The notes under the pieces are model-generated. The model was not told where the DNA came from. It searched no databases and worked only from the letters and a program-made list of their open reading frames with translations. This document shows positions 1-64,000 of a DNA stretch of 64,000 nucleotides, piece by piece. The DNA comes from an uncultured Pelagibacteraceae bacterium (lineage in GTDB: Bacteria > Pseudomonadota > Alphaproteobacteria > Pelagibacterales > Pelagibacteraceae): assembly GCA_902578935.1 (NCBI GenBank), contig CACHEU010000001.1, positions 62,001 to 126,000 on the forward strand, given 5' to 3'. Position 1 is the stretch's first letter. Every line of letters begins with the position of its first letter. The translations under genes and the position numbers were made by a program.

Positions 1-70
1 TTCATCTAGCGAATCACTTACTTTACTTTGTATCATTTATAAAAAATTGATAAAGTTTTTAAAAGAAAAT

Positions 71-1093
71 ATGAAAAAAGCAGTTATTTTATTTAATTTA
101 GGTGGTCCCGACAACTTGGACAGTGTAGAGCCATTCCTTTTTAATTTATTTAATGATCCGGCAATTATTAGCATTCCATCATTTATAAGATATCCTTTGG
201 CAAAATTTATTTCAAAAAAAAGAGCACCTATTGCCAAGAATATTTATAGAGAAATGGGAAATAAATCTCCCATTCTTGAATTAACAGAGGAGCAGGCAAA
301 AAGTTTAGAAAAAAATTTATCAGCCAAAGGAAACTACAAGTGTTTTGTTGTTATGAGGTGTTGGCATCCACGAGCGGCTGATGTAATAAAAAAAGTGAAA
401 AAATATAATCCAGAAGAAATAATACTTTTGCCGTTGTACCCACAATTTTCTGCTACAACTTCAGGGTCATCAATTGATGAATGGAATCAAGTATGTAAAA
501 AACAAAATTACAAGATAAAAACCAAAACAATCTGCTGTTATCCAACGGAAGATCATTTTATAGAATCACATGTTTGTCTGATTAAAAAAACAATAGAAAA
601 ACTGAAAGATAAAAATTTTAAATTAATTTTTTCTGCACACGGTTTACCAGAGAATAAAATTAAAAAAGGTGACCCTTATCAATGGCAGGTTGAGGAAACA
701 GTAAAAAAAATAATGTCAAAATTATCAAATGAACATTTGGATCACACAATAACCTATCAGAGCCGAGTAGGACCGATGAAATGGATTGGTCCATCTACAG
801 ACGAAGAAATTATTAAATATTCAAAAGAAAAAAAGGGTTTGATTATAGTTCCGGTAGCATTTGTTTCTGAGCACTCAGAAACTCTGGTTGAACTAGATAT
901 TGAATATAAAAAATTAGCTGAAAAAAACGGGTGCAGTTTTTATAAGAGAGTGCCAGCTCTAGGAATTGAAGAAAATTTTATAAAAGCATTAGCAAAATTA
1001 ATTTTAAAACCAGAAGAAAGAGGAGGCTTCGTGTCTTCTTTGGTTTGTCCAAATAAATTTACCAAATGTCCTTGTAGAGATGTTAATATATAG
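71..1093 (+). CDS. hemH: Ferrochelatase
   Basis: Inserts ferrous iron into protoporphyrin IX, the last step of haem synthesis. The 340-residue product has the family's SAHGLP segment with the catalytic His, followed by KGDPYQ, then SRVGPMKW and a later SEHSETLVELD segment with the conserved Glu. I start at the ATG at 71 (MKKAVILFNLGGPDN) rather than an in-frame TTG at 47, because LFNLGGP is the normal N-terminus. The C-terminus has three closely spaced cysteines (about 326, 333, 335), which may bind a [2Fe-2S] cluster as in some other ferrochelatases. hemJ follows after 2 bases, so the two are probably co-transcribed. Confidence 0.95.
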   Translation: MKKAVILFNLGGPDNLDSVEPFLFNLFNDPAIISIPSFIRYPLAKFISKKRAPIAKNIYREMGNKSPILELTEEQAKSLEKNLSAKGNYKCFVVMRCWHPRAADVIKKVKKYNPEEIILLPLYPQFSATTSGSSIDEWNQVCKKQNYKIKTKTICCYPTEDHFIESHVCLIKKTIEKLKDKNFKLIFSAHGLPENKIKKGDPYQWQVEETVKKIMSKLSNEHLDHTITYQSRVGPMKWIGPSTDEEIIKYSKEKKGLIIVPVAFVSEHSETLVELDIEYKKLAEKNGCSFYKRVPALGIEENFIKALAKLILKPEERGGFVSSLVCPNKFTKCPCRDVNI

Positions 1094-1095
1094 AA

Positions 1096-1530
1096 ATGAA
1101 TATATATTTGTTATTTAAATCACTTCATTTGATCGCAGTCATATCCTGGATGGCAGGTCTTTTGTATTTACCAAGAATTTTTGTATATCACGTAGAGAAT
1201 AAAGAAAAAAAAGAAACCACAGATATATTTGAAGTGATGGAAAAAAGATTATTTTTTTACATCATGCGTCCAGCAATGATTTTTACTTGGATTTTTGGAT
1301 TAATATTAATTTATATAAATGGAATAGAAGTTTTTTCTCAATTGTGGATGCAAATAAAAATAGTCCTTGTAGTTTTGTTGTCAGTTTACCATGAATATCT
1401 CGGTAAATGCCTTGTATCATTAAAAAGCAACACTAATACTAGATCTTCAAAATTCTTCAGAATAATTAACGAAGTTCCCACTGTTCTGTTAATCACAATA
1501 ATATTTATTGTTGTTTTCAAGCCTATTTAG
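1096..1530 (+). CDS. hemJ: HemJ-type protoporphyrinogen IX oxidase
   Basis: Small integral membrane protein (144 residues) of the UPF0093/HemJ family, which oxidises protoporphyrinogen IX to protoporphyrin IX, the substrate of the ferrochelatase encoded just upstream. About four hydrophobic segments are visible. The N-terminal segment carries the family's conserved His (KSLHLIAVISWMAGLLYLPR). The 2-base gap after hemH suggests translational coupling. A perfect inverted repeat covers its stop codon. The family assignment rests on the N-terminal pattern, the size and the hemH neighbour. Confidence 0.88.
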   Translation: MNIYLLFKSLHLIAVISWMAGLLYLPRIFVYHVENKEKKETTDIFEVMEKRLFFYIMRPAMIFTWIFGLILIYINGIEVFSQLWMQIKIVLVVLLSVYHEYLGKCLVSLKSNTNTRSSKFFRIINEVPTVLLITIIFIVVFKPI

Positions 1531-1537
1531 GCTTGAA
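1516..1537 (+). terminator. Hairpin across the hemJ stop codon
   Basis: A perfect 10-base inverted repeat (TTCAAGCCTA / TAGGCTTGAA) separated by two bases spans the hemJ stop codon. An AT-rich stretch follows, not a strong T-run. It could end the hemHJ transcript or act as an RNA 3'-end stabiliser, or as an attenuator ahead of rho. Hairpin formation is seen in the sequence; the function is inferred. Confidence 0.45.
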
Positions 1538-1593
1538 TATTAATTTTAAATCATTATATTATTAAGTACTTACCTTAATTAATAACAATCAAT

Positions 1594-2865
1594 ATGAACT
1601 TACAAGAATTGAAGCAAAAATCGCCATCCGAGCTAATATCTCAAGCTGAGAAGCTTGGTATTGAAAACCCAAGCACTTTAAGAAAACAGGAAATTCTTTT
1701 TTCTATTTTAAAAAAATTAGCAGATAAAAATGAACAAATTACTGGAGGAGGCGTTTTAGAGGTTTTACAAGATGGTTTTGGTTTCCTTAGAGCCATAGAA
1801 TCAAACTACCTTCCAGGACCAGATGATATTTATGTAAGTCCTAGCCAAATAAGAAAATTTGGTTTGAGGACTGGAGATTCTGTAGAAGGAGAAATTAGGG
1901 CACCAAAAGATGCAGAAAGATACTTTGCTTTATTAAAAGTAAGTCAGATCAATTTTGAAACTCCAGAAAAGGCAAGGAATAAAATAGCGTTTGATAATTT
2001 GACTCCTCTTTATCCAGACAAACAATTAAAAATGGAAGTGGAAAAAAATAAAACTGAAAAAAAACCTGATCAAACCGCAAGATTAATTGACCTTGTAAGT
2101 CCGATCGGAAAAGGACAAAGATCACTTATAATTTCACCACCTAAAGCTGGTAAAACAATTATTCTGCAAAATATTGCTAATTCTTTAGAGGTAAATCATC
2201 CTGAATGTTATTTGATGGTTCTATTAATAGATGAGCGACCAGAAGAAGTTACAGACATGCAAAGAACAGTAAAAGGAGAAGTAATAAGTTCTACTTTTGA
2301 TGAACCAGCTTCCAGACACGTCGCTGTTGCAGAAATGGTTATAGAAAAAGCAAAAAGATTGGTAGAACATAAAAAAGATGTAGTTATTCTTTTAGACTCG
2401 ATTACAAGATTAGGAAGAGCCTACAATGCTGTAGTTCCGAGCTCAGGAAAAGTATTAACCGGGGGTGTTGATGCAAATGCACTTCAGCGTCCCAAAAGAT
2501 TTTTTGGAGCAGCCAGAAATGTTGAACAAGGAGGTTCTTTAACGATTATATCAACAGCTTTAATAGATACCGGAAGTAGAATGGATGAAGTAATTTTTGA
2601 AGAATTTAAAGGAACAGGTAATTCAGAATTGATATTAGATAGAAAAATTGCCGACAAAAGAATTTATCCTGCAATTGATATAACTCGTTCGGGAACTAGA
2701 AGAGAAGAACTTCTTTTCAAAAAAGAAGATCTGACAAAAGTTAATGTCCTAAGAAGAATTATAAGCCCGATGGGCACGATGGACGGAATAGAATTTTTAA
2801 TGTCCAAACTTAAGAACACAAAGAATAATGCAGATTTCTTTGTTTCAATGAACAAACCTAGTTAA
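1594..2865 (+). CDS. rho: Transcription termination factor Rho
   Basis: Hexameric RNA helicase that ends transcription of untranslated RNA. The 423-residue protein has the N-terminal Rho domain, the cold-shock-like RNA-binding domain ([22 protein letters not shown], about 61-82), Walker A PPKAGKT (182-188), Walker [11 protein letters not shown] and the Q/R-loop region. Length is normal. Its position between hemJ and mnmE is typical for alphaproteobacteria. The 63-base gap after hemJ leaves room for its own promoter. The stop codon lies inside the convergent ogt gene (8-base overlap). Confidence 0.97.
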
Positions 2866-3316
2866 TTAAAACACTTTCAAATTTTAATAATTTTTCTTTT
2901 AATCTTATCCCCCCAGAGGCTGAAAATCCTCCCAAAGTTCCGTCAGATTTAATTACTCTATGGCAAGGAACAATGAGAACATGCTTATTTTTTCCACAAA
3001 CATAACCAACATATCTTGGTGAAATTTTTAATTTTTTGGCAATTTCACCATAGCTCTTGGTTTCACCTATTTTAATTTTTTTTAATTCATTCCATACTTT
3101 TTTTTCCAAAAAATTACCTTCGATTTTAATAGGAACCCATAATTTTCTAGTTTTTCCATGAAAAAAGGATCTAAGTTTTTTTTTAAGCTTACTTAGATTT
3201 TTGCTAAGGAATCCGACGTTTTTGAGCCTTTTAAATTGAATTTTAGTTATTTTACCATTTATTTCGGTTGCGGTTATCCAGCCAAACTTAGTGTTAAAAG
3301 AAATGGTATTTTCCAT
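2858..3316 (-). CDS. ogt: Methylated-DNA--protein-cysteine methyltransferase
   Basis: Suicide repair protein that transfers alkyl groups from O6-alkylguanine to its own cysteine. The active-site motif IVPCHRVI is present, preceded by [12 protein letters not shown] (the helix-turn-helix region, normally RAVGxAxGxNP) and followed by [16 protein letters not shown]. At 152 residues it is a compact Ogt with a short N-terminal domain that shows no Ada zinc-binding cysteines. It is divergent from mnmE (35-base gap) and overlaps the end of rho by 8 bases. Confidence 0.92.
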
Positions 3317-3351
3317 ATATTCTATGTTATGAAAAAATTAAAAAATTACAA

Positions 3352-4683
3352 ATGAATATATTTGCTCTATCAACAGGTAAAGGACCTTCAGGGATTGCAA
3401 TTTTGAGATTGTCTGGAAAAGATAGCCTACAAATTTCAAAATTAATAACAAAGAAAAACGACATCAAATCCAAGGAGGTTAATCTTTGCAAATTTTATGA
3501 TCCCTCAAATGGAAAAATGATCGACGAAGGACTATTACTTTGGTCGCCTGGTCCCAATAGCTATACAGGGGAGGATTTGGCAGAGTTTCATACACACGGA
3601 AGTAATGCTGTTGTCAGTTGTTTTTTGAGGGTACTTGGAGAACAAGAAAATTGTAGATTAGCAGAACCAGGAGAATTTACTAAAATTGCATTTCAGAACA
3701 ACAAAATGGATTTAGTCGAAGCCGAAAGTATAGGGGACCTTATACATGCCGAAACAGAGCTTCAAAGACAGCAGGCCATAAAACTAATCCAAGGTAATGC
3801 ATCAAATCACTATAATTCTTTAAGAGAAAAGCTAGTTAAATCTTTGTCTTATATTGAGGCAAAAATAGACTTTGCTGAAGACGATCTTCCAGAGAATGTT
3901 TTAAAAGAGGTTCAGGCTTCCATAAAGCATGTTCACAAAAACATTAAACAAATACTGGAGGACCAAAAAATCGGAGAGAAAATTAGAGACGGATTTAGAA
4001 TATCTATTATCGGAGATGTAAATGCAGGAAAATCTTCTTTATTAAACCTCCTTTCCAAAAGAGAAGCAGCTATTGTATCTGAACAAGAAGGTACCACACG
4101 GGACGTTATAGAAACTTATCTTAATATTGATGGATACCCCGTTATTCTGGCAGATACTGCTGGTATAAGAAAGGTCAAAAATAAGGTCGAAAAAGAGGGA
4201 ATAAAAAGAGCCATTAAAAAAGCCAAGGATGCTGATCTAACCTTGGTTATGGTGGATGCATCTAAAAAAACAATTAATAAAGATCTAAAAAAATTGATTA
4301 ATGAAGACTGTATATTAGTTTTTAATAAGTCGGATTTAAGCAAAAAACCTCCAAAAAACGAATTTACGAAAAATAATCAAATTTTGATATCAGTAAAAAA
4401 GAATAAAAATATCGATAGCCTTATTAAGACAATAAAAGAGAAGCTAAGTAAAAAATTTATGAAGGCAAACAGTATTTTGGTTACTAGAGAAAGGCATCGA
4501 GCTAAACTTAATGCAGCATTAAAAGAAATAGAGAAATTTTTAAAGAAAGATCAAAAGAAAGAGATCGAGACAGCTGCAGAAGACCTTAGACTAGCCACAA
4601 GACATCTTGGGGGTATAGTAGGCAAGGTTGATGTAGAAGAAATACTGGGTTCCATATTTCAGGACTTTTGTATTGGTAAATAA
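3352..4683 (+). CDS. mnmE: tRNA modification GTPase MnmE
   Basis: Works with MnmG to make the cmnm5/nm5 modification of wobble uridine 34. The 443-residue protein has the N-terminal folate-binding domain, a central helical domain and an inserted G domain with GDVNAGKSS (221-229), DTAG (268-271) and NKSD. It ends with the catalytic C-terminal CIGK. mnmG starts 47 bases downstream, so both partners are in one operon. Confidence 0.96.
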   Translation: MNIFALSTGKGPSGIAILRLSGKDSLQISKLITKKNDIKSKEVNLCKFYDPSNGKMIDEGLLLWSPGPNSYTGEDLAEFHTHGSNAVVSCFLRVLGEQENCRLAEPGEFTKIAFQNNKMDLVEAESIGDLIHAETELQRQQAIKLIQGNASNHYNSLREKLVKSLSYIEAKIDFAEDDLPENVLKEVQASIKHVHKNIKQILEDQKIGEKIRDGFRISIIGDVNAGKSSLLNLLSKREAAIVSEQEGTTRDVIETYLNIDGYPVILADTAGIRKVKNKVEKEGIKRAIKKAKDADLTLVMVDASKKTINKDLKKLINEDCILVFNKSDLSKKPPKNEFTKNNQILISVKKNKNIDSLIKTIKEKLSKKFMKANSILVTRERHRAKLNAALKEIEKFLKKDQKKEIETAAEDLRLATRHLGGIVGKVDVEEILGSIFQDFCIGK

Positions 4684-4730
4684 GCTATCTTTGAGCTTGT
4701 AAAATCATATTTCATCGATACATTTACTCT

Positions 4731-6602
4731 ATGAGCGATAAAATGACCTTTGATGTGGCCGTAATAGGCGGTGGACACGCTGGATGTGAGGCTGCGGCAG
4801 CATCGGCCAGAATGGGCGTAAATACTGGTCTTTTTACACATAAAATAGAGACTATAGGTGAAATGTCGTGCAATCCGGCCATAGGAGGACTAGGCAAAGG
4901 TCACTTGGTTCGAGAAATTGATGCCTTAGATGGAGTTATGGGTGATGTAGCCGACAAATCAGGAATTCAGTTTAGATTATTGAATAGAAGTAGAGGTCCA
5001 GCGGTCAGAGGACCACGAACTCAGTCAGACAGAAAGCTTTACAAGAAGTATATGCAGGAGCTATTGCTCAACTATCCAAATTTAGAGGTGATAGCTGATC
5101 CTGTTATAAAATTTATCTTCGAGAAGGATAAAATCAAAGGTTTCATTTGCCAAAGTGGAAAAGAGGTAGTGTGTGGTCAGTTAATTCTTACCACAGGGAC
5201 TTTTTTAAATGGATTAATACACATAGGGGAAAAGCAGATACCAGCCGGAAGGTATGATGAAAAACCTTCTACAGGACTAAGCGAACAATTAGAAAAATTT
5301 AACATCAAAATTGGAAGACTCAAAACAGGGACACCTCCACGGTTAGATGGAAGAACTATTAATTATGACAATCTAGAAATGCAGCCAGCCGATAAGGAAC
5401 CGTACTTTTTTTCATTCTTAACAACGAAGGCTATCAATAAGCAAATTAGTTGTGGTGTGACATACACTAATGACTCAGTGCATAAAATTATAAGTGACAA
5501 CATTTCAAGAAGTGCAATGTATTCTGGCAACATCAAAGGGGTAGGTCCAAGATACTGCCCATCCATCGAAGACAAGATTGTTAAGTTTAAGGAAAAGCAA
5601 AAACATCAAATTTTTCTAGAACCCGAAGGTTTGGACGATCACACAGTTTATCCGAATGGTATTTCGACCTCCCTCCCTGAGGATGTTCAGCTCAAAATAT
5701 TAGCTAAAATCAAGGGTCTCGAAGAGGTCAAAATGATAAGGGCAGGATATGCCATAGAATACGATTATGTAGACCCAAGGGAGTTAAAAGCGAGTCTAGA
5801 AGCCAAAAAAATAGAGTCCCTTTTCTTGGCCGGCCAAATTAACGGAACAACAGGTTATGAAGAAGCTGCGGCCCAAGGATTGATAGCCGGAGTTAATGCT
5901 GCTCTAAAAATTAAAAAAGGAGATGAATTTATTTTGGATAGATCGAGTTCATACATTGGAGTGATGATAGACGACCTTATCACGAAGGGTGTTTCCGAAC
6001 CCTACAGGATGTTTACGTCTCGAGCTGAATATCGATTGTCGTTGAGAGCAGATAATGCAGATCAAAGACTTACGCCCATGGGTATAAAAATAAATTTAAT
6101 AAAATCTGACAGAAAAAAATTATTTAATGATAAACAGAAAAAAATAAATAGCCTAGAATTATCCTTGTCAAAAAAATCTATGACACCAAACACTGCCGCG
6201 AAGCATTCCATTAAGATTGCAATGGACGGAGTTAAAAGATCTGGATTAGAAATTTTGAGAATGAAAAATGTTCAATTAAATCATCTAAGAGAGATTTGGG
6301 CTGATATACCCCATTATGGACATTACATTGACGAACAGGTTGCAATAAATGCCCATTATTCAGGCTATTTACCTAAACAGGAGAGTGACATTAGAACTTT
6401 TAAAAAAGATGAAAGTTTAGTGATACCAAATGAGATAGACTATGACTCTTTCAGCGGACTCTCTAATGAAGTTAAGTCGAAATTGAAATTGATAAGACCA
6501 AAGACCTTAGGACAGGCCCTGAGGATCGATGGAGTGACCCCAGCTGCAGCAATAATTCTATTAGGAGCTATCAAAAAGACAAAACACAAAGTTCCAGCCT
6601 AG
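4731..6602 (+). CDS. mnmG: tRNA uridine-5-carboxymethylaminomethyl modification enzyme MnmG
   Basis: FAD-dependent partner of MnmE in wobble uridine modification. The N-terminus carries the dinucleotide-binding motif [10 protein letters not shown]. Family hallmarks [31 protein letters not shown] and [17 protein letters not shown] follow. The C-terminal helical domain is present, and 623 residues is full length. rsmG follows after 7 bases, as in the classical gidA-gidB order. Confidence 0.97.
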
Positions 6603-6609
6603 AACACGC

Positions 6610-7248
6610 ATGAACTCTAGTGAATCTAAGGTAAAATCAAAGCTAGTTTTAGCTGAAAATCTTAATTTTAATGATAAAAAGCTGAAGCTTATCGAATTAT
6701 TTGTACAAGAGGTTCTAAATTATAATCAAAAGTATAATTTAATCTCACGAAACTCCGAAAAAGACATTTGGAATAGACATGTTTTGGATTCCGCTCAGCT
6801 TGTTAAGCATATAGATCATAAAAATTTTAATAGCCTATCTGATTTAGGCACTGGAGCCGGTTTTCCTGGAATTATACTATCTATTTTTTATAGCGATATT
6901 CTCACGTTTCACGTGAAACTTTATGAAAAATCTAAGGTTAAAATTAATTTTATTAGAGATATTATAAAAAAGCTGGGTCTTAAGAACACCAGAATATATG
7001 ATAATGATTATCAATCTCATGTATTAGATAGTGATTATATAGTTTGTAGAGCATTCAAAAAGTTGCCTGAAATATTAAGAATTTCACGTGAAACAGCCAA
7101 GAAGCCTCATAAACTGATTGTCATGCTGGGAAAGAGTGCACAGGGGGAACTAAATAAAGCTTCAAACGATTCTATTAATAAGTATAAGCTAGTAACAAGC
7201 ATTACCAGCAGTGATTCAAAAATACTTTTGTTGGATGCTAATGAATAA
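6610..7248 (+). CDS. rsmG: 16S rRNA (guanine-N7) methyltransferase RsmG
   Basis: SAM-dependent methylation of G527 in 16S rRNA. The product is 212 residues, with the Rossmann motif DLGTGAGFPGI around residues 78-88 and the family segment YNLISRNSEKDIWNRHVLDS upstream. Two 16-base parS-like palindromes lie inside this gene (6905-6920 and 7080-7095), so part of its sequence is also constrained as a ParB-binding site. parA starts three bases after the stop. Confidence 0.93.
   Translation: MNSSESKVKSKLVLAENLNFNDKKLKLIELFVQEVLNYNQKYNLISRNSEKDIWNRHVLDSAQLVKHIDHKNFNSLSDLGTGAGFPGIILSIFYSDILTFHVKLYEKSKVKINFIRDIIKKLGLKNTRIYDNDYQSHVLDSDYIVCRAFKKLPEILRISRETAKKPHKLIVMLGKSAQGELNKASNDSINKYKLVTSITSSDSKILLLDANE
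6905..6920. promoter_or_regulatory. parS-like centromere site 1
   Basis: The sequence CGTTTCACGTGAAACT contains the full 14-base palindromic core GTTTCACGTGAAAC of the general bacterial parS consensus TGTTTCACGTGAAACA, which ParB binds. It lies about 1.1 kb upstream of parB and is read as Thr-Phe-His-Val-Lys-Leu within rsmG. Confidence 0.88.
7080..7095. promoter_or_regulatory. parS-like centromere site 2
   Basis: The sequence AATTTCACGTGAAACA matches the parS consensus at 14 of 16 positions and keeps the central TTTCACGTGAAA. It lies 175 bases from site 1 inside the same gene. It is read in a different codon phase (Ile-Ser-Arg-Glu-Thr), so protein conservation cannot explain the repeat. Confidence 0.85.
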
Positions 7249-7251
7249 TTT

Positions 7252-8052
7252 GTGGCTAGATCTATATTATCAGTAATAAATCAAAAAGGTGGTGTTGGGA
7301 AAACTACTACCGTAATAAACTTGGCAACAGCTTTAGCAAAAAAGGGAAAAAAAATCTTAGTAATTGATTTAGATCCCCAGGGCAATGCTACGACTGGTTT
7401 GGGAAAATCAAATAATGATGAAGGAAAAAGTGTCTATAATGTTCTTATAGGCAAAACGTCAGCTAAAAGTGCAATTCAGGAAAGTAGTGTGCCAGGTCTA
7501 GATCTTATTGGATCCAATGTGAATCTATCCGGGCTAGAAGTAGAAACCGCAAATGATGCAAACCGAGCCTTTTTATTAAAAGAGATTTTAAGGAAAGAAA
7601 ATGAGTCATATTTTAATAGATACGAAAACATCTTTATCGATTGTCCACCTTCTTTGAGTCTACTAACAGTTATGTCTCTAGTCGCCGCAGATGAATTGCT
7701 GATACCTCTCCAAACAGAATTTTTTGCATTGGAAGGAATTACTCAGCTGGTCAAAACAATTGATCGAATAAAAATTAATCTGAATCCGGGACTTGGCATT
7801 AGAGGAGTTTTACTCACTATGTTTGATAAAAGAAACAAGCTGTCGTCCCAAGTGGATGCTGAGGCCAGAAAGCATTTTAAAGACAAAGTTTATAAAACAG
7901 TAGTTCCGAGAAACGTCAGATTATCCGAAGCTCCGTCTCATGGGATGCCTTGCTTGGTTTACGATAAAAATTGTTCGGGTAGCAAGTCTTATATAAATTT
8001 AGCAGAAGAGTTTATTAGCCAAAACAGTCAACCTATGGGTAGCGCAGCATGA
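7252..8052 (+). CDS. parA: Chromosome-partitioning ATPase ParA (Soj)
   Basis: Deviant Walker A ATPase that moves ParB-parS complexes and so segregates the replication origin. The N-terminus MARSILSVINQKGGVGKTTT carries the KGGVGKTTT motif, followed by DLDPQGNATTGLG and the Walker B segment FIDCPPSLSLLT. The start is a GTG three bases after rsmG. The 266-residue length is normal for chromosomal ParA. The gene overlaps parB by 4 bases (ATGA). Confidence 0.97.
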   Translation: MARSILSVINQKGGVGKTTTVINLATALAKKGKKILVIDLDPQGNATTGLGKSNNDEGKSVYNVLIGKTSAKSAIQESSVPGLDLIGSNVNLSGLEVETANDANRAFLLKEILRKENESYFNRYENIFIDCPPSLSLLTVMSLVAADELLIPLQTEFFALEGITQLVKTIDRIKINLNPGLGIRGVLLTMFDKRNKLSSQVDAEARKHFKDKVYKTVVPRNVRLSEAPSHGMPCLVYDKNCSGSKSYINLAEEFISQNSQPMGSAA

Positions 8053-8897
8053 ACGCAGCGAAAAAAGGTCTTGGGAGAGGCTTATCAGCCCTATTTGGTG
8101 ATATTGAACAAAAATCGAAATCAGGTCAGGTTCAAACAAATAAAATTTCAATAGCTGATTTAGAACGTAATAAGTATCAACCAAGAACTATATTTGATGA
8201 GGACAAGCTTGCTGAGTTATCTTCGTCTATAAAAGAAAATGGAGTTATTCAGCCAATAGCAGTGCGTCCCAACAAATATGAACCTGGAAAGTTTGAGATA
8301 GTTGCCGGAGAAAGAAGATGGTTGGCTGCTCAAAAAGCTGGTTTAAATGAAGTGCCAGTTGTTGTCCTTGATATAGATGATCAGAAAAGTTTAGAGATTG
8401 CCATAGTAGAAAACGTTCAAAGACAGGATTTAAATATTATTGAGGAAGCTAGAGGTTATCAGAGATTGATTAAAGAATTTGGTTACGGTCACGAAAAGAT
8501 TTCAAAGTTTATGTCCAAGAGCAGAAGTCATGTAAGCAACACATTGAGATTACTTAGCCTACCAGAGGATATTATTGGATTAATGGAAGAAGGAAAATTA
8601 ACAGCTGGTCAGGCAAGGCCCTTGATAGGCATGCCAAATGCTTCAGAAGTCGCAGAAAATATAGTTAAAAAGAAGGTTGCTGCTAGAGAGGTTGAGTCAT
8701 TAGTAAAAAGAAAAAAGGGTGGAAAAGGCACTAAAAAAATCGAGGATCCCAATGTTTTGTTCGCTAGAAATGAAATTGAAAGTAAACTTGGATTAAACGT
8801 AGAAATCGTGAATAAAAAAAATAATTCAGGAAAAATTATAATTAAATATAAATCATTAGATCAGTTTGAATTGATTTCAAAAAAACTTAGGAAGTAG
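8049..8897 (+). CDS. parB: Chromosome-partitioning protein ParB (Spo0J)
   Basis: CTPase and DNA-binding clamp that loads at parS. The 282-residue protein starts with the typical KKGLGRGLSALFGD, followed by the ParB/Srx nucleotide-binding motif GERRWLAAQKAG and the ENVQRQDLN segment. A helix-turn-helix lies around KISKFMSKSRSHVSNTLRLL, and a C-terminal dimerisation region completes the protein. It is coupled to parA. The 3' end overlaps convergent holA by 11 bases. Confidence 0.97.
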   Translation: MNAAKKGLGRGLSALFGDIEQKSKSGQVQTNKISIADLERNKYQPRTIFDEDKLAELSSSIKENGVIQPIAVRPNKYEPGKFEIVAGERRWLAAQKAGLNEVPVVVLDIDDQKSLEIAIVENVQRQDLNIIEEARGYQRLIKEFGYGHEKISKFMSKSRSHVSNTLRLLSLPEDIIGLMEEGKLTAGQARPLIGMPNASEVAENIVKKKVAAREVESLVKRKKGGKGTKKIEDPNVLFARNEIESKLGLNVEIVNKKNNSGKIIIKYKSLDQFELISKKLRK

Positions 8898-9888
8898 AGT
8901 TTGCGATCTTACACAGGCTAATTATTAAATTTTTAATTAGTGTATTATTATAATTATTTAGTCTAGTTTTCATTTTTATCTCAGTATCAATTAAGATTTT
9001 TTTAGCTGCTTCTAATTTTTTTAAATTCCATTTCCCCACTTGTTTCATGAAAATAGGCTTATCTTTCCAGAATAATTTTGGTTTCATGTTTTCCATTGCT
9101 GTTTCGATATTCTTATCAATTTTCCATTGTTGTTGCAGTTTTAATAATTTTTCAATTCGAAGATTCAGACTGCTAAGATAAAAATATGCATCTTCATTTT
9201 GCAAAACAATGTTTCCTAAATTTTGATTAAGTTTGTCTTTGTTGCCCTCGAGACAAGAATCTCTTAATTTATCAAAATCAAGGTTATAAGTGTTGTTAAT
9301 CAAGCTTTCTAGCTTATCTATTTTTATCCTTTTATCTAAAAATAAAACTTTTATCTTGTCTATTTCGTTGCTTAAAACTTTTCTATCAAATCCAGAGTTT
9401 TCAATAAGAAAATTAATAATTTCTTGATTAATACCGCTAAATCCCTCTAACTTTTTTCGCAAATATTCGACTAAGGTTCTATGATTATCTTGGTAGCACG
9501 GAATTATACTTGTATTTTTGTTTTTTTCAAAATGGGATCTTAAAGTAGATTTTCTTTCCAGGTTTTGTCCAAAAAGAAATATTTTTATATTGTTTTGAGG
9601 ATTTTCAGTTATATCAATAATTTTTTTTTTAATTTTATCTGAAATTTCATTGATAAATATAACTTTATTTTTGCTAAATAAAGAAACATTATAAATTTGT
9701 TCTTCTAATACTTTACCTTTAATAATTTCATCCTGATTAAAATTGATTTGTTCATAATCTTTATATTTTTCTTTTATTCTTTTTTTTATTTCATCCTTTA
9801 ATCCAATATTTTCACCATAAAATAGAGTTATAAAATATTTGTCTATGATTGATAAATTTTTTTCGACCAAAAAACTTTTGAGAATCAT
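8887..9888 (-). CDS. holA: DNA polymerase III subunit delta
   Basis: Clamp-loader delta subunit that opens the DnaN sliding clamp. The 333-residue sequence is divergent but has the HolA layout: an N-terminal domain with YFITLFYGENIGLKDE, a central AAA+-like fold without nucleotide motifs, and an all-helical C-terminus. lptE ends one base upstream of its start and leuS precedes that. The DUF3576-leuS-lptE-holA order is the normal alphaproteobacterial one and supports the call. Confidence 0.85.
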   Translation of the reverse strand: MILKSFLVEKNLSIIDKYFITLFYGENIGLKDEIKKRIKEKYKDYEQINFNQDEIIKGKVLEEQIYNVSLFSKNKVIFINEISDKIKKKIIDITENPQNNIKIFLFGQNLERKSTLRSHFEKNKNTSIIPCYQDNHRTLVEYLRKKLEGFSGINQEIINFLIENSGFDRKVLSNEIDKIKVLFLDKRIKIDKLESLINNTYNLDFDKLRDSCLEGNKDKLNQNLGNIVLQNEDAYFYLSSLNLRIEKLLKLQQQWKIDKNIETAMENMKPKLFWKDKPIFMKQVGKWNLKKLEAAKKILIDTEIKMKTRLNNYNNTLIKNLIISLCKIANSTS

Positions 9889-9889
9889 T

Positions 9890-10360
9890 TTATTTATATG
9901 CTAGATTTAAATCATTTGTTATTTGATTTGCAATAGATTTAAGCAAATCATCAGTAATTATTTTTTCACGACTTAGAGTATCTATATAAAACTTAGATGC
10001 TTTATAACTTCTTTTTTGTGAATAGCTTTTTCTAAGAATAGAACTACCATCCAGGGTAGAAAGTGCTTCCAAATTTATATTTACACCCAAGCTGTATTCG
10101 AGCACCTTTCCAGCACTGTCTTTATTTGATACTTCCCTACTTTTTTCTATGTTTATTTTACACAGTAATTGATTTTCAGAGTCTTTAAACTCAATAAATC
10201 TATTTGCTAGTATTTGACCTAGTTTTTTGTTTCCAGAAATATCAAAAGTATTAATATTAAATTTTTGATATTTTTCTGTCAGTAAGGGTTGATAACCGCA
10301 GTTTTGAATCAAAATCAAAAGTGATAAAGCAAGTAGAATTTTTAAAAATTTTGAAGGCAT
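9890..10360 (-). CDS. lptE: LPS-assembly lipoprotein LptE
   Basis: Outer-membrane lipoprotein that plugs the LptD channel for lipopolysaccharide export. The 156-residue protein has a hydrophobic signal segment ending in IQNCGYQPL. The CGYQPL motif right after the lipidated Cys is characteristic of LptE. Residues before the Cys (Gln-Asn) depart from the usual small-residue lipobox. It is sandwiched between leuS and holA with gaps of one base, so expression is clearly operonic. Confidence 0.82.
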   Translation of the reverse strand: MPSKFLKILLALSLLILIQNCGYQPLLTEKYQKFNINTFDISGNKKLGQILANRFIEFKDSENQLLCKINIEKSREVSNKDSAGKVLEYSLGVNINLEALSTLDGSSILRKSYSQKRSYKASKFYIDTLSREKIITDDLLKSIANQITNDLNLAYK

Positions 10361-10361
10361 T

Positions 10362-12896
10362 TTAGGTAGTGATAAAATTAATTATTTTATTTTTAACAAA
10401 AATATTTTTTACAATTTTTTTGTCTTTTAAATTTTTCTTAATATTCTCAATCTTTTTAGCTTCCATCAAGGCATCCTTTTCTGATAGATCTTTTTTCGTA
10501 ACAATTAAACCTCTTTTTTTCCCATTAACTTGAACTACTAATGTAACTTCTTGATCTTTTAATAATGATTTATTCCCTTTTGGCCATTGAATATCTTCAT
10601 AAAAATTTTTGCCTTCTAATTTAGACAAACATTCACATGACAAATGAGGCGCAAAAGGCATCACGATTTTAACAAATTTAATTTGTGATTCTAATAAACT
10701 CTTTTTACTTATTTTTTTTGTTAAACTGTCCTCTAAAAGATTTGTTATTTCATATATTTTTGCTATAGCTACGTTGAGATGAAAATTTTCAATTAAATCT
10801 GATATTTTAAAAAGATAATCATTAAATTTTGATAAGAATTTTTTTTCATCTTTTGAATCAGATTTTTCATCCTTTTTGTTCAGTATCTTATCATTTAGAC
10901 TCCATATTCTTTGTACAAATTTATGTGCCGCAGAAACACCCTCAGTTGACCACTGAACATCACGATCTGGCGGGCTGTCAGAAAGTATAAACCATCTTAC
11001 CGCATCGGCCCCATAAATTTTGATCATACTTTCTGGATCAACAATATTTTTTTTTGACTTTGACATAGCTTCGGATGGGCCAACTTTAACTTTTGAACTA
11101 TCAATTTTGGAGACAAATCCTTCTTTTGTTTTCTGAATTTGATCTGGGCTTAGCCATTTTCCATTCCGATCTTTATATGTCTCATGACAAACCATTCCCT
11201 GTGTAAAAAGGCCTTTAAAAGGCTCTTTTACTTTGACTTTGTTGTTACAAAGCTTAATTGCTCTCATAAAAAATCTTGAATATAGCAAGTGTAAAATTGC
11301 ATGCTCAACACCACCAATATATTGATCAACGGGCATCCAATAGCTAAATGATTTTTCATCAAATGGTTTGCTAGTAAGTTTTGGAGAACAAAATCTTATA
11401 AAATACCAAGAAGAATCTACAAATGTATCCAAAGTATCAGTTTCTCTAATTGCTGATTCACCGGTTTTTTTGTATTTAGTTTTTTTCCAAGTAGGATGGC
11501 TATCGAGAGGATTTCCCTTATGGTTTATATCAATATTATTAGGTAGTTTTACAGGGAGCTCGCTTTTGTCAACAGGAACGACTTTTCCATTCTTAAGGTA
11601 AATCATGGGAATTGGACATCCCCAATATCTTTGTCTAGAGACACCCCAATCTTTTAGTCTGAAAGTAATTCTTTTTTTTCCGATCTTTTTACTCTCAATT
11701 TTATTTACAATTTTTTCTTTTGCTTTTGGGACAGTTAAATTATTAAGAAAATCTGAATTTATGATTGTTCCATCACCAGTATATGCACCACTCATTGTTT
11801 CTCCATTAGGATTTTCTGATTTTACTACAGGAATTATTTCAAGTTTATACTTTTTTGCAAAATCAAAGTCTCTTTGATCATGTGCTGGACATCCAAAAAT
11901 TGCGCCAGTTCCATAGTCCATTAAAATAAAATTTGCTACATAAACAGGTATTTTTTTTTCTTTTAAGAACGGATGTTGAGCCATTAAATCGGTTTTAAAA
12001 CCAATTTTTTCAGCATTTGCAATAGCCTCTTCGGTTGTGCCAACTTGGGAGCATTTTTTTTTAAATTCTATGAAATCTTTTGAATTTTTAAAGCTCTGAC
12101 ACATAGGATGATCAACTGATATGGCTAAAAAAGTGGCGCCAAATATGGTATCCGGACGAGTTGTAAAAACTTTTATGAATTTGTCTTCATTAGCTATTTT
12201 AAAATTGATTTCACAACCCAGGGATTTTCCAATCCAATTTTTTTGCATTAATTTAACTTTTTCTGGCCAATCTTTTAACAATTCTAGATCTTTAAGTAAT
12301 TCGTCAGAGAATTTGGAAATATTAAAAAACCATTGATATAATTTTTTTCTTTCTACCAAAGCATTTGAGCGCCAACCTCTTCCGTCAATAACTTGTTCGT
12401 TTGCCAAAACTGTTTTTTCAACTGGATCCCAATTTACATAAGTTTCTTTTCTAATGACCAATCCTTTTTTAAAAAAATCAATAAATAGCTCTTGTTGGTG
12501 TTTATAATACTCTTCATCACAGGTAGAAATTTCTAAATCCCAATCAATAGATAAACCCAACAATTGCAGTTGATGTTTCATCGTAGAAATATTTTTTTTT
12601 GTCCACTCTTTTGGGTTTAAATTGTTTTCTCTAGCAGCGTTTTCTGCAGGAAGACCAAAAGAATCCCAACCCATTGGATGCAAGACATTAAAACCTTTCA
12701 TCATTTTATATCTGGCTATTACATCTCCTATGGCATAATTCCTGACATGGCCCATATGAATTTTTCCCGAAGGGTAAGGAAACATTTCAAGACAATAAAA
12801 TTTTTTTTTCTTGTTGGTATTTTTAAAATGATTTTTTCTTTTAGACCAAAAAATTTGCCATTTTTTGTCAATTTCTTCTACATTTATTTTGTTCAT
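10362..12896 (-). CDS. leuS: Leucyl-tRNA synthetase
   Basis: Charges tRNA-Leu. This is a full-length class I enzyme of 844 residues: HIGH-type motif [10 protein letters not shown] near residue 45, CP1 editing domain with [12 protein letters not shown], and KMSKS-type motif AMSKSKKN near 610. The C-terminal anticodon-binding and tail domains are present. It is second in the minus-strand operon DUF3576-leuS-lptE-holA. Confidence 0.97.
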
Positions 12897-12909
12897 GAAG
12901 TGCTAGAAT

Positions 12910-13461
12910 TTAATTTTTTTTCTTATTTTTTGTATCTTTGCTAGTTGCATCCAATAGGGCTGCTTTTCTAATAATGTCTGATCTAATGGTATCTTCAAGT
13001 TTAGCTGAGGTAATTTTTTTTATAATACAGTTCGATTGAGCTTTGCATGTTTTTCTATGGATTATTATTTTTAGACTATCAGCCCTTATTTCGTTAGATA
13101 GAAATCTAATAGTAAACTTTAATGAGTCATTAGCGGTGTTAGAATCCGTGTACCAGTCAGTAACAATCATACCACCAGAATAATCAACAGTAACAAGAGG
13201 CATGAAGTCAATAACATCAAAGGTTGCTCTCCACAGGGGGTTAGAAGTGCTAAATTCATAGCTTGTTTTTTTTCCTCCTCCCATCACATTTTTTTTAAAA
13301 GAAAATCCTTTTCCTTCTTCAAGATTTTTTCTGGCTCTCACTTCACCTTCCATTTCCATAGTTCTGGCATCTCCAGGTTTAGGAAGTTTGCAAGACGATA
13401 GAATGAATAAAGCTGAAAACAGGTAAAGTATTCCAATTAATGATTTTGGTAAATTTTGCAT
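12910..13461 (-). CDS. DUF3576 family lipoprotein
   Basis: Predicted outer-membrane or periplasmic lipoprotein of 183 residues. A signal peptide ends in a good lipobox (LSSC, about residues 21-24). The rest resembles the alphaproteobacterial DUF3576 family (NPLWRATFDVIDFMPLVTVDYSGGMIVTDWY), whose genes usually sit directly upstream of leuS as here. Its function is not established; the linkage to lptE suggests envelope work. The C-terminal tail is Lys-rich and probably disordered. Confidence 0.8.
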   Translation of the reverse strand: MQNLPKSLIGILYLFSALFILSSCKLPKPGDARTMEMEGEVRARKNLEEGKGFSFKKNVMGGGKKTSYEFSTSNPLWRATFDVIDFMPLVTVDYSGGMIVTDWYTDSNTANDSLKFTIRFLSNEIRADSLKIIIHRKTCKAQSNCIIKKITSAKLEDTIRSDIIRKAALLDATSKDTKNKKKN

Positions 13462-13647
13462 AGTGGTAGTCTTTTACAATCTATAGGCTCCAAACAAAAT
13501 AAACATTAAAAAAACCCTAATATTCATGTGATATTTTTACAACACTTAAGAAAAAATATCGAAGAAATTCAGTAATTCAATGAAAAATAGCTCAATTTTA
13601 GCTAATTTTCTCTCAGTTTATTTAAATAAACAAATATGGAGATAAAC
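13462..13647 (+). promoter_or_regulatory. Divergent promoter region of the porin
   Basis: This 186-base AT-rich gap separates the DUF3576 operon (leftward) from the porin (rightward) and must hold promoters for both. I could not assign a convincing -35/-10 pair. A good Shine-Dalgarno GGAG at 13638-13641 sits six bases before the ATG at 13648. No tRNA or small gene is visible. Confidence 0.5.
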
Positions 13648-14655
13648 ATGAAAAACGTAAAAAAAGTAGGTTTATCAGCTCTAGCTGGAGCGTTAGCATT
13701 TACTTCTGCGCATGCAGGTGATGTTAGCATTACAGGTAGCATGATTGCCTCTTTAACAAAAAAAGGTGGTTACAGTACAACTGGTAACCCTCTTGGTATG
13801 AACAAGGAATTAACTGTTTCTGCTTCTGGTGAATTAGATAACGGTGTTTCTGTTGCATACAAACAAACTATAACTAACGCGATGGGCTACAACGACAGTG
13901 AACTTGCCTTCACTGGAGTTCCTATGATGGGAGATGCAACTCTTGCATTGACTTCTGCGGGTGCCCCAATAAGTGCTATCGATGATGTAACACCGATTGC
14001 TTTTGAAGAAGCAAGTGCTGCAGTTGGTTCACTTAAAGACGTTAATGGTGCAGATGGTAACTACGGTATTAGATACACGTTAGCTGATGCAATGGGTTCT
14101 GGAATGACAGTTGATGCATTCTATACTCCAAATGCAGATGGTGACGCTCAAGCTGAAAAAGGAACTGGTGGAGTTAATGGTTCTGCTGAATCTGCTTATG
14201 AGGTAGTTGTTAAAGGTTCAGTTCCAGGTGTTGACGGTTTAGACTTTGGTGCTGGTTACGCTCATATCGATCATCATAACGATACTGACGCATCAGACAG
14301 CCAAGATGTTGATGAAGGTACATTCTACATCAACTACGCTTTCGGCGGTCTTAAAGTTGGTGCTCAAAGAGGTGTAACAAATACGGCAGGTACTGGCGAA
14401 ATTTCCTATGACAACGAATACCTAGGAGTTTCTTACGCTGTAAGCGACAACCTTTCTATTTCGTACAACACTATTGACTCTACAAAATCTACTGGTAATG
14501 CCGGTCAAGTAGAGCAAGACTTTGACTCAATCTCATTATCTTACACTTCTGGTGGAATGACTATTGGTGTACTAGATGCTGATTGCGGTAACTGTTCGTA
14601 TACTGCTAACAGAGATCAATCTGCTAGAGCTATACAAATGACAGTTGCGTTCTAA
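13648..14655 (+). CDS. Gram-negative general porin
   Basis: Outer-membrane beta-barrel channel of 335 residues. The Sec signal peptide runs from MKNVKKVGLSALAG to the cleavage site AHA/GDV. Alternating beta strands rich in Gly, Ala and Thr follow, with a C-terminal Phe (QMTVAF) as needed for BAM-dependent insertion. An ATG at 13636 is in frame, but the GGAG at 13638-13641 points to the start at 13648. Codon use is shifted to GGT/GCT/AAC, consistent with high expression. A strong terminator follows. The barrel resembles the porins abundant in SAR11; substrate specificity cannot be read from sequence. Confidence 0.88.
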   Translation: MKNVKKVGLSALAGALAFTSAHAGDVSITGSMIASLTKKGGYSTTGNPLGMNKELTVSASGELDNGVSVAYKQTITNAMGYNDSELAFTGVPMMGDATLALTSAGAPISAIDDVTPIAFEEASAAVGSLKDVNGADGNYGIRYTLADAMGSGMTVDAFYTPNADGDAQAEKGTGGVNGSAESAYEVVVKGSVPGVDGLDFGAGYAHIDHHNDTDASDSQDVDEGTFYINYAFGGLKVGAQRGVTNTAGTGEISYDNEYLGVSYAVSDNLSISYNTIDSTKSTGNAGQVEQDFDSISLSYTSGGMTIGVLDADCGNCSYTANRDQSARAIQMTVAF

Positions 14656-14664
14656 AGTTTAATA

Positions 14665-15237
14665 TTATTTAAAAAAAGCCGGTACGTATGTGCCGGCTTT
14701 TTTTTTGTCTGAGACAATAGCTATCCCAGAAATATTTAAATCTTTTATATGGGAAAAATTTTTTTGTTTAATGCCACCTAAAGCTATAAAGTTAGTAGGG
14801 AATCCTCGAGAAAGTAAATTAAATTTTATTTTACCAAAAAAACCCTTTTTGTACTTATATTTTGTTTTAAACACTCTCGATAAAACAATTTGATTACATC
14901 CTTGATTTATTTTTTCATTAATTTCTAAAGGATTATGTGCACTTCCTATTATGTCTATTTTACGATTAATGTACTTTAAATGCCAAAATTGTTTTTTATT
15001 ATATGAAGATATATAAAACTTATTAGTATTTAAAAGGAATAAAATTTTTACACTATTTGCAATATACAGGTCAATTTTTCTTTGTGTGCATCTATTTTTA
15101 AATTTTTTTAAATCTTTTAACTTTAGTTTTTCTGGATTTCTTAAGACCAAAATAGCACCTGTTTTTTTTACATAATCTAGGTTAATCTCATCTAGTTTAT
15201 TGATCAAAAAATACAGATAATTTTTCTTTTTTGTCAT
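14665..15237 (-). CDS. ThiE/TenI-like thiamine phosphate synthase family protein
   Basis: A TIM-barrel protein of 190 residues resembling thiamine phosphate synthase or its TenI relative. It has an IIGSAHN segment, QIVLSRVF, and the phosphate-binding ALGGI near the C-terminus. It is very Lys/Asn-rich and lacks clear ThiE substrate motifs, so catalysis is uncertain. I start at MTKKKNYLYF; upstream in-frame codons would only overlap yggS in antisense. Its start codon overlaps that of divergent yggS by two bases (CATG). Its C-terminus is encoded by the porin terminator. Confidence 0.68.
   Translation of the reverse strand: MTKKKNYLYFLINKLDEINLDYVKKTGAILVLRNPEKLKLKDLKKFKNRCTQRKIDLYIANSVKILFLLNTNKFYISSYNKKQFWHLKYINRKIDIIGSAHNPLEINEKINQGCNQIVLSRVFKTKYKYKKGFFGKIKFNLLSRGFPTNFIALGGIKQKNFSHIKDLNISGIAIVSDKKKAGTYVPAFFK
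14671..14706 (+). terminator. Rho-independent terminator of the porin
   Basis: A GC-rich stem GCCGGTAC / GTGCCGGC (one G-T wobble) with a short loop is flanked by a run of A and a run of nine T. It is the strongest terminator in the window. It lies completely within the convergent TenI/ThiE-like gene, whose last residues (GTYVPAFF) it encodes. Confidence 0.92.
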
Positions 15238-15904
15238 GACTGATGAAAGTATAAATAAATTAACTTTAATACAAGACAATATAAAAAAGTTAGGAACCAA
15301 TAATTTAAATAAACCAGAAATTATTTGTGTCTCCAAAACTTTTTCTATAGATCGTTTGAAACCGCTCATAAACCATGGACATTTCCATTTCGGCGAAAAC
15401 AAAGTGCAAGAAGCAGAAGAAAAATGGAGCAAGATAAAAAAAGAAAATTTAAATTTAAAGCTTCATATGGTGGGTAGGTTACAGTCTAATAAAGCAAAAA
15501 AAGCAGTGCAACTATTTGATTTTATTCATTCTTTAGATAATACGAAATTGGCTGATACATTGAGCAAGAGAGAATTAGAGCTTAACAAAAAACTATCCTA
15601 TTTTATTCAAATTAATATTGGAAATGAATCTCAAAAATCTGGAATTTCATCAGAGAGTGCAAAAGATTTTTTAAAATATTGTACTAAAGAAATTAATCTA
15701 AATGTAATTGGTTTAATGGTTATTCCTCCCAACGATAATAATCCAAGCAGATACTTTGAAAAAATTTCAAAACTGAACTCTAATCTTGGATTAGAACATT
15801 TAAGCATGGGAATGTCCTCAGACTATGAAGCAGCTGTCAAATTTAACTCTACTTTTTTAAGAATTGGTTCTGGAATATTGGGAGAAAGAAATACTAATAA
15901 ATAA
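15236..15904 (+). CDS. yggS: YggS family pyridoxal phosphate homeostasis protein
   Basis: PLP-binding protein of the alanine-racemase-like TIM-barrel fold, involved in vitamin B6 homeostasis. It is 222 residues long. The PLP Lys lies in IICVSKTF, followed by HFGENKVQEAEEKW and HMVGRLQSNKAKKAV. The C-terminal segment GLEHLSMGMSSDYEAAV and GSGILGER bind phosphate. All are standard hallmarks. The start overlaps the divergent ThiE-like gene by two bases. The end overlaps the L,D-transpeptidase gene by 11. Confidence 0.95.
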   Translation: MTDESINKLTLIQDNIKKLGTNNLNKPEIICVSKTFSIDRLKPLINHGHFHFGENKVQEAEEKWSKIKKENLNLKLHMVGRLQSNKAKKAVQLFDFIHSLDNTKLADTLSKRELELNKKLSYFIQINIGNESQKSGISSESAKDFLKYCTKEINLNVIGLMVIPPNDNNPSRYFEKISKLNSNLGLEHLSMGMSSDYEAAVKFNSTFLRIGSGILGERNTNK

Positions 15905-16385
15905 ATAGTTTAGTTTTTTTTGTAATAAGTGGTAAAATTTTAATAAAATCCTTTTTTTTAATTGCAATACATCCTTTCGTGGGGCTAAATCTTTTATCTA
16001 TAAGATGAAGAAATATAGCACTTCCTCTGTTTTTTATTACGGGTTTTCTGTTAAAATTTATCACTAAAATTAAATCATAATTTCTTTTTTTTAGAAATAA
16101 TTTTTCAGCACTTTTTTTAAATGGAAATTTAACTAAACGATTATAACTAGAAGATCCAGAATCATCACACCATCCCATATTCTTAGAAATTTTGATTTTT
16201 TTCAGTTTTGAATAAATTTTTTTTATTCTGTCTTTCCTAAATAACAAAAACTCAAATTTAAACCTTCCTTTGGGAGTTTTTAAATCACCTTCTTTTTTTT
16301 TGGACGTTAATCCTCTTTTACCTATTGAGCATTTTATCTTATAGTTATAAAAGTAAAGAAATTTGTTTTTTAAACTTATATGCAT
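15894..16385 (-). CDS. L,D-transpeptidase (YkuD) family protein
   Basis: Predicted catalytic domain of the YkuD/COG3786 type, which cross-links peptidoglycan or anchors proteins. In this 163-residue protein, GSAIFLHLI contains the conserved His and SPTKGCIAI the catalytic Cys. No signal peptide or membrane segment is visible at the N-terminus, which begins MHISLKNKFLYFYNYK. Export therefore needs explaining. The start codon shares the palindrome ATGCAT with the divergent regulator gene. The 3' end overlaps yggS. Confidence 0.8.
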   Translation of the reverse strand: MHISLKNKFLYFYNYKIKCSIGKRGLTSKKKEGDLKTPKGRFKFEFLLFRKDRIKKIYSKLKKIKISKNMGWCDDSGSSSYNRLVKFPFKKSAEKLFLKKRNYDLILVINFNRKPVIKNRGSAIFLHLIDKRFSPTKGCIAIKKKDFIKILPLITKKTKLFIY

Positions 16386-17012
16386 AATAATTCTTACAAT
16401 GTTAAAGTTGGATGTATTTCCAGTAAAAATTTTATCAAGTCTCTAGAGGAAGTAAAATCTTTTTTTGGATTTAAACTAGTTCCAGTAGAAAAAAACTTTG
16501 AAAGTTCAATTAATAATAGTTGTAATGCTGTAATTATTGAAACAAAAGTAGAAAATAAAAACTTATCTAATAAGATAAAAGTTCCTAAAATTTTTATTCA
16601 GGAAAAGCATCAAAAAAGAGTATCAAAAAGCCCTTTTGAATTAATTTTTAAACTACCAATAAATATTATTCAATTTAATCAATCGGTTATTGATTTGTGT
16701 AAAAAACATGAGTTTGATAAAAATTCTTTAATAAAGATAGGAGATTATGTCTTAGATAAAAATGAGAGAATTTTAAAAAAAGGAAACAAGATTCTGAAAA
16801 TTACAGAAAAAGAAACGCATTTCATTGATATGTTAAATTTTTATCAAAAATCTTTGAGCAAAGATCACATTCTTAAAAAGATTTGGGCATACTCATCTGA
16901 CACCGATACACACACTATTGAAACTCACATTTATAGACTTAGACAAAAAATCCAAGATAGTTTTGGCGATACTAATTTTATCAAAAATACTAAAGACGGA
17001 TATTCTCTTTGA
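16380..17012 (+). CDS. OmpR-type winged-helix regulator with degenerate receiver
   Basis: DNA-binding regulator of 210 residues. The C-terminal half (about 120-210) is a clear OmpR/PhoB winged helix: an N-terminal beta part with YVLDKNERILKKGNKILKI, the recognition region THTIETHIYRLRQKI, and a terminal NTKDGYSL hairpin. The N-terminal half has receiver-like alternation but lacks the acidic pocket. It carries Glu54 (AVIIET) where the phosphorylated Asp normally lies. It probably works without phosphorylation. Its ATG overlaps the divergent L,D-transpeptidase start, and its TGA overlaps the TTG of the ArfA-like gene. Confidence 0.78.
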   Translation: MHNNSYNVKVGCISSKNFIKSLEEVKSFFGFKLVPVEKNFESSINNSCNAVIIETKVENKNLSNKIKVPKIFIQEKHQKRVSKSPFELIFKLPINIIQFNQSVIDLCKKHEFDKNSLIKIGDYVLDKNERILKKGNKILKITEKETHFIDMLNFYQKSLSKDHILKKIWAYSSDTDTHTIETHIYRLRQKIQDSFGDTNFIKNTKDGYSL

Positions 17013-17125
17013 AAAAAAGAAATGTAATTGCCAAAGATTTATTTTCAAAAAAATATCGGAAAAGAATTATTAGACCAAAAAAAGGTAAAGGAAGTTTTAG
17101 TAGAAAGAAATTTAAGAAAGTCTAG
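17009..17125 (+). CDS. arfA: ArfA-like alternative ribosome-rescue factor (small protein)
   Basis: A 38-residue basic protein read from TTG, coupled to the upstream regulator by a TTGA overlap. The core KDLFSKKYRKRI, then PKKGKGSFSRKKF, closely parallels the ArfA signature (HDPLFRQRVEKNKKGKGSYxRK) that recruits RF2 to ribosomes stalled on mRNA lacking a stop codon. It ends soon after the KGKGS motif, without the hydrophobic tail found in the full-length E. coli reading frame. The last 14 bases overlap the convergent pfkB-type gene. There is no ATG in frame. The assignment rests on the motif alone. Confidence 0.62.
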   Translation: MKKRNVIAKDLFSKKYRKRIIRPKKGKGSFSRKKFKKV

Positions 17126-18041
17126 CGCCAATTCTTTGAATAATTTGTGAAGACATATCTGTGCCTTTTTGAAGGCTTTCTCTTAGTGATAAATTATTTA
17201 TATAACCATGCAAAAATCCAGCAGCAAAAAGATCGCCAGCTCCTGTTAAATCCACAATTTTTAAATTTTTTTGAACACCACACTCAAACACATCATTTTT
17301 ATTTATTGCAATACTACCTTTTTCACCTCGAGTTATAATCATTAACTTTCCGAGATTTTTTCCAAAAGAAATTACTTCATCAAAATTTTTAGTATCAATT
17401 AAAGATAAAATTTCTTGTTCATTTGCAAATGTAATATCTAGTTTATTTTTTACCAAATTTAAAAAGTGTGGTTTGTGTCTATCAACACAAAATTGATCGG
17501 ATAATGACATAGCAATCTTGTTTGAGTTATTTATAGCTTTTTCGAAAGCTTTCTGAGGATTACCCTCATCCCAAAGATATCCTTCCAAAAAAGTTATTTC
17601 ACTCTTTTTAATGGCATCAACATCAACATCATCTTCGTTAATTTTGCCTGCAATTCCTAAAAAAGTACACATTGTTCTTTCCGAGTCGGGAGTTATCAAA
17701 ATTAAACAAGTCCCAGTAGACAAGGCTTCTTTTTTTTTAGAATAAAAGTATTGAACTTTTTCTTTTTTAAGTCCTTCTTCATATTTACTACCCAAGCCGT
17801 CTTCATTGACTTTGCCTATGAATCCAACATTATTACCTAACTGTGCTAGGCCTACAATGGAATTTGCAACAGATCCTCCTGCAACAGTTTCTTCAATTTT
17901 TAAATTGGATAATAATTTTTTAAATTCTACTTCATCGACTAGTTTCATAGTACTCTTGGTGAGTTTATTTTTAGCTAAAAAATTATCGTCAACTTTGCAA
18001 ATAACATCTACTATTGCATTTCCCATTCCCAAAATTTTCAT
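17112..18041 (-). CDS. PfkB family carbohydrate (adenosine-type) kinase
   Basis: Ribokinase-fold sugar or nucleoside kinase of 309 residues. It has an N-terminal GMGNAIVDV strand and a GGSVANSI motif, and near the C-terminus the PfkB signature DLTGAGDLFAAGFLHG with the catalytic Asp. The overall pattern resembles the adenosine-kinase-like subgroup often annotated in alphaproteobacteria; the substrate is not certain. I start at MKILGMGN (18041), one base after the nth stop, not at the upstream codon inside nth. It is the last gene of the grpE-dnaK-dnaJ-dapB-nth-pfkB run. Confidence 0.88.
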   Translation of the reverse strand: MKILGMGNAIVDVICKVDDNFLAKNKLTKSTMKLVDEVEFKKLLSNLKIEETVAGGSVANSIVGLAQLGNNVGFIGKVNEDGLGSKYEEGLKKEKVQYFYSKKKEALSTGTCLILITPDSERTMCTFLGIAGKINEDDVDVDAIKKSEITFLEGYLWDEGNPQKAFEKAINNSNKIAMSLSDQFCVDRHKPHFLNLVKNKLDITFANEQEILSLIDTKNFDEVISFGKNLGKLMIITRGEKGSIAINKNDVFECGVQKNLKIVDLTGAGDLFAAGFLHGYINNLSLRESLQKGTDMSSQIIQRIGARLS

Positions 18042-18042
18042 A

Positions 18043-18714
18043 TTAAGCTTTCTTTGTTTTAATTGGTATTTTACGATTAGGATAACAAGTGGTACAGATT
18101 TTACAAGTAAGGCCGTAACACTCTCTTGCCTTACAATATTCTCTTCCATAATAAATTATTTGAAGATGAAGTTTATTCCAAGATTTTTTAGGAAATAGTT
18201 TTTTTAAATCCTTCTCAGTTTGAATAACATTTTTACCGTTAGTTAATCCCCACCTTTGTGCCAAACGATGAATATGTGTGTCTATAGGAAAGGCTGGATA
18301 TCCGAATCCTTGAGACATCACTACACTCGCCGTTTTATGACCTACACCTTGTAAATTTTCAAGATCCTTAAAATTTTTTGGTACCTTCCCACCGTGTTTT
18401 TCTATCAATTGTTTTGAGAGCAAATATACGCTTTTAGCTTTGTTTCTAAAAAAACCTAGACTTTTTATTAACTTTTCAATTTTTTTTCTTCCCAATTTTA
18501 CAAAATGTTCTGGTTTATAATATTTTGGATATATATTCTTGGTCGCTTTGTTCACGTTAATATCTGTAGTTTGTGCAGATAAAGCCACAGACACTAATAA
18601 AGTAAATGTATTTTTGTGTTTTAGTGGAGTCGGAGTCTTTGGATAAATTTTATTAAGAATTTTTAATATTATTTTTGCTCTTTTATTTGAACTCATTGTT
18701 TTAAATTTATTCAA
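18043..18714 (-). CDS. nth: Endonuclease III
   Basis: Base-excision repair glycosylase/AP lyase for oxidised pyrimidines. It has 223 residues with the helix-hairpin-helix LENLQGVGHKTASVV containing the catalytic Lys, and the catalytic Asp in FPIDTHIHRLAQRWGL. The C-terminal Cys cluster reads CKARECYGLTCKICTTC. The spacing differs from the classical C-x6-C-x2-C-x5-C [4Fe-4S] loop, so cluster geometry may be altered. It overlaps dapB by 8 bases. Confidence 0.93.
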   Translation of the reverse strand: MNKFKTMSSNKRAKIILKILNKIYPKTPTPLKHKNTFTLLVSVALSAQTTDINVNKATKNIYPKYYKPEHFVKLGRKKIEKLIKSLGFFRNKAKSVYLLSKQLIEKHGGKVPKNFKDLENLQGVGHKTASVVMSQGFGYPAFPIDTHIHRLAQRWGLTNGKNVIQTEKDLKKLFPKKSWNKLHLQIIYYGREYCKARECYGLTCKICTTCYPNRKIPIKTKKA

Positions 18715-19483
18715 AATTTAAAACATTTCTCATTGAGTATAAACCTGGTTTTTTATTTATTAACCATTTTGCTGCAGTTAAGGCCCCTTCAGAGTATAAA
18801 GTTCTATCAAAGGATTCGTGATTTAAAGTGACTATTTCTTTTCCGCTTGAGAATTTTACCTCATGTTCTCCAATAATTTTACCTTTTCTAATGGAATTAA
18901 AATTGATTTTTTTGCTGTAAGGAAAAGACTTTTTATTTAAAAATCTTTTTCCCATAATTCTACTTAAATCTTTATTTTTTCCTAATGCTATACCTTTTCC
19001 AAGCATCAAAGCTGTACCCGAAGGATGATCTTTTTTATGTTTATGATGCACTTCAAAAATTTTGCTTAAAAAGTTATTTCCAAGAGATTTTGATGTAATC
19101 TCGGTTAAATAAACAAGCAAATTTACACCCAGGCTCATATTTCCCGCTTTAAGTATAGGTATTTTTCTAGAGTATTTTTTTATCAATTTTTCTTCTCTTT
19201 TTGAAAAACCAGTTGTTCCAATCACTACTCTTTTTTTTAATTTTGAAGCGATTTTAAGCACTTCTAAAGTACATTTCGGAACCGTAAAATCTATAATTAC
19301 ATTTGCATTTTTAAATGCATTTTTTGAATTTAATTGAGGTTTTAAACCCGATACTTTTTTGTTAACTATTCTATTTTCTGTAACAGAAACAAGCTTAAAG
19401 TTTTTAGCAGTTTTAGAAGACCTGATGAGTTGCTGACCCATTCTTCCAAGACATCCGGTAATAGCTAAATTAATTTTTTTCAT
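18707..19483 (-). CDS. dapB: 4-hydroxy-tetrahydrodipicolinate reductase
   Basis: NAD(P)H-dependent step of lysine and diaminopimelate synthesis. The 258-residue protein has the N-terminal nucleotide-binding motif TGCLGRMGQ and the GTTGF motif. The substrate-binding segment is EVHHKHKKDHPSGTA, with the conserved His-His and Lys. The C-terminal segment with NHESFDRTLYSEGAL is present. One base separates its start from dnaJ, so it is read as part of the chaperone operon, a linkage also seen in other alphaproteobacteria. Confidence 0.95.
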   Translation of the reverse strand: MKKINLAITGCLGRMGQQLIRSSKTAKNFKLVSVTENRIVNKKVSGLKPQLNSKNAFKNANVIIDFTVPKCTLEVLKIASKLKKRVVIGTTGFSKREEKLIKKYSRKIPILKAGNMSLGVNLLVYLTEITSKSLGNNFLSKIFEVHHKHKKDHPSGTALMLGKGIALGKNKDLSRIMGKRFLNKKSFPYSKKINFNSIRKGKIIGEHEVKFSSGKEIVTLNHESFDRTLYSEGALTAAKWLINKKPGLYSMRNVLNFE

Positions 19484-20614
19484 TTAATTTTTCCAGAATT
19501 TTTTAGCTTTATCAAAGAAAGTTTTAATTAATGGATTTGATTTAGTGTCTTCCAAAGTCTTAAATTCTTCAAGCAGTTCTTTTTGTTTTTTAGTCAAAGA
19601 TGTTGGTACTTCAGTTATAATTCTGATGTACAAATCTCCAGATATATTTCTTTTTAAGATTGGCATACCTTTTCCTTTAAGTCTTAACTGTTTTCCGCTT
19701 TGGGTTCCAGATGGAATTTTGATTTTTGTTTTGCCACCATCAATTGAAGGCACCTCAACCGTTGTTCCTAAAGCTGCATCAGCAATAGAGATTGGCAACT
19801 CATAATAAAGACTTTCCTCTGATCTTTTAAAAATACTATGAGGTTCTACTGATACAAATAAATACAAGTCTCCATTTGCTCCACCCTTATTACCAGCCTC
19901 CCCTTTCCCCGCAAGTCTTATTCTTGTTCCATCATCAACTCCTTTTGGAATTTTCACCGAAACAGATTCACTAGATTGTGTTTTTCCCATTCCATTACAT
20001 TTATTACATGGACTAGTAATTTTTTCTCCTTCACCACCACACTGAGGGCAAGTTTGCTGTATAGTGAAGAATCCCTGACTAGATCTTACTCTTCCCTGTC
20101 CGCCGCAATAACTACAAGCAGAAGGTTTGGTACCTGGTTTAGCACCACTCCCAGAACATGTTTTGCATTTTTTATAAGTTGTGTAATTTATTTTTTTTTC
20201 AGTACCGGTAAATGCATCATTCAGATCTATTGAAATATCATACCTTAGATCACTACCTCTATTATTTGATCTACCTCTTCTTGATCCAGCAGATGCTCCG
20301 AAACCAAAATCCCCAAATACATCTTCAAAAATATCGGAGAAAGATGAAGAAAAATCGAAATTGCCAAAACCTCCTTGGCCCCCAGAACCTTGAAAAGCTG
20401 CATGTCCAAACTGATCATAATTTGCTTTTCTTTTATCATCAGAAAGTACGTGATAAGCTTCACTTCCTTCTTTGAATTTTTCTTCAGCTGCTTTATTACC
20501 CTTGTTTTTGTCTGGATGGTATTTAAGCGCTAATTTTCTGTAAGCTTTTTTGATTTCGTCTTTACTGGCAGATTTATCTACACCTAAGACTTCGTAATAA
20601 TCTCTTTTTGCCAT
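19484..20614 (-). CDS. dnaJ: Chaperone DnaJ
   Basis: Hsp40 co-chaperone that delivers clients to DnaK and stimulates its ATPase. The J domain (1-70) has the HPD motif in [10 protein letters not shown] Gly/Phe-rich linker follows, then four CxxCxGxG zinc repeats ([32 protein letters not shown]) and the C-terminal substrate domains. The 376-residue length is normal. It is co-directional with dnaK, 27 bases downstream of it. Confidence 0.98.
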
Positions 20615-20641
20615 GAGAAGCTTTGCTCCTGTTAATTAGTC

Positions 20642-22552
20642 TTAGGCTCTTTTTTCTTTGTCTTCTTTTCCGTCTACAACTTCTGCATCAACAACGTTAT
20701 CTTTTTCCTTATCGTCTTTTTTTTCAGCAGCTTTGCCATCAGGTTTTTGTTGGCTTTTATAAACTGCCTCTCCTAACTTCATTGAGGCCTGAATCAAGGA
20801 TTGAGTTTTTTTCTTTACTTCTTCCGTGTCTGTTCCCTTCAAGGCATTTCTTAAGTCTGAAATAGCAGTTTCTATAGCCTTTTTTTCAGCTTCACTGATT
20901 TTAGAACCATGTTCTTTAAGATTTTTTTCAGTCGAATGAATTATAGTATCGGCCTGATTTCTTGCATCCACAGATTCTCTTTTTTTCTTGTCGGCCTCTT
21001 TATTTGATTCAGCATCTTTAACCATTTTTTGAATTTCCTCTTCAGATAATCCACCTGATGCTTGAATTTGAATTTTTTGCTCTTTACCTGTTCCTTTATC
21101 CTTAGCAGATACATTGACAATACCATTTGCGTCTATATCAAAGGTTACCTCAATCTGCGGAACACCTCTTGGAGCAGGAGCAATTCCGACAAGCTCAAAG
21201 TTACCTAAAATTTTATTATCTGCAGCCATCTCTCTTTCGCCTTGCAGTACTCTTATCGATACGGCAGGCTGATTGTCTTCAGCAGTTGAGAAGACCTGAC
21301 TTTTTTTAGTTGGTATAGTTGTGTTTTTATCAATTAATTTTGTAGATACTCCTCCAAGCGTTTCAATACCTAGTGACAATGGAGTAACATCTAAAAGCAA
21401 AACATCTTTCACATCGCCCTGTAGTACGCCTGCTTGAATTGCAGCTCCCATTGCAACTACTTCATCAGGGTTAACACTTTTGTTTGGATCTTTTCCAAAA
21501 AAGTTTTTAACAGTTTCAACAATTTTTGGCATTCTAGTCATACCGCCAACTAGAACCACTTCGTTAATCTCTGCTGCAGAAAATCCTGAATCTTTAAGAG
21601 CCGTTTTGCAAGGTTCTAAAGTTCTCTCTACCAGATTTTCCACTAAAGCTTCTAGCTTAGCTCTAGTAAATTTTAAATTAATGTGTTTTGGTCCTGTTTT
21701 GTCTGCTGTAATGAACGGAAGATTAATTTCAGTTTGCGTTGCAGAAGATAATTCTATTTTTGCTTTTTCTGCCGCTTCTTTTAATCTTTGTAAAGCGAGT
21801 TTGTCAGTTTTTAAATCAATGCCGCTATCTTTTTTAAATTCTGAAACCAGATAATCTACAATAGTGTCATCAAAATCTTCACCACCTAAAAAAGTGTCTC
21901 CGTTTGTAGATTTTACCTCAAATACACCATCGCCAATTTCTAAAATAGAAACATCAAAAGTTCCACCACCAAGGTCGTAAACAGCAATTTTTTTTCCACC
22001 TTTTTTATCTAAGCCATATGCTAATGAAGCTGCAGTAGGCTCGTTAATAATTCTTAAAACTTCTAAGCCAGCAATTTTTCCTGCATCTTTCGTTGCTTGT
22101 CTTTGTGCATCATTAAAATATGCTGGTACCGTTATTACTGCTTTAGTAACTGGTTGACCCAAATGTTTTTCAGCTGTTTCTTTCATTTTTTGAAGAATAA
22201 AAGCTGATATCTGAGACGGAGAATATTTTTTACCTTTTGCTTCTATCCAGGCATCATTTTTATCTGACTTGACTATTTTAAATGGAACTTTTTCGACATC
22301 TTTTTTTACAGATTGGTCATCAAAAGTTCTTCCTATTAATCTTTTAGCAGCAAAAATTGTATTCTCAGGATTTGTCACAGCCTGCCTCTTTGCAGGTTGA
22401 CCCACTAGTTTTTCGTCTTTTTCAAGAAAAGCAACTACTGAAGGAGTCGTTCTTTGTCCCTCAGCATTTTCAATAACTTTTGCTTGCTTGCCTTCCATTA
22501 TGGCTACGCAAGAGTTTGTTGTGCCTAAGTCTATTCCAATTACTCTACTCAT
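20642..22552 (-). CDS. dnaK: Chaperone DnaK (Hsp70)
   Basis: ATP-driven chaperone of 636 residues. The N-terminus has [14 protein letters not shown], the ATPase domain has the phosphate motifs [14 protein letters not shown] and [10 protein letters not shown], and the linker is [17 protein letters not shown] beta-sandwich substrate domain and a Lys/Glu-rich C-terminal tail complete it. It forms a grpE-dnaK-dnaJ operon on the minus strand. No CIRCE-type inverted repeat is visible in the 45 bases upstream. Confidence 0.98.
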
Positions 22553-22597
22553 AATGCTTGATATATGGGTGTTATTTGTGTTTCTACAAGATGGTAA

Positions 22598-23176
22598 TTA
22601 CTTTTTTTTCTCATTTTTTTCCTCATTTTTTCCTTCTTTTTTTACACTTTTTTTAGAAACAGCAACCAAAGACGGTCTAAGCAACCTTTCCCTTAACATA
22701 TAACCGGCTTGTATTTCTTGTACGATGGTTCCAGCTTCTACATTGTCATTTTCTATTTCTGTCATAGCCTGATGAAAATTTGGATCAAATTTTTTCTTAG
22801 TTGTATCAATTTTTTCTATTTTATTTTTTTTGAAAATTGAAATTAAATCTTTTTCAATAATTTCAATGTTTTTCAAAAATTTATCTAAATCCTTGTTATC
22901 TTTTAAGGTTGGATCATTTTTAATCGAAATATGGGCTCTTTGTAAATTGTCTAATATAGCTAAGTTTTCTCTTGCAAAATTGAAACCTCCGAAATCTATT
23001 GCTTCCTTAATATCTTTATCAAACCTCTTTCGTTGGTTTTCTAGCTCGGCAAGAGATCTTAAAAGCTTATCCTCAGTATCTTTGAGCTTTTCTTCAATAC
23101 TTAGTTCTTTTTTTTCTTCCTTTTTTTGAGCTTTACTCTCTTTTTCGTTTTTATCTTCATCGTTTAAATTAGTCAT
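22598..23176 (-). CDS. grpE: Nucleotide exchange factor GrpE
   Basis: Exchanges ADP for ATP on DnaK. The 192-residue protein has a long charged N-terminal coiled coil, then the GrpE core with LAELENQRKRFDKDI, FARENLAILDNLQRA and the C-terminal beta domain HQAMTEIENDN..VQEIQAGYMLRERLLRPSLVAVSK. A Lys/Glu-rich tail follows. It is first in the chaperone operon and divergent from rdgB with a 41-base gap. Confidence 0.96.
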   Translation of the reverse strand: MTNLNDEDKNEKESKAQKKEEKKELSIEEKLKDTEDKLLRSLAELENQRKRFDKDIKEAIDFGGFNFARENLAILDNLQRAHISIKNDPTLKDNKDLDKFLKNIEIIEKDLISIFKKNKIEKIDTTKKKFDPNFHQAMTEIENDNVEAGTIVQEIQAGYMLRERLLRPSLVAVSKKSVKKEGKNEEKNEKKK

Positions 23177-23217
23177 ATTTTCTATATAGTTATGAAATAT
23201 TTAATTTCCAGGTCTTT

Positions 23218-23808
23218 ATGCACAAAATTGATAAGATATTAATAGGAACTCATAACAAGGGAAAATTTAAAGAAATAAGTAGTTTATTGCCGAATAAAGT
23301 AGAAAAAGTTTCACCTATTGATCTCGGTATAGAGAGTCCAGAAGAAAGTGGAAAAACTTTTCTTCAAAATTCAGAACTAAAAGCTAATTTTTTTTGCAAT
23401 AAATCAAAATTAATTACTCTATCTGATGATTCAGGTCTTGAGATTGATTGTTTAAATGGGCAGCCTGGTATTTTTTCTTCAAGATGGGCAAAGCAGTTTG
23501 GGAGTTTTGATAATGCAATGATAGAAATTCTTAACAAAATAAAAACTTTAAACAAAGGTACAGCAGCCCAGTTTGTTTGCAGCCTAACTATACAATGGCC
23601 AGATGGAAAAAAAATTTCAGAAATTGGAAAGATAAAGGGAAATATATCTTCAAAAAAAGGGAACAACGGCTTTGGTTATGATCCTATCTTTGTTCCCAAC
23701 GGTCATTCTAGAACATTTGCTGAAATGGACTATAAAGAAAAACTTTTGATAGATCACAGATATATCGCATACAAGAAACTAGAGGAAAAAATTAAAGTTT
23801 ATTTTTAA
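23218..23808 (+). CDS. rdgB: dITP/XTP pyrophosphatase (RdgB/HAM1)
   Basis: House-cleaning enzyme that hydrolyses non-canonical purine triphosphates such as dITP and XTP. It is 196 residues long. The N-terminus has IGTHNKGKFKEI; then come the metal-binding LSDDSGLEID, the AKQFGSFDNAMIEIL segment, and GNNGFGYDPIFVPNG with TFAEMDYKEK. All are HAM1 hallmarks. The 3' end overlaps the convergent LpoA-like gene by 17 bases. Confidence 0.96.
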   Translation: MHKIDKILIGTHNKGKFKEISSLLPNKVEKVSPIDLGIESPEESGKTFLQNSELKANFFCNKSKLITLSDDSGLEIDCLNGQPGIFSSRWAKQFGSFDNAMIEILNKIKTLNKGTAAQFVCSLTIQWPDGKKISEIGKIKGNISSKKGNNGFGYDPIFVPNGHSRTFAEMDYKEKLLIDHRYIAYKKLEEKIKVYF

Positions 23809-24955
23809 TAAATTTTCCCTCTTCCAATTTATAGATATTAAGTTCTTGAATGACTTTATTATTAGATATTTTGAATTTTCCAATTTTTCCCTTGATATCT
23901 GTTTTTAGATTAAAATTATTAGTTGAATTTATATTTTTTTCATTCTTCCAAACATAATATATCAAACCAATAATATCATAGGCCAGGATTGTAATTTCAG
24001 TGGGTTTGTAATTATAAGTTTCATAAAATTTTTTATTAAACTTTTCAAAATTTTTTAAATCTATGGAAGGAAAATAAAAATTTTTAATCGACGTTTCTTT
24101 TATTATGCTGTCGTCAAACCATTGATTCCCAGTTATTATTAAAATATCCTTTTCTGATACGTCGGTGTAGGCTAGGGATGTAAGTACACTTTTTAAGCCA
24201 TTTCCAAAGTCAATTATTACAACAGAATCAAAATTCACTTTTCCGAGAGTGTATCTTTGTTTAAGTTGGTTTAATTCTCTTATATCTTTGGGTTCTTCTG
24301 AACCTTCCAATTTTTTCATTCTTGAATTCAAATTTATTTTTCTTTGTTTATAATTTGTTAGCTTTTCTATTTGTTTAGTTAAAATTTTTGGATCTTCACT
24401 ATAGCTAAAAAGTTTCGCGCTTGAAAAATTTGTTAATCTAATATTTTTTTCCACATGTTTTGCATATTCATTCTTAGGATACAAAATTACTGTTTTTTTC
24501 TTTTTTTCTTTTTCAATAAATTTTTTGATTGTCAGTAGTTGTGATTCCAAATTAATACCCATCATTATAATATTTTTTTTGGGCTCAGAGTTTATGTTTG
24601 ACAAAGATATAAAAACTAGATCTTCAAAATTATGTAATTCTTTAAAAAATTCTGAATCGGTAGGGCCAATAATAATTTTTATATCTTCATTTCTAAATTC
24701 TTTGCACGCTTGAATTATTTTTTCTTTCTTCGATCCCGAATCTTTTGGATATATTTTTATTTTAGGATTATCGATATCGTGTAAAGCTAGATTTATGGCA
24801 TACAACATATCTTCTCCCAGACTTTTTAGTTCGCCAGTAAGAGGCAACAAGGCCCCAATTTTAAGAATATTCTCATCCTTATTTTCAATTGCGAAAACAA
24901 AAGTGTTAAAAGTAATTAGCAAATAAGATAAAACTATCTTAAAAATTTTTTTCAT
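23792..24955 (-). CDS. LpoA-like periplasmic binding protein (penicillin-binding protein activator)
   Basis: The 387-residue secreted protein has an N-terminal signal sequence (MKKIFKIVLSYLLITFNTFVFA) and a periplasmic-binding-protein type I fold: KIGALLPLTGELKSLGEDMLYAINLAL, then DSGSKKEKIIQA and IIGPTDSEFF. No transporter genes are nearby. It lies head to head with rsmI and near a BON lipoprotein, which mirrors the E. coli lpoA-rsmI-dolP neighbourhood. A role in activating a peptidoglycan synthase is therefore more likely than solute uptake. The start at 24955 is five bases from the rsmI ATG. Confidence 0.7.
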   Translation of the reverse strand: MKKIFKIVLSYLLITFNTFVFAIENKDENILKIGALLPLTGELKSLGEDMLYAINLALHDIDNPKIKIYPKDSGSKKEKIIQACKEFRNEDIKIIIGPTDSEFFKELHNFEDLVFISLSNINSEPKKNIIMMGINLESQLLTIKKFIEKEKKKKTVILYPKNEYAKHVEKNIRLTNFSSAKLFSYSEDPKILTKQIEKLTNYKQRKINLNSRMKKLEGSEEPKDIRELNQLKQRYTLGKVNFDSVVIIDFGNGLKSVLTSLAYTDVSEKDILIITGNQWFDDSIIKETSIKNFYFPSIDLKNFEKFNKKFYETYNYKPTEITILAYDIIGLIYYVWKNEKNINSTNNFNLKTDIKGKIGKFKISNNKVIQELNIYKLEEGKFIKNKL

Positions 24956-24960
24956 ATTAT

Positions 24961-25800
24961 ATGAATAATTTCTTACCAGGTTTATACATTGTTTCAACAC
25001 CAATAGGTAATTTGGAAGATATTACATTAAGGGCATTAAATGTATTAAAAAATTCAAATAAAATTCTATGTGAAGATACTAGAAGATCTTTAAAATTGTT
25101 AAATTATTATAATATTAAAAAACAACTCATCTCTTATCACAAATTTAATGAAAAAAAATTAACATCCTCTATTATTGAATTAATTAAAAAGGGAGAAAAA
25201 ATTTCGCTTATCTCAGATGCCGGAACACCTCTCATATCAGATCCTGGGCTGATTCTTTTAAAAGAGTGTATTAAAAAAAAAATTAAAATTTTTCCAATTC
25301 CTGGTGTTTCAGCCGTTACAACAGCTATGAGCATTTCCGGTTTTGATGAGAAGTATTTTTTTTATGGTTTTTTACCAAAAAAAATAAAGGAGTTAGAGAA
25401 ACTAGCCGAAGATTTAAAAAATTATAATTTTAATATTGTATTTTTTATTCCTGCTTTAAAAATTAATTTTTATACAAAATTTTTTAAAAATTTTTTTTTG
25501 GATAGAAATATTTTTATAGCTAGAGAAATGACCAAAATACATGAAACTTTTTATAGAGAAAATCTAGAAGATTTTAAAGGTCTTGGAACCAATGTTAAAG
25601 GAGAACTAACAGTTGTGTTGTCTAAAAGGAAAGAAAAGTATAGTTTAGAAAAGGAGAATATTGACGAAGATAATTTAAAAATGGAAATTAAAAAGTATTT
25701 AAAAAGATATTCATTGAAAGATGTTGTAAATTTAATTTCTGCAAAAAATAAAATATCAAAAAAGAAAATTTATAATTTATGCTTAAAAATGAAAAAATAA
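24961..25800 (+). CDS. rsmI: 16S rRNA (cytidine-2'-O)-methyltransferase RsmI
   Basis: Methylates the ribose of C1402 in 16S rRNA with SAM. The tetrapyrrole-methylase fold protein (279 residues) starts LPGLYIVSTPIGNLEDITLRAL, with EDTRRSLKLL, ISDAGTPLISDPG, and the AMSISGFDEKYFFYGFLP segment after it. The C-terminal domain is present but very Lys-rich. It overlaps the BON gene by 22 bases. Confidence 0.95.
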   Translation: MNNFLPGLYIVSTPIGNLEDITLRALNVLKNSNKILCEDTRRSLKLLNYYNIKKQLISYHKFNEKKLTSSIIELIKKGEKISLISDAGTPLISDPGLILLKECIKKKIKIFPIPGVSAVTTAMSISGFDEKYFFYGFLPKKIKELEKLAEDLKNYNFNIVFFIPALKINFYTKFFKNFFLDRNIFIAREMTKIHETFYRENLEDFKGLGTNVKGELTVVLSKRKEKYSLEKENIDEDNLKMEIKKYLKRYSLKDVVNLISAKNKISKKKIYNLCLKMKK

Positions 25801-26390
25801 TTAGATTATTTATAAAATTAATTTTAATATCTTTTCTTTTATACTCGTGTGTTGGAACTTCATCCGTTGGCGTGTTTGGCTCAGGCGTTAGTGTTGCGTT
25901 TGACCCAAGAACAGTTGGTATGCAAATTGATGATTCAATAATGCAAAAAAATTTAATGAGCAGACTAGCTTTGACAGAAAAAAAATATTTCCTATCAATT
26001 AGTGTTAAAGTTTTAGATGGAAATATATTCTTGTCTGGAAAAGTTGATGAACCAGAAGAAAAATTAAAAATTACTAAAATGGCATGGGAAACAAAGGGAA
26101 CAAGATCTGTAAGGAGTGCTATTGCAATTAAAGGGCAGACAAATTTTAAAGGTACCGCAAAAGATATTTTAATTACATCCCAATTAAGAACTGCATTAAT
26201 TTTTAACAAACTTATTAAAGCTACAAATTACAATATTGATACAATAAACGGCAAAACTTATATATTTGGTATTGCTATGACAGATGATGAAAAAAAAGAA
26301 GTAATAAAAGAAGCAGAAGAGGTTTATGGAGTTAAAAAAGTAATTCCGAGCATTATATTAGTGAAAGAATTAAGTAGAAATAAAAATTAA
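25779..26390 (+). CDS. BON-domain outer-membrane lipoprotein (DolP-like)
   Basis: The 203-residue protein has a lipobox LYSC near residues 21-24 and two BON domains, one around KVLDGNIFLSGKVDEPEEKLKI and a second around TINGKTYIFGIAMTDDEKKEVI. BON domains bind phospholipid or maintain envelope integrity; E. coli DolP (YraP) occupies a comparable locus. It is translated from inside the end of rsmI, so probably co-expressed. YraN, which often lies nearby, is absent here. The end overlaps convergent maeB by 4 bases. Confidence 0.8.
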   Translation: MLKNEKIIRLFIKLILISFLLYSCVGTSSVGVFGSGVSVAFDPRTVGMQIDDSIMQKNLMSRLALTEKKYFLSISVKVLDGNIFLSGKVDEPEEKLKITKMAWETKGTRSVRSAIAIKGQTNFKGTAKDILITSQLRTALIFNKLIKATNYNIDTINGKTYIFGIAMTDDEKKEVIKEAEEVYGVKKVIPSIILVKELSRNKN

Positions 26391-28681
26391 TTACTTTTTT
26401 TGTTTTTGTAGTCAATCACATTTGCTGAGTAAGCCGCAACAGATGCAAGATTTAATATATCATTTGGAGATGATCTAAGAGGAGCGATTTCAATCGGCAA
26501 ACCTAATCCAATTAAAAGTGGACCAATTGTTTTTGCTCCACCAATAGTTTTCATTAGTTTAGTTGATATGGCTGCACTATGAAGGGCAGGCATTATTAAA
26601 ATATTAGCATTACCAACTATTTTAGAAAATGGATATGTTTCTTTGTACTTGGGATTTAAAGCTACATCTGGTTGCATTTCGCCATCAAAATCAAAATCTA
26701 CATTTTTATCTTTTAAAATTTCAATAGCTTCCCTAACATGTTTTGTATTTCTGGATTTTGGTTTTCCAAATGTAGAGTGGGATAAAAAAGCCACTTTTGG
26801 TTCAAAACCAAATAATTTAGCAACTCTAACACTAGACATTGCGATTTTTGTTAATTTTTCTGCAGATGGAAAATCGTTTACTTGTGTGTCAGCAATAAAG
26901 ATAGTTTTTTTAGGTGTAATGAGCATATTTAGACCAAATAAAATTTCACCAGGTCTAGCATCTACTACTTTTTTAAGGCTTTCAATGGATGCAGCATAAT
27001 GTCTAATATTTCCTGTTACCATTGCATCCGCATCTCCACAATCAACCATAGAAGCACCCCAAATAATTCTATCATTTCTGATTAATCTATCAGCATCCCT
27101 TTCCAAAAGACCTTGTCTCTGTAGTTTGTTATATAATTTTTTTTTATATAGTTCTCTTTTTTCCTTATCAGTTGAGTTGACAATTTTAATTTTATAATTT
27201 TCATCTAACCCAATTTCTTTTAACTGCTCTTTTACTCTTTTTTCATTTCCAATTACGATTGGTGTTCCTAGACGACTATTTTTGTAGGCAATTGCAGCTT
27301 TTAACATATTTTCATCTTCACCTTCGGCAAAAACAACTGTCTTTGGATTTTTTTTAAGCTGAGCATTGATTCCCTGCATTATGCTCATAGAAGGATCTAG
27401 TCTATTTGCTAATTGATCTTTATAGACATCAAGGTCTGAAATTTTTTTTCTTGCCACACCACTTTTCATTGCTGCCTCAGCAACAGCAGCAGGTATTCTA
27501 CTAATTAATCTAGGGTCAAAAGTAGATGGAATAATGTATTCCTTTCCATAACGAGGTCTTTCTCCACCATAAGCATTTACTACTTCATCAGGAACTTCTT
27601 CCCTAGCTAGTGCTGCTATAGCTTTTGCTGCAGCTATTTTCATTTCTTCGTTAATTTCTTTTGCTCTAACGTCAAGAGCTCCTCTAAATATATATGGAAA
27701 TCCAATTAGATTGTTAACTTGATTAGGATAATCTGACCTTCCAGTAGCAACTATTGCATCTGACCTTACTTCATCCACTAACTCAGGTTTTATTTCGGGA
27801 TCAGGATTAGCACAAGCGAATATGATTGGATTTTTCGCCATAGATTTTACCATCTCCTGAGACAAAACATTTTTTGCTGACAAACCTAAAAAAACATCAG
27901 CTCCCTTTATTGCATCTTTAAGAGTCCTAAATTTTGTTTCACTCGCATATGCTGACTTAAACTGGTCTACATTGTCTCTGCCTTTATAAATTACACCTTT
28001 TCTATCAAGCATAACTATATTTTGAGTTTTGATACCAATGCTTTTGAAAAGATTTGCGCATGCTAATGCAGAAGCTCCTGCACCATTGACAACAACTTTT
28101 ACCTCTCCAGGCTTTTTATTTGAAATGTCCAAAGCATTAATTAGTGCCGCAGATGTAATAATTGCCGTACCATGTTGATCATCATGAAAAATAGGTATAT
28201 CTAGGGTGTCTCTTAATTTTCTTTCTATAATAAAACAGTCTGGTGCAGCAATATCTTCCAAATTTATTCCACCAAAACTGTTTCCAATATTTTGAATACA
28301 TTTAATTATTTCGTCTGAATTTTTATTATCTATCTCAATGTCGATAGCATTTATATCTGCAAACCTTTTAAAAAGAACGGCCTTACCTTCCATAACTGGT
28401 TTTGATGCCAGTGCACCCAAATTTCCTAACCCTAAGATTGCAGAACCGTTGCTTATTACAGCTACCAGGTTTCCTTTACTCGTATATTCATAAGCAGCAT
28501 CTGGATTTTTTGAGATTTCTTTAACTGGAACTGCTACTCCAGGAGAATAAGCCAAAGAAAGGTCTCTTTTAGTTGTTAAAGATTTTGATGAAATAATCTC
28601 AATTTTGCCAGACTTTCCTTTATTATGAAAATCTAATGCTTCTTTATCCGTGTAATGATCAATTTTTGATTTTTTTGTCAT
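26387..28681 (-). CDS. maeB: NADP-dependent malic enzyme (MaeB, with phosphotransacetylase-like domain)
   Basis: Oxidative decarboxylation of malate to pyruvate. The 764-residue fusion has an N-terminal malic enzyme domain (about 1-430) with [23 protein letters not shown] and a [15 protein letters not shown] nucleotide motif. The C-terminal half is phosphotransacetylase-like ([33 protein letters not shown]). In MaeB proteins that second domain is regulatory, responding to acetyl-CoA. Full length. Divergent from murJ with a 56-base gap. Confidence 0.96.
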
Positions 28682-28737
28682 TAAAATTTAAGTATGTAAT
28701 ATAAATGGTATTAAATCACTAACAATTTGTCTTAATT

Positions 28738-30264
28738 ATGAATTTATTGTCATCAACATCAGTTTTTAGTTTTTATACTTTAATAAGTAGGATTTTGGGG
28801 TATCTGAGAGATATTTTAATAGCCATTTTTCTAGGAACAAGCGTTTATGCCGATGCTTTTTTTGTTGCATTCAGATTACCTAATACCTTTAGAAGATTGT
28901 TCTCAGAAGGTACATTTAATGCAGCCTTTATCCCAAGTTATGCAGAAGAAAAGTTAAAAGGAGAAAATTCAGGAAAAGATTTTGCAGATAATATTTTTAG
29001 TTTGCTTTTGATTTTTTTGATTTTTTTAATACTTGTTGTTGAAATATTCACACCTTTTGTAGTCTATCTTATTGCCCCAGGTTTTTATGAAGATTTTGAA
29101 AAATTTAATCTAGCCACTGAATTTACCAGAATTACTTTCCCCTTTCTTATTTTTATTAGCCTATCTTCCTTGTTGTCAGGTATATTAAATACAAATAATA
29201 AATTTGCTGTAGCTGCTGCTGCGCCAATAGTATTAAACGTTGTGTTAATATTATCTTTAATCCTTTCCTTCTATCTAAACTTGAGTATAGCAAAGAGCCT
29301 ATCGGTTGGAGTAACAATGGCCGGGATAATGCAATTTATAATTTTAATCTTTTTTACAAAAAAATTTTATTTTCCCTCTCTAAAATTAACTTTTAAGTTC
29401 AAACAAAATATTAAAGATTTTTTCAAAAAACTTTTACCAAGCGTCTTTTCTTCAGGAATCACACAAATCAATATATTGATAGGAACAATAATTGCATCTT
29501 TTCAATCTGGAGCAGTTTCTTATTTGTATTATGCTGACAGAGTTTACCAAATCAACCTTGCCATTGCTGGAATTGCTGTTGGTACAGTAATTTTACCAAG
29601 TCTTTCAAAAAGTATAAAAACAAATGACCAAAATTCTGTAGATATTATACAAAATAAATCAATCGAGTTATCCTTAGCTTTATCTATGCCTGCAATGTTT
29701 GGTTTGTTAATAGCATCAAAAGAAATAATAAATTGTTTATTTGGATATGGATCTTTTGATAAAGTGGATATTGTTTATACATCTTCAGCACTAACATATT
29801 TTGCTATTGGAGTGCCAGCATTTGCTTTAGTAAAAGTATTGTCAAATTTTTACTTTGCTCGTGACAATACAAAGACACCTTTTTATATCTCTCTTGCCAG
29901 TATGTTAGTTAATGTTGGAATTAGTGTTTCTCTGTTTAGAGAATACGGATTTATAATTATACCTATAGCAACCACTCTCTCAACTTGGCTTGCAGCTTTA
30001 ATTTATTTTATCTTACTTAAAAAAGAAAAGATTATTAATTTTGAAAACAAAAACTTTATAAATCTTTTAAAAATTTTATTAATTACAATACCAATGTGTC
30101 TTTTCCTTTATTTTGGTTTGGAATATTTTGAGGATAAGTTTGAATATGCTAATAATTTTAAATTAATTTATTTATTAATTGTGATAGGCTTATCAGCAGC
30201 TATATATTTGTTAGGAGCTAATCTTTTAGGCTTATTGAATCTTAAAAGTTATAAAGTGAAATGA
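28738..30264 (+). CDS. murJ: Lipid II flippase MurJ
   Basis: Integral membrane MOP-superfamily transporter of 508 residues that flips lipid II across the inner membrane for peptidoglycan synthesis. The N-terminus has the family's [17 protein letters not shown] and [24 protein letters not shown]. About 14 hydrophobic segments follow, as expected. The stop overlaps the trpS start (ATGA). The murJ-trpS pair is common in alphaproteobacteria. Confidence 0.95.
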
Positions 30265-31271
30265 AAAAAAACTTCAAAGAAGTAGTTTTCTCAGGAGTCC
30301 AGCCAACTGGAAATTTGCATCTAGGTAATTACTTAGGCGCAATGAAAAATTTTGTAGAGCTTCAAAAAAAAATGGAATGTATTTATTGCGTAGTTGATCT
30401 TCATGCAATAACAGTTTTTCAAGAACCTCAAGAATTAAATAAAAATATTCTTGAAACAACAGCTGGATTTCTGGCTTGTGGATTGGATTTTAAAAAGAGC
30501 ATAATATTCAATCAATCATCAGTTAGTGGTCACGCAGAACTGGCTTGGATTTTCAATTGTGTATCTAGAGTTGGATGGATGAATCGAATGACTCAATTCA
30601 AGGAGAAAGCTGGCTCCAATAAAGAAAATGCAAGTGTCGGGTTATATGTATATCCAAATTTAATGGCCGCAGATATTTTGTTATACAAAGCCACCCATGT
30701 ACCAGTGGGTGATGATCAAAAACAACATCTGGAATTAGCCAGAGATATTGCACAAAAATTTAATAATGATTTTAGAAATGAGAATTTTTTTCCTATACCG
30801 GAACCTCTAATACAAAAAAAAATTTCAAGAGTTATGAGTTTAAGAGATGGCAAAAAAAAGATGAGCAAATCAGAAGAATCAGACTATTCTAGGATTAACT
30901 TAGGCGATAGTGAGGATGAGATAAAAAAGAAAATTAAAAAAGCAAAAACAGATTCACTGCCAATTCCGGAAAAAAGTGAAGATTTAAAAAATAGACCTGA
31001 GGCATTAAATCTTTTAACCATTTATTCTTCAATTACAGATTCCACGCTAGAAAAAACTCTAAAAGAAATGAATGGAAAGGACTTTTCAAAATTTAAAGAG
31101 AATTTGTCTGACGCACTAATATCAACCATTTGCCCTATAGGAAAAAAAATTCAGGATTTAAGGAAAGATAAATCGTATTTATTGAAAATTTTAAAGGAAG
31201 GTTCTAACAGAGCTAGGGAGGTTTCAGAACACAACCTAAATAAAATTAAAGAAATTGTAGGATTTATTTAG
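30261..31271 (+). CDS. trpS: Tryptophanyl-tRNA synthetase
   Basis: Class I synthetase of 336 residues. The HIGH-type motif is [14 protein letters not shown] and the KMSKS motif lies in [26 protein letters not shown], the ATP-binding region typical of bacterial TrpRS, is also present. Translation is coupled to murJ by a 4-base overlap. Normal length. Confidence 0.97.
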
Positions 31272-31298
31272 TTTTATAGATGTGATAAAAACTTCGTA

Positions 31299-31856
31299 AT
31301 GATTTATACAGAAAATACTCCAAATCCTAATGCAGTTAAGTTTCTTTCTGAGAAAACTCTTTCAGAGATAGGGGCTACTGAATTTCAAAAAAAGGATATA
31401 AAAAAAATCAAAAATAATTTTATTAAAAATTTGTTAGAATTTGATGGTATAGAATTAATTTTAGTTTCTGAAAATTTTATAAGTGTTAAAAAGAATGAAA
31501 AAGTTAATTGGGACAGTCTAAAACCTTCAATAATATCATTAATGAATGATCATCTTGAAAAAGTTAAAAAGCCCATCTTATCTAAAACGACAGAAAAAAA
31601 TTTAACACAAAAAAAAAGTAAAAAAGAAGATTTGATAGTAAAAAAAATCAACGAGGTGCTTGATACTAAAATTAGACCTGCGGTATCAAAAGATGGAGGT
31701 GATATTAAATTCGTATCTTTTGAGAATGGAAAGGTAAAAGTAGAGCTTCGAGGAAGTTGCTCTGGGTGCCCAAGTTCTTTAATGACCCTCAAAAATGGAG
31801 TTCAAAATCTTTTGCGTCATTATGTTAAAGATGTAACTGATGTTGAAGCAATTTAG
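31299..31856 (+). CDS. Nfu-type iron-sulfur cluster scaffold/carrier
   Basis: The 185-residue protein has an N-terminal Nfu_N domain (YTENTPNPNAVKFL) and a C-terminal NifU domain with the cluster-binding CxxC in RGSCSGCPSSLMTLKNGVQNLL. It delivers [4Fe-4S] clusters to target enzymes; MiaB and Nth encoded in this window contain such clusters. The gene lies between trpS and a glucosaminidase gene. This two-domain architecture is typical of alphaproteobacterial and mitochondrial NFU1-like proteins. Confidence 0.92.
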   Translation: MIYTENTPNPNAVKFLSEKTLSEIGATEFQKKDIKKIKNNFIKNLLEFDGIELILVSENFISVKKNEKVNWDSLKPSIISLMNDHLEKVKKPILSKTTEKNLTQKKSKKEDLIVKKINEVLDTKIRPAVSKDGGDIKFVSFENGKVKVELRGSCSGCPSSLMTLKNGVQNLLRHYVKDVTDVEAI

Positions 31857-31860
31857 TTAG

Positions 31861-33051
31861 ATGAAAAAAAATACACAAATATCATATAGAGACCAACTTC
31901 TTGAATTAGGCAAACTTTACAAAGTAGAAGAACTAAAGCTTTATGCAAAAACTAGAAAAGATTTAACGGTTTCTCAAATTGAATTAATACTGTTAAAGAA
32001 CAAAATAAGGTTACCAGAACAAAGTTATAACAAAAAAAGAATAGCAGAGATTAAATTTAAAGAACAAGTAGTTTCTAATATTTTAATAACAGTTTGCTTA
32101 ATAACGTTTATAGGAAGTTTATTAAGTGTCAGGCCATTTATCAAGACAATGACGAGTGAAATTAAATTTACTCACATTGCAAAAGAATATAAGTCAAACT
32201 TTAAAAAAAGTGATGAAAACAAAAATTTTGGGAAAAAAAAATCAAATAACAATAAGTCTGAAGATGACTATATAAGTTTAGACACGCGGGTAACGCTAAA
32301 TATATTTGAAAACTTAAAATATGATCTAAAAAGCATAAGATTAGGACAAGCGGTTAAACCTGTCTATCTATCGAAACTTCCAAAGGATTTGAAAAAAATA
32401 AAAAGTACACAGAAAAAGAAAGATACTTTTATAAAAATTGTAATGCCTTTGATTTTAGATGAAAACAGTAAAATACTGGAAGATAGAAAAAAATTATTTA
32501 AAATTCTAGGAAAACAATCAAACTCGAGAGGAGAGAAGGTTTGGTTAAAAAGAAGATTTAAAGACTACAATATAGAAAAAGAGGATATAGCGGAACTAAA
32601 GTTAAGAATGGATATAATTCCAGCTTCGTTGGCAATTGCTCAGGCAGCAAAAGAAAGTGGGTGGGGAACCTCAAGATTTGCTTTGGAGGGAAATGCAATG
32701 TTTGGACAATGGACCTGGGGAAAAGATGGTATTGAGCCAAAAGACAAAAAAGGAAATCAGGATCATAAGATTTTAAAATTTCCTATGCTTCGTTCGTCCG
32801 TGAAGGCTTACATGACAAACTTAAATACACACAGAGGTTATAAAGAATTTAGAGAGGCAAGAGCAGAACTAAGAAGAAAGAATAAAAAAATATCAGGACT
32901 AGAACTTGTAAATTATTTATATAATTATGCCCAAACAGGCTTAGAGTATGTGAAAGTTTTAAAGAAAATTATCAAACAAAATGAATTAACTGATTTTGAT
33001 AATGCAATTTTAATGAATAAAGGAAGATCTACAACGTCTCTAACATTATAA
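31861..33051 (+). CDS. Bax-like glucosaminidase-domain membrane protein
   Basis: The 396-residue protein has one membrane segment near residues 72-90 (VVSNILITVCLITFIGSLLS), a charged linker and a C-terminal glucosaminidase domain: PASLAIAQAAKESGWGTSRF with the catalytic Glu, then NAMFGQWTW and AYMTNLNTHRGYKEFR. It resembles E. coli Bax and should cleave glycan strands in the periplasm. The stop abuts the end of the convergent deacetylase (gap of one base). Confidence 0.85.
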   Translation: MKKNTQISYRDQLLELGKLYKVEELKLYAKTRKDLTVSQIELILLKNKIRLPEQSYNKKRIAEIKFKEQVVSNILITVCLITFIGSLLSVRPFIKTMTSEIKFTHIAKEYKSNFKKSDENKNFGKKKSNNNKSEDDYISLDTRVTLNIFENLKYDLKSIRLGQAVKPVYLSKLPKDLKKIKSTQKKKDTFIKIVMPLILDENSKILEDRKKLFKILGKQSNSRGEKVWLKRRFKDYNIEKEDIAELKLRMDIIPASLAIAQAAKESGWGTSRFALEGNAMFGQWTWGKDGIEPKDKKGNQDHKILKFPMLRSSVKAYMTNLNTHRGYKEFREARAELRRKNKKISGLELVNYLYNYAQTGLEYVKVLKKIIKQNELTDFDNAILMNKGRSTTSLTL

Positions 33052-33052
33052 T

Positions 33053-34102
33053 TTATAAATTACTAACAACAAATTGAATTCCTAGCCATCTCCAGCTTCC
33101 ATCATTTTCTCTTAATGAACAGTTTATTCTGCCTCTTTCTGTTGTAAATTTTCCATTTAAAATTATCTTCAACTCATTTTTTTTATCAAAATCAAGTTTT
33201 GATTTTCTCCATTTATCTTCTTCATTAGAATAACAGTTAATATTTTTTAAATTTATTGGGTCTTCAAAAAAAATAATTTTTACCTCTGGAGGATTATTTT
33301 TCTCAGTCAGATACCTTTCCTCTGGAATAATTTTTTTATATGGAAATGGAATTGTTTTCAGTAAATTTTTAAATCTTTCCATTTTTCCATATTTTTCGTT
33401 GATAGGAAATCTTGGCAGTGTCAATTTATTTTTTGTCTTATCAATAACTCCAGAATGTTGTCCGAATGCATATAAAAAACCTAAATCCTCAACTATTTTT
33501 GTATAGGATTTTTTATATTCTCCGAAAGGATATGCAAAAAATTTTGTTTCATAGTTCATTTTTGTTTTAAAAATTTTTTTGGCAGTTTCTAAGTCTTTTT
33601 TTATTTCTTCATCTGTTTTATCAACAAGGTAACCATGCGAATGACTATGATTTCCAATATGAACAAAATCAAACTCAGAAATTTCTTTTATCTCATCCCA
33701 GCTCATATAGCCATTAGCACCTATGGTTTCTGTATTAATAAAAATAATAAAAGGAATTTTTTCTTTTTTTAAAATTGGCCAGGCTTTATCATAAAATGAA
33801 GAAAAACCATCATCTATCGTAAGTAAAACTTTTTTATCAGAATTATTTACATTAATAAATTTTTCAAATTCTTTATGAGAAATAAACTTAATTCCGGAAT
33901 TTTTCACCAAATCTATTTGTGATTTGAAATCTTGAATTTTAATGTTTGTTGAAGGATACTTATTTTCCTCAAAACGATGATACATTAAAGAAATAATTCC
34001 ATAATCTTCAATATTTTTTGCATGAGAATAATAATTGTTTATAGGGAGCAAAAAAACTATAAATGAAATAATGATAAAAGATTTTTTAATAATTAATTTC
34101 AC
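33053..34102 (-). CDS. Polysaccharide deacetylase family protein
   Basis: Secreted or membrane-anchored NodB-fold enzyme of about 349 residues. An N-terminal hydrophobic signal (LIIKKSFIIISFIVFLLP) precedes GIISLMYHRF, the TIDDG metal-site motif and the HSHSHG motif. The substrate may be a glycan N-acetyl group; this is not certain. I prefer the GTG at 34102 over a TTG two codons upstream. Either way its 5' end overlaps the divergent tsaB-like gene by about 32 bases. Confidence 0.8.
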   Translation of the reverse strand: MKLIIKKSFIIISFIVFLLPINNYYSHAKNIEDYGIISLMYHRFEENKYPSTNIKIQDFKSQIDLVKNSGIKFISHKEFEKFINVNNSDKKVLLTIDDGFSSFYDKAWPILKKEKIPFIIFINTETIGANGYMSWDEIKEISEFDFVHIGNHSHSHGYLVDKTDEEIKKDLETAKKIFKTKMNYETKFFAYPFGEYKKSYTKIVEDLGFLYAFGQHSGVIDKTKNKLTLPRFPINEKYGKMERFKNLLKTIPFPYKKIIPEERYLTEKNNPPEVKIIFFEDPINLKNINCYSNEEDKWRKSKLDFDKKNELKIILNGKFTTERGRINCSLRENDGSWRWLGIQFVVSNL

Positions 34103-34454
34103 AGGCAAAAACGATTCAATTGGTTTAAGAGTTAATAATAATTTTTTTGTTAAAAAAATTCAAACTAATATAAGAAATAATGGGTTGCTTGTGAACAATA
34201 TATTTGACCTTATTAAAGAGAAAAAAGCCAAGGTGGATAAAAATTTTTCCGTTATAGTAAATATTGGCCCAGGCAGTTTTTCAGGAATAAGAATTTCATT
34301 TGCTATAGCAAAAGGTATCAAAATAGCAAAGGGAACCAAGATTTATGGATACAAGGATTCTCACTTAGCTGAATTTAACCTTAAAAATATTGAATTATTA
34401 ATTCAAAAAAACTTAATAGAAAACAATTTGATTAAACCTGTGTATTTGAGCTAA
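34071..34454 (+). CDS. tsaB: Shortened TsaB-like protein (t6A synthesis)
   Basis: The product is only 127 residues, about half the usual 200-230. It keeps the N-terminal actin-like strand (FLIINFTGKNDSIGL, where most TsaB have AIDTS) and the diagnostic GPGSFSGIRISFAIAKGI. The C-terminal half is missing, with a real stop and no frameshift remnant before fur. TsaB scaffolds TsaD in forming t6A at tRNA position 37. The start at 34071 is needed to include the first strand. RimI, often next to tsaB, is absent. Confidence 0.75.
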   Translation: MIKDFLIINFTGKNDSIGLRVNNNFFVKKIQTNIRNNGLLVNNIFDLIKEKKAKVDKNFSVIVNIGPGSFSGIRISFAIAKGIKIAKGTKIYGYKDSHLAEFNLKNIELLIQKNLIENNLIKPVYLS

Positions 34455-34469
34455 ATTGTCGTTTGTAAT

Positions 34470-34898
34470 ATGAGCAAGATCGAAGATAAGTGTAAAGAAA
34501 AAGGTGTAAGACTGACTGATCAAAGAAAGGTCATAGCTAGGGTTATGTCAGATTCAAAAATTAAGTATGGTTCAAAAGATCATCCTGATGTAGATGAGCT
34601 TCACAAAAGAGTAAATTCAATAGATGAAAAAATAAGTATCGCAACAGTCTACAGAACCGTGAAACTTTTTGAGGAGGCTGGCATAGTAGAGAAGCATGAT
34701 TTCAAAGGTGGAAAAGCAAGATACGAACAATCTCCCGACGAGCATCACGATCATCTTATTGATGTAAATAGTGGTGAAATTATAGAATTTGTAAACGAAG
34801 AAATTGAAGAACTACAAAAAAAAGTTGCTCAAAAATTGGGATATAAATTAGTGGACCACAAACTTGAACTATACGGAACAAAAATAAAAAAAAATTAA
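34470..34898 (+). CDS. fur: Fur family metal-responsive repressor
   Basis: DNA-binding regulator of 142 residues. The winged helix (GVRLTDQRKVIARVM..SIATVYRTVKLFEEAGIV) is followed by the metal-binding segment SPDEHHDHLIDVNSGEIIEF. The usual CxxC structural zinc cysteines are absent, as in some alphaproteobacterial Fur/Mur proteins that sense iron or manganese. The neighbours tsaB and miaB match the standard alphaproteobacterial fur locus. The identity within the family (Fur, Mur) cannot be decided here. Confidence 0.88.
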   Translation: MSKIEDKCKEKGVRLTDQRKVIARVMSDSKIKYGSKDHPDVDELHKRVNSIDEKISIATVYRTVKLFEEAGIVEKHDFKGGKARYEQSPDEHHDHLIDVNSGEIIEFVNEEIEELQKKVAQKLGYKLVDHKLELYGTKIKKN

Positions 34899-34902
34899 TA
34901 TT

Positions 34903-36246
34903 TTGTCTAAAAAAATTTTCATTAAAACTTTTGGATGTCAGATGAATGAATACGATAGTAATCGTATTGCCGATATAGCTAAAAAAAAAGATTATGTTCG
35001 TACAGAAGATATAAAAAATATAGACTGCTATGTTTTGAACACTTGTCACATAAGAGAAAAGGCCACCGAAAAAGTTTATCACGACATTGGACGTCTTAAA
35101 AAAAATTATAAAAATAAAAAAAAGCCTATTGTTTTAGTTACGGGTTGCGTTGCCCAAGCTGAAAATGAAGAAATGTTAAAAAGAGAACCATACATCGATG
35201 CAGTAGTCGGTCCCCAGGCTTATCATGAACTGCCTAAAATTCTTTCAAAATTAAAAAATAATAGAAAAAAAATCAATTTAACTGATTTTGATGTTATTCA
35301 AAAATTTGATAAATTGAATACAATTAAAAACTCAGACTCAAATGTTTCCTCATTTATAACTATCCAGGAAGGTTGTGATAAATTCTGTAATTTTTGTGTT
35401 GTTCCTTATACTAGAGGAACTGAACATTCTAGATCAGAAAAAGAAATAATTAATGAGGCAAAAAATTTGGTCTCAAATGGGGTGAAGGAAATTACACTGT
35501 TAGGCCAAAATGTAAATGCTTATAACTATAGTACTTCTAAAAGAAAAATTAAATTATCAGATTTGATTTTTGAATTGCAAGATTTAAAAGATTTAAAAAG
35601 AATTAGGTACACTACATCTCACCCCAAGGATATGACCAATGATCTAATTGATTGTCACAAGAAAGTAAAAAAATTGATGCCATTTCTTCATTTGCCAGTT
35701 CAAAGTGGTTCAAATAAAATTTTAAAAAACATGAATCGCAAGCATACTAGAGAAGAATATTTGTCAACAATTCGAAGTTTGGTAAAAGCCAGACCTGATA
35801 TAACTTTTTCAAGTGATTTTATTGTTGGGTATCCAGGAGAAACAGAAAAGGATTTTAATGATACTCTTTCACTGGCAAAAGAAGTAAATTTTGTTAATTC
35901 ATTTTCTTTTATTTATAACCCAAGACCAGGAACGCCAGCTTCTCACCTCAAAGAAATTGACAAGGAAACACAAAAAAGACGACTAATAATCCTTCAGAAT
36001 TTATTAGAGGGTATTCAAATAAAAGAAAATAAAAAGAAAGTTGGAAAATTAAAAGAAGCTTTGATTGAAAATAAAATGAAAAATCAAACCAATTATTTTG
36101 GCAGAATTGACAATTTAACCCCCGTGGTTGTAAGCAATGCCAATGAAAAAGATGTAGGAAAAATCATTAATGTTAGAATTGAAAATTATAATAGAAACAC
36201 TTTATTTGGGGTTAAAGAAAATGTAGAAAGTGAAGTGGCGGCTTAA
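34903..36246 (+). CDS. miaB: tRNA-2-methylthio-N6-dimethylallyladenosine synthase MiaB
   Basis: Radical-SAM methylthiotransferase acting on i6A37 of tRNA. The 447-residue protein starts from TTG (KKIFIKTFGCQMNEYDS). The UPF0004 domain has Cys in FGCQMN, LNTCHIRE and VTGCVAQ. The radical SAM CxxxCxxC lies in EGCDKFCNFCVVPYTRG, and a C-terminal TRAM domain follows. It is 4 bases after fur and overlaps phoH by one base. Confidence 0.96.
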   Translation: MSKKIFIKTFGCQMNEYDSNRIADIAKKKDYVRTEDIKNIDCYVLNTCHIREKATEKVYHDIGRLKKNYKNKKKPIVLVTGCVAQAENEEMLKREPYIDAVVGPQAYHELPKILSKLKNNRKKINLTDFDVIQKFDKLNTIKNSDSNVSSFITIQEGCDKFCNFCVVPYTRGTEHSRSEKEIINEAKNLVSNGVKEITLLGQNVNAYNYSTSKRKIKLSDLIFELQDLKDLKRIRYTTSHPKDMTNDLIDCHKKVKKLMPFLHLPVQSGSNKILKNMNRKHTREEYLSTIRSLVKARPDITFSSDFIVGYPGETEKDFNDTLSLAKEVNFVNSFSFIYNPRPGTPASHLKEIDKETQKRRLIILQNLLEGIQIKENKKKVGKLKEALIENKMKNQTNYFGRIDNLTPVVVSNANEKDVGKIINVRIENYNRNTLFGVKENVESEVAA

Positions 36247-37262
36247 TGTTAGAGGCAAAGAATTTAAATAAAGAAATTTCTATAAAAAAAATTGATAACG
36301 AAACCTCAAATATAAAAATTTTTAACAATAATATTTTGGCAGAAATAGTTGGCGAATTTAATAAAAATCTGATTAAAATTGAAAAACTTACAAATACGAA
36401 AATTTTTTTTAGAGGCAACTCTATTACTGTAAAAGGTAACAAAGAATCAATTTTCACTGTGTCAAATTCTTTGATTTTTTTAGTTAATAAGTTTCTTGTT
36501 ACTAGCTCTATAGAGGACAATGATATAACCTATTCAATAAAAAAAGGAGACACCTTAGTAAATATGGAGAAAAGCAAAAGCAATATAAGATCAATAGATC
36601 AGGTAATCAAAACTCCGCGAAGATCAGTAATACCTAGATCTAAAAAACAATCGGAGTATTTAAAAGCACTGTTAAATGAAGACATTATTATTTCATTAGG
36701 TCCCGCAGGAACTGGGAAAAGTTATTTGGCCGTTTCCGCCGCAGTGAATATGTTAATGGAAAAGAAAGTAGAAAAAGTAATTCTTTCTCGTCCTGCAGTT
36801 GAGGCCGGAGAAAGACTTGGATTTTTGCCCGGTGATATGAAAGAAAAAGTAGATCCTTATCTTAGGCCTTTATACGATGCTCTATACGATTTGTTTGGAT
36901 ACGAAAAAGTCCAAAGAAAGATTGAAACAGGAGAAATTGAAATCGCACCTCTTGCATTTATGAGAGGTAGGACTTTAAAAAATTCCTTTGCAATTTTGGA
37001 TGAAGCACAAAATGCTTCACTAACACAAATTAAAATGTTTTTAACAAGAATTGGAGAAAATTCCAAAATCGTTGTTAATGGCGATCCTTCACAAGTTGAT
37101 CTTATAAATAAAAATCAATCTGGCTTAATTCAATCAACAAAAATTTTAAAGAATGTAAAAGAAATAAAATGTATTGAATTTGATCACACAGATGTTGTAA
37201 GGCACCCTCTAGTATCAAAAATTATTCAGGCCTATCAGCAGAAAATTGATGATAAAAATTGA
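36246..37262 (+). CDS. PhoH-like ATPase
   Basis: The 338-residue protein has an N-terminal KH-like region and a C-terminal PhoH P-loop domain with GPAGTGKSYLAV, a Walker B AILDEAQNAS and a GDPSQVDL motif. Its cellular role is linked to RNA or ribosome metabolism through the constant pairing with ybeY. It is TAATG-coupled to miaB and overlaps ybeY. The order miaB-phoH-ybeY-lnt is standard in proteobacteria. Confidence 0.93.
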   Translation: MLEAKNLNKEISIKKIDNETSNIKIFNNNILAEIVGEFNKNLIKIEKLTNTKIFFRGNSITVKGNKESIFTVSNSLIFLVNKFLVTSSIEDNDITYSIKKGDTLVNMEKSKSNIRSIDQVIKTPRRSVIPRSKKQSEYLKALLNEDIIISLGPAGTGKSYLAVSAAVNMLMEKKVEKVILSRPAVEAGERLGFLPGDMKEKVDPYLRPLYDALYDLFGYEKVQRKIETGEIEIAPLAFMRGRTLKNSFAILDEAQNASLTQIKMFLTRIGENSKIVVNGDPSQVDLINKNQSGLIQSTKILKNVKEIKCIEFDHTDVVRHPLVSKIIQAYQQKIDDKN

Positions 37263-37701
37263 TGTTTTTATCCAAAATAAAAATTGGAAAAAGTATATAT
37301 CCAATCCAAACGGATATATAAAAAGTAAGGCAAAGCTAATAAATAGCACACTCAGATTTATCAAAAATAAAAAAATAAACTTTTCTATTTTATTAGCGGG
37401 CAGCAAAGAGGTTAGAATATTAAATAAAAAATTTAGAAAAAAAGATAAAAGTACTGACGTCCTGTCATTCCCTTTTTATACAAATACAGAGATAAGAAAT
37501 TTAAAAAATAGAAATGTTTATTTAGGGGATGTAATTCTCAACTTCTACAAAATTGATAAAAAAAACTTCAAAAAAGATTTTAATAGGCTATGGATACATG
37601 GCTTCCTTCATTTATTGGGTTACAAACATTATAAAGATAAAGATTATCACAAAATGAATAGAATAGAAAAATTAATACTAAAAAAAATTGAAGATAATTA
37701 A
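37249..37701 (+). CDS. ybeY: rRNA maturation endoribonuclease YbeY
   Basis: Zinc-dependent RNase needed for 16S rRNA 3'-end processing and ribosome quality control. It has 150 residues. The motif HGFLHLLGYKHYKDKDYHKM supplies the three metal-binding His, with Lys in place of the Asp usual before the third His (GYDH). RKKDKSTDVLSFPF precedes it. I start at the ATG at 37249 rather than the TTG one codon upstream. It is coupled to phoH and lnt. A corC/ybeX gene, often found between ybeY and lnt, is absent. Confidence 0.92.
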   Translation: MIKIDVFIQNKNWKKYISNPNGYIKSKAKLINSTLRFIKNKKINFSILLAGSKEVRILNKKFRKKDKSTDVLSFPFYTNTEIRNLKNRNVYLGDVILNFYKIDKKNFKKDFNRLWIHGFLHLLGYKHYKDKDYHKMNRIEKLILKKIEDN

Positions 37702-39254
37702 TGTTAAATTTTTTTAATAAAAGATTTTTTATAATATTTTTATTTCCCTTATTTTTAGGAGGATTGACGGTATTAAGTTTTCAACCATTTAACTTTTTTT
37801 TTATTAACTTTTTATCTCTTCCTTTATTATTTTTTTCCATAATTTATGTTAAAAAAAAATCTAAAAGTATTTACAGAAAAAAGCCTTATTTAAAAAATCT
37901 ATTTATACTTGGCACTTCTTACGGTTTTGGTTTCTTTTTTTTTGGTAATTATTGGATTGCTTATTCATTAACTTTTGATGAATCATTCAAATTTTTGATT
38001 CCACTTAGTTTAATATTGATTCCTCTATTTTTGTCTCTATTTTTTTCACTACCAATTTTATTAATAGGAAACTTTTGTGAAAAAAATATATCTTCAATTT
38101 TTTTAATAAGTATAACTTTTTCACTTGCAGATTTTTTGAGAAGCAACATACTCACAGGTTTTCCGTGGAATATTTGGAGTTATAGTCTTTCTTGGTCTAT
38201 AGAGAGTTTACAAATGTTGCCTATCATAGGACTCTTCTCTTTAAATCTTTTGATTATTACAATTTTTTTTCTTCCATCAATATTTTTTTTCAAAACTAAA
38301 ATAAAATATTTTTTCTTTTTTTCTTTTATGATATTAATTTTTGTAAATTATTTTTATGGTTCATATAAAATAAATTCTGTTAGTAATGATACAGATTCAA
38401 AAAAAATAAATTTTAAAATTGTTTCAGCAGGCATGAATCTATCAGATTTTAAGGATGAAATAGAGGTTGCTTTGAAATTGATAAAATATAGTGAGCCAGA
38501 TAAAAGAAAGAAAACTATTTTTGTTTGGCCTGAGGGGGTGTTTTTGAGTAAAAACTTTGATCAAAAAAAGGAAATTAAAGATTTATTTATAAAAAGCTTT
38601 TCCAAAAATCACCTAATTATATTAGGTGCCAATACCTCAAAAAGCACTTCTTCGGGTGAGAAATATTTTAATAGCATGATAGTTGTTGATGAAAATTTTA
38701 GTTTTATTTCTAAATATGACAAAAAAAAATTGGTACCGTTCGGAGAATTTTTACCATTTGAAAAAATTTTAAATTCTATCGGTTTAAAAAAGATTACACC
38801 TGGCTATGCTTCTTTTTCAAAAGGAACTGGAGAATCTATAATTAATATAAAATTTGATTCAGAGAACATCAACTTTCTCAGCTTAATTTGTTATGAAATT
38901 ATTTTTTCAAACTTTATTGATAAATACGATAAGTTTAATCTTATTATAAATATTTCCGAGGATGCTTGGTTTGGAGAAAGCATTGGTCCACACCAGCATT
39001 TTGCTAAAGCCATTTTCAGATCAATCGAATCAAGTGTTTATACGATAAGATCGGCAAACAAGGGTGTAAGCGCATTTATAAGTCCTGAAGGAAAAATTTT
39101 AAAAAATTTACAACCAAATGAAATAGGAAATATAGAATTAAATATACCAATGCTGGAGAAAAGCAAAAAACAATCTAAAAAAGATTTGATATTTTTGTTG
39201 CTTTTAATTACATATATCTTCACATTTTTTATATTACGTAAATTTAAAATTTAA
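37701..39254 (+). CDS. lnt: Apolipoprotein N-acyltransferase
   Basis: Inner-membrane enzyme that adds the third acyl chain to lipoproteins, here including LptE, the DUF3576 protein and the BON protein. The 517-residue protein has about six N-terminal membrane segments and a nitrilase-like periplasmic domain with the triad Glu (WPEGVF), Lys ([14 protein letters not shown]) and Cys (LICYEIIF). A final C-terminal membrane helix closes it. TAATG overlaps couple it to ybeY and metK. Confidence 0.95.
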
Positions 39255-40417
39255 TGAAATCTAATAATTATTTTTTTACTAGTGAATCTGTATCTGAAGG
39301 TCATCCAGACAAAGTTTGTGATCGTATTTCTGATATGGTTGTTGACACTTATATTTCGAAGGATCCCTATTCAAGAGTTGCGTGTGAAACTTTAACAACA
39401 ACAAACAAAGTGGTTTTAGCTGGCGAAACCAGAGGGCCTGAAATAAAAAAAGATCATCTAATAGAAAAAATTCGTAATTGTATTAAGGACATAGGTTATG
39501 AACAAAAAGGTTTTCATTGGAAAAATTGTAATATCGATATTCACCTTCATTCTCAGTCTTCAGATATAGCAATGGGAGTTGACTCAAAGGGAAATAAAGA
39601 TGAAGGAGCAGGAGACCAGGGTATTATGTTTGGATATGCTTGCGATGAAACAGAAGTTTTAATGCCAGCTCCAATTTATTATTCTCACAAAATTCTAGAA
39701 TTAATGGCTTTAGACAGAAAAAGTGGAAAAGCAGACAAGCTAGAACCAGATTCTAAAAGTCAAGTTACTTTGAAATACGAAAATGGTATTCCAGTCAAGG
39801 TCACTGCAGTTGTGATTTCAACACAACACTCTCCAGATGTAAGTCAATCTCAAGTAAAAGATATCGTTAGGCCTTATTTAGAAAAGGCAATTCCAAAGAA
39901 ATTGTTATCTGAACTTAAGGATGAGAATTTTTATGTTAATCCAACGGGACAATTCATAATTGGTGGACCGGATGGTGATTCAGGTTTAACAGGAAGAAAA
40001 ATTATTGTTGATACATATGGTGGTGCAGCACGTCATGGTGGAGGTGCTTTTTCTGGAAAAGATCCCAGCAAAGTTGATAGATCTGCTGCTTATGCCGCAA
40101 GATATGTTGCCAAAAATGTTGTGGCTTCAAAAATTGCAAAAAAATGTGAAATTCAACTTGCTTATGCTATTGGAGTTTCTAAACCATTATCTATTTATGT
40201 TAATCTTTTTGATGGCGATATTGAAAAAGAAAAACATATTGAAAATTTGATAAAAAATAATTTTGATTTGAGTCCAAGAGGAATAAGAGAAATGTTGAGT
40301 TTAAATCGACCTATTTACGAGTGTACAGCAGCATATGGTCATTTTGGCAGAAAACCAGGATCAAACGGCGCTTTTTCTTGGGAAAAAACTGATAAATTAT
40401 CAGTTTTTAAAAAGTAG
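39254..40417 (+). CDS. metK: S-adenosylmethionine synthetase
   Basis: Makes SAM from methionine and ATP, supplying RsmG, RsmI, UbiE and MiaB. The 387-residue enzyme has the N-terminal [16 protein letters not shown], the hexapeptide-like [12 protein letters not shown], and [28 protein letters not shown]. It starts within the lnt stop codon, so there is no leader that could hold a SAM riboswitch. A terminator-like hairpin follows. Confidence 0.98.
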
Positions 40418-40473
40418 TTCTTGAAAAATATAGCAATATAAATTAAAAAAAAGACTAAGTTACCTGGAAGTAC

Positions 40474-40500
40474 AAAATGGGCTTTTGCCCATTTTTTTTT
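40474..40500 (+). terminator. Terminator-like hairpin between metK and nusA
   Basis: A perfect 9-base stem AAAATGGGC / GCCCATTTT with a TTTT loop is followed by a T-run to position 40500. It has all features of a Rho-independent terminator. The T-run directly abuts the nusA Shine-Dalgarno AGGAGG (40501-40506), so it could end the metK transcript or attenuate nusA expression. Confidence 0.85.
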
Positions 40501-40518
40501 AGGAGGAAAGAAAACAGT

Positions 40519-42072
40519 ATGTTGAACAGAGGTTTAGATAAACAAGAGTTATTGCGAATAGTTGATTCGGTAGCAAATGAAAAATCAATTGATAAAGAGC
40601 TTATATTAAGTTCTATGGAAATGGCCATTCAAAGGGCCGCATACAATAAGTTTGGTTTTGAAAATTCTATTGAAGCTAAAATTAATAGAGAAAATGGAAG
40701 CATAAAGATCCACAAGGTTCTTCAAATTGTAGATAAAGTTGAAGATCCAGTAAAAGAAATAACTTTAAAAGAAGCAGAATCAATTGACAAAAAAAATAAA
40801 AGTTTAAAAGTAGGAGACAAAGTTTATGAAGAACTACCCCAAGTTGATTTTGGAAGAATAGCGGCACAAAGTGCCAAACAAGTAATTTCTCAAAAGGTTA
40901 GAGAAGCAGAAAAGAACAGACAGTATGAGGATTTTAAAGATAAACAGGGTCAAATTTTAAGCGGAATAATAAAACGAGTAGAGTACGGCAATGTAATAGT
41001 AGATCTGGGTAAGGCTGAAGGTATAGTTCGTAAGGAAGAATTAATTCAAAGAGAAATACTAAAAAATGGTGACAGAGTAAAAGCCTACTGCTACGAAGTT
41101 AAACAAGATGTTAGAGGACATCAAATATTTCTTTCACGTGCGCATCCACAATTTTTAGCTAGATTGTTTTTTCAAGAAGTTCCTGAAATTTATGAAGGTG
41201 TAATAGAAATTAAATCTGTAGCAAGAGATCCTGGTAGTAGAGCAAAAATATGTGTTAATTCAAAAGACTCCTCACTAGATCCTGTGGGAGCATGTGTTGG
41301 TATGCGAGGGAGCAGGGTCCAAACCGTTGTAAATGAATTACAAGGTGAAAAAATTGACATTATTAAGTGGACAGAAGATTTGCCAACATTGGTTGCTGAA
41401 TCTCTATCACCGGCAGAAATACAAAAAGTTTTAATCGACGAACAAAACAAAAGGATTGATGTTATTTTGTCTGAGGAAAATTTAAGTAAAGCTATAGGAA
41501 GAAGAGGCCAGAACGTAAGATTGGCTTCAAAACTTATTAATTATGAAATTGATATATTAACGGACAAAGAAGATTCGGAAAGAAGACAGACAGAATTTAA
41601 AGAAAGAACAGAACTATTTATAAAAGGTTTAGAGGTAGATGAAACTTTAGGTCAACTTTTGGTTTCAGAAAATTTTCAAACCATAGAGGAAATTGCCCAA
41701 TCAAAATTAGATGATATTTCCAAAATTGAAGCAATAGAAGAATCAACAGCGCAAGAGCTAATAGAAAGAGCAAAAGAATATCTAGAAAAAGAAAAGGCAG
41801 AAATATCTGAAAAATTAAAGAAACTGGGAGTAGAAGACTCGCTAACAAAATTGGAAGGTATGACTCAGGGCATGTTAGTTGTTTTAGGTGAAAAAAATAT
41901 CAAAAAGTTACAGGATTTTGCCGATCTATCATCAGATGAATTAATTGGGGGAATGGACGAAATTAAGGGAAAAAGAGTTAAAATAAATGGTTATCTCGAG
42001 GATTTTAATCTAACAAGAGAAGAGGCAGATAACTTAATAATGAATGCCAGAAAAATTGTTTTTGGTGATTAA
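40519..42072 (+). CDS. nusA: Transcription termination/antitermination protein NusA
   Basis: RNA-polymerase-binding factor of 517 residues. The N-terminal domain (ELLRIVDSVANEKSIDKELILSSMEMAIQRAA) is followed by the S1 domain (GIIKRVEYGNVIVDLG), KH1 and KH2 (CVGMRGSRVQ, AIGRRGQNVRLA) and C-terminal helix-hairpin-helix acidic repeats. The start at 40519 is set by the strong AGGAGG at 40501-40506; an upstream in-frame start would be inside the hairpin. rimP, usual upstream, and ylxR, usual downstream, are missing here. Confidence 0.96.
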   Translation: MLNRGLDKQELLRIVDSVANEKSIDKELILSSMEMAIQRAAYNKFGFENSIEAKINRENGSIKIHKVLQIVDKVEDPVKEITLKEAESIDKKNKSLKVGDKVYEELPQVDFGRIAAQSAKQVISQKVREAEKNRQYEDFKDKQGQILSGIIKRVEYGNVIVDLGKAEGIVRKEELIQREILKNGDRVKAYCYEVKQDVRGHQIFLSRAHPQFLARLFFQEVPEIYEGVIEIKSVARDPGSRAKICVNSKDSSLDPVGACVGMRGSRVQTVVNELQGEKIDIIKWTEDLPTLVAESLSPAEIQKVLIDEQNKRIDVILSEENLSKAIGRRGQNVRLASKLINYEIDILTDKEDSERRQTEFKERTELFIKGLEVDETLGQLLVSENFQTIEEIAQSKLDDISKIEAIEESTAQELIERAKEYLEKEKAEISEKLKKLGVEDSLTKLEGMTQGMLVVLGEKNIKKLQDFADLSSDELIGGMDEIKGKRVKINGYLEDFNLTREEADNLIMNARKIVFGD

Positions 42073-42076
42073 TTTT

Positions 42077-44287
42077 ATGGAAAAAAATAAAAATAAAAAG
42101 AAAACATTGACCATCTCTACTTCGTTTACGAGAGGATCTAGTTCTTTTTCCAAAAACAAGACAGAAAAAAAATCTTTTATTCCACAAAAAAAGAAAAGTT
42201 TTAAATCATCATTTAAATCTGGAAAATCTTGGCCTTCTCAGTCTATTGGCAAAGGAAAACCAAATAGCAGAAATCTTAATAGAAGATATGCAGAACAGCA
42301 GGCAACAAAAAGATTTATAGGCTCAGATCAAAAAGGGACAGACAAGGATAAAACAAGAGAAAAAACACCTGTTAAAAACAAGAATTTTCAAACAAGAAGG
42401 CAATCAAAACTAACAATTTCTAGAGCAATGAATGTAGAAGAATTTGAGATCAAGCAAAGAAGTTTGGCATCTGTTAAAAGAGCTCGACTTAAGGAAAAAC
42501 AAGATGAAAAACATGATACAAAGAAAGAATTTAAAAAAGTAATTAGAGAAGTAAAAATTCCAGAGCAGATTACAATACAAGAACTGTCTAATAGAATGGC
42601 GGAACAATCTGCCAATATTATTAAATTTTTATTAAATATGGGAGTGAAAGCTACAATTAATCACTCAATTGATAAGGATACGGCAGAATATATAGTAAAA
42701 GAGTTTGGACACACACCTATTATTGAGGAAGTGCCCACAGTAAGTTTGGACAAGAAGTCTGATGAAAAAAAACAAAACCTAGAAACAAGACCTCCAATTG
42801 TAACAATAATGGGGCACGTGGATCATGGAAAAACATCGCTGCTAGATTCTTTAAGAAATTCCAATGTAGTTTCAGGTGAACACGGAGGAATTACACAACA
42901 CATCGGGGCATATCAGGTTAGTGCGGGAAATAACAAAACAATAACTTTTATTGATACACCAGGCCATGCAGCTTTTACGGAAATGAGAGCCAGGGGCTCA
43001 AAGGTGACAGATATAGTGGTTCTGGTTATAGCTGCTAACGATGGTGTTAAACCTCAAACCGTAGAAGCAATTCAACACGCGAAAGCAGCAAAAGTTCCTA
43101 TAATAGTAGCAATAAACAAATGTGATTTGCCTGGCTCAAACATAGAAAAGATAAAAAATGATTTGATGCGATATGAATTAATCGCCGAAAGTTTGAGTGG
43201 TGATACTTTATTTGTAGAGGTATCAGCAACAAAAAAAACTAATCTTGATAAATTAAAAGAAACTATAATTCTACAAGCGGAAGTTTTAGATTTAAAAGCA
43301 GCAAAAAAAGATAATGCAAAAGGAATTGTACTAGAGTCTAAAATCGATAAAGGAAGGGGTCCAGTTTCAACTATTTTAGTTACCGAGGGTGAACTAAAAA
43401 AAGGAGATCACTTTGTTTGTGGCAGTACCTTAGGCAAAATAAGAGCAATGATAAATTTTGAAGGCAGAAATGTTAATGAAGCATATCCGTCTACCCCTGT
43501 TGAAATTCTTGGAATGAAAGAACCAGCAAATGCTGGAGATGAATTTTTGGTTGTCGAAAATGAAGATGAATCAAAAAAAATTAGTGATTTTAGAAAAGCT
43601 GGAAAAAAGAACAACAACACTTTGATCTTTAAAGATAAAACAAAAATTTTTGATAATGAAAGTACTAAAACTGAATTAAATATAATTTTGAAGTCTGATG
43701 TTCAAGGATCAAGCGAAGCCTTAAGAAATGCTATAAATAAAATAAGTCATTCAGAAGTTAAACCAAAAATAATTTTATCAGACATTGGAATGATAAATGA
43801 AACAGATGTGTCGCTTGCTAAAGCTTCAAATGCAATTGTTATTGGATTTAATGTTAAACCAAATCCAGAAGCAAAAAAATCTGCTCAAAGTCAAAAAATT
43901 AAAATTGAGTTTTTTAATATAATTTATAAAGCGATTGAACATGTAGAAAAATCACTTTCCGGTCTTCTTGAACCCGATAGAAAAGAAAGCATAGAAGGAA
44001 CTGCTGAGATTTTAAAAATTTTTAAACTTTCTAAATCTGGAAAAGTTGCTGGTTCTAAAGTTACAGACGGTGAAATTAAAAATAATTCTAAAGCAAGAAT
44101 TATTAGGGACGGTAAAGTTATATATGATGGACAAATAGCAAGCATATTTAGAGAGAAAAATGCAGCCAAAGAGGTAAAAAGTGGATTAGAGTGTGGAATT
44201 ACTTTTAGAAATTTTTTAGACTTTAAAGAAAAAGACATGATTGAATCTTACAAAGTTGATATGATCGAGAGACAGATAAATGATTAA
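42077..44287 (+). CDS. infB: Translation initiation factor IF-2
   Basis: GTPase that brings fMet-tRNA to the ribosome. The 736-residue protein has a basic low-complexity N-terminus, the IF2_N segment [25 protein letters not shown], and a G domain with [20 protein letters not shown] and NKCDLPG. Domains II-IV complete the C-terminal part. I start at 42077 (MEKNKNKKK), four bases after nusA, not at an in-frame codon inside nusA. It overlaps rbfA by 8 bases. Confidence 0.97.
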
Positions 44288-44660
44288 AAATTCTATGACG
44301 GGTCACTTAAATCACAGACATTTAAGAGTGGGTGAATTAGTAAAGCAAAATTTGGGTCAAATTTTTATAAAAAATGAGGCAAAAATACCTTCTTTAAATA
44401 CCAAACTTATAACTGTTACAGAAGTTAAAATGAGCTCAGATTTGAGATCAGCAAGAGCATATGTAATTCCATTAGGTGGAAAAGAAACAAAAAAAATAGT
44501 AAATGTCTTGACAGAATTCTCATATCTTGTAAGAAAAGCTTTGTCAAAAAAACTTGATATTAAGTTTCTCCCAAAGCTGTATTTTGTTGAAGACAAATCT
44601 TTTGATTATGCAGAGAGAATTGAAAAACTAATAAAAGAAAATAAAAGAAATGAAATCTAA
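44280..44660 (+). CDS. rbfA: Ribosome-binding factor A
   Basis: Assists 30S maturation by binding 16S helix 1. The 126-residue product has the typical RbfA start (HRHLRVGELVKQNLGQIF) and a KH-like fold with EVKMSSDLRSARAYVIP and LPKLYFVEDKSFDYAERIEKLI. The ATG at 44295 is an alternative start that would avoid the infB overlap. truB, normally between rbfA and rpsO, is absent; rpsO starts inside the rbfA end. Confidence 0.92.
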   Translation: MIKNSMTGHLNHRHLRVGELVKQNLGQIFIKNEAKIPSLNTKLITVTEVKMSSDLRSARAYVIPLGGKETKKIVNVLTEFSYLVRKALSKKLDIKFLPKLYFVEDKSFDYAERIEKLIKENKRNEI

Positions 44661-44907
44661 AAAAGACACAATTAAATCATTAGCTTTACACAAAAAGGAT
44701 GTAGGATCTACTGTTGTTCAGATTGGTATTTTAAGTGAAAAAATTAATAATCTTTCGGGTCATTTTAAAAAATTTAAAAAAGACAAACACTCTTCTCGGG
44801 GGCTAACAAAGTCTGTGAATCAAAGAAAAAGACTATTGAGTTATTTAAGCAGAAACAATCCGGAAGCTTATAAAGATATTATAAAAAAACTTAATTTAAG
44901 AAAATAA
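44650..44907 (+). CDS. rpsO: 30S ribosomal protein S15
   Basis: Primary 16S rRNA-binding protein of the 30S platform. The 85-residue product has the S15 pattern VGSTVVQIGILSEKINNLSGHFK, then HSSRGLTKSVNQRKRLLSYL. It is slightly shorter than the usual 88-89. It overlaps rbfA by 11 bases and pnp follows with no gap. In E. coli the rpsO-pnp pair is controlled by RNase-dependent mRNA processing; here the zero gap leaves no space for such an element. Confidence 0.95.
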   Translation: MKSKKDTIKSLALHKKDVGSTVVQIGILSEKINNLSGHFKKFKKDKHSSRGLTKSVNQRKRLLSYLSRNNPEAYKDIIKKLNLRK

Positions 44908-46977
44908 ATGTTTAAACAATTTAAAGAAGAAATAGATTTTGGCGGTAAAAAACTCACTTTAGAGACAGGAAAGATTGCTCGTCAAGCTGATGGTGCAATA
45001 ATTGCCACTTGGGGAGAAACTGTTGTTATTGCAACAGCTGTAGGTGCTAAAAAGGTCAATCCTGAAACTGACTATTTTCCTTTGTCTGTGAATTACCAAG
45101 AAAAATATTATGCTGCAGGAAAAATTCCAGGTGGTTATTTCAAGAGAGAGGCAAGACCAACTGAATCAGAAACTTTAATATCAAGATTGATTGATAGGCC
45201 TATCAGACCTTTGTTTCCCGAGGATTTTAGAAACGAAGTTCAGGTTCTACCTACGGTACTTTCCTATGACAATGAAAATGAGGCTGATATATTATCAATA
45301 ATAGCATGTTCAGCAGCTCTATCAATTTCAGGATTACCTTTTAAAGGACCAGTGGGTGCATCAAGAGTTGGATTTATAGGTGACAAGTGTGTTTTGAATC
45401 CAACCAAAAAAGAATTAGAAAACTCCAAACTAGATTTAGTTGTAGCTGGAACAAAAGATGCAGTTTTAATGGTAGAGTCGGAGGCCTCAGGTTTAACAGA
45501 AAAAGAAATGCTAGATGCGGTTAAATTTGGTCATGAAGGATTTGTTTCGGTAATCAAAGGTATAGAAAAGTTAACAAAAAAATGTTCGAAAGAAGCTTGG
45601 AAAATTGAAAAAAAAGATCATAGCAAAGTTGCTAAGAAAATAAAAAAAGAACTTACGAAGGATCTAGAAAAAGCATTTTCAGAAAAAGATAAAAAGAAAA
45701 GATCAGAATTAATCAATTTAGCAGGAGAAAAATGCAAAGCTTTATTTGAAGATGATGAAGATCTTTTAGAACACGAAGTAATGTTACAACTTAAAAATCT
45801 GGAAAAAGATATTGTTAGAAACAGAATTTTAAAAAGTAAAAAGAGAATTGATGGAAGAAGTTTATCAGATGTAAGGCCTATAAAATGTGAAGTTGGAATT
45901 TTACCAAGAGTTCATGGTTCAGCTTTGTTTACTAGAGGAGAAACTCAAGCTTTAGTAACAACAACTTTGGGAACATCAGATGATGAACAAAGAATTGAAA
46001 GTCTAGAAGGTTTAAAAAGACAAAGATTCATGCTGCACTATAATTTTCCACCATTTTCTGTTGGAGAGACAGGAAGAATTGGTACAGGCAGAAGAGAAGT
46101 TGGACATGGAAAATTAGCTTGGAGAGCTTTAAATTCATCACTTCCTAAAAAAGAAAATTTTCCTTACACCTTAAGAATTGTTTCTGAAATTACAGAATCT
46201 AACGGATCTTCTTCGATGGCTACAGTTTGTGGATCTTCCTTAGCGTTAATGGATGCGGCCGTTCCTATAGCGGAGCCTGTTGCAGGTATAGCGATGGGAT
46301 TAATTAAGGAAAAAGATAAATTTTCTATCCTGTCAGATATTCTAGGAGACGAAGACCATTTGGGAGATATGGATTTTAAAGTTGCTGGAACAAAAGATGG
46401 AATTACTTCTTTGCAAATGGATATAAAAATTACAGGAATTACTTTTGAGATCATGGAGCAGGCTCTTTCTCAAGCAAAAGAGGGAAGAATTCATATACTA
46501 AATGAAATGAATAAAACTCTTAAATCGTCAAGAAAAGAAGTTGGAAAACACACTCCAAAAATGGAAACTATAAAAGTTGATAAAAAAGATATAGCAACTG
46601 TTATCGGTAAAGGTGGGGCAACAATTAGAGAAATTGTTGAAAAGTCTGGAGCAAAAGTGGACGTCAAAGATACAGGAGAAGTAACCGTAGCAGCTGCAAA
46701 TGAAGAAACAAGAAAGATAGCAGTTCAAATGATCAACGACCTTGTTGCAAAACCTGAGATGGGAAAAACATACAAAGGCAAAGTAGTTAAAATTATGGAA
46801 TTTGGTGCTTTCGTAAATTTTTTGGGTAAACAAGACGGGCTTGTTCACATTTCTCAGTTAGCCGCTAAAAGAGTTCAAAAAGTTACCGATGTTGTCAAAG
46901 AAGGTGATGAAGTTTCTGTTAAAGTAATTGGATTTGATAGAGGAAAAGTTAAACTTTCTATAAAAGAGGCAAGTTAA
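44908..46977 (+). CDS. pnp: Polyribonucleotide nucleotidyltransferase (PNPase)
   Basis: 3'-5' phosphorolytic exoribonuclease of 689 residues. It has two RNase PH domains (the first with [20 protein letters not shown], the second with RTGRRE-type [20 protein letters not shown]), an alpha-helical linker, a KH domain ([12 protein letters not shown]) and a C-terminal S1 domain ([17 protein letters not shown]). It closes the nusA-infB-rbfA-rpsO-pnp run. Its stop overlaps the fabI stop by 4 bases. Confidence 0.97.
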
Positions 46978-47759
46978 GTAATATTTTTAGGATCAGGCAT
47001 TCCCACTTTGTTATAACCCGCATCAACGTAATGGATTTCTCCAGTAACACCACCCGCAAGATCGCTTAATAGGTATAAAGCAGATTTGCCCACATCGTTT
47101 ATATCTACATTTCTTTTTAATAAAGAATGGTCTGCGCTCCATTTGTACAGAAATTTTGCATCACCTATAGCTGATGCAGCTAAAGTTTTAATTGGTCCAG
47201 CACTTATAGCATTTACCCTGATTCCCTTGGAACCCAGATCTCTAGCTATATACTTTACACTCGATTCTAAAGCTGCCTTACATACTCCCATGACATTATA
47301 GTTAGGAACTACTTTCGTAGACTCGTAAGTTAAAGTTAACATGCTAGAACCAGTTTTCATTATTTTTGAAGCTTCTTTTGCTATCTCAGTAAATGAAAAA
47401 CAAGAAACCAACATACTTTTTGCAAAGTTTTCCCTAGAAGTATTTATGTACTCACCTGACAGTTCTGCTCTGTCAGAAAAAGCAATGGCGTGGACTACAA
47501 AATCCAACTGACCCCATTTATTTTTAATTTCTTGAAATGTTTTTGTAATATCGTCTTTGTTTTCTACGTTACAATTTAATAGAAATTTAGAATTTACAGA
47601 TTCAGCTAAAGGAGTAACTCTTTTTTTTAGAGCGTCACCTAAATAAGTAAAAGCTAATTCAGCTCCATTTTCAGAAAGTTTTTTAGCTATGCCCCAGGCT
47701 ATAGATCTATCATTAGCTACGCCCATTATTAAACCTTTTTTATCTTTAACTAAGCTCAT
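46974..47759 (-). CDS. fabI: Enoyl-[acyl-carrier-protein] reductase (NADH) FabI
   Basis: Last reduction of each fatty acid elongation cycle. The 261-residue SDR-fold enzyme has the FabI nucleotide motif [16 protein letters not shown] and the catalytic Tyr-x6-Lys pair in [30 protein letters not shown] follows. It ends the fabA-fabB-fabI operon, a conserved alphaproteobacterial cluster for unsaturated fatty acid synthesis. The stop overlaps pnp by 4 bases. Confidence 0.96.
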
Positions 47760-47767
47760 TATTATAA

Positions 47768-48979
47768 TTATACCTTTTCAAAAACCAAAGTAGCATTTGT
47801 TCCGCCAAAACCAAAACTATTCGACATTACGGAATTTAATGTTACGTTTTTTTCGACTTTAGTCACTATTGGAAATTTTTTTGCTTCTTCATCCATTTCA
47901 TTTACATTTGCAGAAGCAGCAATAAAATTATTTTTCATCATGATCAAAGAATAGATTGCTTCATGCACTGAAGCCGCGCCGAGTGGATGACCAGAGAGTG
48001 ATTTTGTTGAACTAATTTTTGGTATTTTATCTTTAAACGTTTCTTGAACAGCTTTTAATTCTGTTATATCTCCGACAGGAGTCGAAGTTCCATGAGTGTT
48101 AATGTAATCAATTTTATTTCGAGCTGTTTTTAACGCCATATTCATACATCTAGTAGCCCCTTCTCCCGATGGTGCAACCATATCATATCCATCAGAAGTA
48201 GCCCCATAGCCTGTTAACTCAGCATAAATTTTTGCTCCTCTTGCTTTTGCATATTCCATCTCTTCTAAAACTAAAACTCCTCCACCACCTGCGATTACAA
48301 ATCCGTCTCTGGTTTTATCATAAGGCCTAGAAGCTTTTTCTGGAGAATCATTATATTTTGACGAAAGTGCTGTCATGGCATCAAACATTGCGGTCAATGC
48401 CCAATGAACTTCATCACTTCCGCCCGCAAAAACTATTTTTTGTTTTCCAAATTGGATAAGTTCCATAGCATTTCCTATACAATGTCCGCTCGTAGCGCAC
48501 GCAGAACTTATTGTGTAATTTACTCCTTTTATTTTAAAAGGCACTGCCAAAGTTGCAGAAGCCGTACTAGCCATCGTTCTTGGAACTATAAATGGTCCCA
48601 TTTTTTTTGGATTTTTTTCTCGCGTTTTGTCAGCAGCTAAAATAACATTTTTTATTGATGGTCCACCTGACCCCATAACCATTCCTGTTGAGACATTGCT
48701 TATTTCATTTTCCTTTAAACCAGAATCCTTAACAGCTTCATTCATTGCTATATAGTTATAAGCAGAACCATCACCCATAAACCTAATGATTTTTCTATCA
48801 ACATGATCTTCGAGTTTTATATTTGGCTTTCCATGTACGTTGCTTTTTAAATTATGTTCTTTGTATTCTTCTGCAAAAGAAATACCTGACTTAGTATTAA
48901 TTAGTGAGTCAGAAACTTCCTTTTGATTATTTCCCAAGCAAGAAATTACTCCAATTCCTGTAACTACAACTCTTTTCAT
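47768..48979 (-). CDS. fabB: 3-oxoacyl-[acyl-carrier-protein] synthase I FabB
   Basis: Condensing enzyme of the 403-residue KAS class. The active-site Cys lies in [18 protein letters not shown], the two catalytic His in [12 protein letters not shown] and [15 protein letters not shown], and the C-terminal [14 protein letters not shown] is conserved. Pairing with fabA marks it as the KAS I needed for unsaturated fatty acids. Its ATG overlaps the fabA stop. Confidence 0.95.
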
Positions 48980-49482
48980 TATTTATAAACTCCAACTTTT
49001 AGATTTTCAGCAGAGTATATTTGTTTTCCATCTGCTTTTAGAGTTCCATCAGCAAAACCAACTGTTCCACCTTCTGTTTTTAAAACTTTTTTCATATCAA
49101 CTTCATAAGTTGCGATTTTGACTTTTTTAAGAACTTCTCCTGTAAATCTAACAGAATTTACACCCAAAGCACGCCCTTTGCCTGGCTCTCCCATCCATCC
49201 TAAATAAAATCCAACCAATTGCCACATAGCATCTAATCCTAGACATCCAGGCATAACAGGATCTCCTTTAAAGTGGCAATCAAAAAACCACATTTTATCT
49301 TTTATATCAAGTTCAGCTTTTATAAGACCTTTTTTGAATTTACCTGCATCAGATTTTATTTCTGTAATTCTATCAAACATTAACATCGGAGGTAGCGGCA
49401 GACGTGCATTTCCTTCACCAAACAGCGAACCATTCGCACAACTAATTAATTCATCATAGCTATAACTGTTTTTTTGACGCAT
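48979..49482 (-). CDS. fabA: 3-hydroxydecanoyl-ACP dehydratase/isomerase FabA
   Basis: Introduces the cis double bond into growing acyl chains (dehydration, then trans-2 to cis-3 isomerisation). It is 167 residues long. The hotdog fold has the catalytic His in [20 protein letters not shown], with the Asp (LGLDAMWQ) of the FabA type. It heads the fabA-fabB-fabI operon and is divergent from katG across 85 bases. In several other alphaproteobacteria, irr lies upstream of fabA; here it is not. Confidence 0.96.
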
Positions 49483-49555
49483 TTCGGGAAGCTAACAACT
49501 ACTTGTCATTTTATCAATAATATATATATTTTTAGGGTATTTAAGTGGAAAATAA

Positions 49556-51781
<2,226 letters not shown>

Positions 51782-51788
51782 AATTTAA

Positions 51789-52235
51789 TCACAATCTTCC
51801 CTTAAGATTTTTTTTCATTATCCAGCCAGTGTAATTTTCAGTTTTAATTTTACACCAATCATGTTTACATTTTTTTACTAAAAATAACCTGCCTTTTTCA
51901 GCTAAAGCCAAAGGTTCTGAATATTTTGAAGGTTTTTGAAAAATTACTGATTTTTCTTGATTATTTAAAGCTGCTTTTTTTTTAGATAATTGAGTAATAT
52001 GTATCCATCCAGAATTATTTTCATGATCTATAATTTTTCTAAAATTATATGACTTATCTATAACCAGAACAGGTAAGAATTTTTTTTTATAAACTAATTT
52101 TATAGGGTGATTAAAGGAAGGTCCTTGCCTAAGATTAACTTTTTCGTTTCTCAAGGTTAAATAATACTCTGCTTTGGCGTAACTATTGCCAAGAAACAAA
52201 ATAAAAAAAGAAAAAAAAACTATTATTTTATCCAT
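51789..52235 (-). CDS. Secreted bacterial SH3-domain protein
   Basis: The 148-residue exported protein has a signal peptide (MDKIIVFFSFFILFLGNSYAKA) and two SH3-like repeats, one around KVNLRQGPSFNHPIKLVYKK to NNSGWIHITQL, and a second ending NYTGWIMKKNLKG. Such domains often bind peptidoglycan; the function here is unknown. It overlaps the MoeB-like gene by 8 bases, so it is probably in the coaBC operon. Its last residues are encoded by the katG terminator hairpin. Confidence 0.8.
   Translation of the reverse strand: MDKIIVFFSFFILFLGNSYAKAEYYLTLRNEKVNLRQGPSFNHPIKLVYKKKFLPVLVIDKSYNFRKIIDHENNSGWIHITQLSKKKAALNNQEKSVIFQKPSKYSEPLALAEKGRLFLVKKCKHDWCKIKTENYTGWIMKKNLKGRL
51793..51815 (+). terminator. 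Probable Rho-independent terminator of katG
   Basis: A 6-base stem AATCTT / AAGATT with a five-base loop is followed by a run of eight T, 11 bases after the katG stop. The stem is AT-rich and therefore weak. It lies inside the coding end of the convergent SH3 gene (residues KKNLKGR). Confidence 0.5.
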
Positions 52236-52989
52236 GGAGATTAATATTTTTACAATTTGGATTTTTTAATAGCTTTACCTTTCTGAAGTTTGAATCAAGA
52301 GCATTAAATATCAGTATATTTCCATTAGAATGATTTTTTATATTTAGAATTGATTTTATAACTTCGTTTGCTTGTAGCGATCCAGCAATTCCAGCAAGAG
52401 TTGTCATTATTCCATCTGACTCACAGTTTAATTCTTCACTTGGTGCCTCTGGCATAAAACACCTAAAACAAGGAGTTTTTTTTCTAAAATTAAAGGCAAA
52501 TAATTGACCATCAAATTTATTTATTGCTGAAGAAATTAATATTTTTTTATTTTTCATGCAGTAGTCATTTATTAAAAATCTAGACTTAAAATTATCAGTT
52601 CCATCACAAATAATTTGATAATCTTTAGCAATTTTTTCAATATTTTTTTTATTTACTCTTTCTTTGAAAATTTTAACATTTATTTTTTTATTTATCCTTT
52701 CCACAAATTTCTTGGATACCAAAACTTTATATTTTCCAATATCTTTTTTAGTAAAAAGTACTTGTCGGCTTAAATTTGATAATTCAATTTTATCGTGATC
52801 GGCAATTCCTAAATTTCCAATACCTGAATAAGCTAAATACAGAATCAGAGGACATCCAAGACCACCTGCTCCGATAATAAGAACTTTTGCTCTAAAAATT
52901 TTTTTTTGGCCAGGTATACCAACTTTCTTAAGTATTAATTGTTGATAGTATTTTTGGTAATCTTCACTTTTAATTGAGGCTTTTTTCAT
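52228..52989 (-). CDS. ThiF/MoeB/HesA family adenylyltransferase
   Basis: Adenylates the C-terminal Gly of a ubiquitin-like sulfur carrier (MoaD or ThiS). It has 253 residues. The nucleotide motif GAGGLGCPL (39-47), LSRQVLFTKKDIGKYK and the ICDGTDNF segment are diagnostic. One zinc CxxC pair (CFRC) is visible; the second pair is lacking near the C-terminus, where only NPNCKN remains. Which carrier it serves cannot be decided because neither moaD nor thiS is nearby. It overlaps coaBC by 20 bases. Confidence 0.88.
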   Translation of the reverse strand: MKKASIKSEDYQKYYQQLILKKVGIPGQKKIFRAKVLIIGAGGLGCPLILYLAYSGIGNLGIADHDKIELSNLSRQVLFTKKDIGKYKVLVSKKFVERINKKINVKIFKERVNKKNIEKIAKDYQIICDGTDNFKSRFLINDYCMKNKKILISSAINKFDGQLFAFNFRKKTPCFRCFMPEAPSEELNCESDGIMTTLAGIAGSLQANEVIKSILNIKNHSNGNILIFNALDSNFRKVKLLKNPNCKNINLHG

Positions 52990-54196
52990 TTAACAAAAAT
53001 GTGTCTACAATTTTTTCAGCAATAAGTGAAGCGATGAATTTTTTTGAACTCTTTTTAATTTTTTGAGTTTTACCACTTTTATCTACAATAGTTACTTCAT
53101 TCAGGTCACTGTTAAATCCTATTTCTTTATTTGAAATATCATTTGCAACTATTATGTCGCAAAATTTTTCTTGCATTTTTTTAATAGAATTTTTTATTAA
53201 ATCTTCTGTTTCCGCAGCAAAACCAACTAGAAGTTTTGGTTTATACCTATTGTTCTTGCCTAGGTAACCTAATATATCTGGGTTCTTCTCAATTTTTATC
53301 TCAGTTATTTTTGAATCTTTTTTAATTTTATTTTTTTTTATCGATAAAGGCTTAAAATCAGAAACTGCTGCAGTGCAAACAGCAATATGGGTGGGAAGCT
53401 TTTTTTTTACTGCCTCAAACATCTCTTTCCCAGATACAACTTCTTTTACTTTAACATCGCTACTATATGTAAGTTTTGTTGGTCCTGATATCAACGTTGT
53501 TTTTATACCTAATCTTGATAGTTCTAATGCTATTTCGTATCCTTGTTTGCCACTTGACTCATTAGAAATAAATCTGACAGGGTCTATATATTCTTTTGTT
53601 GGTCCTGTAGTTACGATTGCACTTATTTTTTTCTTTTTTAATAAATCTTTTTTTCTAAAAAATTTTTCTAAAAAGGATAAAATTTGTCTTGGGCTGGACA
53701 TTTTGCCTTTTCCATATTCCCCACATGCCATTTCACCATCTTCGGGACCTATGAATTTATAGCCATAACTAATAAGAACGTTTAAGTTTTTTTGTGTAGC
53801 TTTATGAAGCCACATTCTTACATTCATCGCTGGTACCAAAAAAACTTCTTTGTTTGAGGCTAAAATAATTGTAGAAGCAAGATCATCGGCCCCACCCTTA
53901 CTAAGTTTTGACATAAAATTTGCAGTGGTGGGCAAAACCAAAATCAGATCGGCCCATCGAGACAATGAAATATGATCTATTTTTCCTTTATTTTTTTCAT
54001 CAAACATTTCCTCAAAAACTCTATTTTTAGAAAGAGAGGAAACTGATAGGGATGTTACGAATTTTTTTCCACTTTTAGTCAAAACAACTTTTACAGATGA
54101 ACCTTTTTTTTGCAGCAATCTTATTAAATCAAGAGATTTATATGCCGAGATTCCTCCGCCAATAATAAGTAAAATTTTTTTATTTTCTAAACGCAT
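52970..54196 (-). CDS. coaBC: Bifunctional phosphopantothenoylcysteine decarboxylase/synthetase CoaBC
   Basis: Two steps of coenzyme A synthesis. The N-terminal flavin-dependent CoaC domain (about 1-180) has GGGISAYKSLDLIR, PAMNVRMW and the active-site Cys in MACGEYGKGKM. The C-terminal CoaB domain starts near TTGPTKEYIDPVRFISN and has SSGKQGYEIA and AAVSDFKP. 408 residues is full length. It lies directly downstream of ubiB, as in many alphaproteobacteria; dut, often next, is absent here. Confidence 0.96.
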   Translation of the reverse strand: MRLENKKILLIIGGGISAYKSLDLIRLLQKKGSSVKVVLTKSGKKFVTSLSVSSLSKNRVFEEMFDEKNKGKIDHISLSRWADLILVLPTTANFMSKLSKGGADDLASTIILASNKEVFLVPAMNVRMWLHKATQKNLNVLISYGYKFIGPEDGEMACGEYGKGKMSSPRQILSFLEKFFRKKDLLKKKKISAIVTTGPTKEYIDPVRFISNESSGKQGYEIALELSRLGIKTTLISGPTKLTYSSDVKVKEVVSGKEMFEAVKKKLPTHIAVCTAAVSDFKPLSIKKNKIKKDSKITEIKIEKNPDILGYLGKNNRYKPKLLVGFAAETEDLIKNSIKKMQEKFCDIIVANDISNKEIGFNSDLNEVTIVDKSGKTQKIKKSSKKFIASLIAEKIVDTFLLNEKSLN

Positions 54197-54202
54197 GTCT
54201 AA

Positions 54203-55768
54203 TTAAAATACTATAAAAACCCCTATTACAATACCTAAAAAGATTATAATCATATTGTTTCTTAAATTTTTTAATTTTAGCTCTTCAATTTCAAAATTCT
54301 TTCCATTAAGAGCACTTAAGTTTAATTTTCCTTCAGCTATCATTTGTAGGGCTGTGTTGGCATTATCCATAACATTGGGCAAATCAGGAATTCTTTCCAA
54401 GAGGTCTTTAGAGAGCTCTATTGTTTTATTGACAGCTGACTCTGGCCCTTTTACATTTTTCATCCAAGTTTCCAAAACTGGTCGGGATACTTCCCAGATA
54501 TTAGTATTCGGATCTAATTTTCTAGCCACACCTTCAACCACCACCATTGTTTTTTGAAGGAGTAATAGCTGCGTTTGTGTCTGCATATTAAATCTTTCCG
54601 TTATTTCAAATAATTGTCCTAACAAGTTCCCCCCCGAAATATCCTTAATTGATTGACCAAAAATAGGTTCACCAATAGATCTTAAAGCTTGTGCAAAATC
54701 ATCTTTAGAAGTATTGGCCGGAACAAGTCCTGCCAAAAAATGCATTTCAGCCACTTTTGTGTAATCCCTTTGAATAAAACCATAAAGAATTTCAGCCAGA
54801 TACTTTCTATTATTTTTATCCAACCTTCCCATTATACCAAAGTCCACTGGGATTATATTTCCTTCTTTGTCTACAAAGAGGTTTCCTTGATGCATATCTG
54901 CATGAAAAAAACCATCTCTTACAGATTGCTTTAAGAACGATTGAATTAAATTTTCTGAAAGATTTTTAAGATTAATATTTAAATTTTTGAGTTTTTCTAT
55001 ATCTCTTATAGAAATACCATCAATTCTATCAAGGGTTAATATTTCTTTTGATGTATAGTTCCAATAAATTTTTGGAACTTTTATTCCTTTGTCATTGATT
55101 GTATTTTCTCTTAGTTCGCTTGCAGCGGCAGCTTCAAATCTTAAATCCATTTCTACATTGGTTATTTCTTTCAATAAGTTAATAACTTCTACTAACTTTA
55201 ATCTTTTTGTTTTTTTAAAAATATTTTCAATCAAATAAGCAAGAAACATTAATGCATCAAGCTCTTCATTAAATATAGAATGTATGTTTGGTCTTAAAAT
55301 TTTTATAGCAAGCTCCTTTTCTTTGCCATCAATTTTTATTTTCGCAAAATGAACTTGAGCTATAGAGGCCGCCGCAATTGGTTCACTTAGGAATAAAATA
55401 TTTTTAAAATAATCGATCCCTATTTCTTTTTCTAAAATATTTTTTGCCTTTTCAGTACTGAACGCAGGAAGCTTATCTTGTAATTTTTCTAACTTTTTAG
55501 CAATTTCTTCTCCAATAATATCTGGTCTAGTAGCTAAAAATTGGCCGAGCTTAATAAAAGTTGTTCCCATATCTTCTAGAGATTGACATAATTTTTCTCC
55601 AGAAGATTTCTGAGAATTTTCTAATTTTTTTGACGAACCAATTGAAAATATATGAAATATAATTTTTAAGCTTTTTGGAATTGGTCTGATTTTATCTAAT
55701 GTTTCTACAGCACCAGAGATAGATAATTTTCTTAAAATTTTTAATAAATTATAAATTTTTTTAAACAT
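54203..55768 (-). CDS. ubiB: Ubiquinone biosynthesis protein UbiB
   Basis: Atypical kinase/ATPase of the ABC1/UbiB family needed for ubiquinone synthesis. The 521-residue protein has the KxGQ motif in FIKLGQFLATRPD, the Ala-rich loop PIAAASIAQVH, ELAIKILRP with the Lys, HADMHQGNLFV and VDFGIMGRL. A C-terminal hydrophobic segment (NNMIIIFLGIVIGVFIVF) anchors it in the inner membrane. It is two bases downstream of ubiE. Confidence 0.95.
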   Translation of the reverse strand: MFKKIYNLLKILRKLSISGAVETLDKIRPIPKSLKIIFHIFSIGSSKKLENSQKSSGEKLCQSLEDMGTTFIKLGQFLATRPDIIGEEIAKKLEKLQDKLPAFSTEKAKNILEKEIGIDYFKNILFLSEPIAAASIAQVHFAKIKIDGKEKELAIKILRPNIHSIFNEELDALMFLAYLIENIFKKTKRLKLVEVINLLKEITNVEMDLRFEAAAASELRENTINDKGIKVPKIYWNYTSKEILTLDRIDGISIRDIEKLKNLNINLKNLSENLIQSFLKQSVRDGFFHADMHQGNLFVDKEGNIIPVDFGIMGRLDKNNRKYLAEILYGFIQRDYTKVAEMHFLAGLVPANTSKDDFAQALRSIGEPIFGQSIKDISGGNLLGQLFEITERFNMQTQTQLLLLQKTMVVVEGVARKLDPNTNIWEVSRPVLETWMKNVKGPESAVNKTIELSKDLLERIPDLPNVMDNANTALQMIAEGKLNLSALNGKNFEIEELKLKNLRNNMIIIFLGIVIGVFIVF

Positions 55769-55770
55769 TT

Positions 55771-56475
55771 TTAAATTTTCCAGCCAGAATGAATTGCGGC
55801 TATACCACCGGATAAATTTCTGTACTCAACTTTATAAAAACCATTTTTTTTAAAGATCTCAGAAAGTTCCTCCTGATTGTAAAATTTATCTATACTATTA
55901 ATAAGATATTCATAAGGCTCTGATTTTCCCGTGACATATTTTCCTATATGAGGAATAGATCTTGAGTAGGTTTTATATAATTTTTTAAGAATTTCGTTTT
56001 CAACTTTAGAAAATTCCAAACAAAATATTCTTCCACCTTTTTTTAATACTCTTTTCGCTTCTTTTAAAGATTGGTTAATATTAGAAAAATTTCTTATCCC
56101 AAAGCTGACTGAATACAGATCAAAATTTTCACTTTCAAGCGGTAGTTTCTCAGCACTAGCGGCAATCCACTCAATTTTATTTAAATTTTTTAACTTTCTT
56201 TTTCCAGTTTTTAACATTAGTTTGTTTGGTTCAACACAAGTAACTTTTCCTTGAAATTTAATTCTTTCCAAAAAAGATTTAGCAATATCTCCTGTTCCCG
56301 ACCCAACGTCTATGAGACAACTTCCTTTTTGTGGATTCATCCAATCAATCATATTTTTCTTCCAAATACGGTGCACTCCCAAGGACATAATGTCATTCAT
56401 TAGGTCGTATTTATCAAAAACGTCGCTGAAAACTTTAGCAACTAGATCAATCTCAGATTGTTTAATATTTTTCAT
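55771..56475 (-). CDS. ubiE: Ubiquinone/menaquinone C-methyltransferase UbiE
   Basis: SAM-dependent C-methylation in quinone synthesis. The 234-residue protein has the family signature FDKYDLMNDIMSLGVHRIWK, the SAM motif LIDVGSGTGDIA and VSFGIRNFSNINQSLKEAKRVLKKGG. The C-terminal GGIAAIHSGWKI is standard. It is divergent from rpsT with a 37-base gap and begins the ubiE-ubiB-coaBC-moeB-SH3 leftward operon. Confidence 0.96.
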   Translation of the reverse strand: MKNIKQSEIDLVAKVFSDVFDKYDLMNDIMSLGVHRIWKKNMIDWMNPQKGSCLIDVGSGTGDIAKSFLERIKFQGKVTCVEPNKLMLKTGKRKLKNLNKIEWIAASAEKLPLESENFDLYSVSFGIRNFSNINQSLKEAKRVLKKGGRIFCLEFSKVENEILKKLYKTYSRSIPHIGKYVTGKSEPYEYLINSIDKFYNQEELSEIFKKNGFYKVEYRNLSGGIAAIHSGWKI

Positions 56476-56512
56476 TTTATTTTATCTTATAAACATATAT
56501 ACGTTCCCATAA

Positions 56513-56779
56513 ATGCCAAACATTAAATCAGCCATCCGGAAAGTAAGAAGAATCAAAAAGCAGTCTTTGGTAAATAAATCAAGAAAAAGCAAATACAAGC
56601 AGGCATTGAAAAAGATGCTTAAATTAATAGAAAAAAAGGATAAGAAGGAAATAAACAAATATTTTCCTGAGTTTCAGTCAGAATTGATGAAAGTTGCAAA
56701 AACCGGAGTGATTAAGAAGAAGAATCTTTCAAGAAAAATTTCAAAAATTTCAAAAAAAATAAAAAATATCAAGAATTAG
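56513..56779 (+). CDS. rpsT: 30S ribosomal protein S20
   Basis: Small basic helical protein of 88 residues. The start MPNIKSAIRKVRRIKKQSLVN follows the S20 pattern with Lys/Arg-rich helices. It sits directly ahead of dnaA, as is usual in alphaproteobacteria. Identification rests on composition, length and position as well as motif. Confidence 0.92.
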   Translation: MPNIKSAIRKVRRIKKQSLVNKSRKSKYKQALKKMLKLIEKKDKKEINKYFPEFQSELMKVAKTGVIKKKNLSRKISKISKKIKNIKN

Positions 56780-56992
56780 TTGTAATCAATTAATAGTTGT
56801 TATAATCAAAAAAAAATTTTTCAAAAAAAATAACTAAATCTAGTAAGTTATCATTTTAGGTTGAAAAATTTTTATTTTCACTCTTTACGTTTATTCTACA
56901 ACCCAAGTCGATTTATTTTTTCGATTCAACTTACAGATATTGAATTAAAATTAATTAGTTATAAAAATATTTTTTTATTTTAAAAAAAAATC
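56780..56992 (+). promoter_or_regulatory. AT-rich rpsT-dnaA intergenic region
   Basis: This 213-base region is one of the longest gaps in the window. It is extremely AT-rich with poly-A/T tracts and an imperfect inverted repeat (AAGTCGA ... TCGATTCAACTT). It must hold the dnaA promoter. I see no good match to the DnaA box TTATCCACA and no small gene or tRNA, so it is not obviously an origin. Confidence 0.5.
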
Positions 56993-58402
56993 ATGGAAAA
57001 AGTTTCTTTAAAAAAGACTGCTTCGAGTTCACTTCTAGAAGAGAATGTTTTAAATTGGAATTTGGTTCAAAAATCTTTTGAAAAATCTTTTGGCAGCGAA
57101 ATTTATTCAAGTTGGCTTAAAAACATTTCATTAATAAAAGAATATAATGATCATGTAATTTTAGGCGTAAAAACAAGGTTCTTTAGAGATTGGATAACTT
57201 CTAGGTATGCCGATAAGATTTTAGGGGAACTAAAAAAACACAAGATTAGTATTACTAGACTGGAATTTAGGATAGAGCCAGAGAAAACGGGCAACAAAAG
57301 TCTATTTTCAAATATACAGGAAAACAAAATTTCAGAGATTAAAAATTCGATTCTAAATTACAACAGGTTGAACCCAAATTTGAATTTTGACAATTTTGTT
57401 GTTGGACAAAGTAATAATCTATGTTTTTTGTCTGCAAAAAAAACATGCTCTCAACTATCCAGATATAATCCTCTATTTATTTATGGAGGAGTAGGATTGG
57501 GAAAAACCCATCTTTTAAATGCAATTGGCTTAGAACTAAGTAAAAACAATACTGTGATGTTTATTTCAGCCGAAAGATTTATGTATCAATTTATAAAATC
57601 TATCAAAAAAAATGAAATGGTAAATTTTAAAGATTTTTTTAGAAAAGCAAATGTCTTCATAATAGATGATATACAATTTATAAGAGGCAAAGAAGGTCTT
57701 CAGGAAGAATTTTTTCATACGTTTAATACTTTATTTGATCAGAGCTCTCAAATTGTGATTTCTTCGGATAGAGCTCCCAATAAACTTGATAGAGTTCAAG
57801 ACAGAATAAAATCTAGATTGTCCGGTGGTCTCGTGGTTGATATTGGTTCACCAGAATATGATTTAAAGTTAAAAATATTAAGAAAAAAAATATCTGAATA
57901 TCAGAATTTTTTTAAAGAAAGCCCAGATCTGCAAGAGGAAGTTCTCAGCTATGTGGCAAAGAATAGCAACTCGAATATCAGGGAACTTATAGGAATATTT
58001 AACAGAGTTGTTGCTTTTGGAAAAATGAGCAAAAAACCTTTAAATGTTAATGACTGCAAAATAATTTTGAGAGACGTTTATAATAGCAATAAAGTTATAA
58101 GTATAGACAAGATACAAACCGTAACATCTAACTTTTTTAGTATTAGTCTTAACGACATGTTGTCACCTAGAAGGTCAAGGCCTTTGGCTAGACCTAGACA
58201 GATAGCTATGTACTTTGCAAAAAAACTTACTACAAGATCATTACCTGAAATTGGAAGAAAATTTGCAAATAGAGATCACACTACTGTGATACATGCAGTA
58301 AAAACTATAGAAAAATTGTTACAGAATAATGAAGAAATAAAGAAGAATGTTGAAGAATTAAAATCATTAATTCTAAGCGATACAAATGCAATTTCAAATT
58401 AA
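56993..58402 (+). CDS. dnaA: Chromosomal replication initiator DnaA
   Basis: AAA+ protein that opens the origin. The 469-residue protein has an N-terminal domain with WNLVQKSFEKSFGSEIYSSWL, Walker A GGVGLGKTH (165-173), Walker B FIIDDIQF and a sensor region. The C-terminal DNA-binding signature is NRDHTTVIHAVKTIEKL. It overlaps dnaN by 17 bases, so the two are translationally linked. Confidence 0.98.
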   Translation: MEKVSLKKTASSSLLEENVLNWNLVQKSFEKSFGSEIYSSWLKNISLIKEYNDHVILGVKTRFFRDWITSRYADKILGELKKHKISITRLEFRIEPEKTGNKSLFSNIQENKISEIKNSILNYNRLNPNLNFDNFVVGQSNNLCFLSAKKTCSQLSRYNPLFIYGGVGLGKTHLLNAIGLELSKNNTVMFISAERFMYQFIKSIKKNEMVNFKDFFRKANVFIIDDIQFIRGKEGLQEEFFHTFNTLFDQSSQIVISSDRAPNKLDRVQDRIKSRLSGGLVVDIGSPEYDLKLKILRKKISEYQNFFKESPDLQEEVLSYVAKNSNSNIRELIGIFNRVVAFGKMSKKPLNVNDCKIILRDVYNSNKVISIDKIQTVTSNFFSISLNDMLSPRRSRPLARPRQIAMYFAKKLTTRSLPEIGRKFANRDHTTVIHAVKTIEKLLQNNEEIKKNVEELKSLILSDTNAISN

Positions 58403-59504
58403 GCGTGACACATTACTCAAATCATTGTCCATCGCGCACAATATAATTGAAAGAAAAAATACCATACCAATACTTGCCAATGTTCTGTTGCAAACTAAGA
58501 ATAATAAACTAAGTATAATTGCCACAGATTTAGATATAATATTTCATGACGAAATATCTAATGATTTAAAGATAGATCAAGAAGGAAGTACAACAACTTC
58601 AGCAACGGTTCTATACGATCTTTTACGAAAATTACCTTCAAATCTCGACATTGTTTTTGATTTGCAAAATGAAAATAAGCTAAAAATTTCTGCCAAAAAT
58701 TCAAAATTTAACCTTTTATGTTTACCGGTCGATAACTTTCCTAATTTTGCCGATGATTTTAAAGCAATCCCTATAAATTTGGAGGGCAAAAAACTTTTAT
58801 CCCTATTAAATAAAACTAAAATATCAATGTCTAACGATGATACAAGGCACTATCTTAATGGTATTTTTGTTCATACAACTACCTCTAACAAAGGATCTTA
58901 CCTAACAGGCGTAGCAACCGATACTCACAGACTATCATCAAGCAGCATGTCAATAGAAAATGTGGAAAATTTTAAATCTTTCATACTTCCAAAAAAAACT
59001 GTTTTTCAACTATGTAATTTACTACAAGAAACAGGAGAAAATGTTTCTCTTTCTGTCGGTGACACAAAAATTCAATTCAAAATAGGAAGCTCAAGAATTG
59101 TGTCAAAAGTTATCGATGGCAAGTTTCCAGATTATACAAAGGTTGTACCCAAAGGTAATAAGAAACTTTTAAATTTAAAAGTAAAAGATTTTATCCAATC
59201 AATTGAACGTGTTATTACAGTCTCAATAGATAGAAAAGAGGGTGTTAAGGTTACTTTGGAGAAGGACAACATCCAATTGTTTGTTAATAGTTCTTCTTCA
59301 GGCGAAGGAAGAGAAACTTTGGCGGCAAACTACAATGATGAAAATCTTACTATAAGCTTTAATTCAAGATATTTGTTAGATATTGCTTCTGCGATAGAAG
59401 ATGAGAAGATAATTATGAATTTAAATGATTCAGTATCACCGGTTTTGATTCAAGACAATTCAGATAAAAACAGTTATTATGTAATCATGCCAATGAAAAT
59501 TTGA
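58386..59504 (+). CDS. dnaN: DNA polymerase III sliding clamp (beta subunit)
   Basis: Ring-shaped processivity factor of 372 residues, opened by the HolA delta subunit. Three clamp repeats are present. The N-terminus MQFQIKRDTLLKSLSIAHNIIERKNTIPILANVL and the C-terminal PVLIQDNSDKNSYYVIMPMKI, including the hydrophobic-cleft residues, are typical. recF, usually next in dnaA-dnaN-recF-gyrB clusters, is absent. Confidence 0.97.
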   Translation: MQFQIKRDTLLKSLSIAHNIIERKNTIPILANVLLQTKNNKLSIIATDLDIIFHDEISNDLKIDQEGSTTTSATVLYDLLRKLPSNLDIVFDLQNENKLKISAKNSKFNLLCLPVDNFPNFADDFKAIPINLEGKKLLSLLNKTKISMSNDDTRHYLNGIFVHTTTSNKGSYLTGVATDTHRLSSSSMSIENVENFKSFILPKKTVFQLCNLLQETGENVSLSVGDTKIQFKIGSSRIVSKVIDGKFPDYTKVVPKGNKKLLNLKVKDFIQSIERVITVSIDRKEGVKVTLEKDNIQLFVNSSSSGEGRETLAANYNDENLTISFNSRYLLDIASAIEDEKIIMNLNDSVSPVLIQDNSDKNSYYVIMPMKI

Positions 59505-61706
<2,202 letters not shown>

Positions 61707-61711
61707 ATACT

Positions 61712-62992
61712 ATGAGCCTATCTGATCTCTTCAAATCCGAAGAGGACTTGCAGTTAGAGAAAAAGACTTTAGTTTTTTTAAGATGGATTGCAATTATTGG
61801 ACAATTAATTGCAATTTTATCAGTTCATTTTGTTTTTAATTTTGAATTCCCGGTTTTTCTTTGTTTATTAATAATTTTTTTAGGGACACTAACTAATCTT
61901 TACTTGCATCTATGGTTTAGGAAAAATGATTTAAGTGCTTTTGATTCAGCCATTTTTTTATTTTATGATCTTTTTCAACTGAGTCTTTTATTGTTTTTAA
62001 CCGGAGGAATAAAGAATCCTTTTGTGATTTTTTTGATTGTGCCTGCCATAGTATCTTCTACTTTGCTTACTTTAAAAAATACGTTCATTTTGGCATTTGC
62101 AACAATCTTATTTTTGATAATACTTACTTTTAATCATTTACCACTACCTCATCCTGGAAATTTACATTTTCATGTACCTGATTACTATTTATATTCAGTA
62201 CCCTTAGCGGTAATTATTGCCTTAATTTTTTTAACTTATTTTGGAGCAAGATTTGGAATAGAGTCGAGGCAGAGAGCAGGCGCTTTAAGAGAATTAGAAA
62301 TGGCACTAGCCAAAGAACATGAGCTTGAAACTATTGGATTACAAGCAGCTGCAGCCGTCCATTCTCTTGGAACTCCTTTATCAACAATAACAGTAATTGC
62401 AAAAGAGCTAAGAAAAGAAGCTGTCAAAAATCCAAAATACTTAAAAGATTTAGATCTATTATTAAGTCAGACTAAAAGATGCAGTGAAATACTTAAAAAG
62501 ATATCCACGGCTCAAATTGAGGAAGACAAATTTATTAGCGAGATTACTATTAAAAATTTACTTATAGAAATTACAAAATCATTCGAAGAAATTTCAAATA
62601 AAAAAATTACTTTGAATTTTGATCAAGCGAAAAAAGAAATACCAATGGATAGATCTGTAGAGATAACCTATGGAATTCGTAACTTTATTGGAAATTCGGT
62701 AAAATTTTCAAAAAGCAATATAAATATAAATTTAGAAGCGGACTCCAAAAAAGTTAAAATAAGTATTTCAGATGATGGTCCAGGCTTTCCTCAGGATGTT
62801 TCCAAAAGAATTGGCCAACCTTATATTACAACTAGTTCGGAATATTTAAGATCTAAAGCTGGTTTGGGATTAGGAACTTTCATAGGCAAAACTCTTCTGG
62901 AAAGAAAAAAAGCCTCTCTTGAGTTTTCAAATTCAGAAACAGGAGGTGCTTTGGTCACAATAGCTTGGAGGACTTCTGATCTTATAATTTGA
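61712..62992 (+). CDS. regB: RegB/PrrB-type redox-sensing histidine kinase
   Basis: Membrane sensor kinase of 426 residues with about six N-terminal membrane segments. The quinone-binding heptapeptide GGIKNPF (98-104) fits the RegB consensus GGxxNPF. The phosphoaccepting His217 lies in AAAAVHSLGTPLST, and Cys257 (KRCSEIL) matches the redox-active RegB cysteine. ATPase motifs FIGNSVKFSK, DDGPGFP and GLGLGTFIGK follow. It should phosphorylate a RegA-type regulator, not encoded here. The stop overlaps speB by 11 bases. Confidence 0.93.
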   Translation: MSLSDLFKSEEDLQLEKKTLVFLRWIAIIGQLIAILSVHFVFNFEFPVFLCLLIIFLGTLTNLYLHLWFRKNDLSAFDSAIFLFYDLFQLSLLLFLTGGIKNPFVIFLIVPAIVSSTLLTLKNTFILAFATILFLIILTFNHLPLPHPGNLHFHVPDYYLYSVPLAVIIALIFLTYFGARFGIESRQRAGALRELEMALAKEHELETIGLQAAAAVHSLGTPLSTITVIAKELRKEAVKNPKYLKDLDLLLSQTKRCSEILKKISTAQIEEDKFISEITIKNLLIEITKSFEEISNKKITLNFDQAKKEIPMDRSVEITYGIRNFIGNSVKFSKSNININLEADSKKVKISISDDGPGFPQDVSKRIGQPYITTSSEYLRSKAGLGLGTFIGKTLLERKKASLEFSNSETGGALVTIAWRTSDLII

Positions 62993-63866
62993 AATTTATA
63001 AATTTATAAGAGAGGATTTTATAAGCTAGTTTTGCCGCTAAAAAATTATAACTTGGAAATCCTTTTATAGGAGCAAGTTCATTTATATCTCCGCCAACCA
63101 CTTTAGAATATTTTGATGCAATTTTTATGATTTCTATTGTTTCATCCCAAAATAGACCACCGGGTTCAGGAGTTCCAGTTGCTGGCATTAGGCTTGAATC
63201 AAAACCATCAACATCAAAAGTAATATAAACATTTTTGTTTTTTATTAATTTTTTAAAAAGATTTAAATTCCACTTTTTTTTGTCTTTTGCCCAAAAAATA
63301 TTTATTCTTTTTTTATTTTTTTTCAAATAACTTATTTCACCACTTGATATATTTCTTATACCAAAAGATATAACACTGACATTTTTATAGTCTAAACATC
63401 TCCTAATTGCTGATGCATGAGAAAATTTATTTCCATTATAACTTTGTCTTAAATCAGCATGAGCATCGAAATGTAATAAGCAAAGCTTATTAAATTTTTT
63501 TACAAAAGGTCTAATACACCCTGGTGTGATTGAATGTTCACCACCCAGTATCATAGGAAATATATTTTTTTTTAATAAAGATTCATTGATTTTCTCAATT
63601 TGTTTTAGCGCTTCATCCATTCTTTTTTTAATTGGAAAGGGTTTTATTGTTCTAATGCCAATTTTTTTATATGGATCACAATTTAAGTCTTCGTCGAACA
63701 GCTCAACTTGATGGGATGCTTTGATTATTTCTTTGGGTCCATTTTTTGTTCCTCCACCATAGCTGACAGTTTTTTCTAATCCGAATGGAACAATGACAGC
63801 TTTCTCTTTTATTTTGAATTTATTGTCAATTCCTAAAAAACCTAGTTTGTTAGATAGATAATTCAA
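62982..63866 (-). CDS. speB: Agmatinase/arginase family ureohydrolase
   Basis: Dimetal (Mn) hydrolase of 294 residues, probably acting on agmatine or a related guanidino compound to give putrescine and urea. Metal ligands lie in GGEHS, HFDAHADLR and FDVDGFDSS, followed by ATGTPEPGG. The start is TTG. The adjacent upstream deoxyhypusine-synthase-like gene points to polyamine metabolism. Substrate choice (agmatine, arginine, guanidinobutyrate) cannot be decided from these motifs. Confidence 0.85.
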   Translation of the reverse strand: MNYLSNKLGFLGIDNKFKIKEKAVIVPFGLEKTVSYGGGTKNGPKEIIKASHQVELFDEDLNCDPYKKIGIRTIKPFPIKKRMDEALKQIEKINESLLKKNIFPMILGGEHSITPGCIRPFVKKFNKLCLLHFDAHADLRQSYNGNKFSHASAIRRCLDYKNVSVISFGIRNISSGEISYLKKNKKRINIFWAKDKKKWNLNLFKKLIKNKNVYITFDVDGFDSSLMPATGTPEPGGLFWDETIEIIKIASKYSKVVGGDINELAPIKGFPSYNFLAAKLAYKILSYKFINFKL

Positions 63867-63869
63867 TTT

Positions 63870-64000
63870 TTATCCGAATAGATTTGAAAATTTTTTTCTT
63901 TCTCTATTTTGCCAAAATTTATTGTGGTAAACATCGCTTGCAATTAACGGCAGCACACTAGTTGCTTCTGCAAAAACCATTTGTTCTTTCGAAGTATCAA
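63870..64000 (-). CDS. Deoxyhypusine-synthase-like protein, 3' end only
   Basis: An open reading frame enters from the right edge and ends at 63870. The visible 43 residues include MVFAEATSVLPLIASDVYHN, which resembles the C-terminus of the deoxyhypusine/homospermidine synthase family (a VYADAS..PLL pattern in eukaryotic enzymes). It is three bases upstream of speB in the same direction. In bacteria such proteins make modified polyamines. Only a fragment is visible, so confidence is moderate. Confidence 0.55.
   Translation of the reverse strand, partial: DTSKEQMVFAEATSVLPLIASDVYHNKFWQNRERKKFSNLFG

Follow-up and report, generated by a model that had tools for sequence, protein, structure and literature searches.

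The tsaB gene that lies ahead of fur in the window (the whole stretch of 64,000 nucleotides that was analysed, from an uncultured Pelagibacteraceae bacterium) probably encodes a working TsaB with a single lobe. This protein would bind TsaD by way of the usual helical bundle, its other lobe having disappeared from streamlined genomes. The anatomy, recurrence, multiple origin and constraint of the short protein and the presence of its partner genes were computed, and its binding to TsaD and its activity in t6A synthesis are what we infer. TsaB, an essential helper protein of tRNA modification, is described as not being part of the TsaD nucleotide site, and its established role is to form a helical bundle with TsaD (PMC4330362, PMC9654439). 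The short TsaB keeps what this role needs and is therefore read as a working one-lobed TsaB. The initial annotation proposed that either a minimal TsaB has evolved or another factor substitutes for the lost half. The first of these proposals is supported.

The tsaB gene and its neighbours

The order of genes in the window is trpS, nifU-like, bax-like, the polysaccharide deacetylase gene, tsaB, fur, miaB, phoH, ybeY and lnt, where the names other than tsaB, fur and the deacetylase were assigned by reading the sequences. This order is largely conserved among relatives. The window genome is 1.0 Mb in 16 contigs. The features discussed in the text are as follows.

33053 to 34108, reverse strand: divergent gene for a polysaccharide deacetylase, overlapping the tsaB start with its 5' end
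34071 to 34454, forward strand: tsaB, one-lobed form, 127 residues and stop, with a start backed by relatives
34179 to 34220, forward strand: helix alpha1 (residues 37-50, AlphaFold/DSSP), predicted to bind TsaD; L40 and L47 of V. parahaemolyticus YeaZ correspond to V41 and I48
34266 to 34292, forward strand: GPGSFSGIR motif (residues 66-74); G66, P67, G68, F70 and R74 are invariant in 50 sequences
34278 to 34331, forward strand: helix alpha2 (residues 70-87, AlphaFold/DSSP), predicted to bind TsaD; I74, I78 and L82 of V. parahaemolyticus YeaZ correspond to I75, I79 and I83
34362 to 34373, forward strand: junction (about residues 98-101), the site of about 76 extra residues in full-length relatives, from alignments and tail lengths
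34380 to 34406, forward strand: retained C-terminal helix (residues 104-112), the second piece of the N-subdomain, from alignment and model; L110 is invariant in 50 sequences
34434 to 34451, forward strand: retained C-terminal motif KPVYLS (residues 122-127); Y125 is invariant in 50 sequences and model confidence is low at 124-127
34470 to 34898, forward strand: fur, the downstream neighbour of tsaB, 15 bp away

The start of tsaB is the ATG at 34071, and the conserved protein of the relatives (MIKDF...) begins at the counterpart of this codon. Position 34035, where the initial annotation began the gene, is the first TTG to follow a stop codon; it lies in frame upstream of 34071 and was rejected as the start. 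The stop is the TAA at 34452-34454 and leaves a gap of 15 bp to the fur ATG at 34470, as had been noted before. The 5' ends of tsaB and the divergent deacetylase gene overlap by about 32-53 bp in the three genomes inspected (window 34071-34108, L032 3291-3343, L037 4106-4143), so that the start of either gene falls within the other. The start of the deacetylase resembles a signal peptide.

Identity as TsaB

The top NCBIfam match of the 127-residue protein is TIGR03725 (TsaB), with an E value of 8.4e-12 over residues 6-95. This match covers positions 2-92 of the 212 in the profile and, at 45.5 bits, misses the cut-off of 69.3; the Pfam TsaD profile, at 19.1 bits, also misses its cut-off (24.8). 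The GPGSFxGxR motif is present within an RNase H-like N-subdomain, the locus (ahead of fur and miaB) and the descent are common to the full-length TsaB of relatives, and in the window protein all five positions of alpha1 and alpha2 at the TsaD/TsaB interface are hydrophobic. The two-lobed ASKHA architecture is absent, as the tail after the motif is 62 residues long and the structure model has one lobe. The protein is a one-lobed variant of TsaB by descent and locus, and it is filed as a non-canonical member because it lacks the two-lobed architecture and scores below the curated cut-off. This leaves the claim that the protein works like a TsaB untouched. The genome that encodes the short protein gave no other match to the TsaB profile.

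Loss of an internal segment

The short proteins match the full-length proteins of G005 (203 residues) and G031 (201 residues) over residues 1 to about 99 and then over the last 27 or so. Residues from about 100 to 127 of the window protein (...NIELLIQKNLIENNLIKPVYLS) align to the C-terminus of the G005 protein (...NIEILIKKNLIENNLIKPVYLG), and about 76 residues are absent from the middle of the short TsaB as compared to full-length relatives at the same locus. C-terminal truncation is ruled out since the C-terminus of the short protein aligns to that of the full-length relatives; as judged from these alignments, the loss is an in-frame internal excision with both ends kept. The earlier description of a half-length TsaB was correct as to the short ORF of about 127 residues and the GPGSFSGIR motif but not as to an N-terminal half, as the C-terminus is present and the middle is lost. 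The distance from the GPG motif to the stop is 61-65 residues in 38 short forms, 135-138 residues in nine full-length rows (g1, g2, g4, g11, g13, g14 and g16) and 147-150 residues in four genomes of family f2. In g5, g12 and g15, each represented by a single genome, there are long frames of about 171-188 residues.

TsaB of A. aeolicus is reported to have an N-subdomain made up of residues 1-90 and 161-195, with residues 91-160 forming the C-subdomain (PMC11648230). The missing stretch matches this published C-subdomain and the remainder matches the discontinuous N-subdomain. The same paper reports that the C-subdomain of A. aeolicus TsaB hardly superposes on that of E. coli, and it describes the published C-subdomains as variable in fold and not the chief TsaD contact (PMC11648230). 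The C-subdomain is also the least conserved part of full-length SAR11 TsaB: among 10 full-length SAR11 relatives (45 pairs) the mean pairwise identity of the excised stretch is 0.20 versus 0.37 for the N part and 0.36 for the C-terminus.

The C-terminal tail of TsaB is reported to contact TsaE and tRNA, and its deletion spoils tRNA binding but not TsaE binding; in T. maritima the tail Leu189-Gly206 matters for tRNA binding (PMC11648230). The initial annotation held that the second half is needed to contact TsaE; the contact has been assigned to the extreme C-terminal tail and not to the C-subdomain. The equivalent of T. maritima Leu189-Gly206 is mostly absent here, the aligned range ending at chain residue 193. 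The tail is short also in the eight full-length Pelagibacteraceae proteins that were aligned, so a short tail is found with and without the excision. Profiles of full-length SAR11 TsaB gave no confident alignment of the C-terminal segment with the solved chains listed, and the homology of this segment is judged from the alignments within SAR11 together with the match in fold.

Distribution of the short form

The family-wide search covered 397 genomes, of which at least 330 had a match, and was followed by targeted sequence fetches. In the genus of the window (g1), 24 of 31 genomes were matched and 23 of the 24 encode a protein of 127-129 residues, the exception being G005 with 203. Across SAR11, the length from the start of the match to the stop is 124-129 residues in all 80 loci taken as the best 80 of 214 confirmed; these loci derive from single cells, isolates and MAGs, one of them (L073) belonging to the record named HIMB058, and the genomes with the short form include the single-contig G032, G069 and G077. 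The short form was present in all 12 fetched genomes of g3, 14 of 15 fetched genomes of g4 and one genome each of g6 and g17. The full-length form was present in g2, g11, g13, g14 and g16, as well as in G005 (g1) and G388 (g4). Full-length genes in relatives had been named beforehand as a sign of strain-specific decay; a few relatives are indeed full-length here, whereas the gene is short in nearly all of g1 and g4, throughout the fetched g3 genomes and in the genomes of g6 and g17. A sequencing frameshift, also considered at the outset, does not account for a short gene that recurs in 23 of the 24 g1 genomes with a match and in 80 of 80 best loci.

The drafts of G005 and G388, and those of the one genome each of g6, g14, g16 and g17, are 56-79% complete. 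As the flanking genes share contigs with tsaB, wrong binning is harmless to the comparison and a chimeric contig is not. G005 carries two slightly different full-length tsaB-fur copies on contigs C30 and C12 (L191, L192), which suggests a mixed or duplicated assembly. One in-frame TAA lies inside the short tsaB match of G344 (C7:30500-30877). In the g7 genomes G036 and G073 (L266 829-1446, L267 829-1446), the ORF before fur is about 185 residues long from its first Met and has FNCGIKNTILYR in place of the NxGPGSFSGIR of TsaB, the GPG motif being absent; it is possible that this ORF is a TsaB that lost its hallmark motif. Four genomes with no TsaB match (G070, G030, G004 and G014) gave weak matches to the window fur at 30-33% identity, and their tsaB locus probably lies in an assembly gap.

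Beyond the family, a sample of the class was searched (144 genomes, at least 142 matched) and no credible short TsaB was found among the matches listed. The sole listed frames under 185 residues, in G493 (140 residues) and G486 (166 residues), were rejected as their matches end within 25 bases of a contig end. Twelve class genomes with weak matches were re-examined and have TsaB-like frames of at least 185 residues, or TsaD-length frames only.

Number of origins

The tree from eight genes flanking tsaB has 57 rows, of which 41 are short, 15 full-length and 1 unassigned; in it the form changes six times and five of these changes are forced by well-supported branches. The TsaB tree, built from the shared columns (56 rows: 40 short, 16 full-length), requires three changes of which two are forced, and none of 200 TsaB bootstrap trees has a single form change. 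A single origin of the short form is rejected by the AU tests, in which one clade of all short forms gave p values of 1.3e-6 for the TsaB core columns and 4.0e-7 for the eight flanking genes. One g1/g4 clade is not rejected by TsaB (p 0.63) and is rejected by the flanking genes (p 1.2e-6). As the two data sets disagree, either further excisions or an exchange of long and short alleles would have taken place. For g3/g6/g17 the AU test was done with the flanking genes only (p 3.5e-40), and the 13 rows of these groups fall together in the TsaB tree with support of 88/86. The groups submitted to the AU tests were defined with the trees already in view, and in the TsaB tree 19 of the 53 inner branches are open and six end branches are long. 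At least two excisions are required, both of which end at about the same structural boundary. Such repeated excision suggests that the second lobe is dispensable.

A stronger form of this conclusion is that the second ASKHA lobe was excised at the same boundary independently in at least four SAR11 lineages, and that the resulting single-lobed protein works fully in t6A synthesis and converges on a minimal TsaD partner of the Pcc1 type. We put this forward tentatively and give it rather less than an even chance. If true, it would constitute a natural domain-deletion experiment in abundant marine bacteria.

Structure model and the TsaD interface

The AlphaFold model, built with 50 aligned sequences, is a compact single lobe with a pLDDT of 88.4 and a pTM of 0.84, and its last four residues have a pLDDT below 50. 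The elements assigned (AlphaFold/DSSP) are strands 5-9, 16-21 and 24-29, helix 37-50, strand 60-64, helix 70-87, strand 90-94 and helix 104-112. In a comparison with the PDB by VIA-align, TsaB/YeaZ chains fill the first 15 rows (Z 11.9-13.8, with 119-126 residues aligned), for example with model residues 1..127 placed on -1..193 of 6n9a_B, and chains of TsaD, Qri7 and Kae1 come next at Z 11.2 and below. The first 29 rows of Foldseek are likewise TsaB/YeaZ. The KEOPS rows among the structure matches listed are TsaD/Kae1-type chains by length, not Pcc1.

The contact with TsaD is reported to be made by helices alpha1 and alpha2 of the TsaB N-subdomain (PMC11648230, PMC4330362). Both helices are kept in the short TsaB, and the earlier statement that the second half is required for the contact with TsaD is not supported. 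Five hydrophobic positions at the interface are reported for V. parahaemolyticus YeaZ (PMC3157347), and V41, I48, I75, I79 and I83 occupy them in the window protein. In the short lineage of g3/g6/g17 (13 rows), position 41 is T or S in 7, position 75 is N or T in 12 and position 79 is T in 5; position 75 is N, T or S in 11 of 16 full-length forms as well. On the side of TsaD, changing F100 or S97 of the E. coli protein to Glu is reported to abolish dimerisation (PMC4330362), and these residues align to T108 and S105, respectively. According to its title, a paper on S. aureus found the C-terminal domain of Gcp (TsaD) critical for YeaZ binding, a claim that is harder to reconcile with an interface confined to the N-lobe.

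Our preferred reading of the short TsaB can be put as follows. Both pieces of the N-subdomain (residues 1 to about 99, then the C-terminal helix with KPVYLS) are kept, and the C-subdomain of about 76 residues that was inserted between them has been excised in frame. Helices alpha1 and alpha2 of TsaB would form the usual four-helix bundle with alpha2 and alpha3 of TsaD, and this bundle would set TsaD up for tRNA and TsaE. It is expected that t6A37 is still produced by TsaC, TsaD, the short TsaB and TsaE. Streamlined SAR11 genomes lost the C-subdomain at least twice.

Constraint, partner genes and alternative explanations

The short TsaB is under selection, with a median dN/dS (NG86) of 0.24 over 1131 pairs, and 11 columns do not vary among 50 sequences, L110 and Y125 in the C-terminal part that was kept being among them. 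It is less constrained than its neighbour fur: for the same 391 pairs tsaB has a dN/dS of 0.243 and fur one of 0.060, a fourfold difference. This difference is one of the points in favor of the main rival explanation, namely that the short protein is a relaxed relic. TsaB would then be on its way out of SAR11, with TsaD acting largely alone (like mitochondrial Qri7/OSGEPL1 and in some Mollicutes) and the short protein weakly needed. The reported absence of TsaB in three hemoplasmas and of TsaE in another Mollicutes group (PMC4014445) and the g7 ORF that lacks the GPG motif at the tsaB position (G036, G073) would also fit. We regard a relic as unlikely in view of a dN/dS of about 0.24, invariant residues in both retained segments, a frame that is kept to the same end in each of the 80 best loci, and the occurrence of TsaE in 12 of 12 genomes.

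TsaD and TsaC were likewise each present in the 12 genomes searched, which include that of the window and of which 7 carry a short TsaB. In G090, a single-contig genome of the long-TsaB group g15, the TsaD match (C1:342420-343288) is in two frames with a TAA within the second piece; the gene may be frameshifted or split, or the sequence may contain an error.

The short protein could instead have been repurposed, leaving t6A synthesis for another role, e.g. as a homodimer or a regulator. Consistent with this are the low family scores and the first strand, where the IINFT noted in the initial annotation is present in the window protein and the Asp is absent in 27 of 27 g1 and g4 short forms of the tree set. 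The Asp is kept by short forms of g3 (9 of 11), g6 (1 of 1) and g17 (1 of 1) and is lost in the full-length G388, so the change from Asp to Asn does not go along with the excision. The locus, the GPG motif and the interface helices are all kept, TsaC, TsaD and TsaE are present and the genome yielded no second TsaB-profile match, which makes a new role quite improbable.

An even more remote explanation is a split function, in which the lost lobe is supplied in trans by another protein. With the G005 lobe as the query, G005 itself and the full-length G388 (E 3.5e-7, 38% identity) were recovered, whereas no credible detached copy was found in G000, G027, G033 or G077 (best E 0.03). The other factor proposed in the initial annotation was thus not found in these four genomes. 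This failure is weak evidence because the lobe evolves fast, and a search by sequence could miss a copy that has diverged; nothing positive favors a split function. The published C-subdomains, variable in fold and not the main TsaD contact (PMC11648230), also argue against it.

Finally, although the window genome is in 16 contigs, an assembly artefact, a frameshift or strain-specific decay is refuted by the recurrence of the same length across 23 of 24 matched g1 genomes and 80 of 80 SAR11 loci (best of 214), single-contig G032, G069 and G077 included.

Comparison with known systems

No prior description of a short SAR11 TsaB or of a one-lobed TsaB was found in the literature searched, which was largely open-access. 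The repeated loss of a lobe, with the TsaD-binding lobe and the partner genes kept, points to which part of TsaB matters, and the short TsaB offers a small natural protein for the reconstitution of t6A synthesis.

Canonical TsaB/YeaZ (TIGR03725), as in E. coli, T. maritima and A. aeolicus, shares with the short TsaB the GPGSFSGIR motif, the N-subdomain fold with its C-terminal helix and the TsaD-binding helices, binding by the short protein being predicted. The short TsaB differs in that the C-subdomain (91-160 in A. aeolicus) is absent, there is one lobe instead of two, the tail is short and the family cut-off is missed. In KEOPS, Pcc1 is reported to bind the N-lobe of Kae1 through a helical bundle that mimics that of TsaD and TsaB (PMC4330362, PMC9654439). 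Pcc1 is a small partner of Kae1 that fills the role of TsaB in KEOPS, and a short TsaB that did likewise with TsaD would be its analogue; Pcc1 is described as unrelated to YeaZ (PMC4330362), whereas the fold of the short TsaB is that of the N-lobe of TsaB.

The t6A machinery has also been reduced in the small genomes of Mollicutes, where whole subunits are reported to be lost, TsaB in hemoplasmas and TsaE in the Pneumoniae group (PMC4014445). There, whole genes were lost in parasites, whereas in free-living SAR11 one lobe of one subunit was lost and all four genes are present in the 7 of 7 short-TsaB genomes tested. Streamlining in these ocean bacteria thus acts inside a gene, along a domain boundary.
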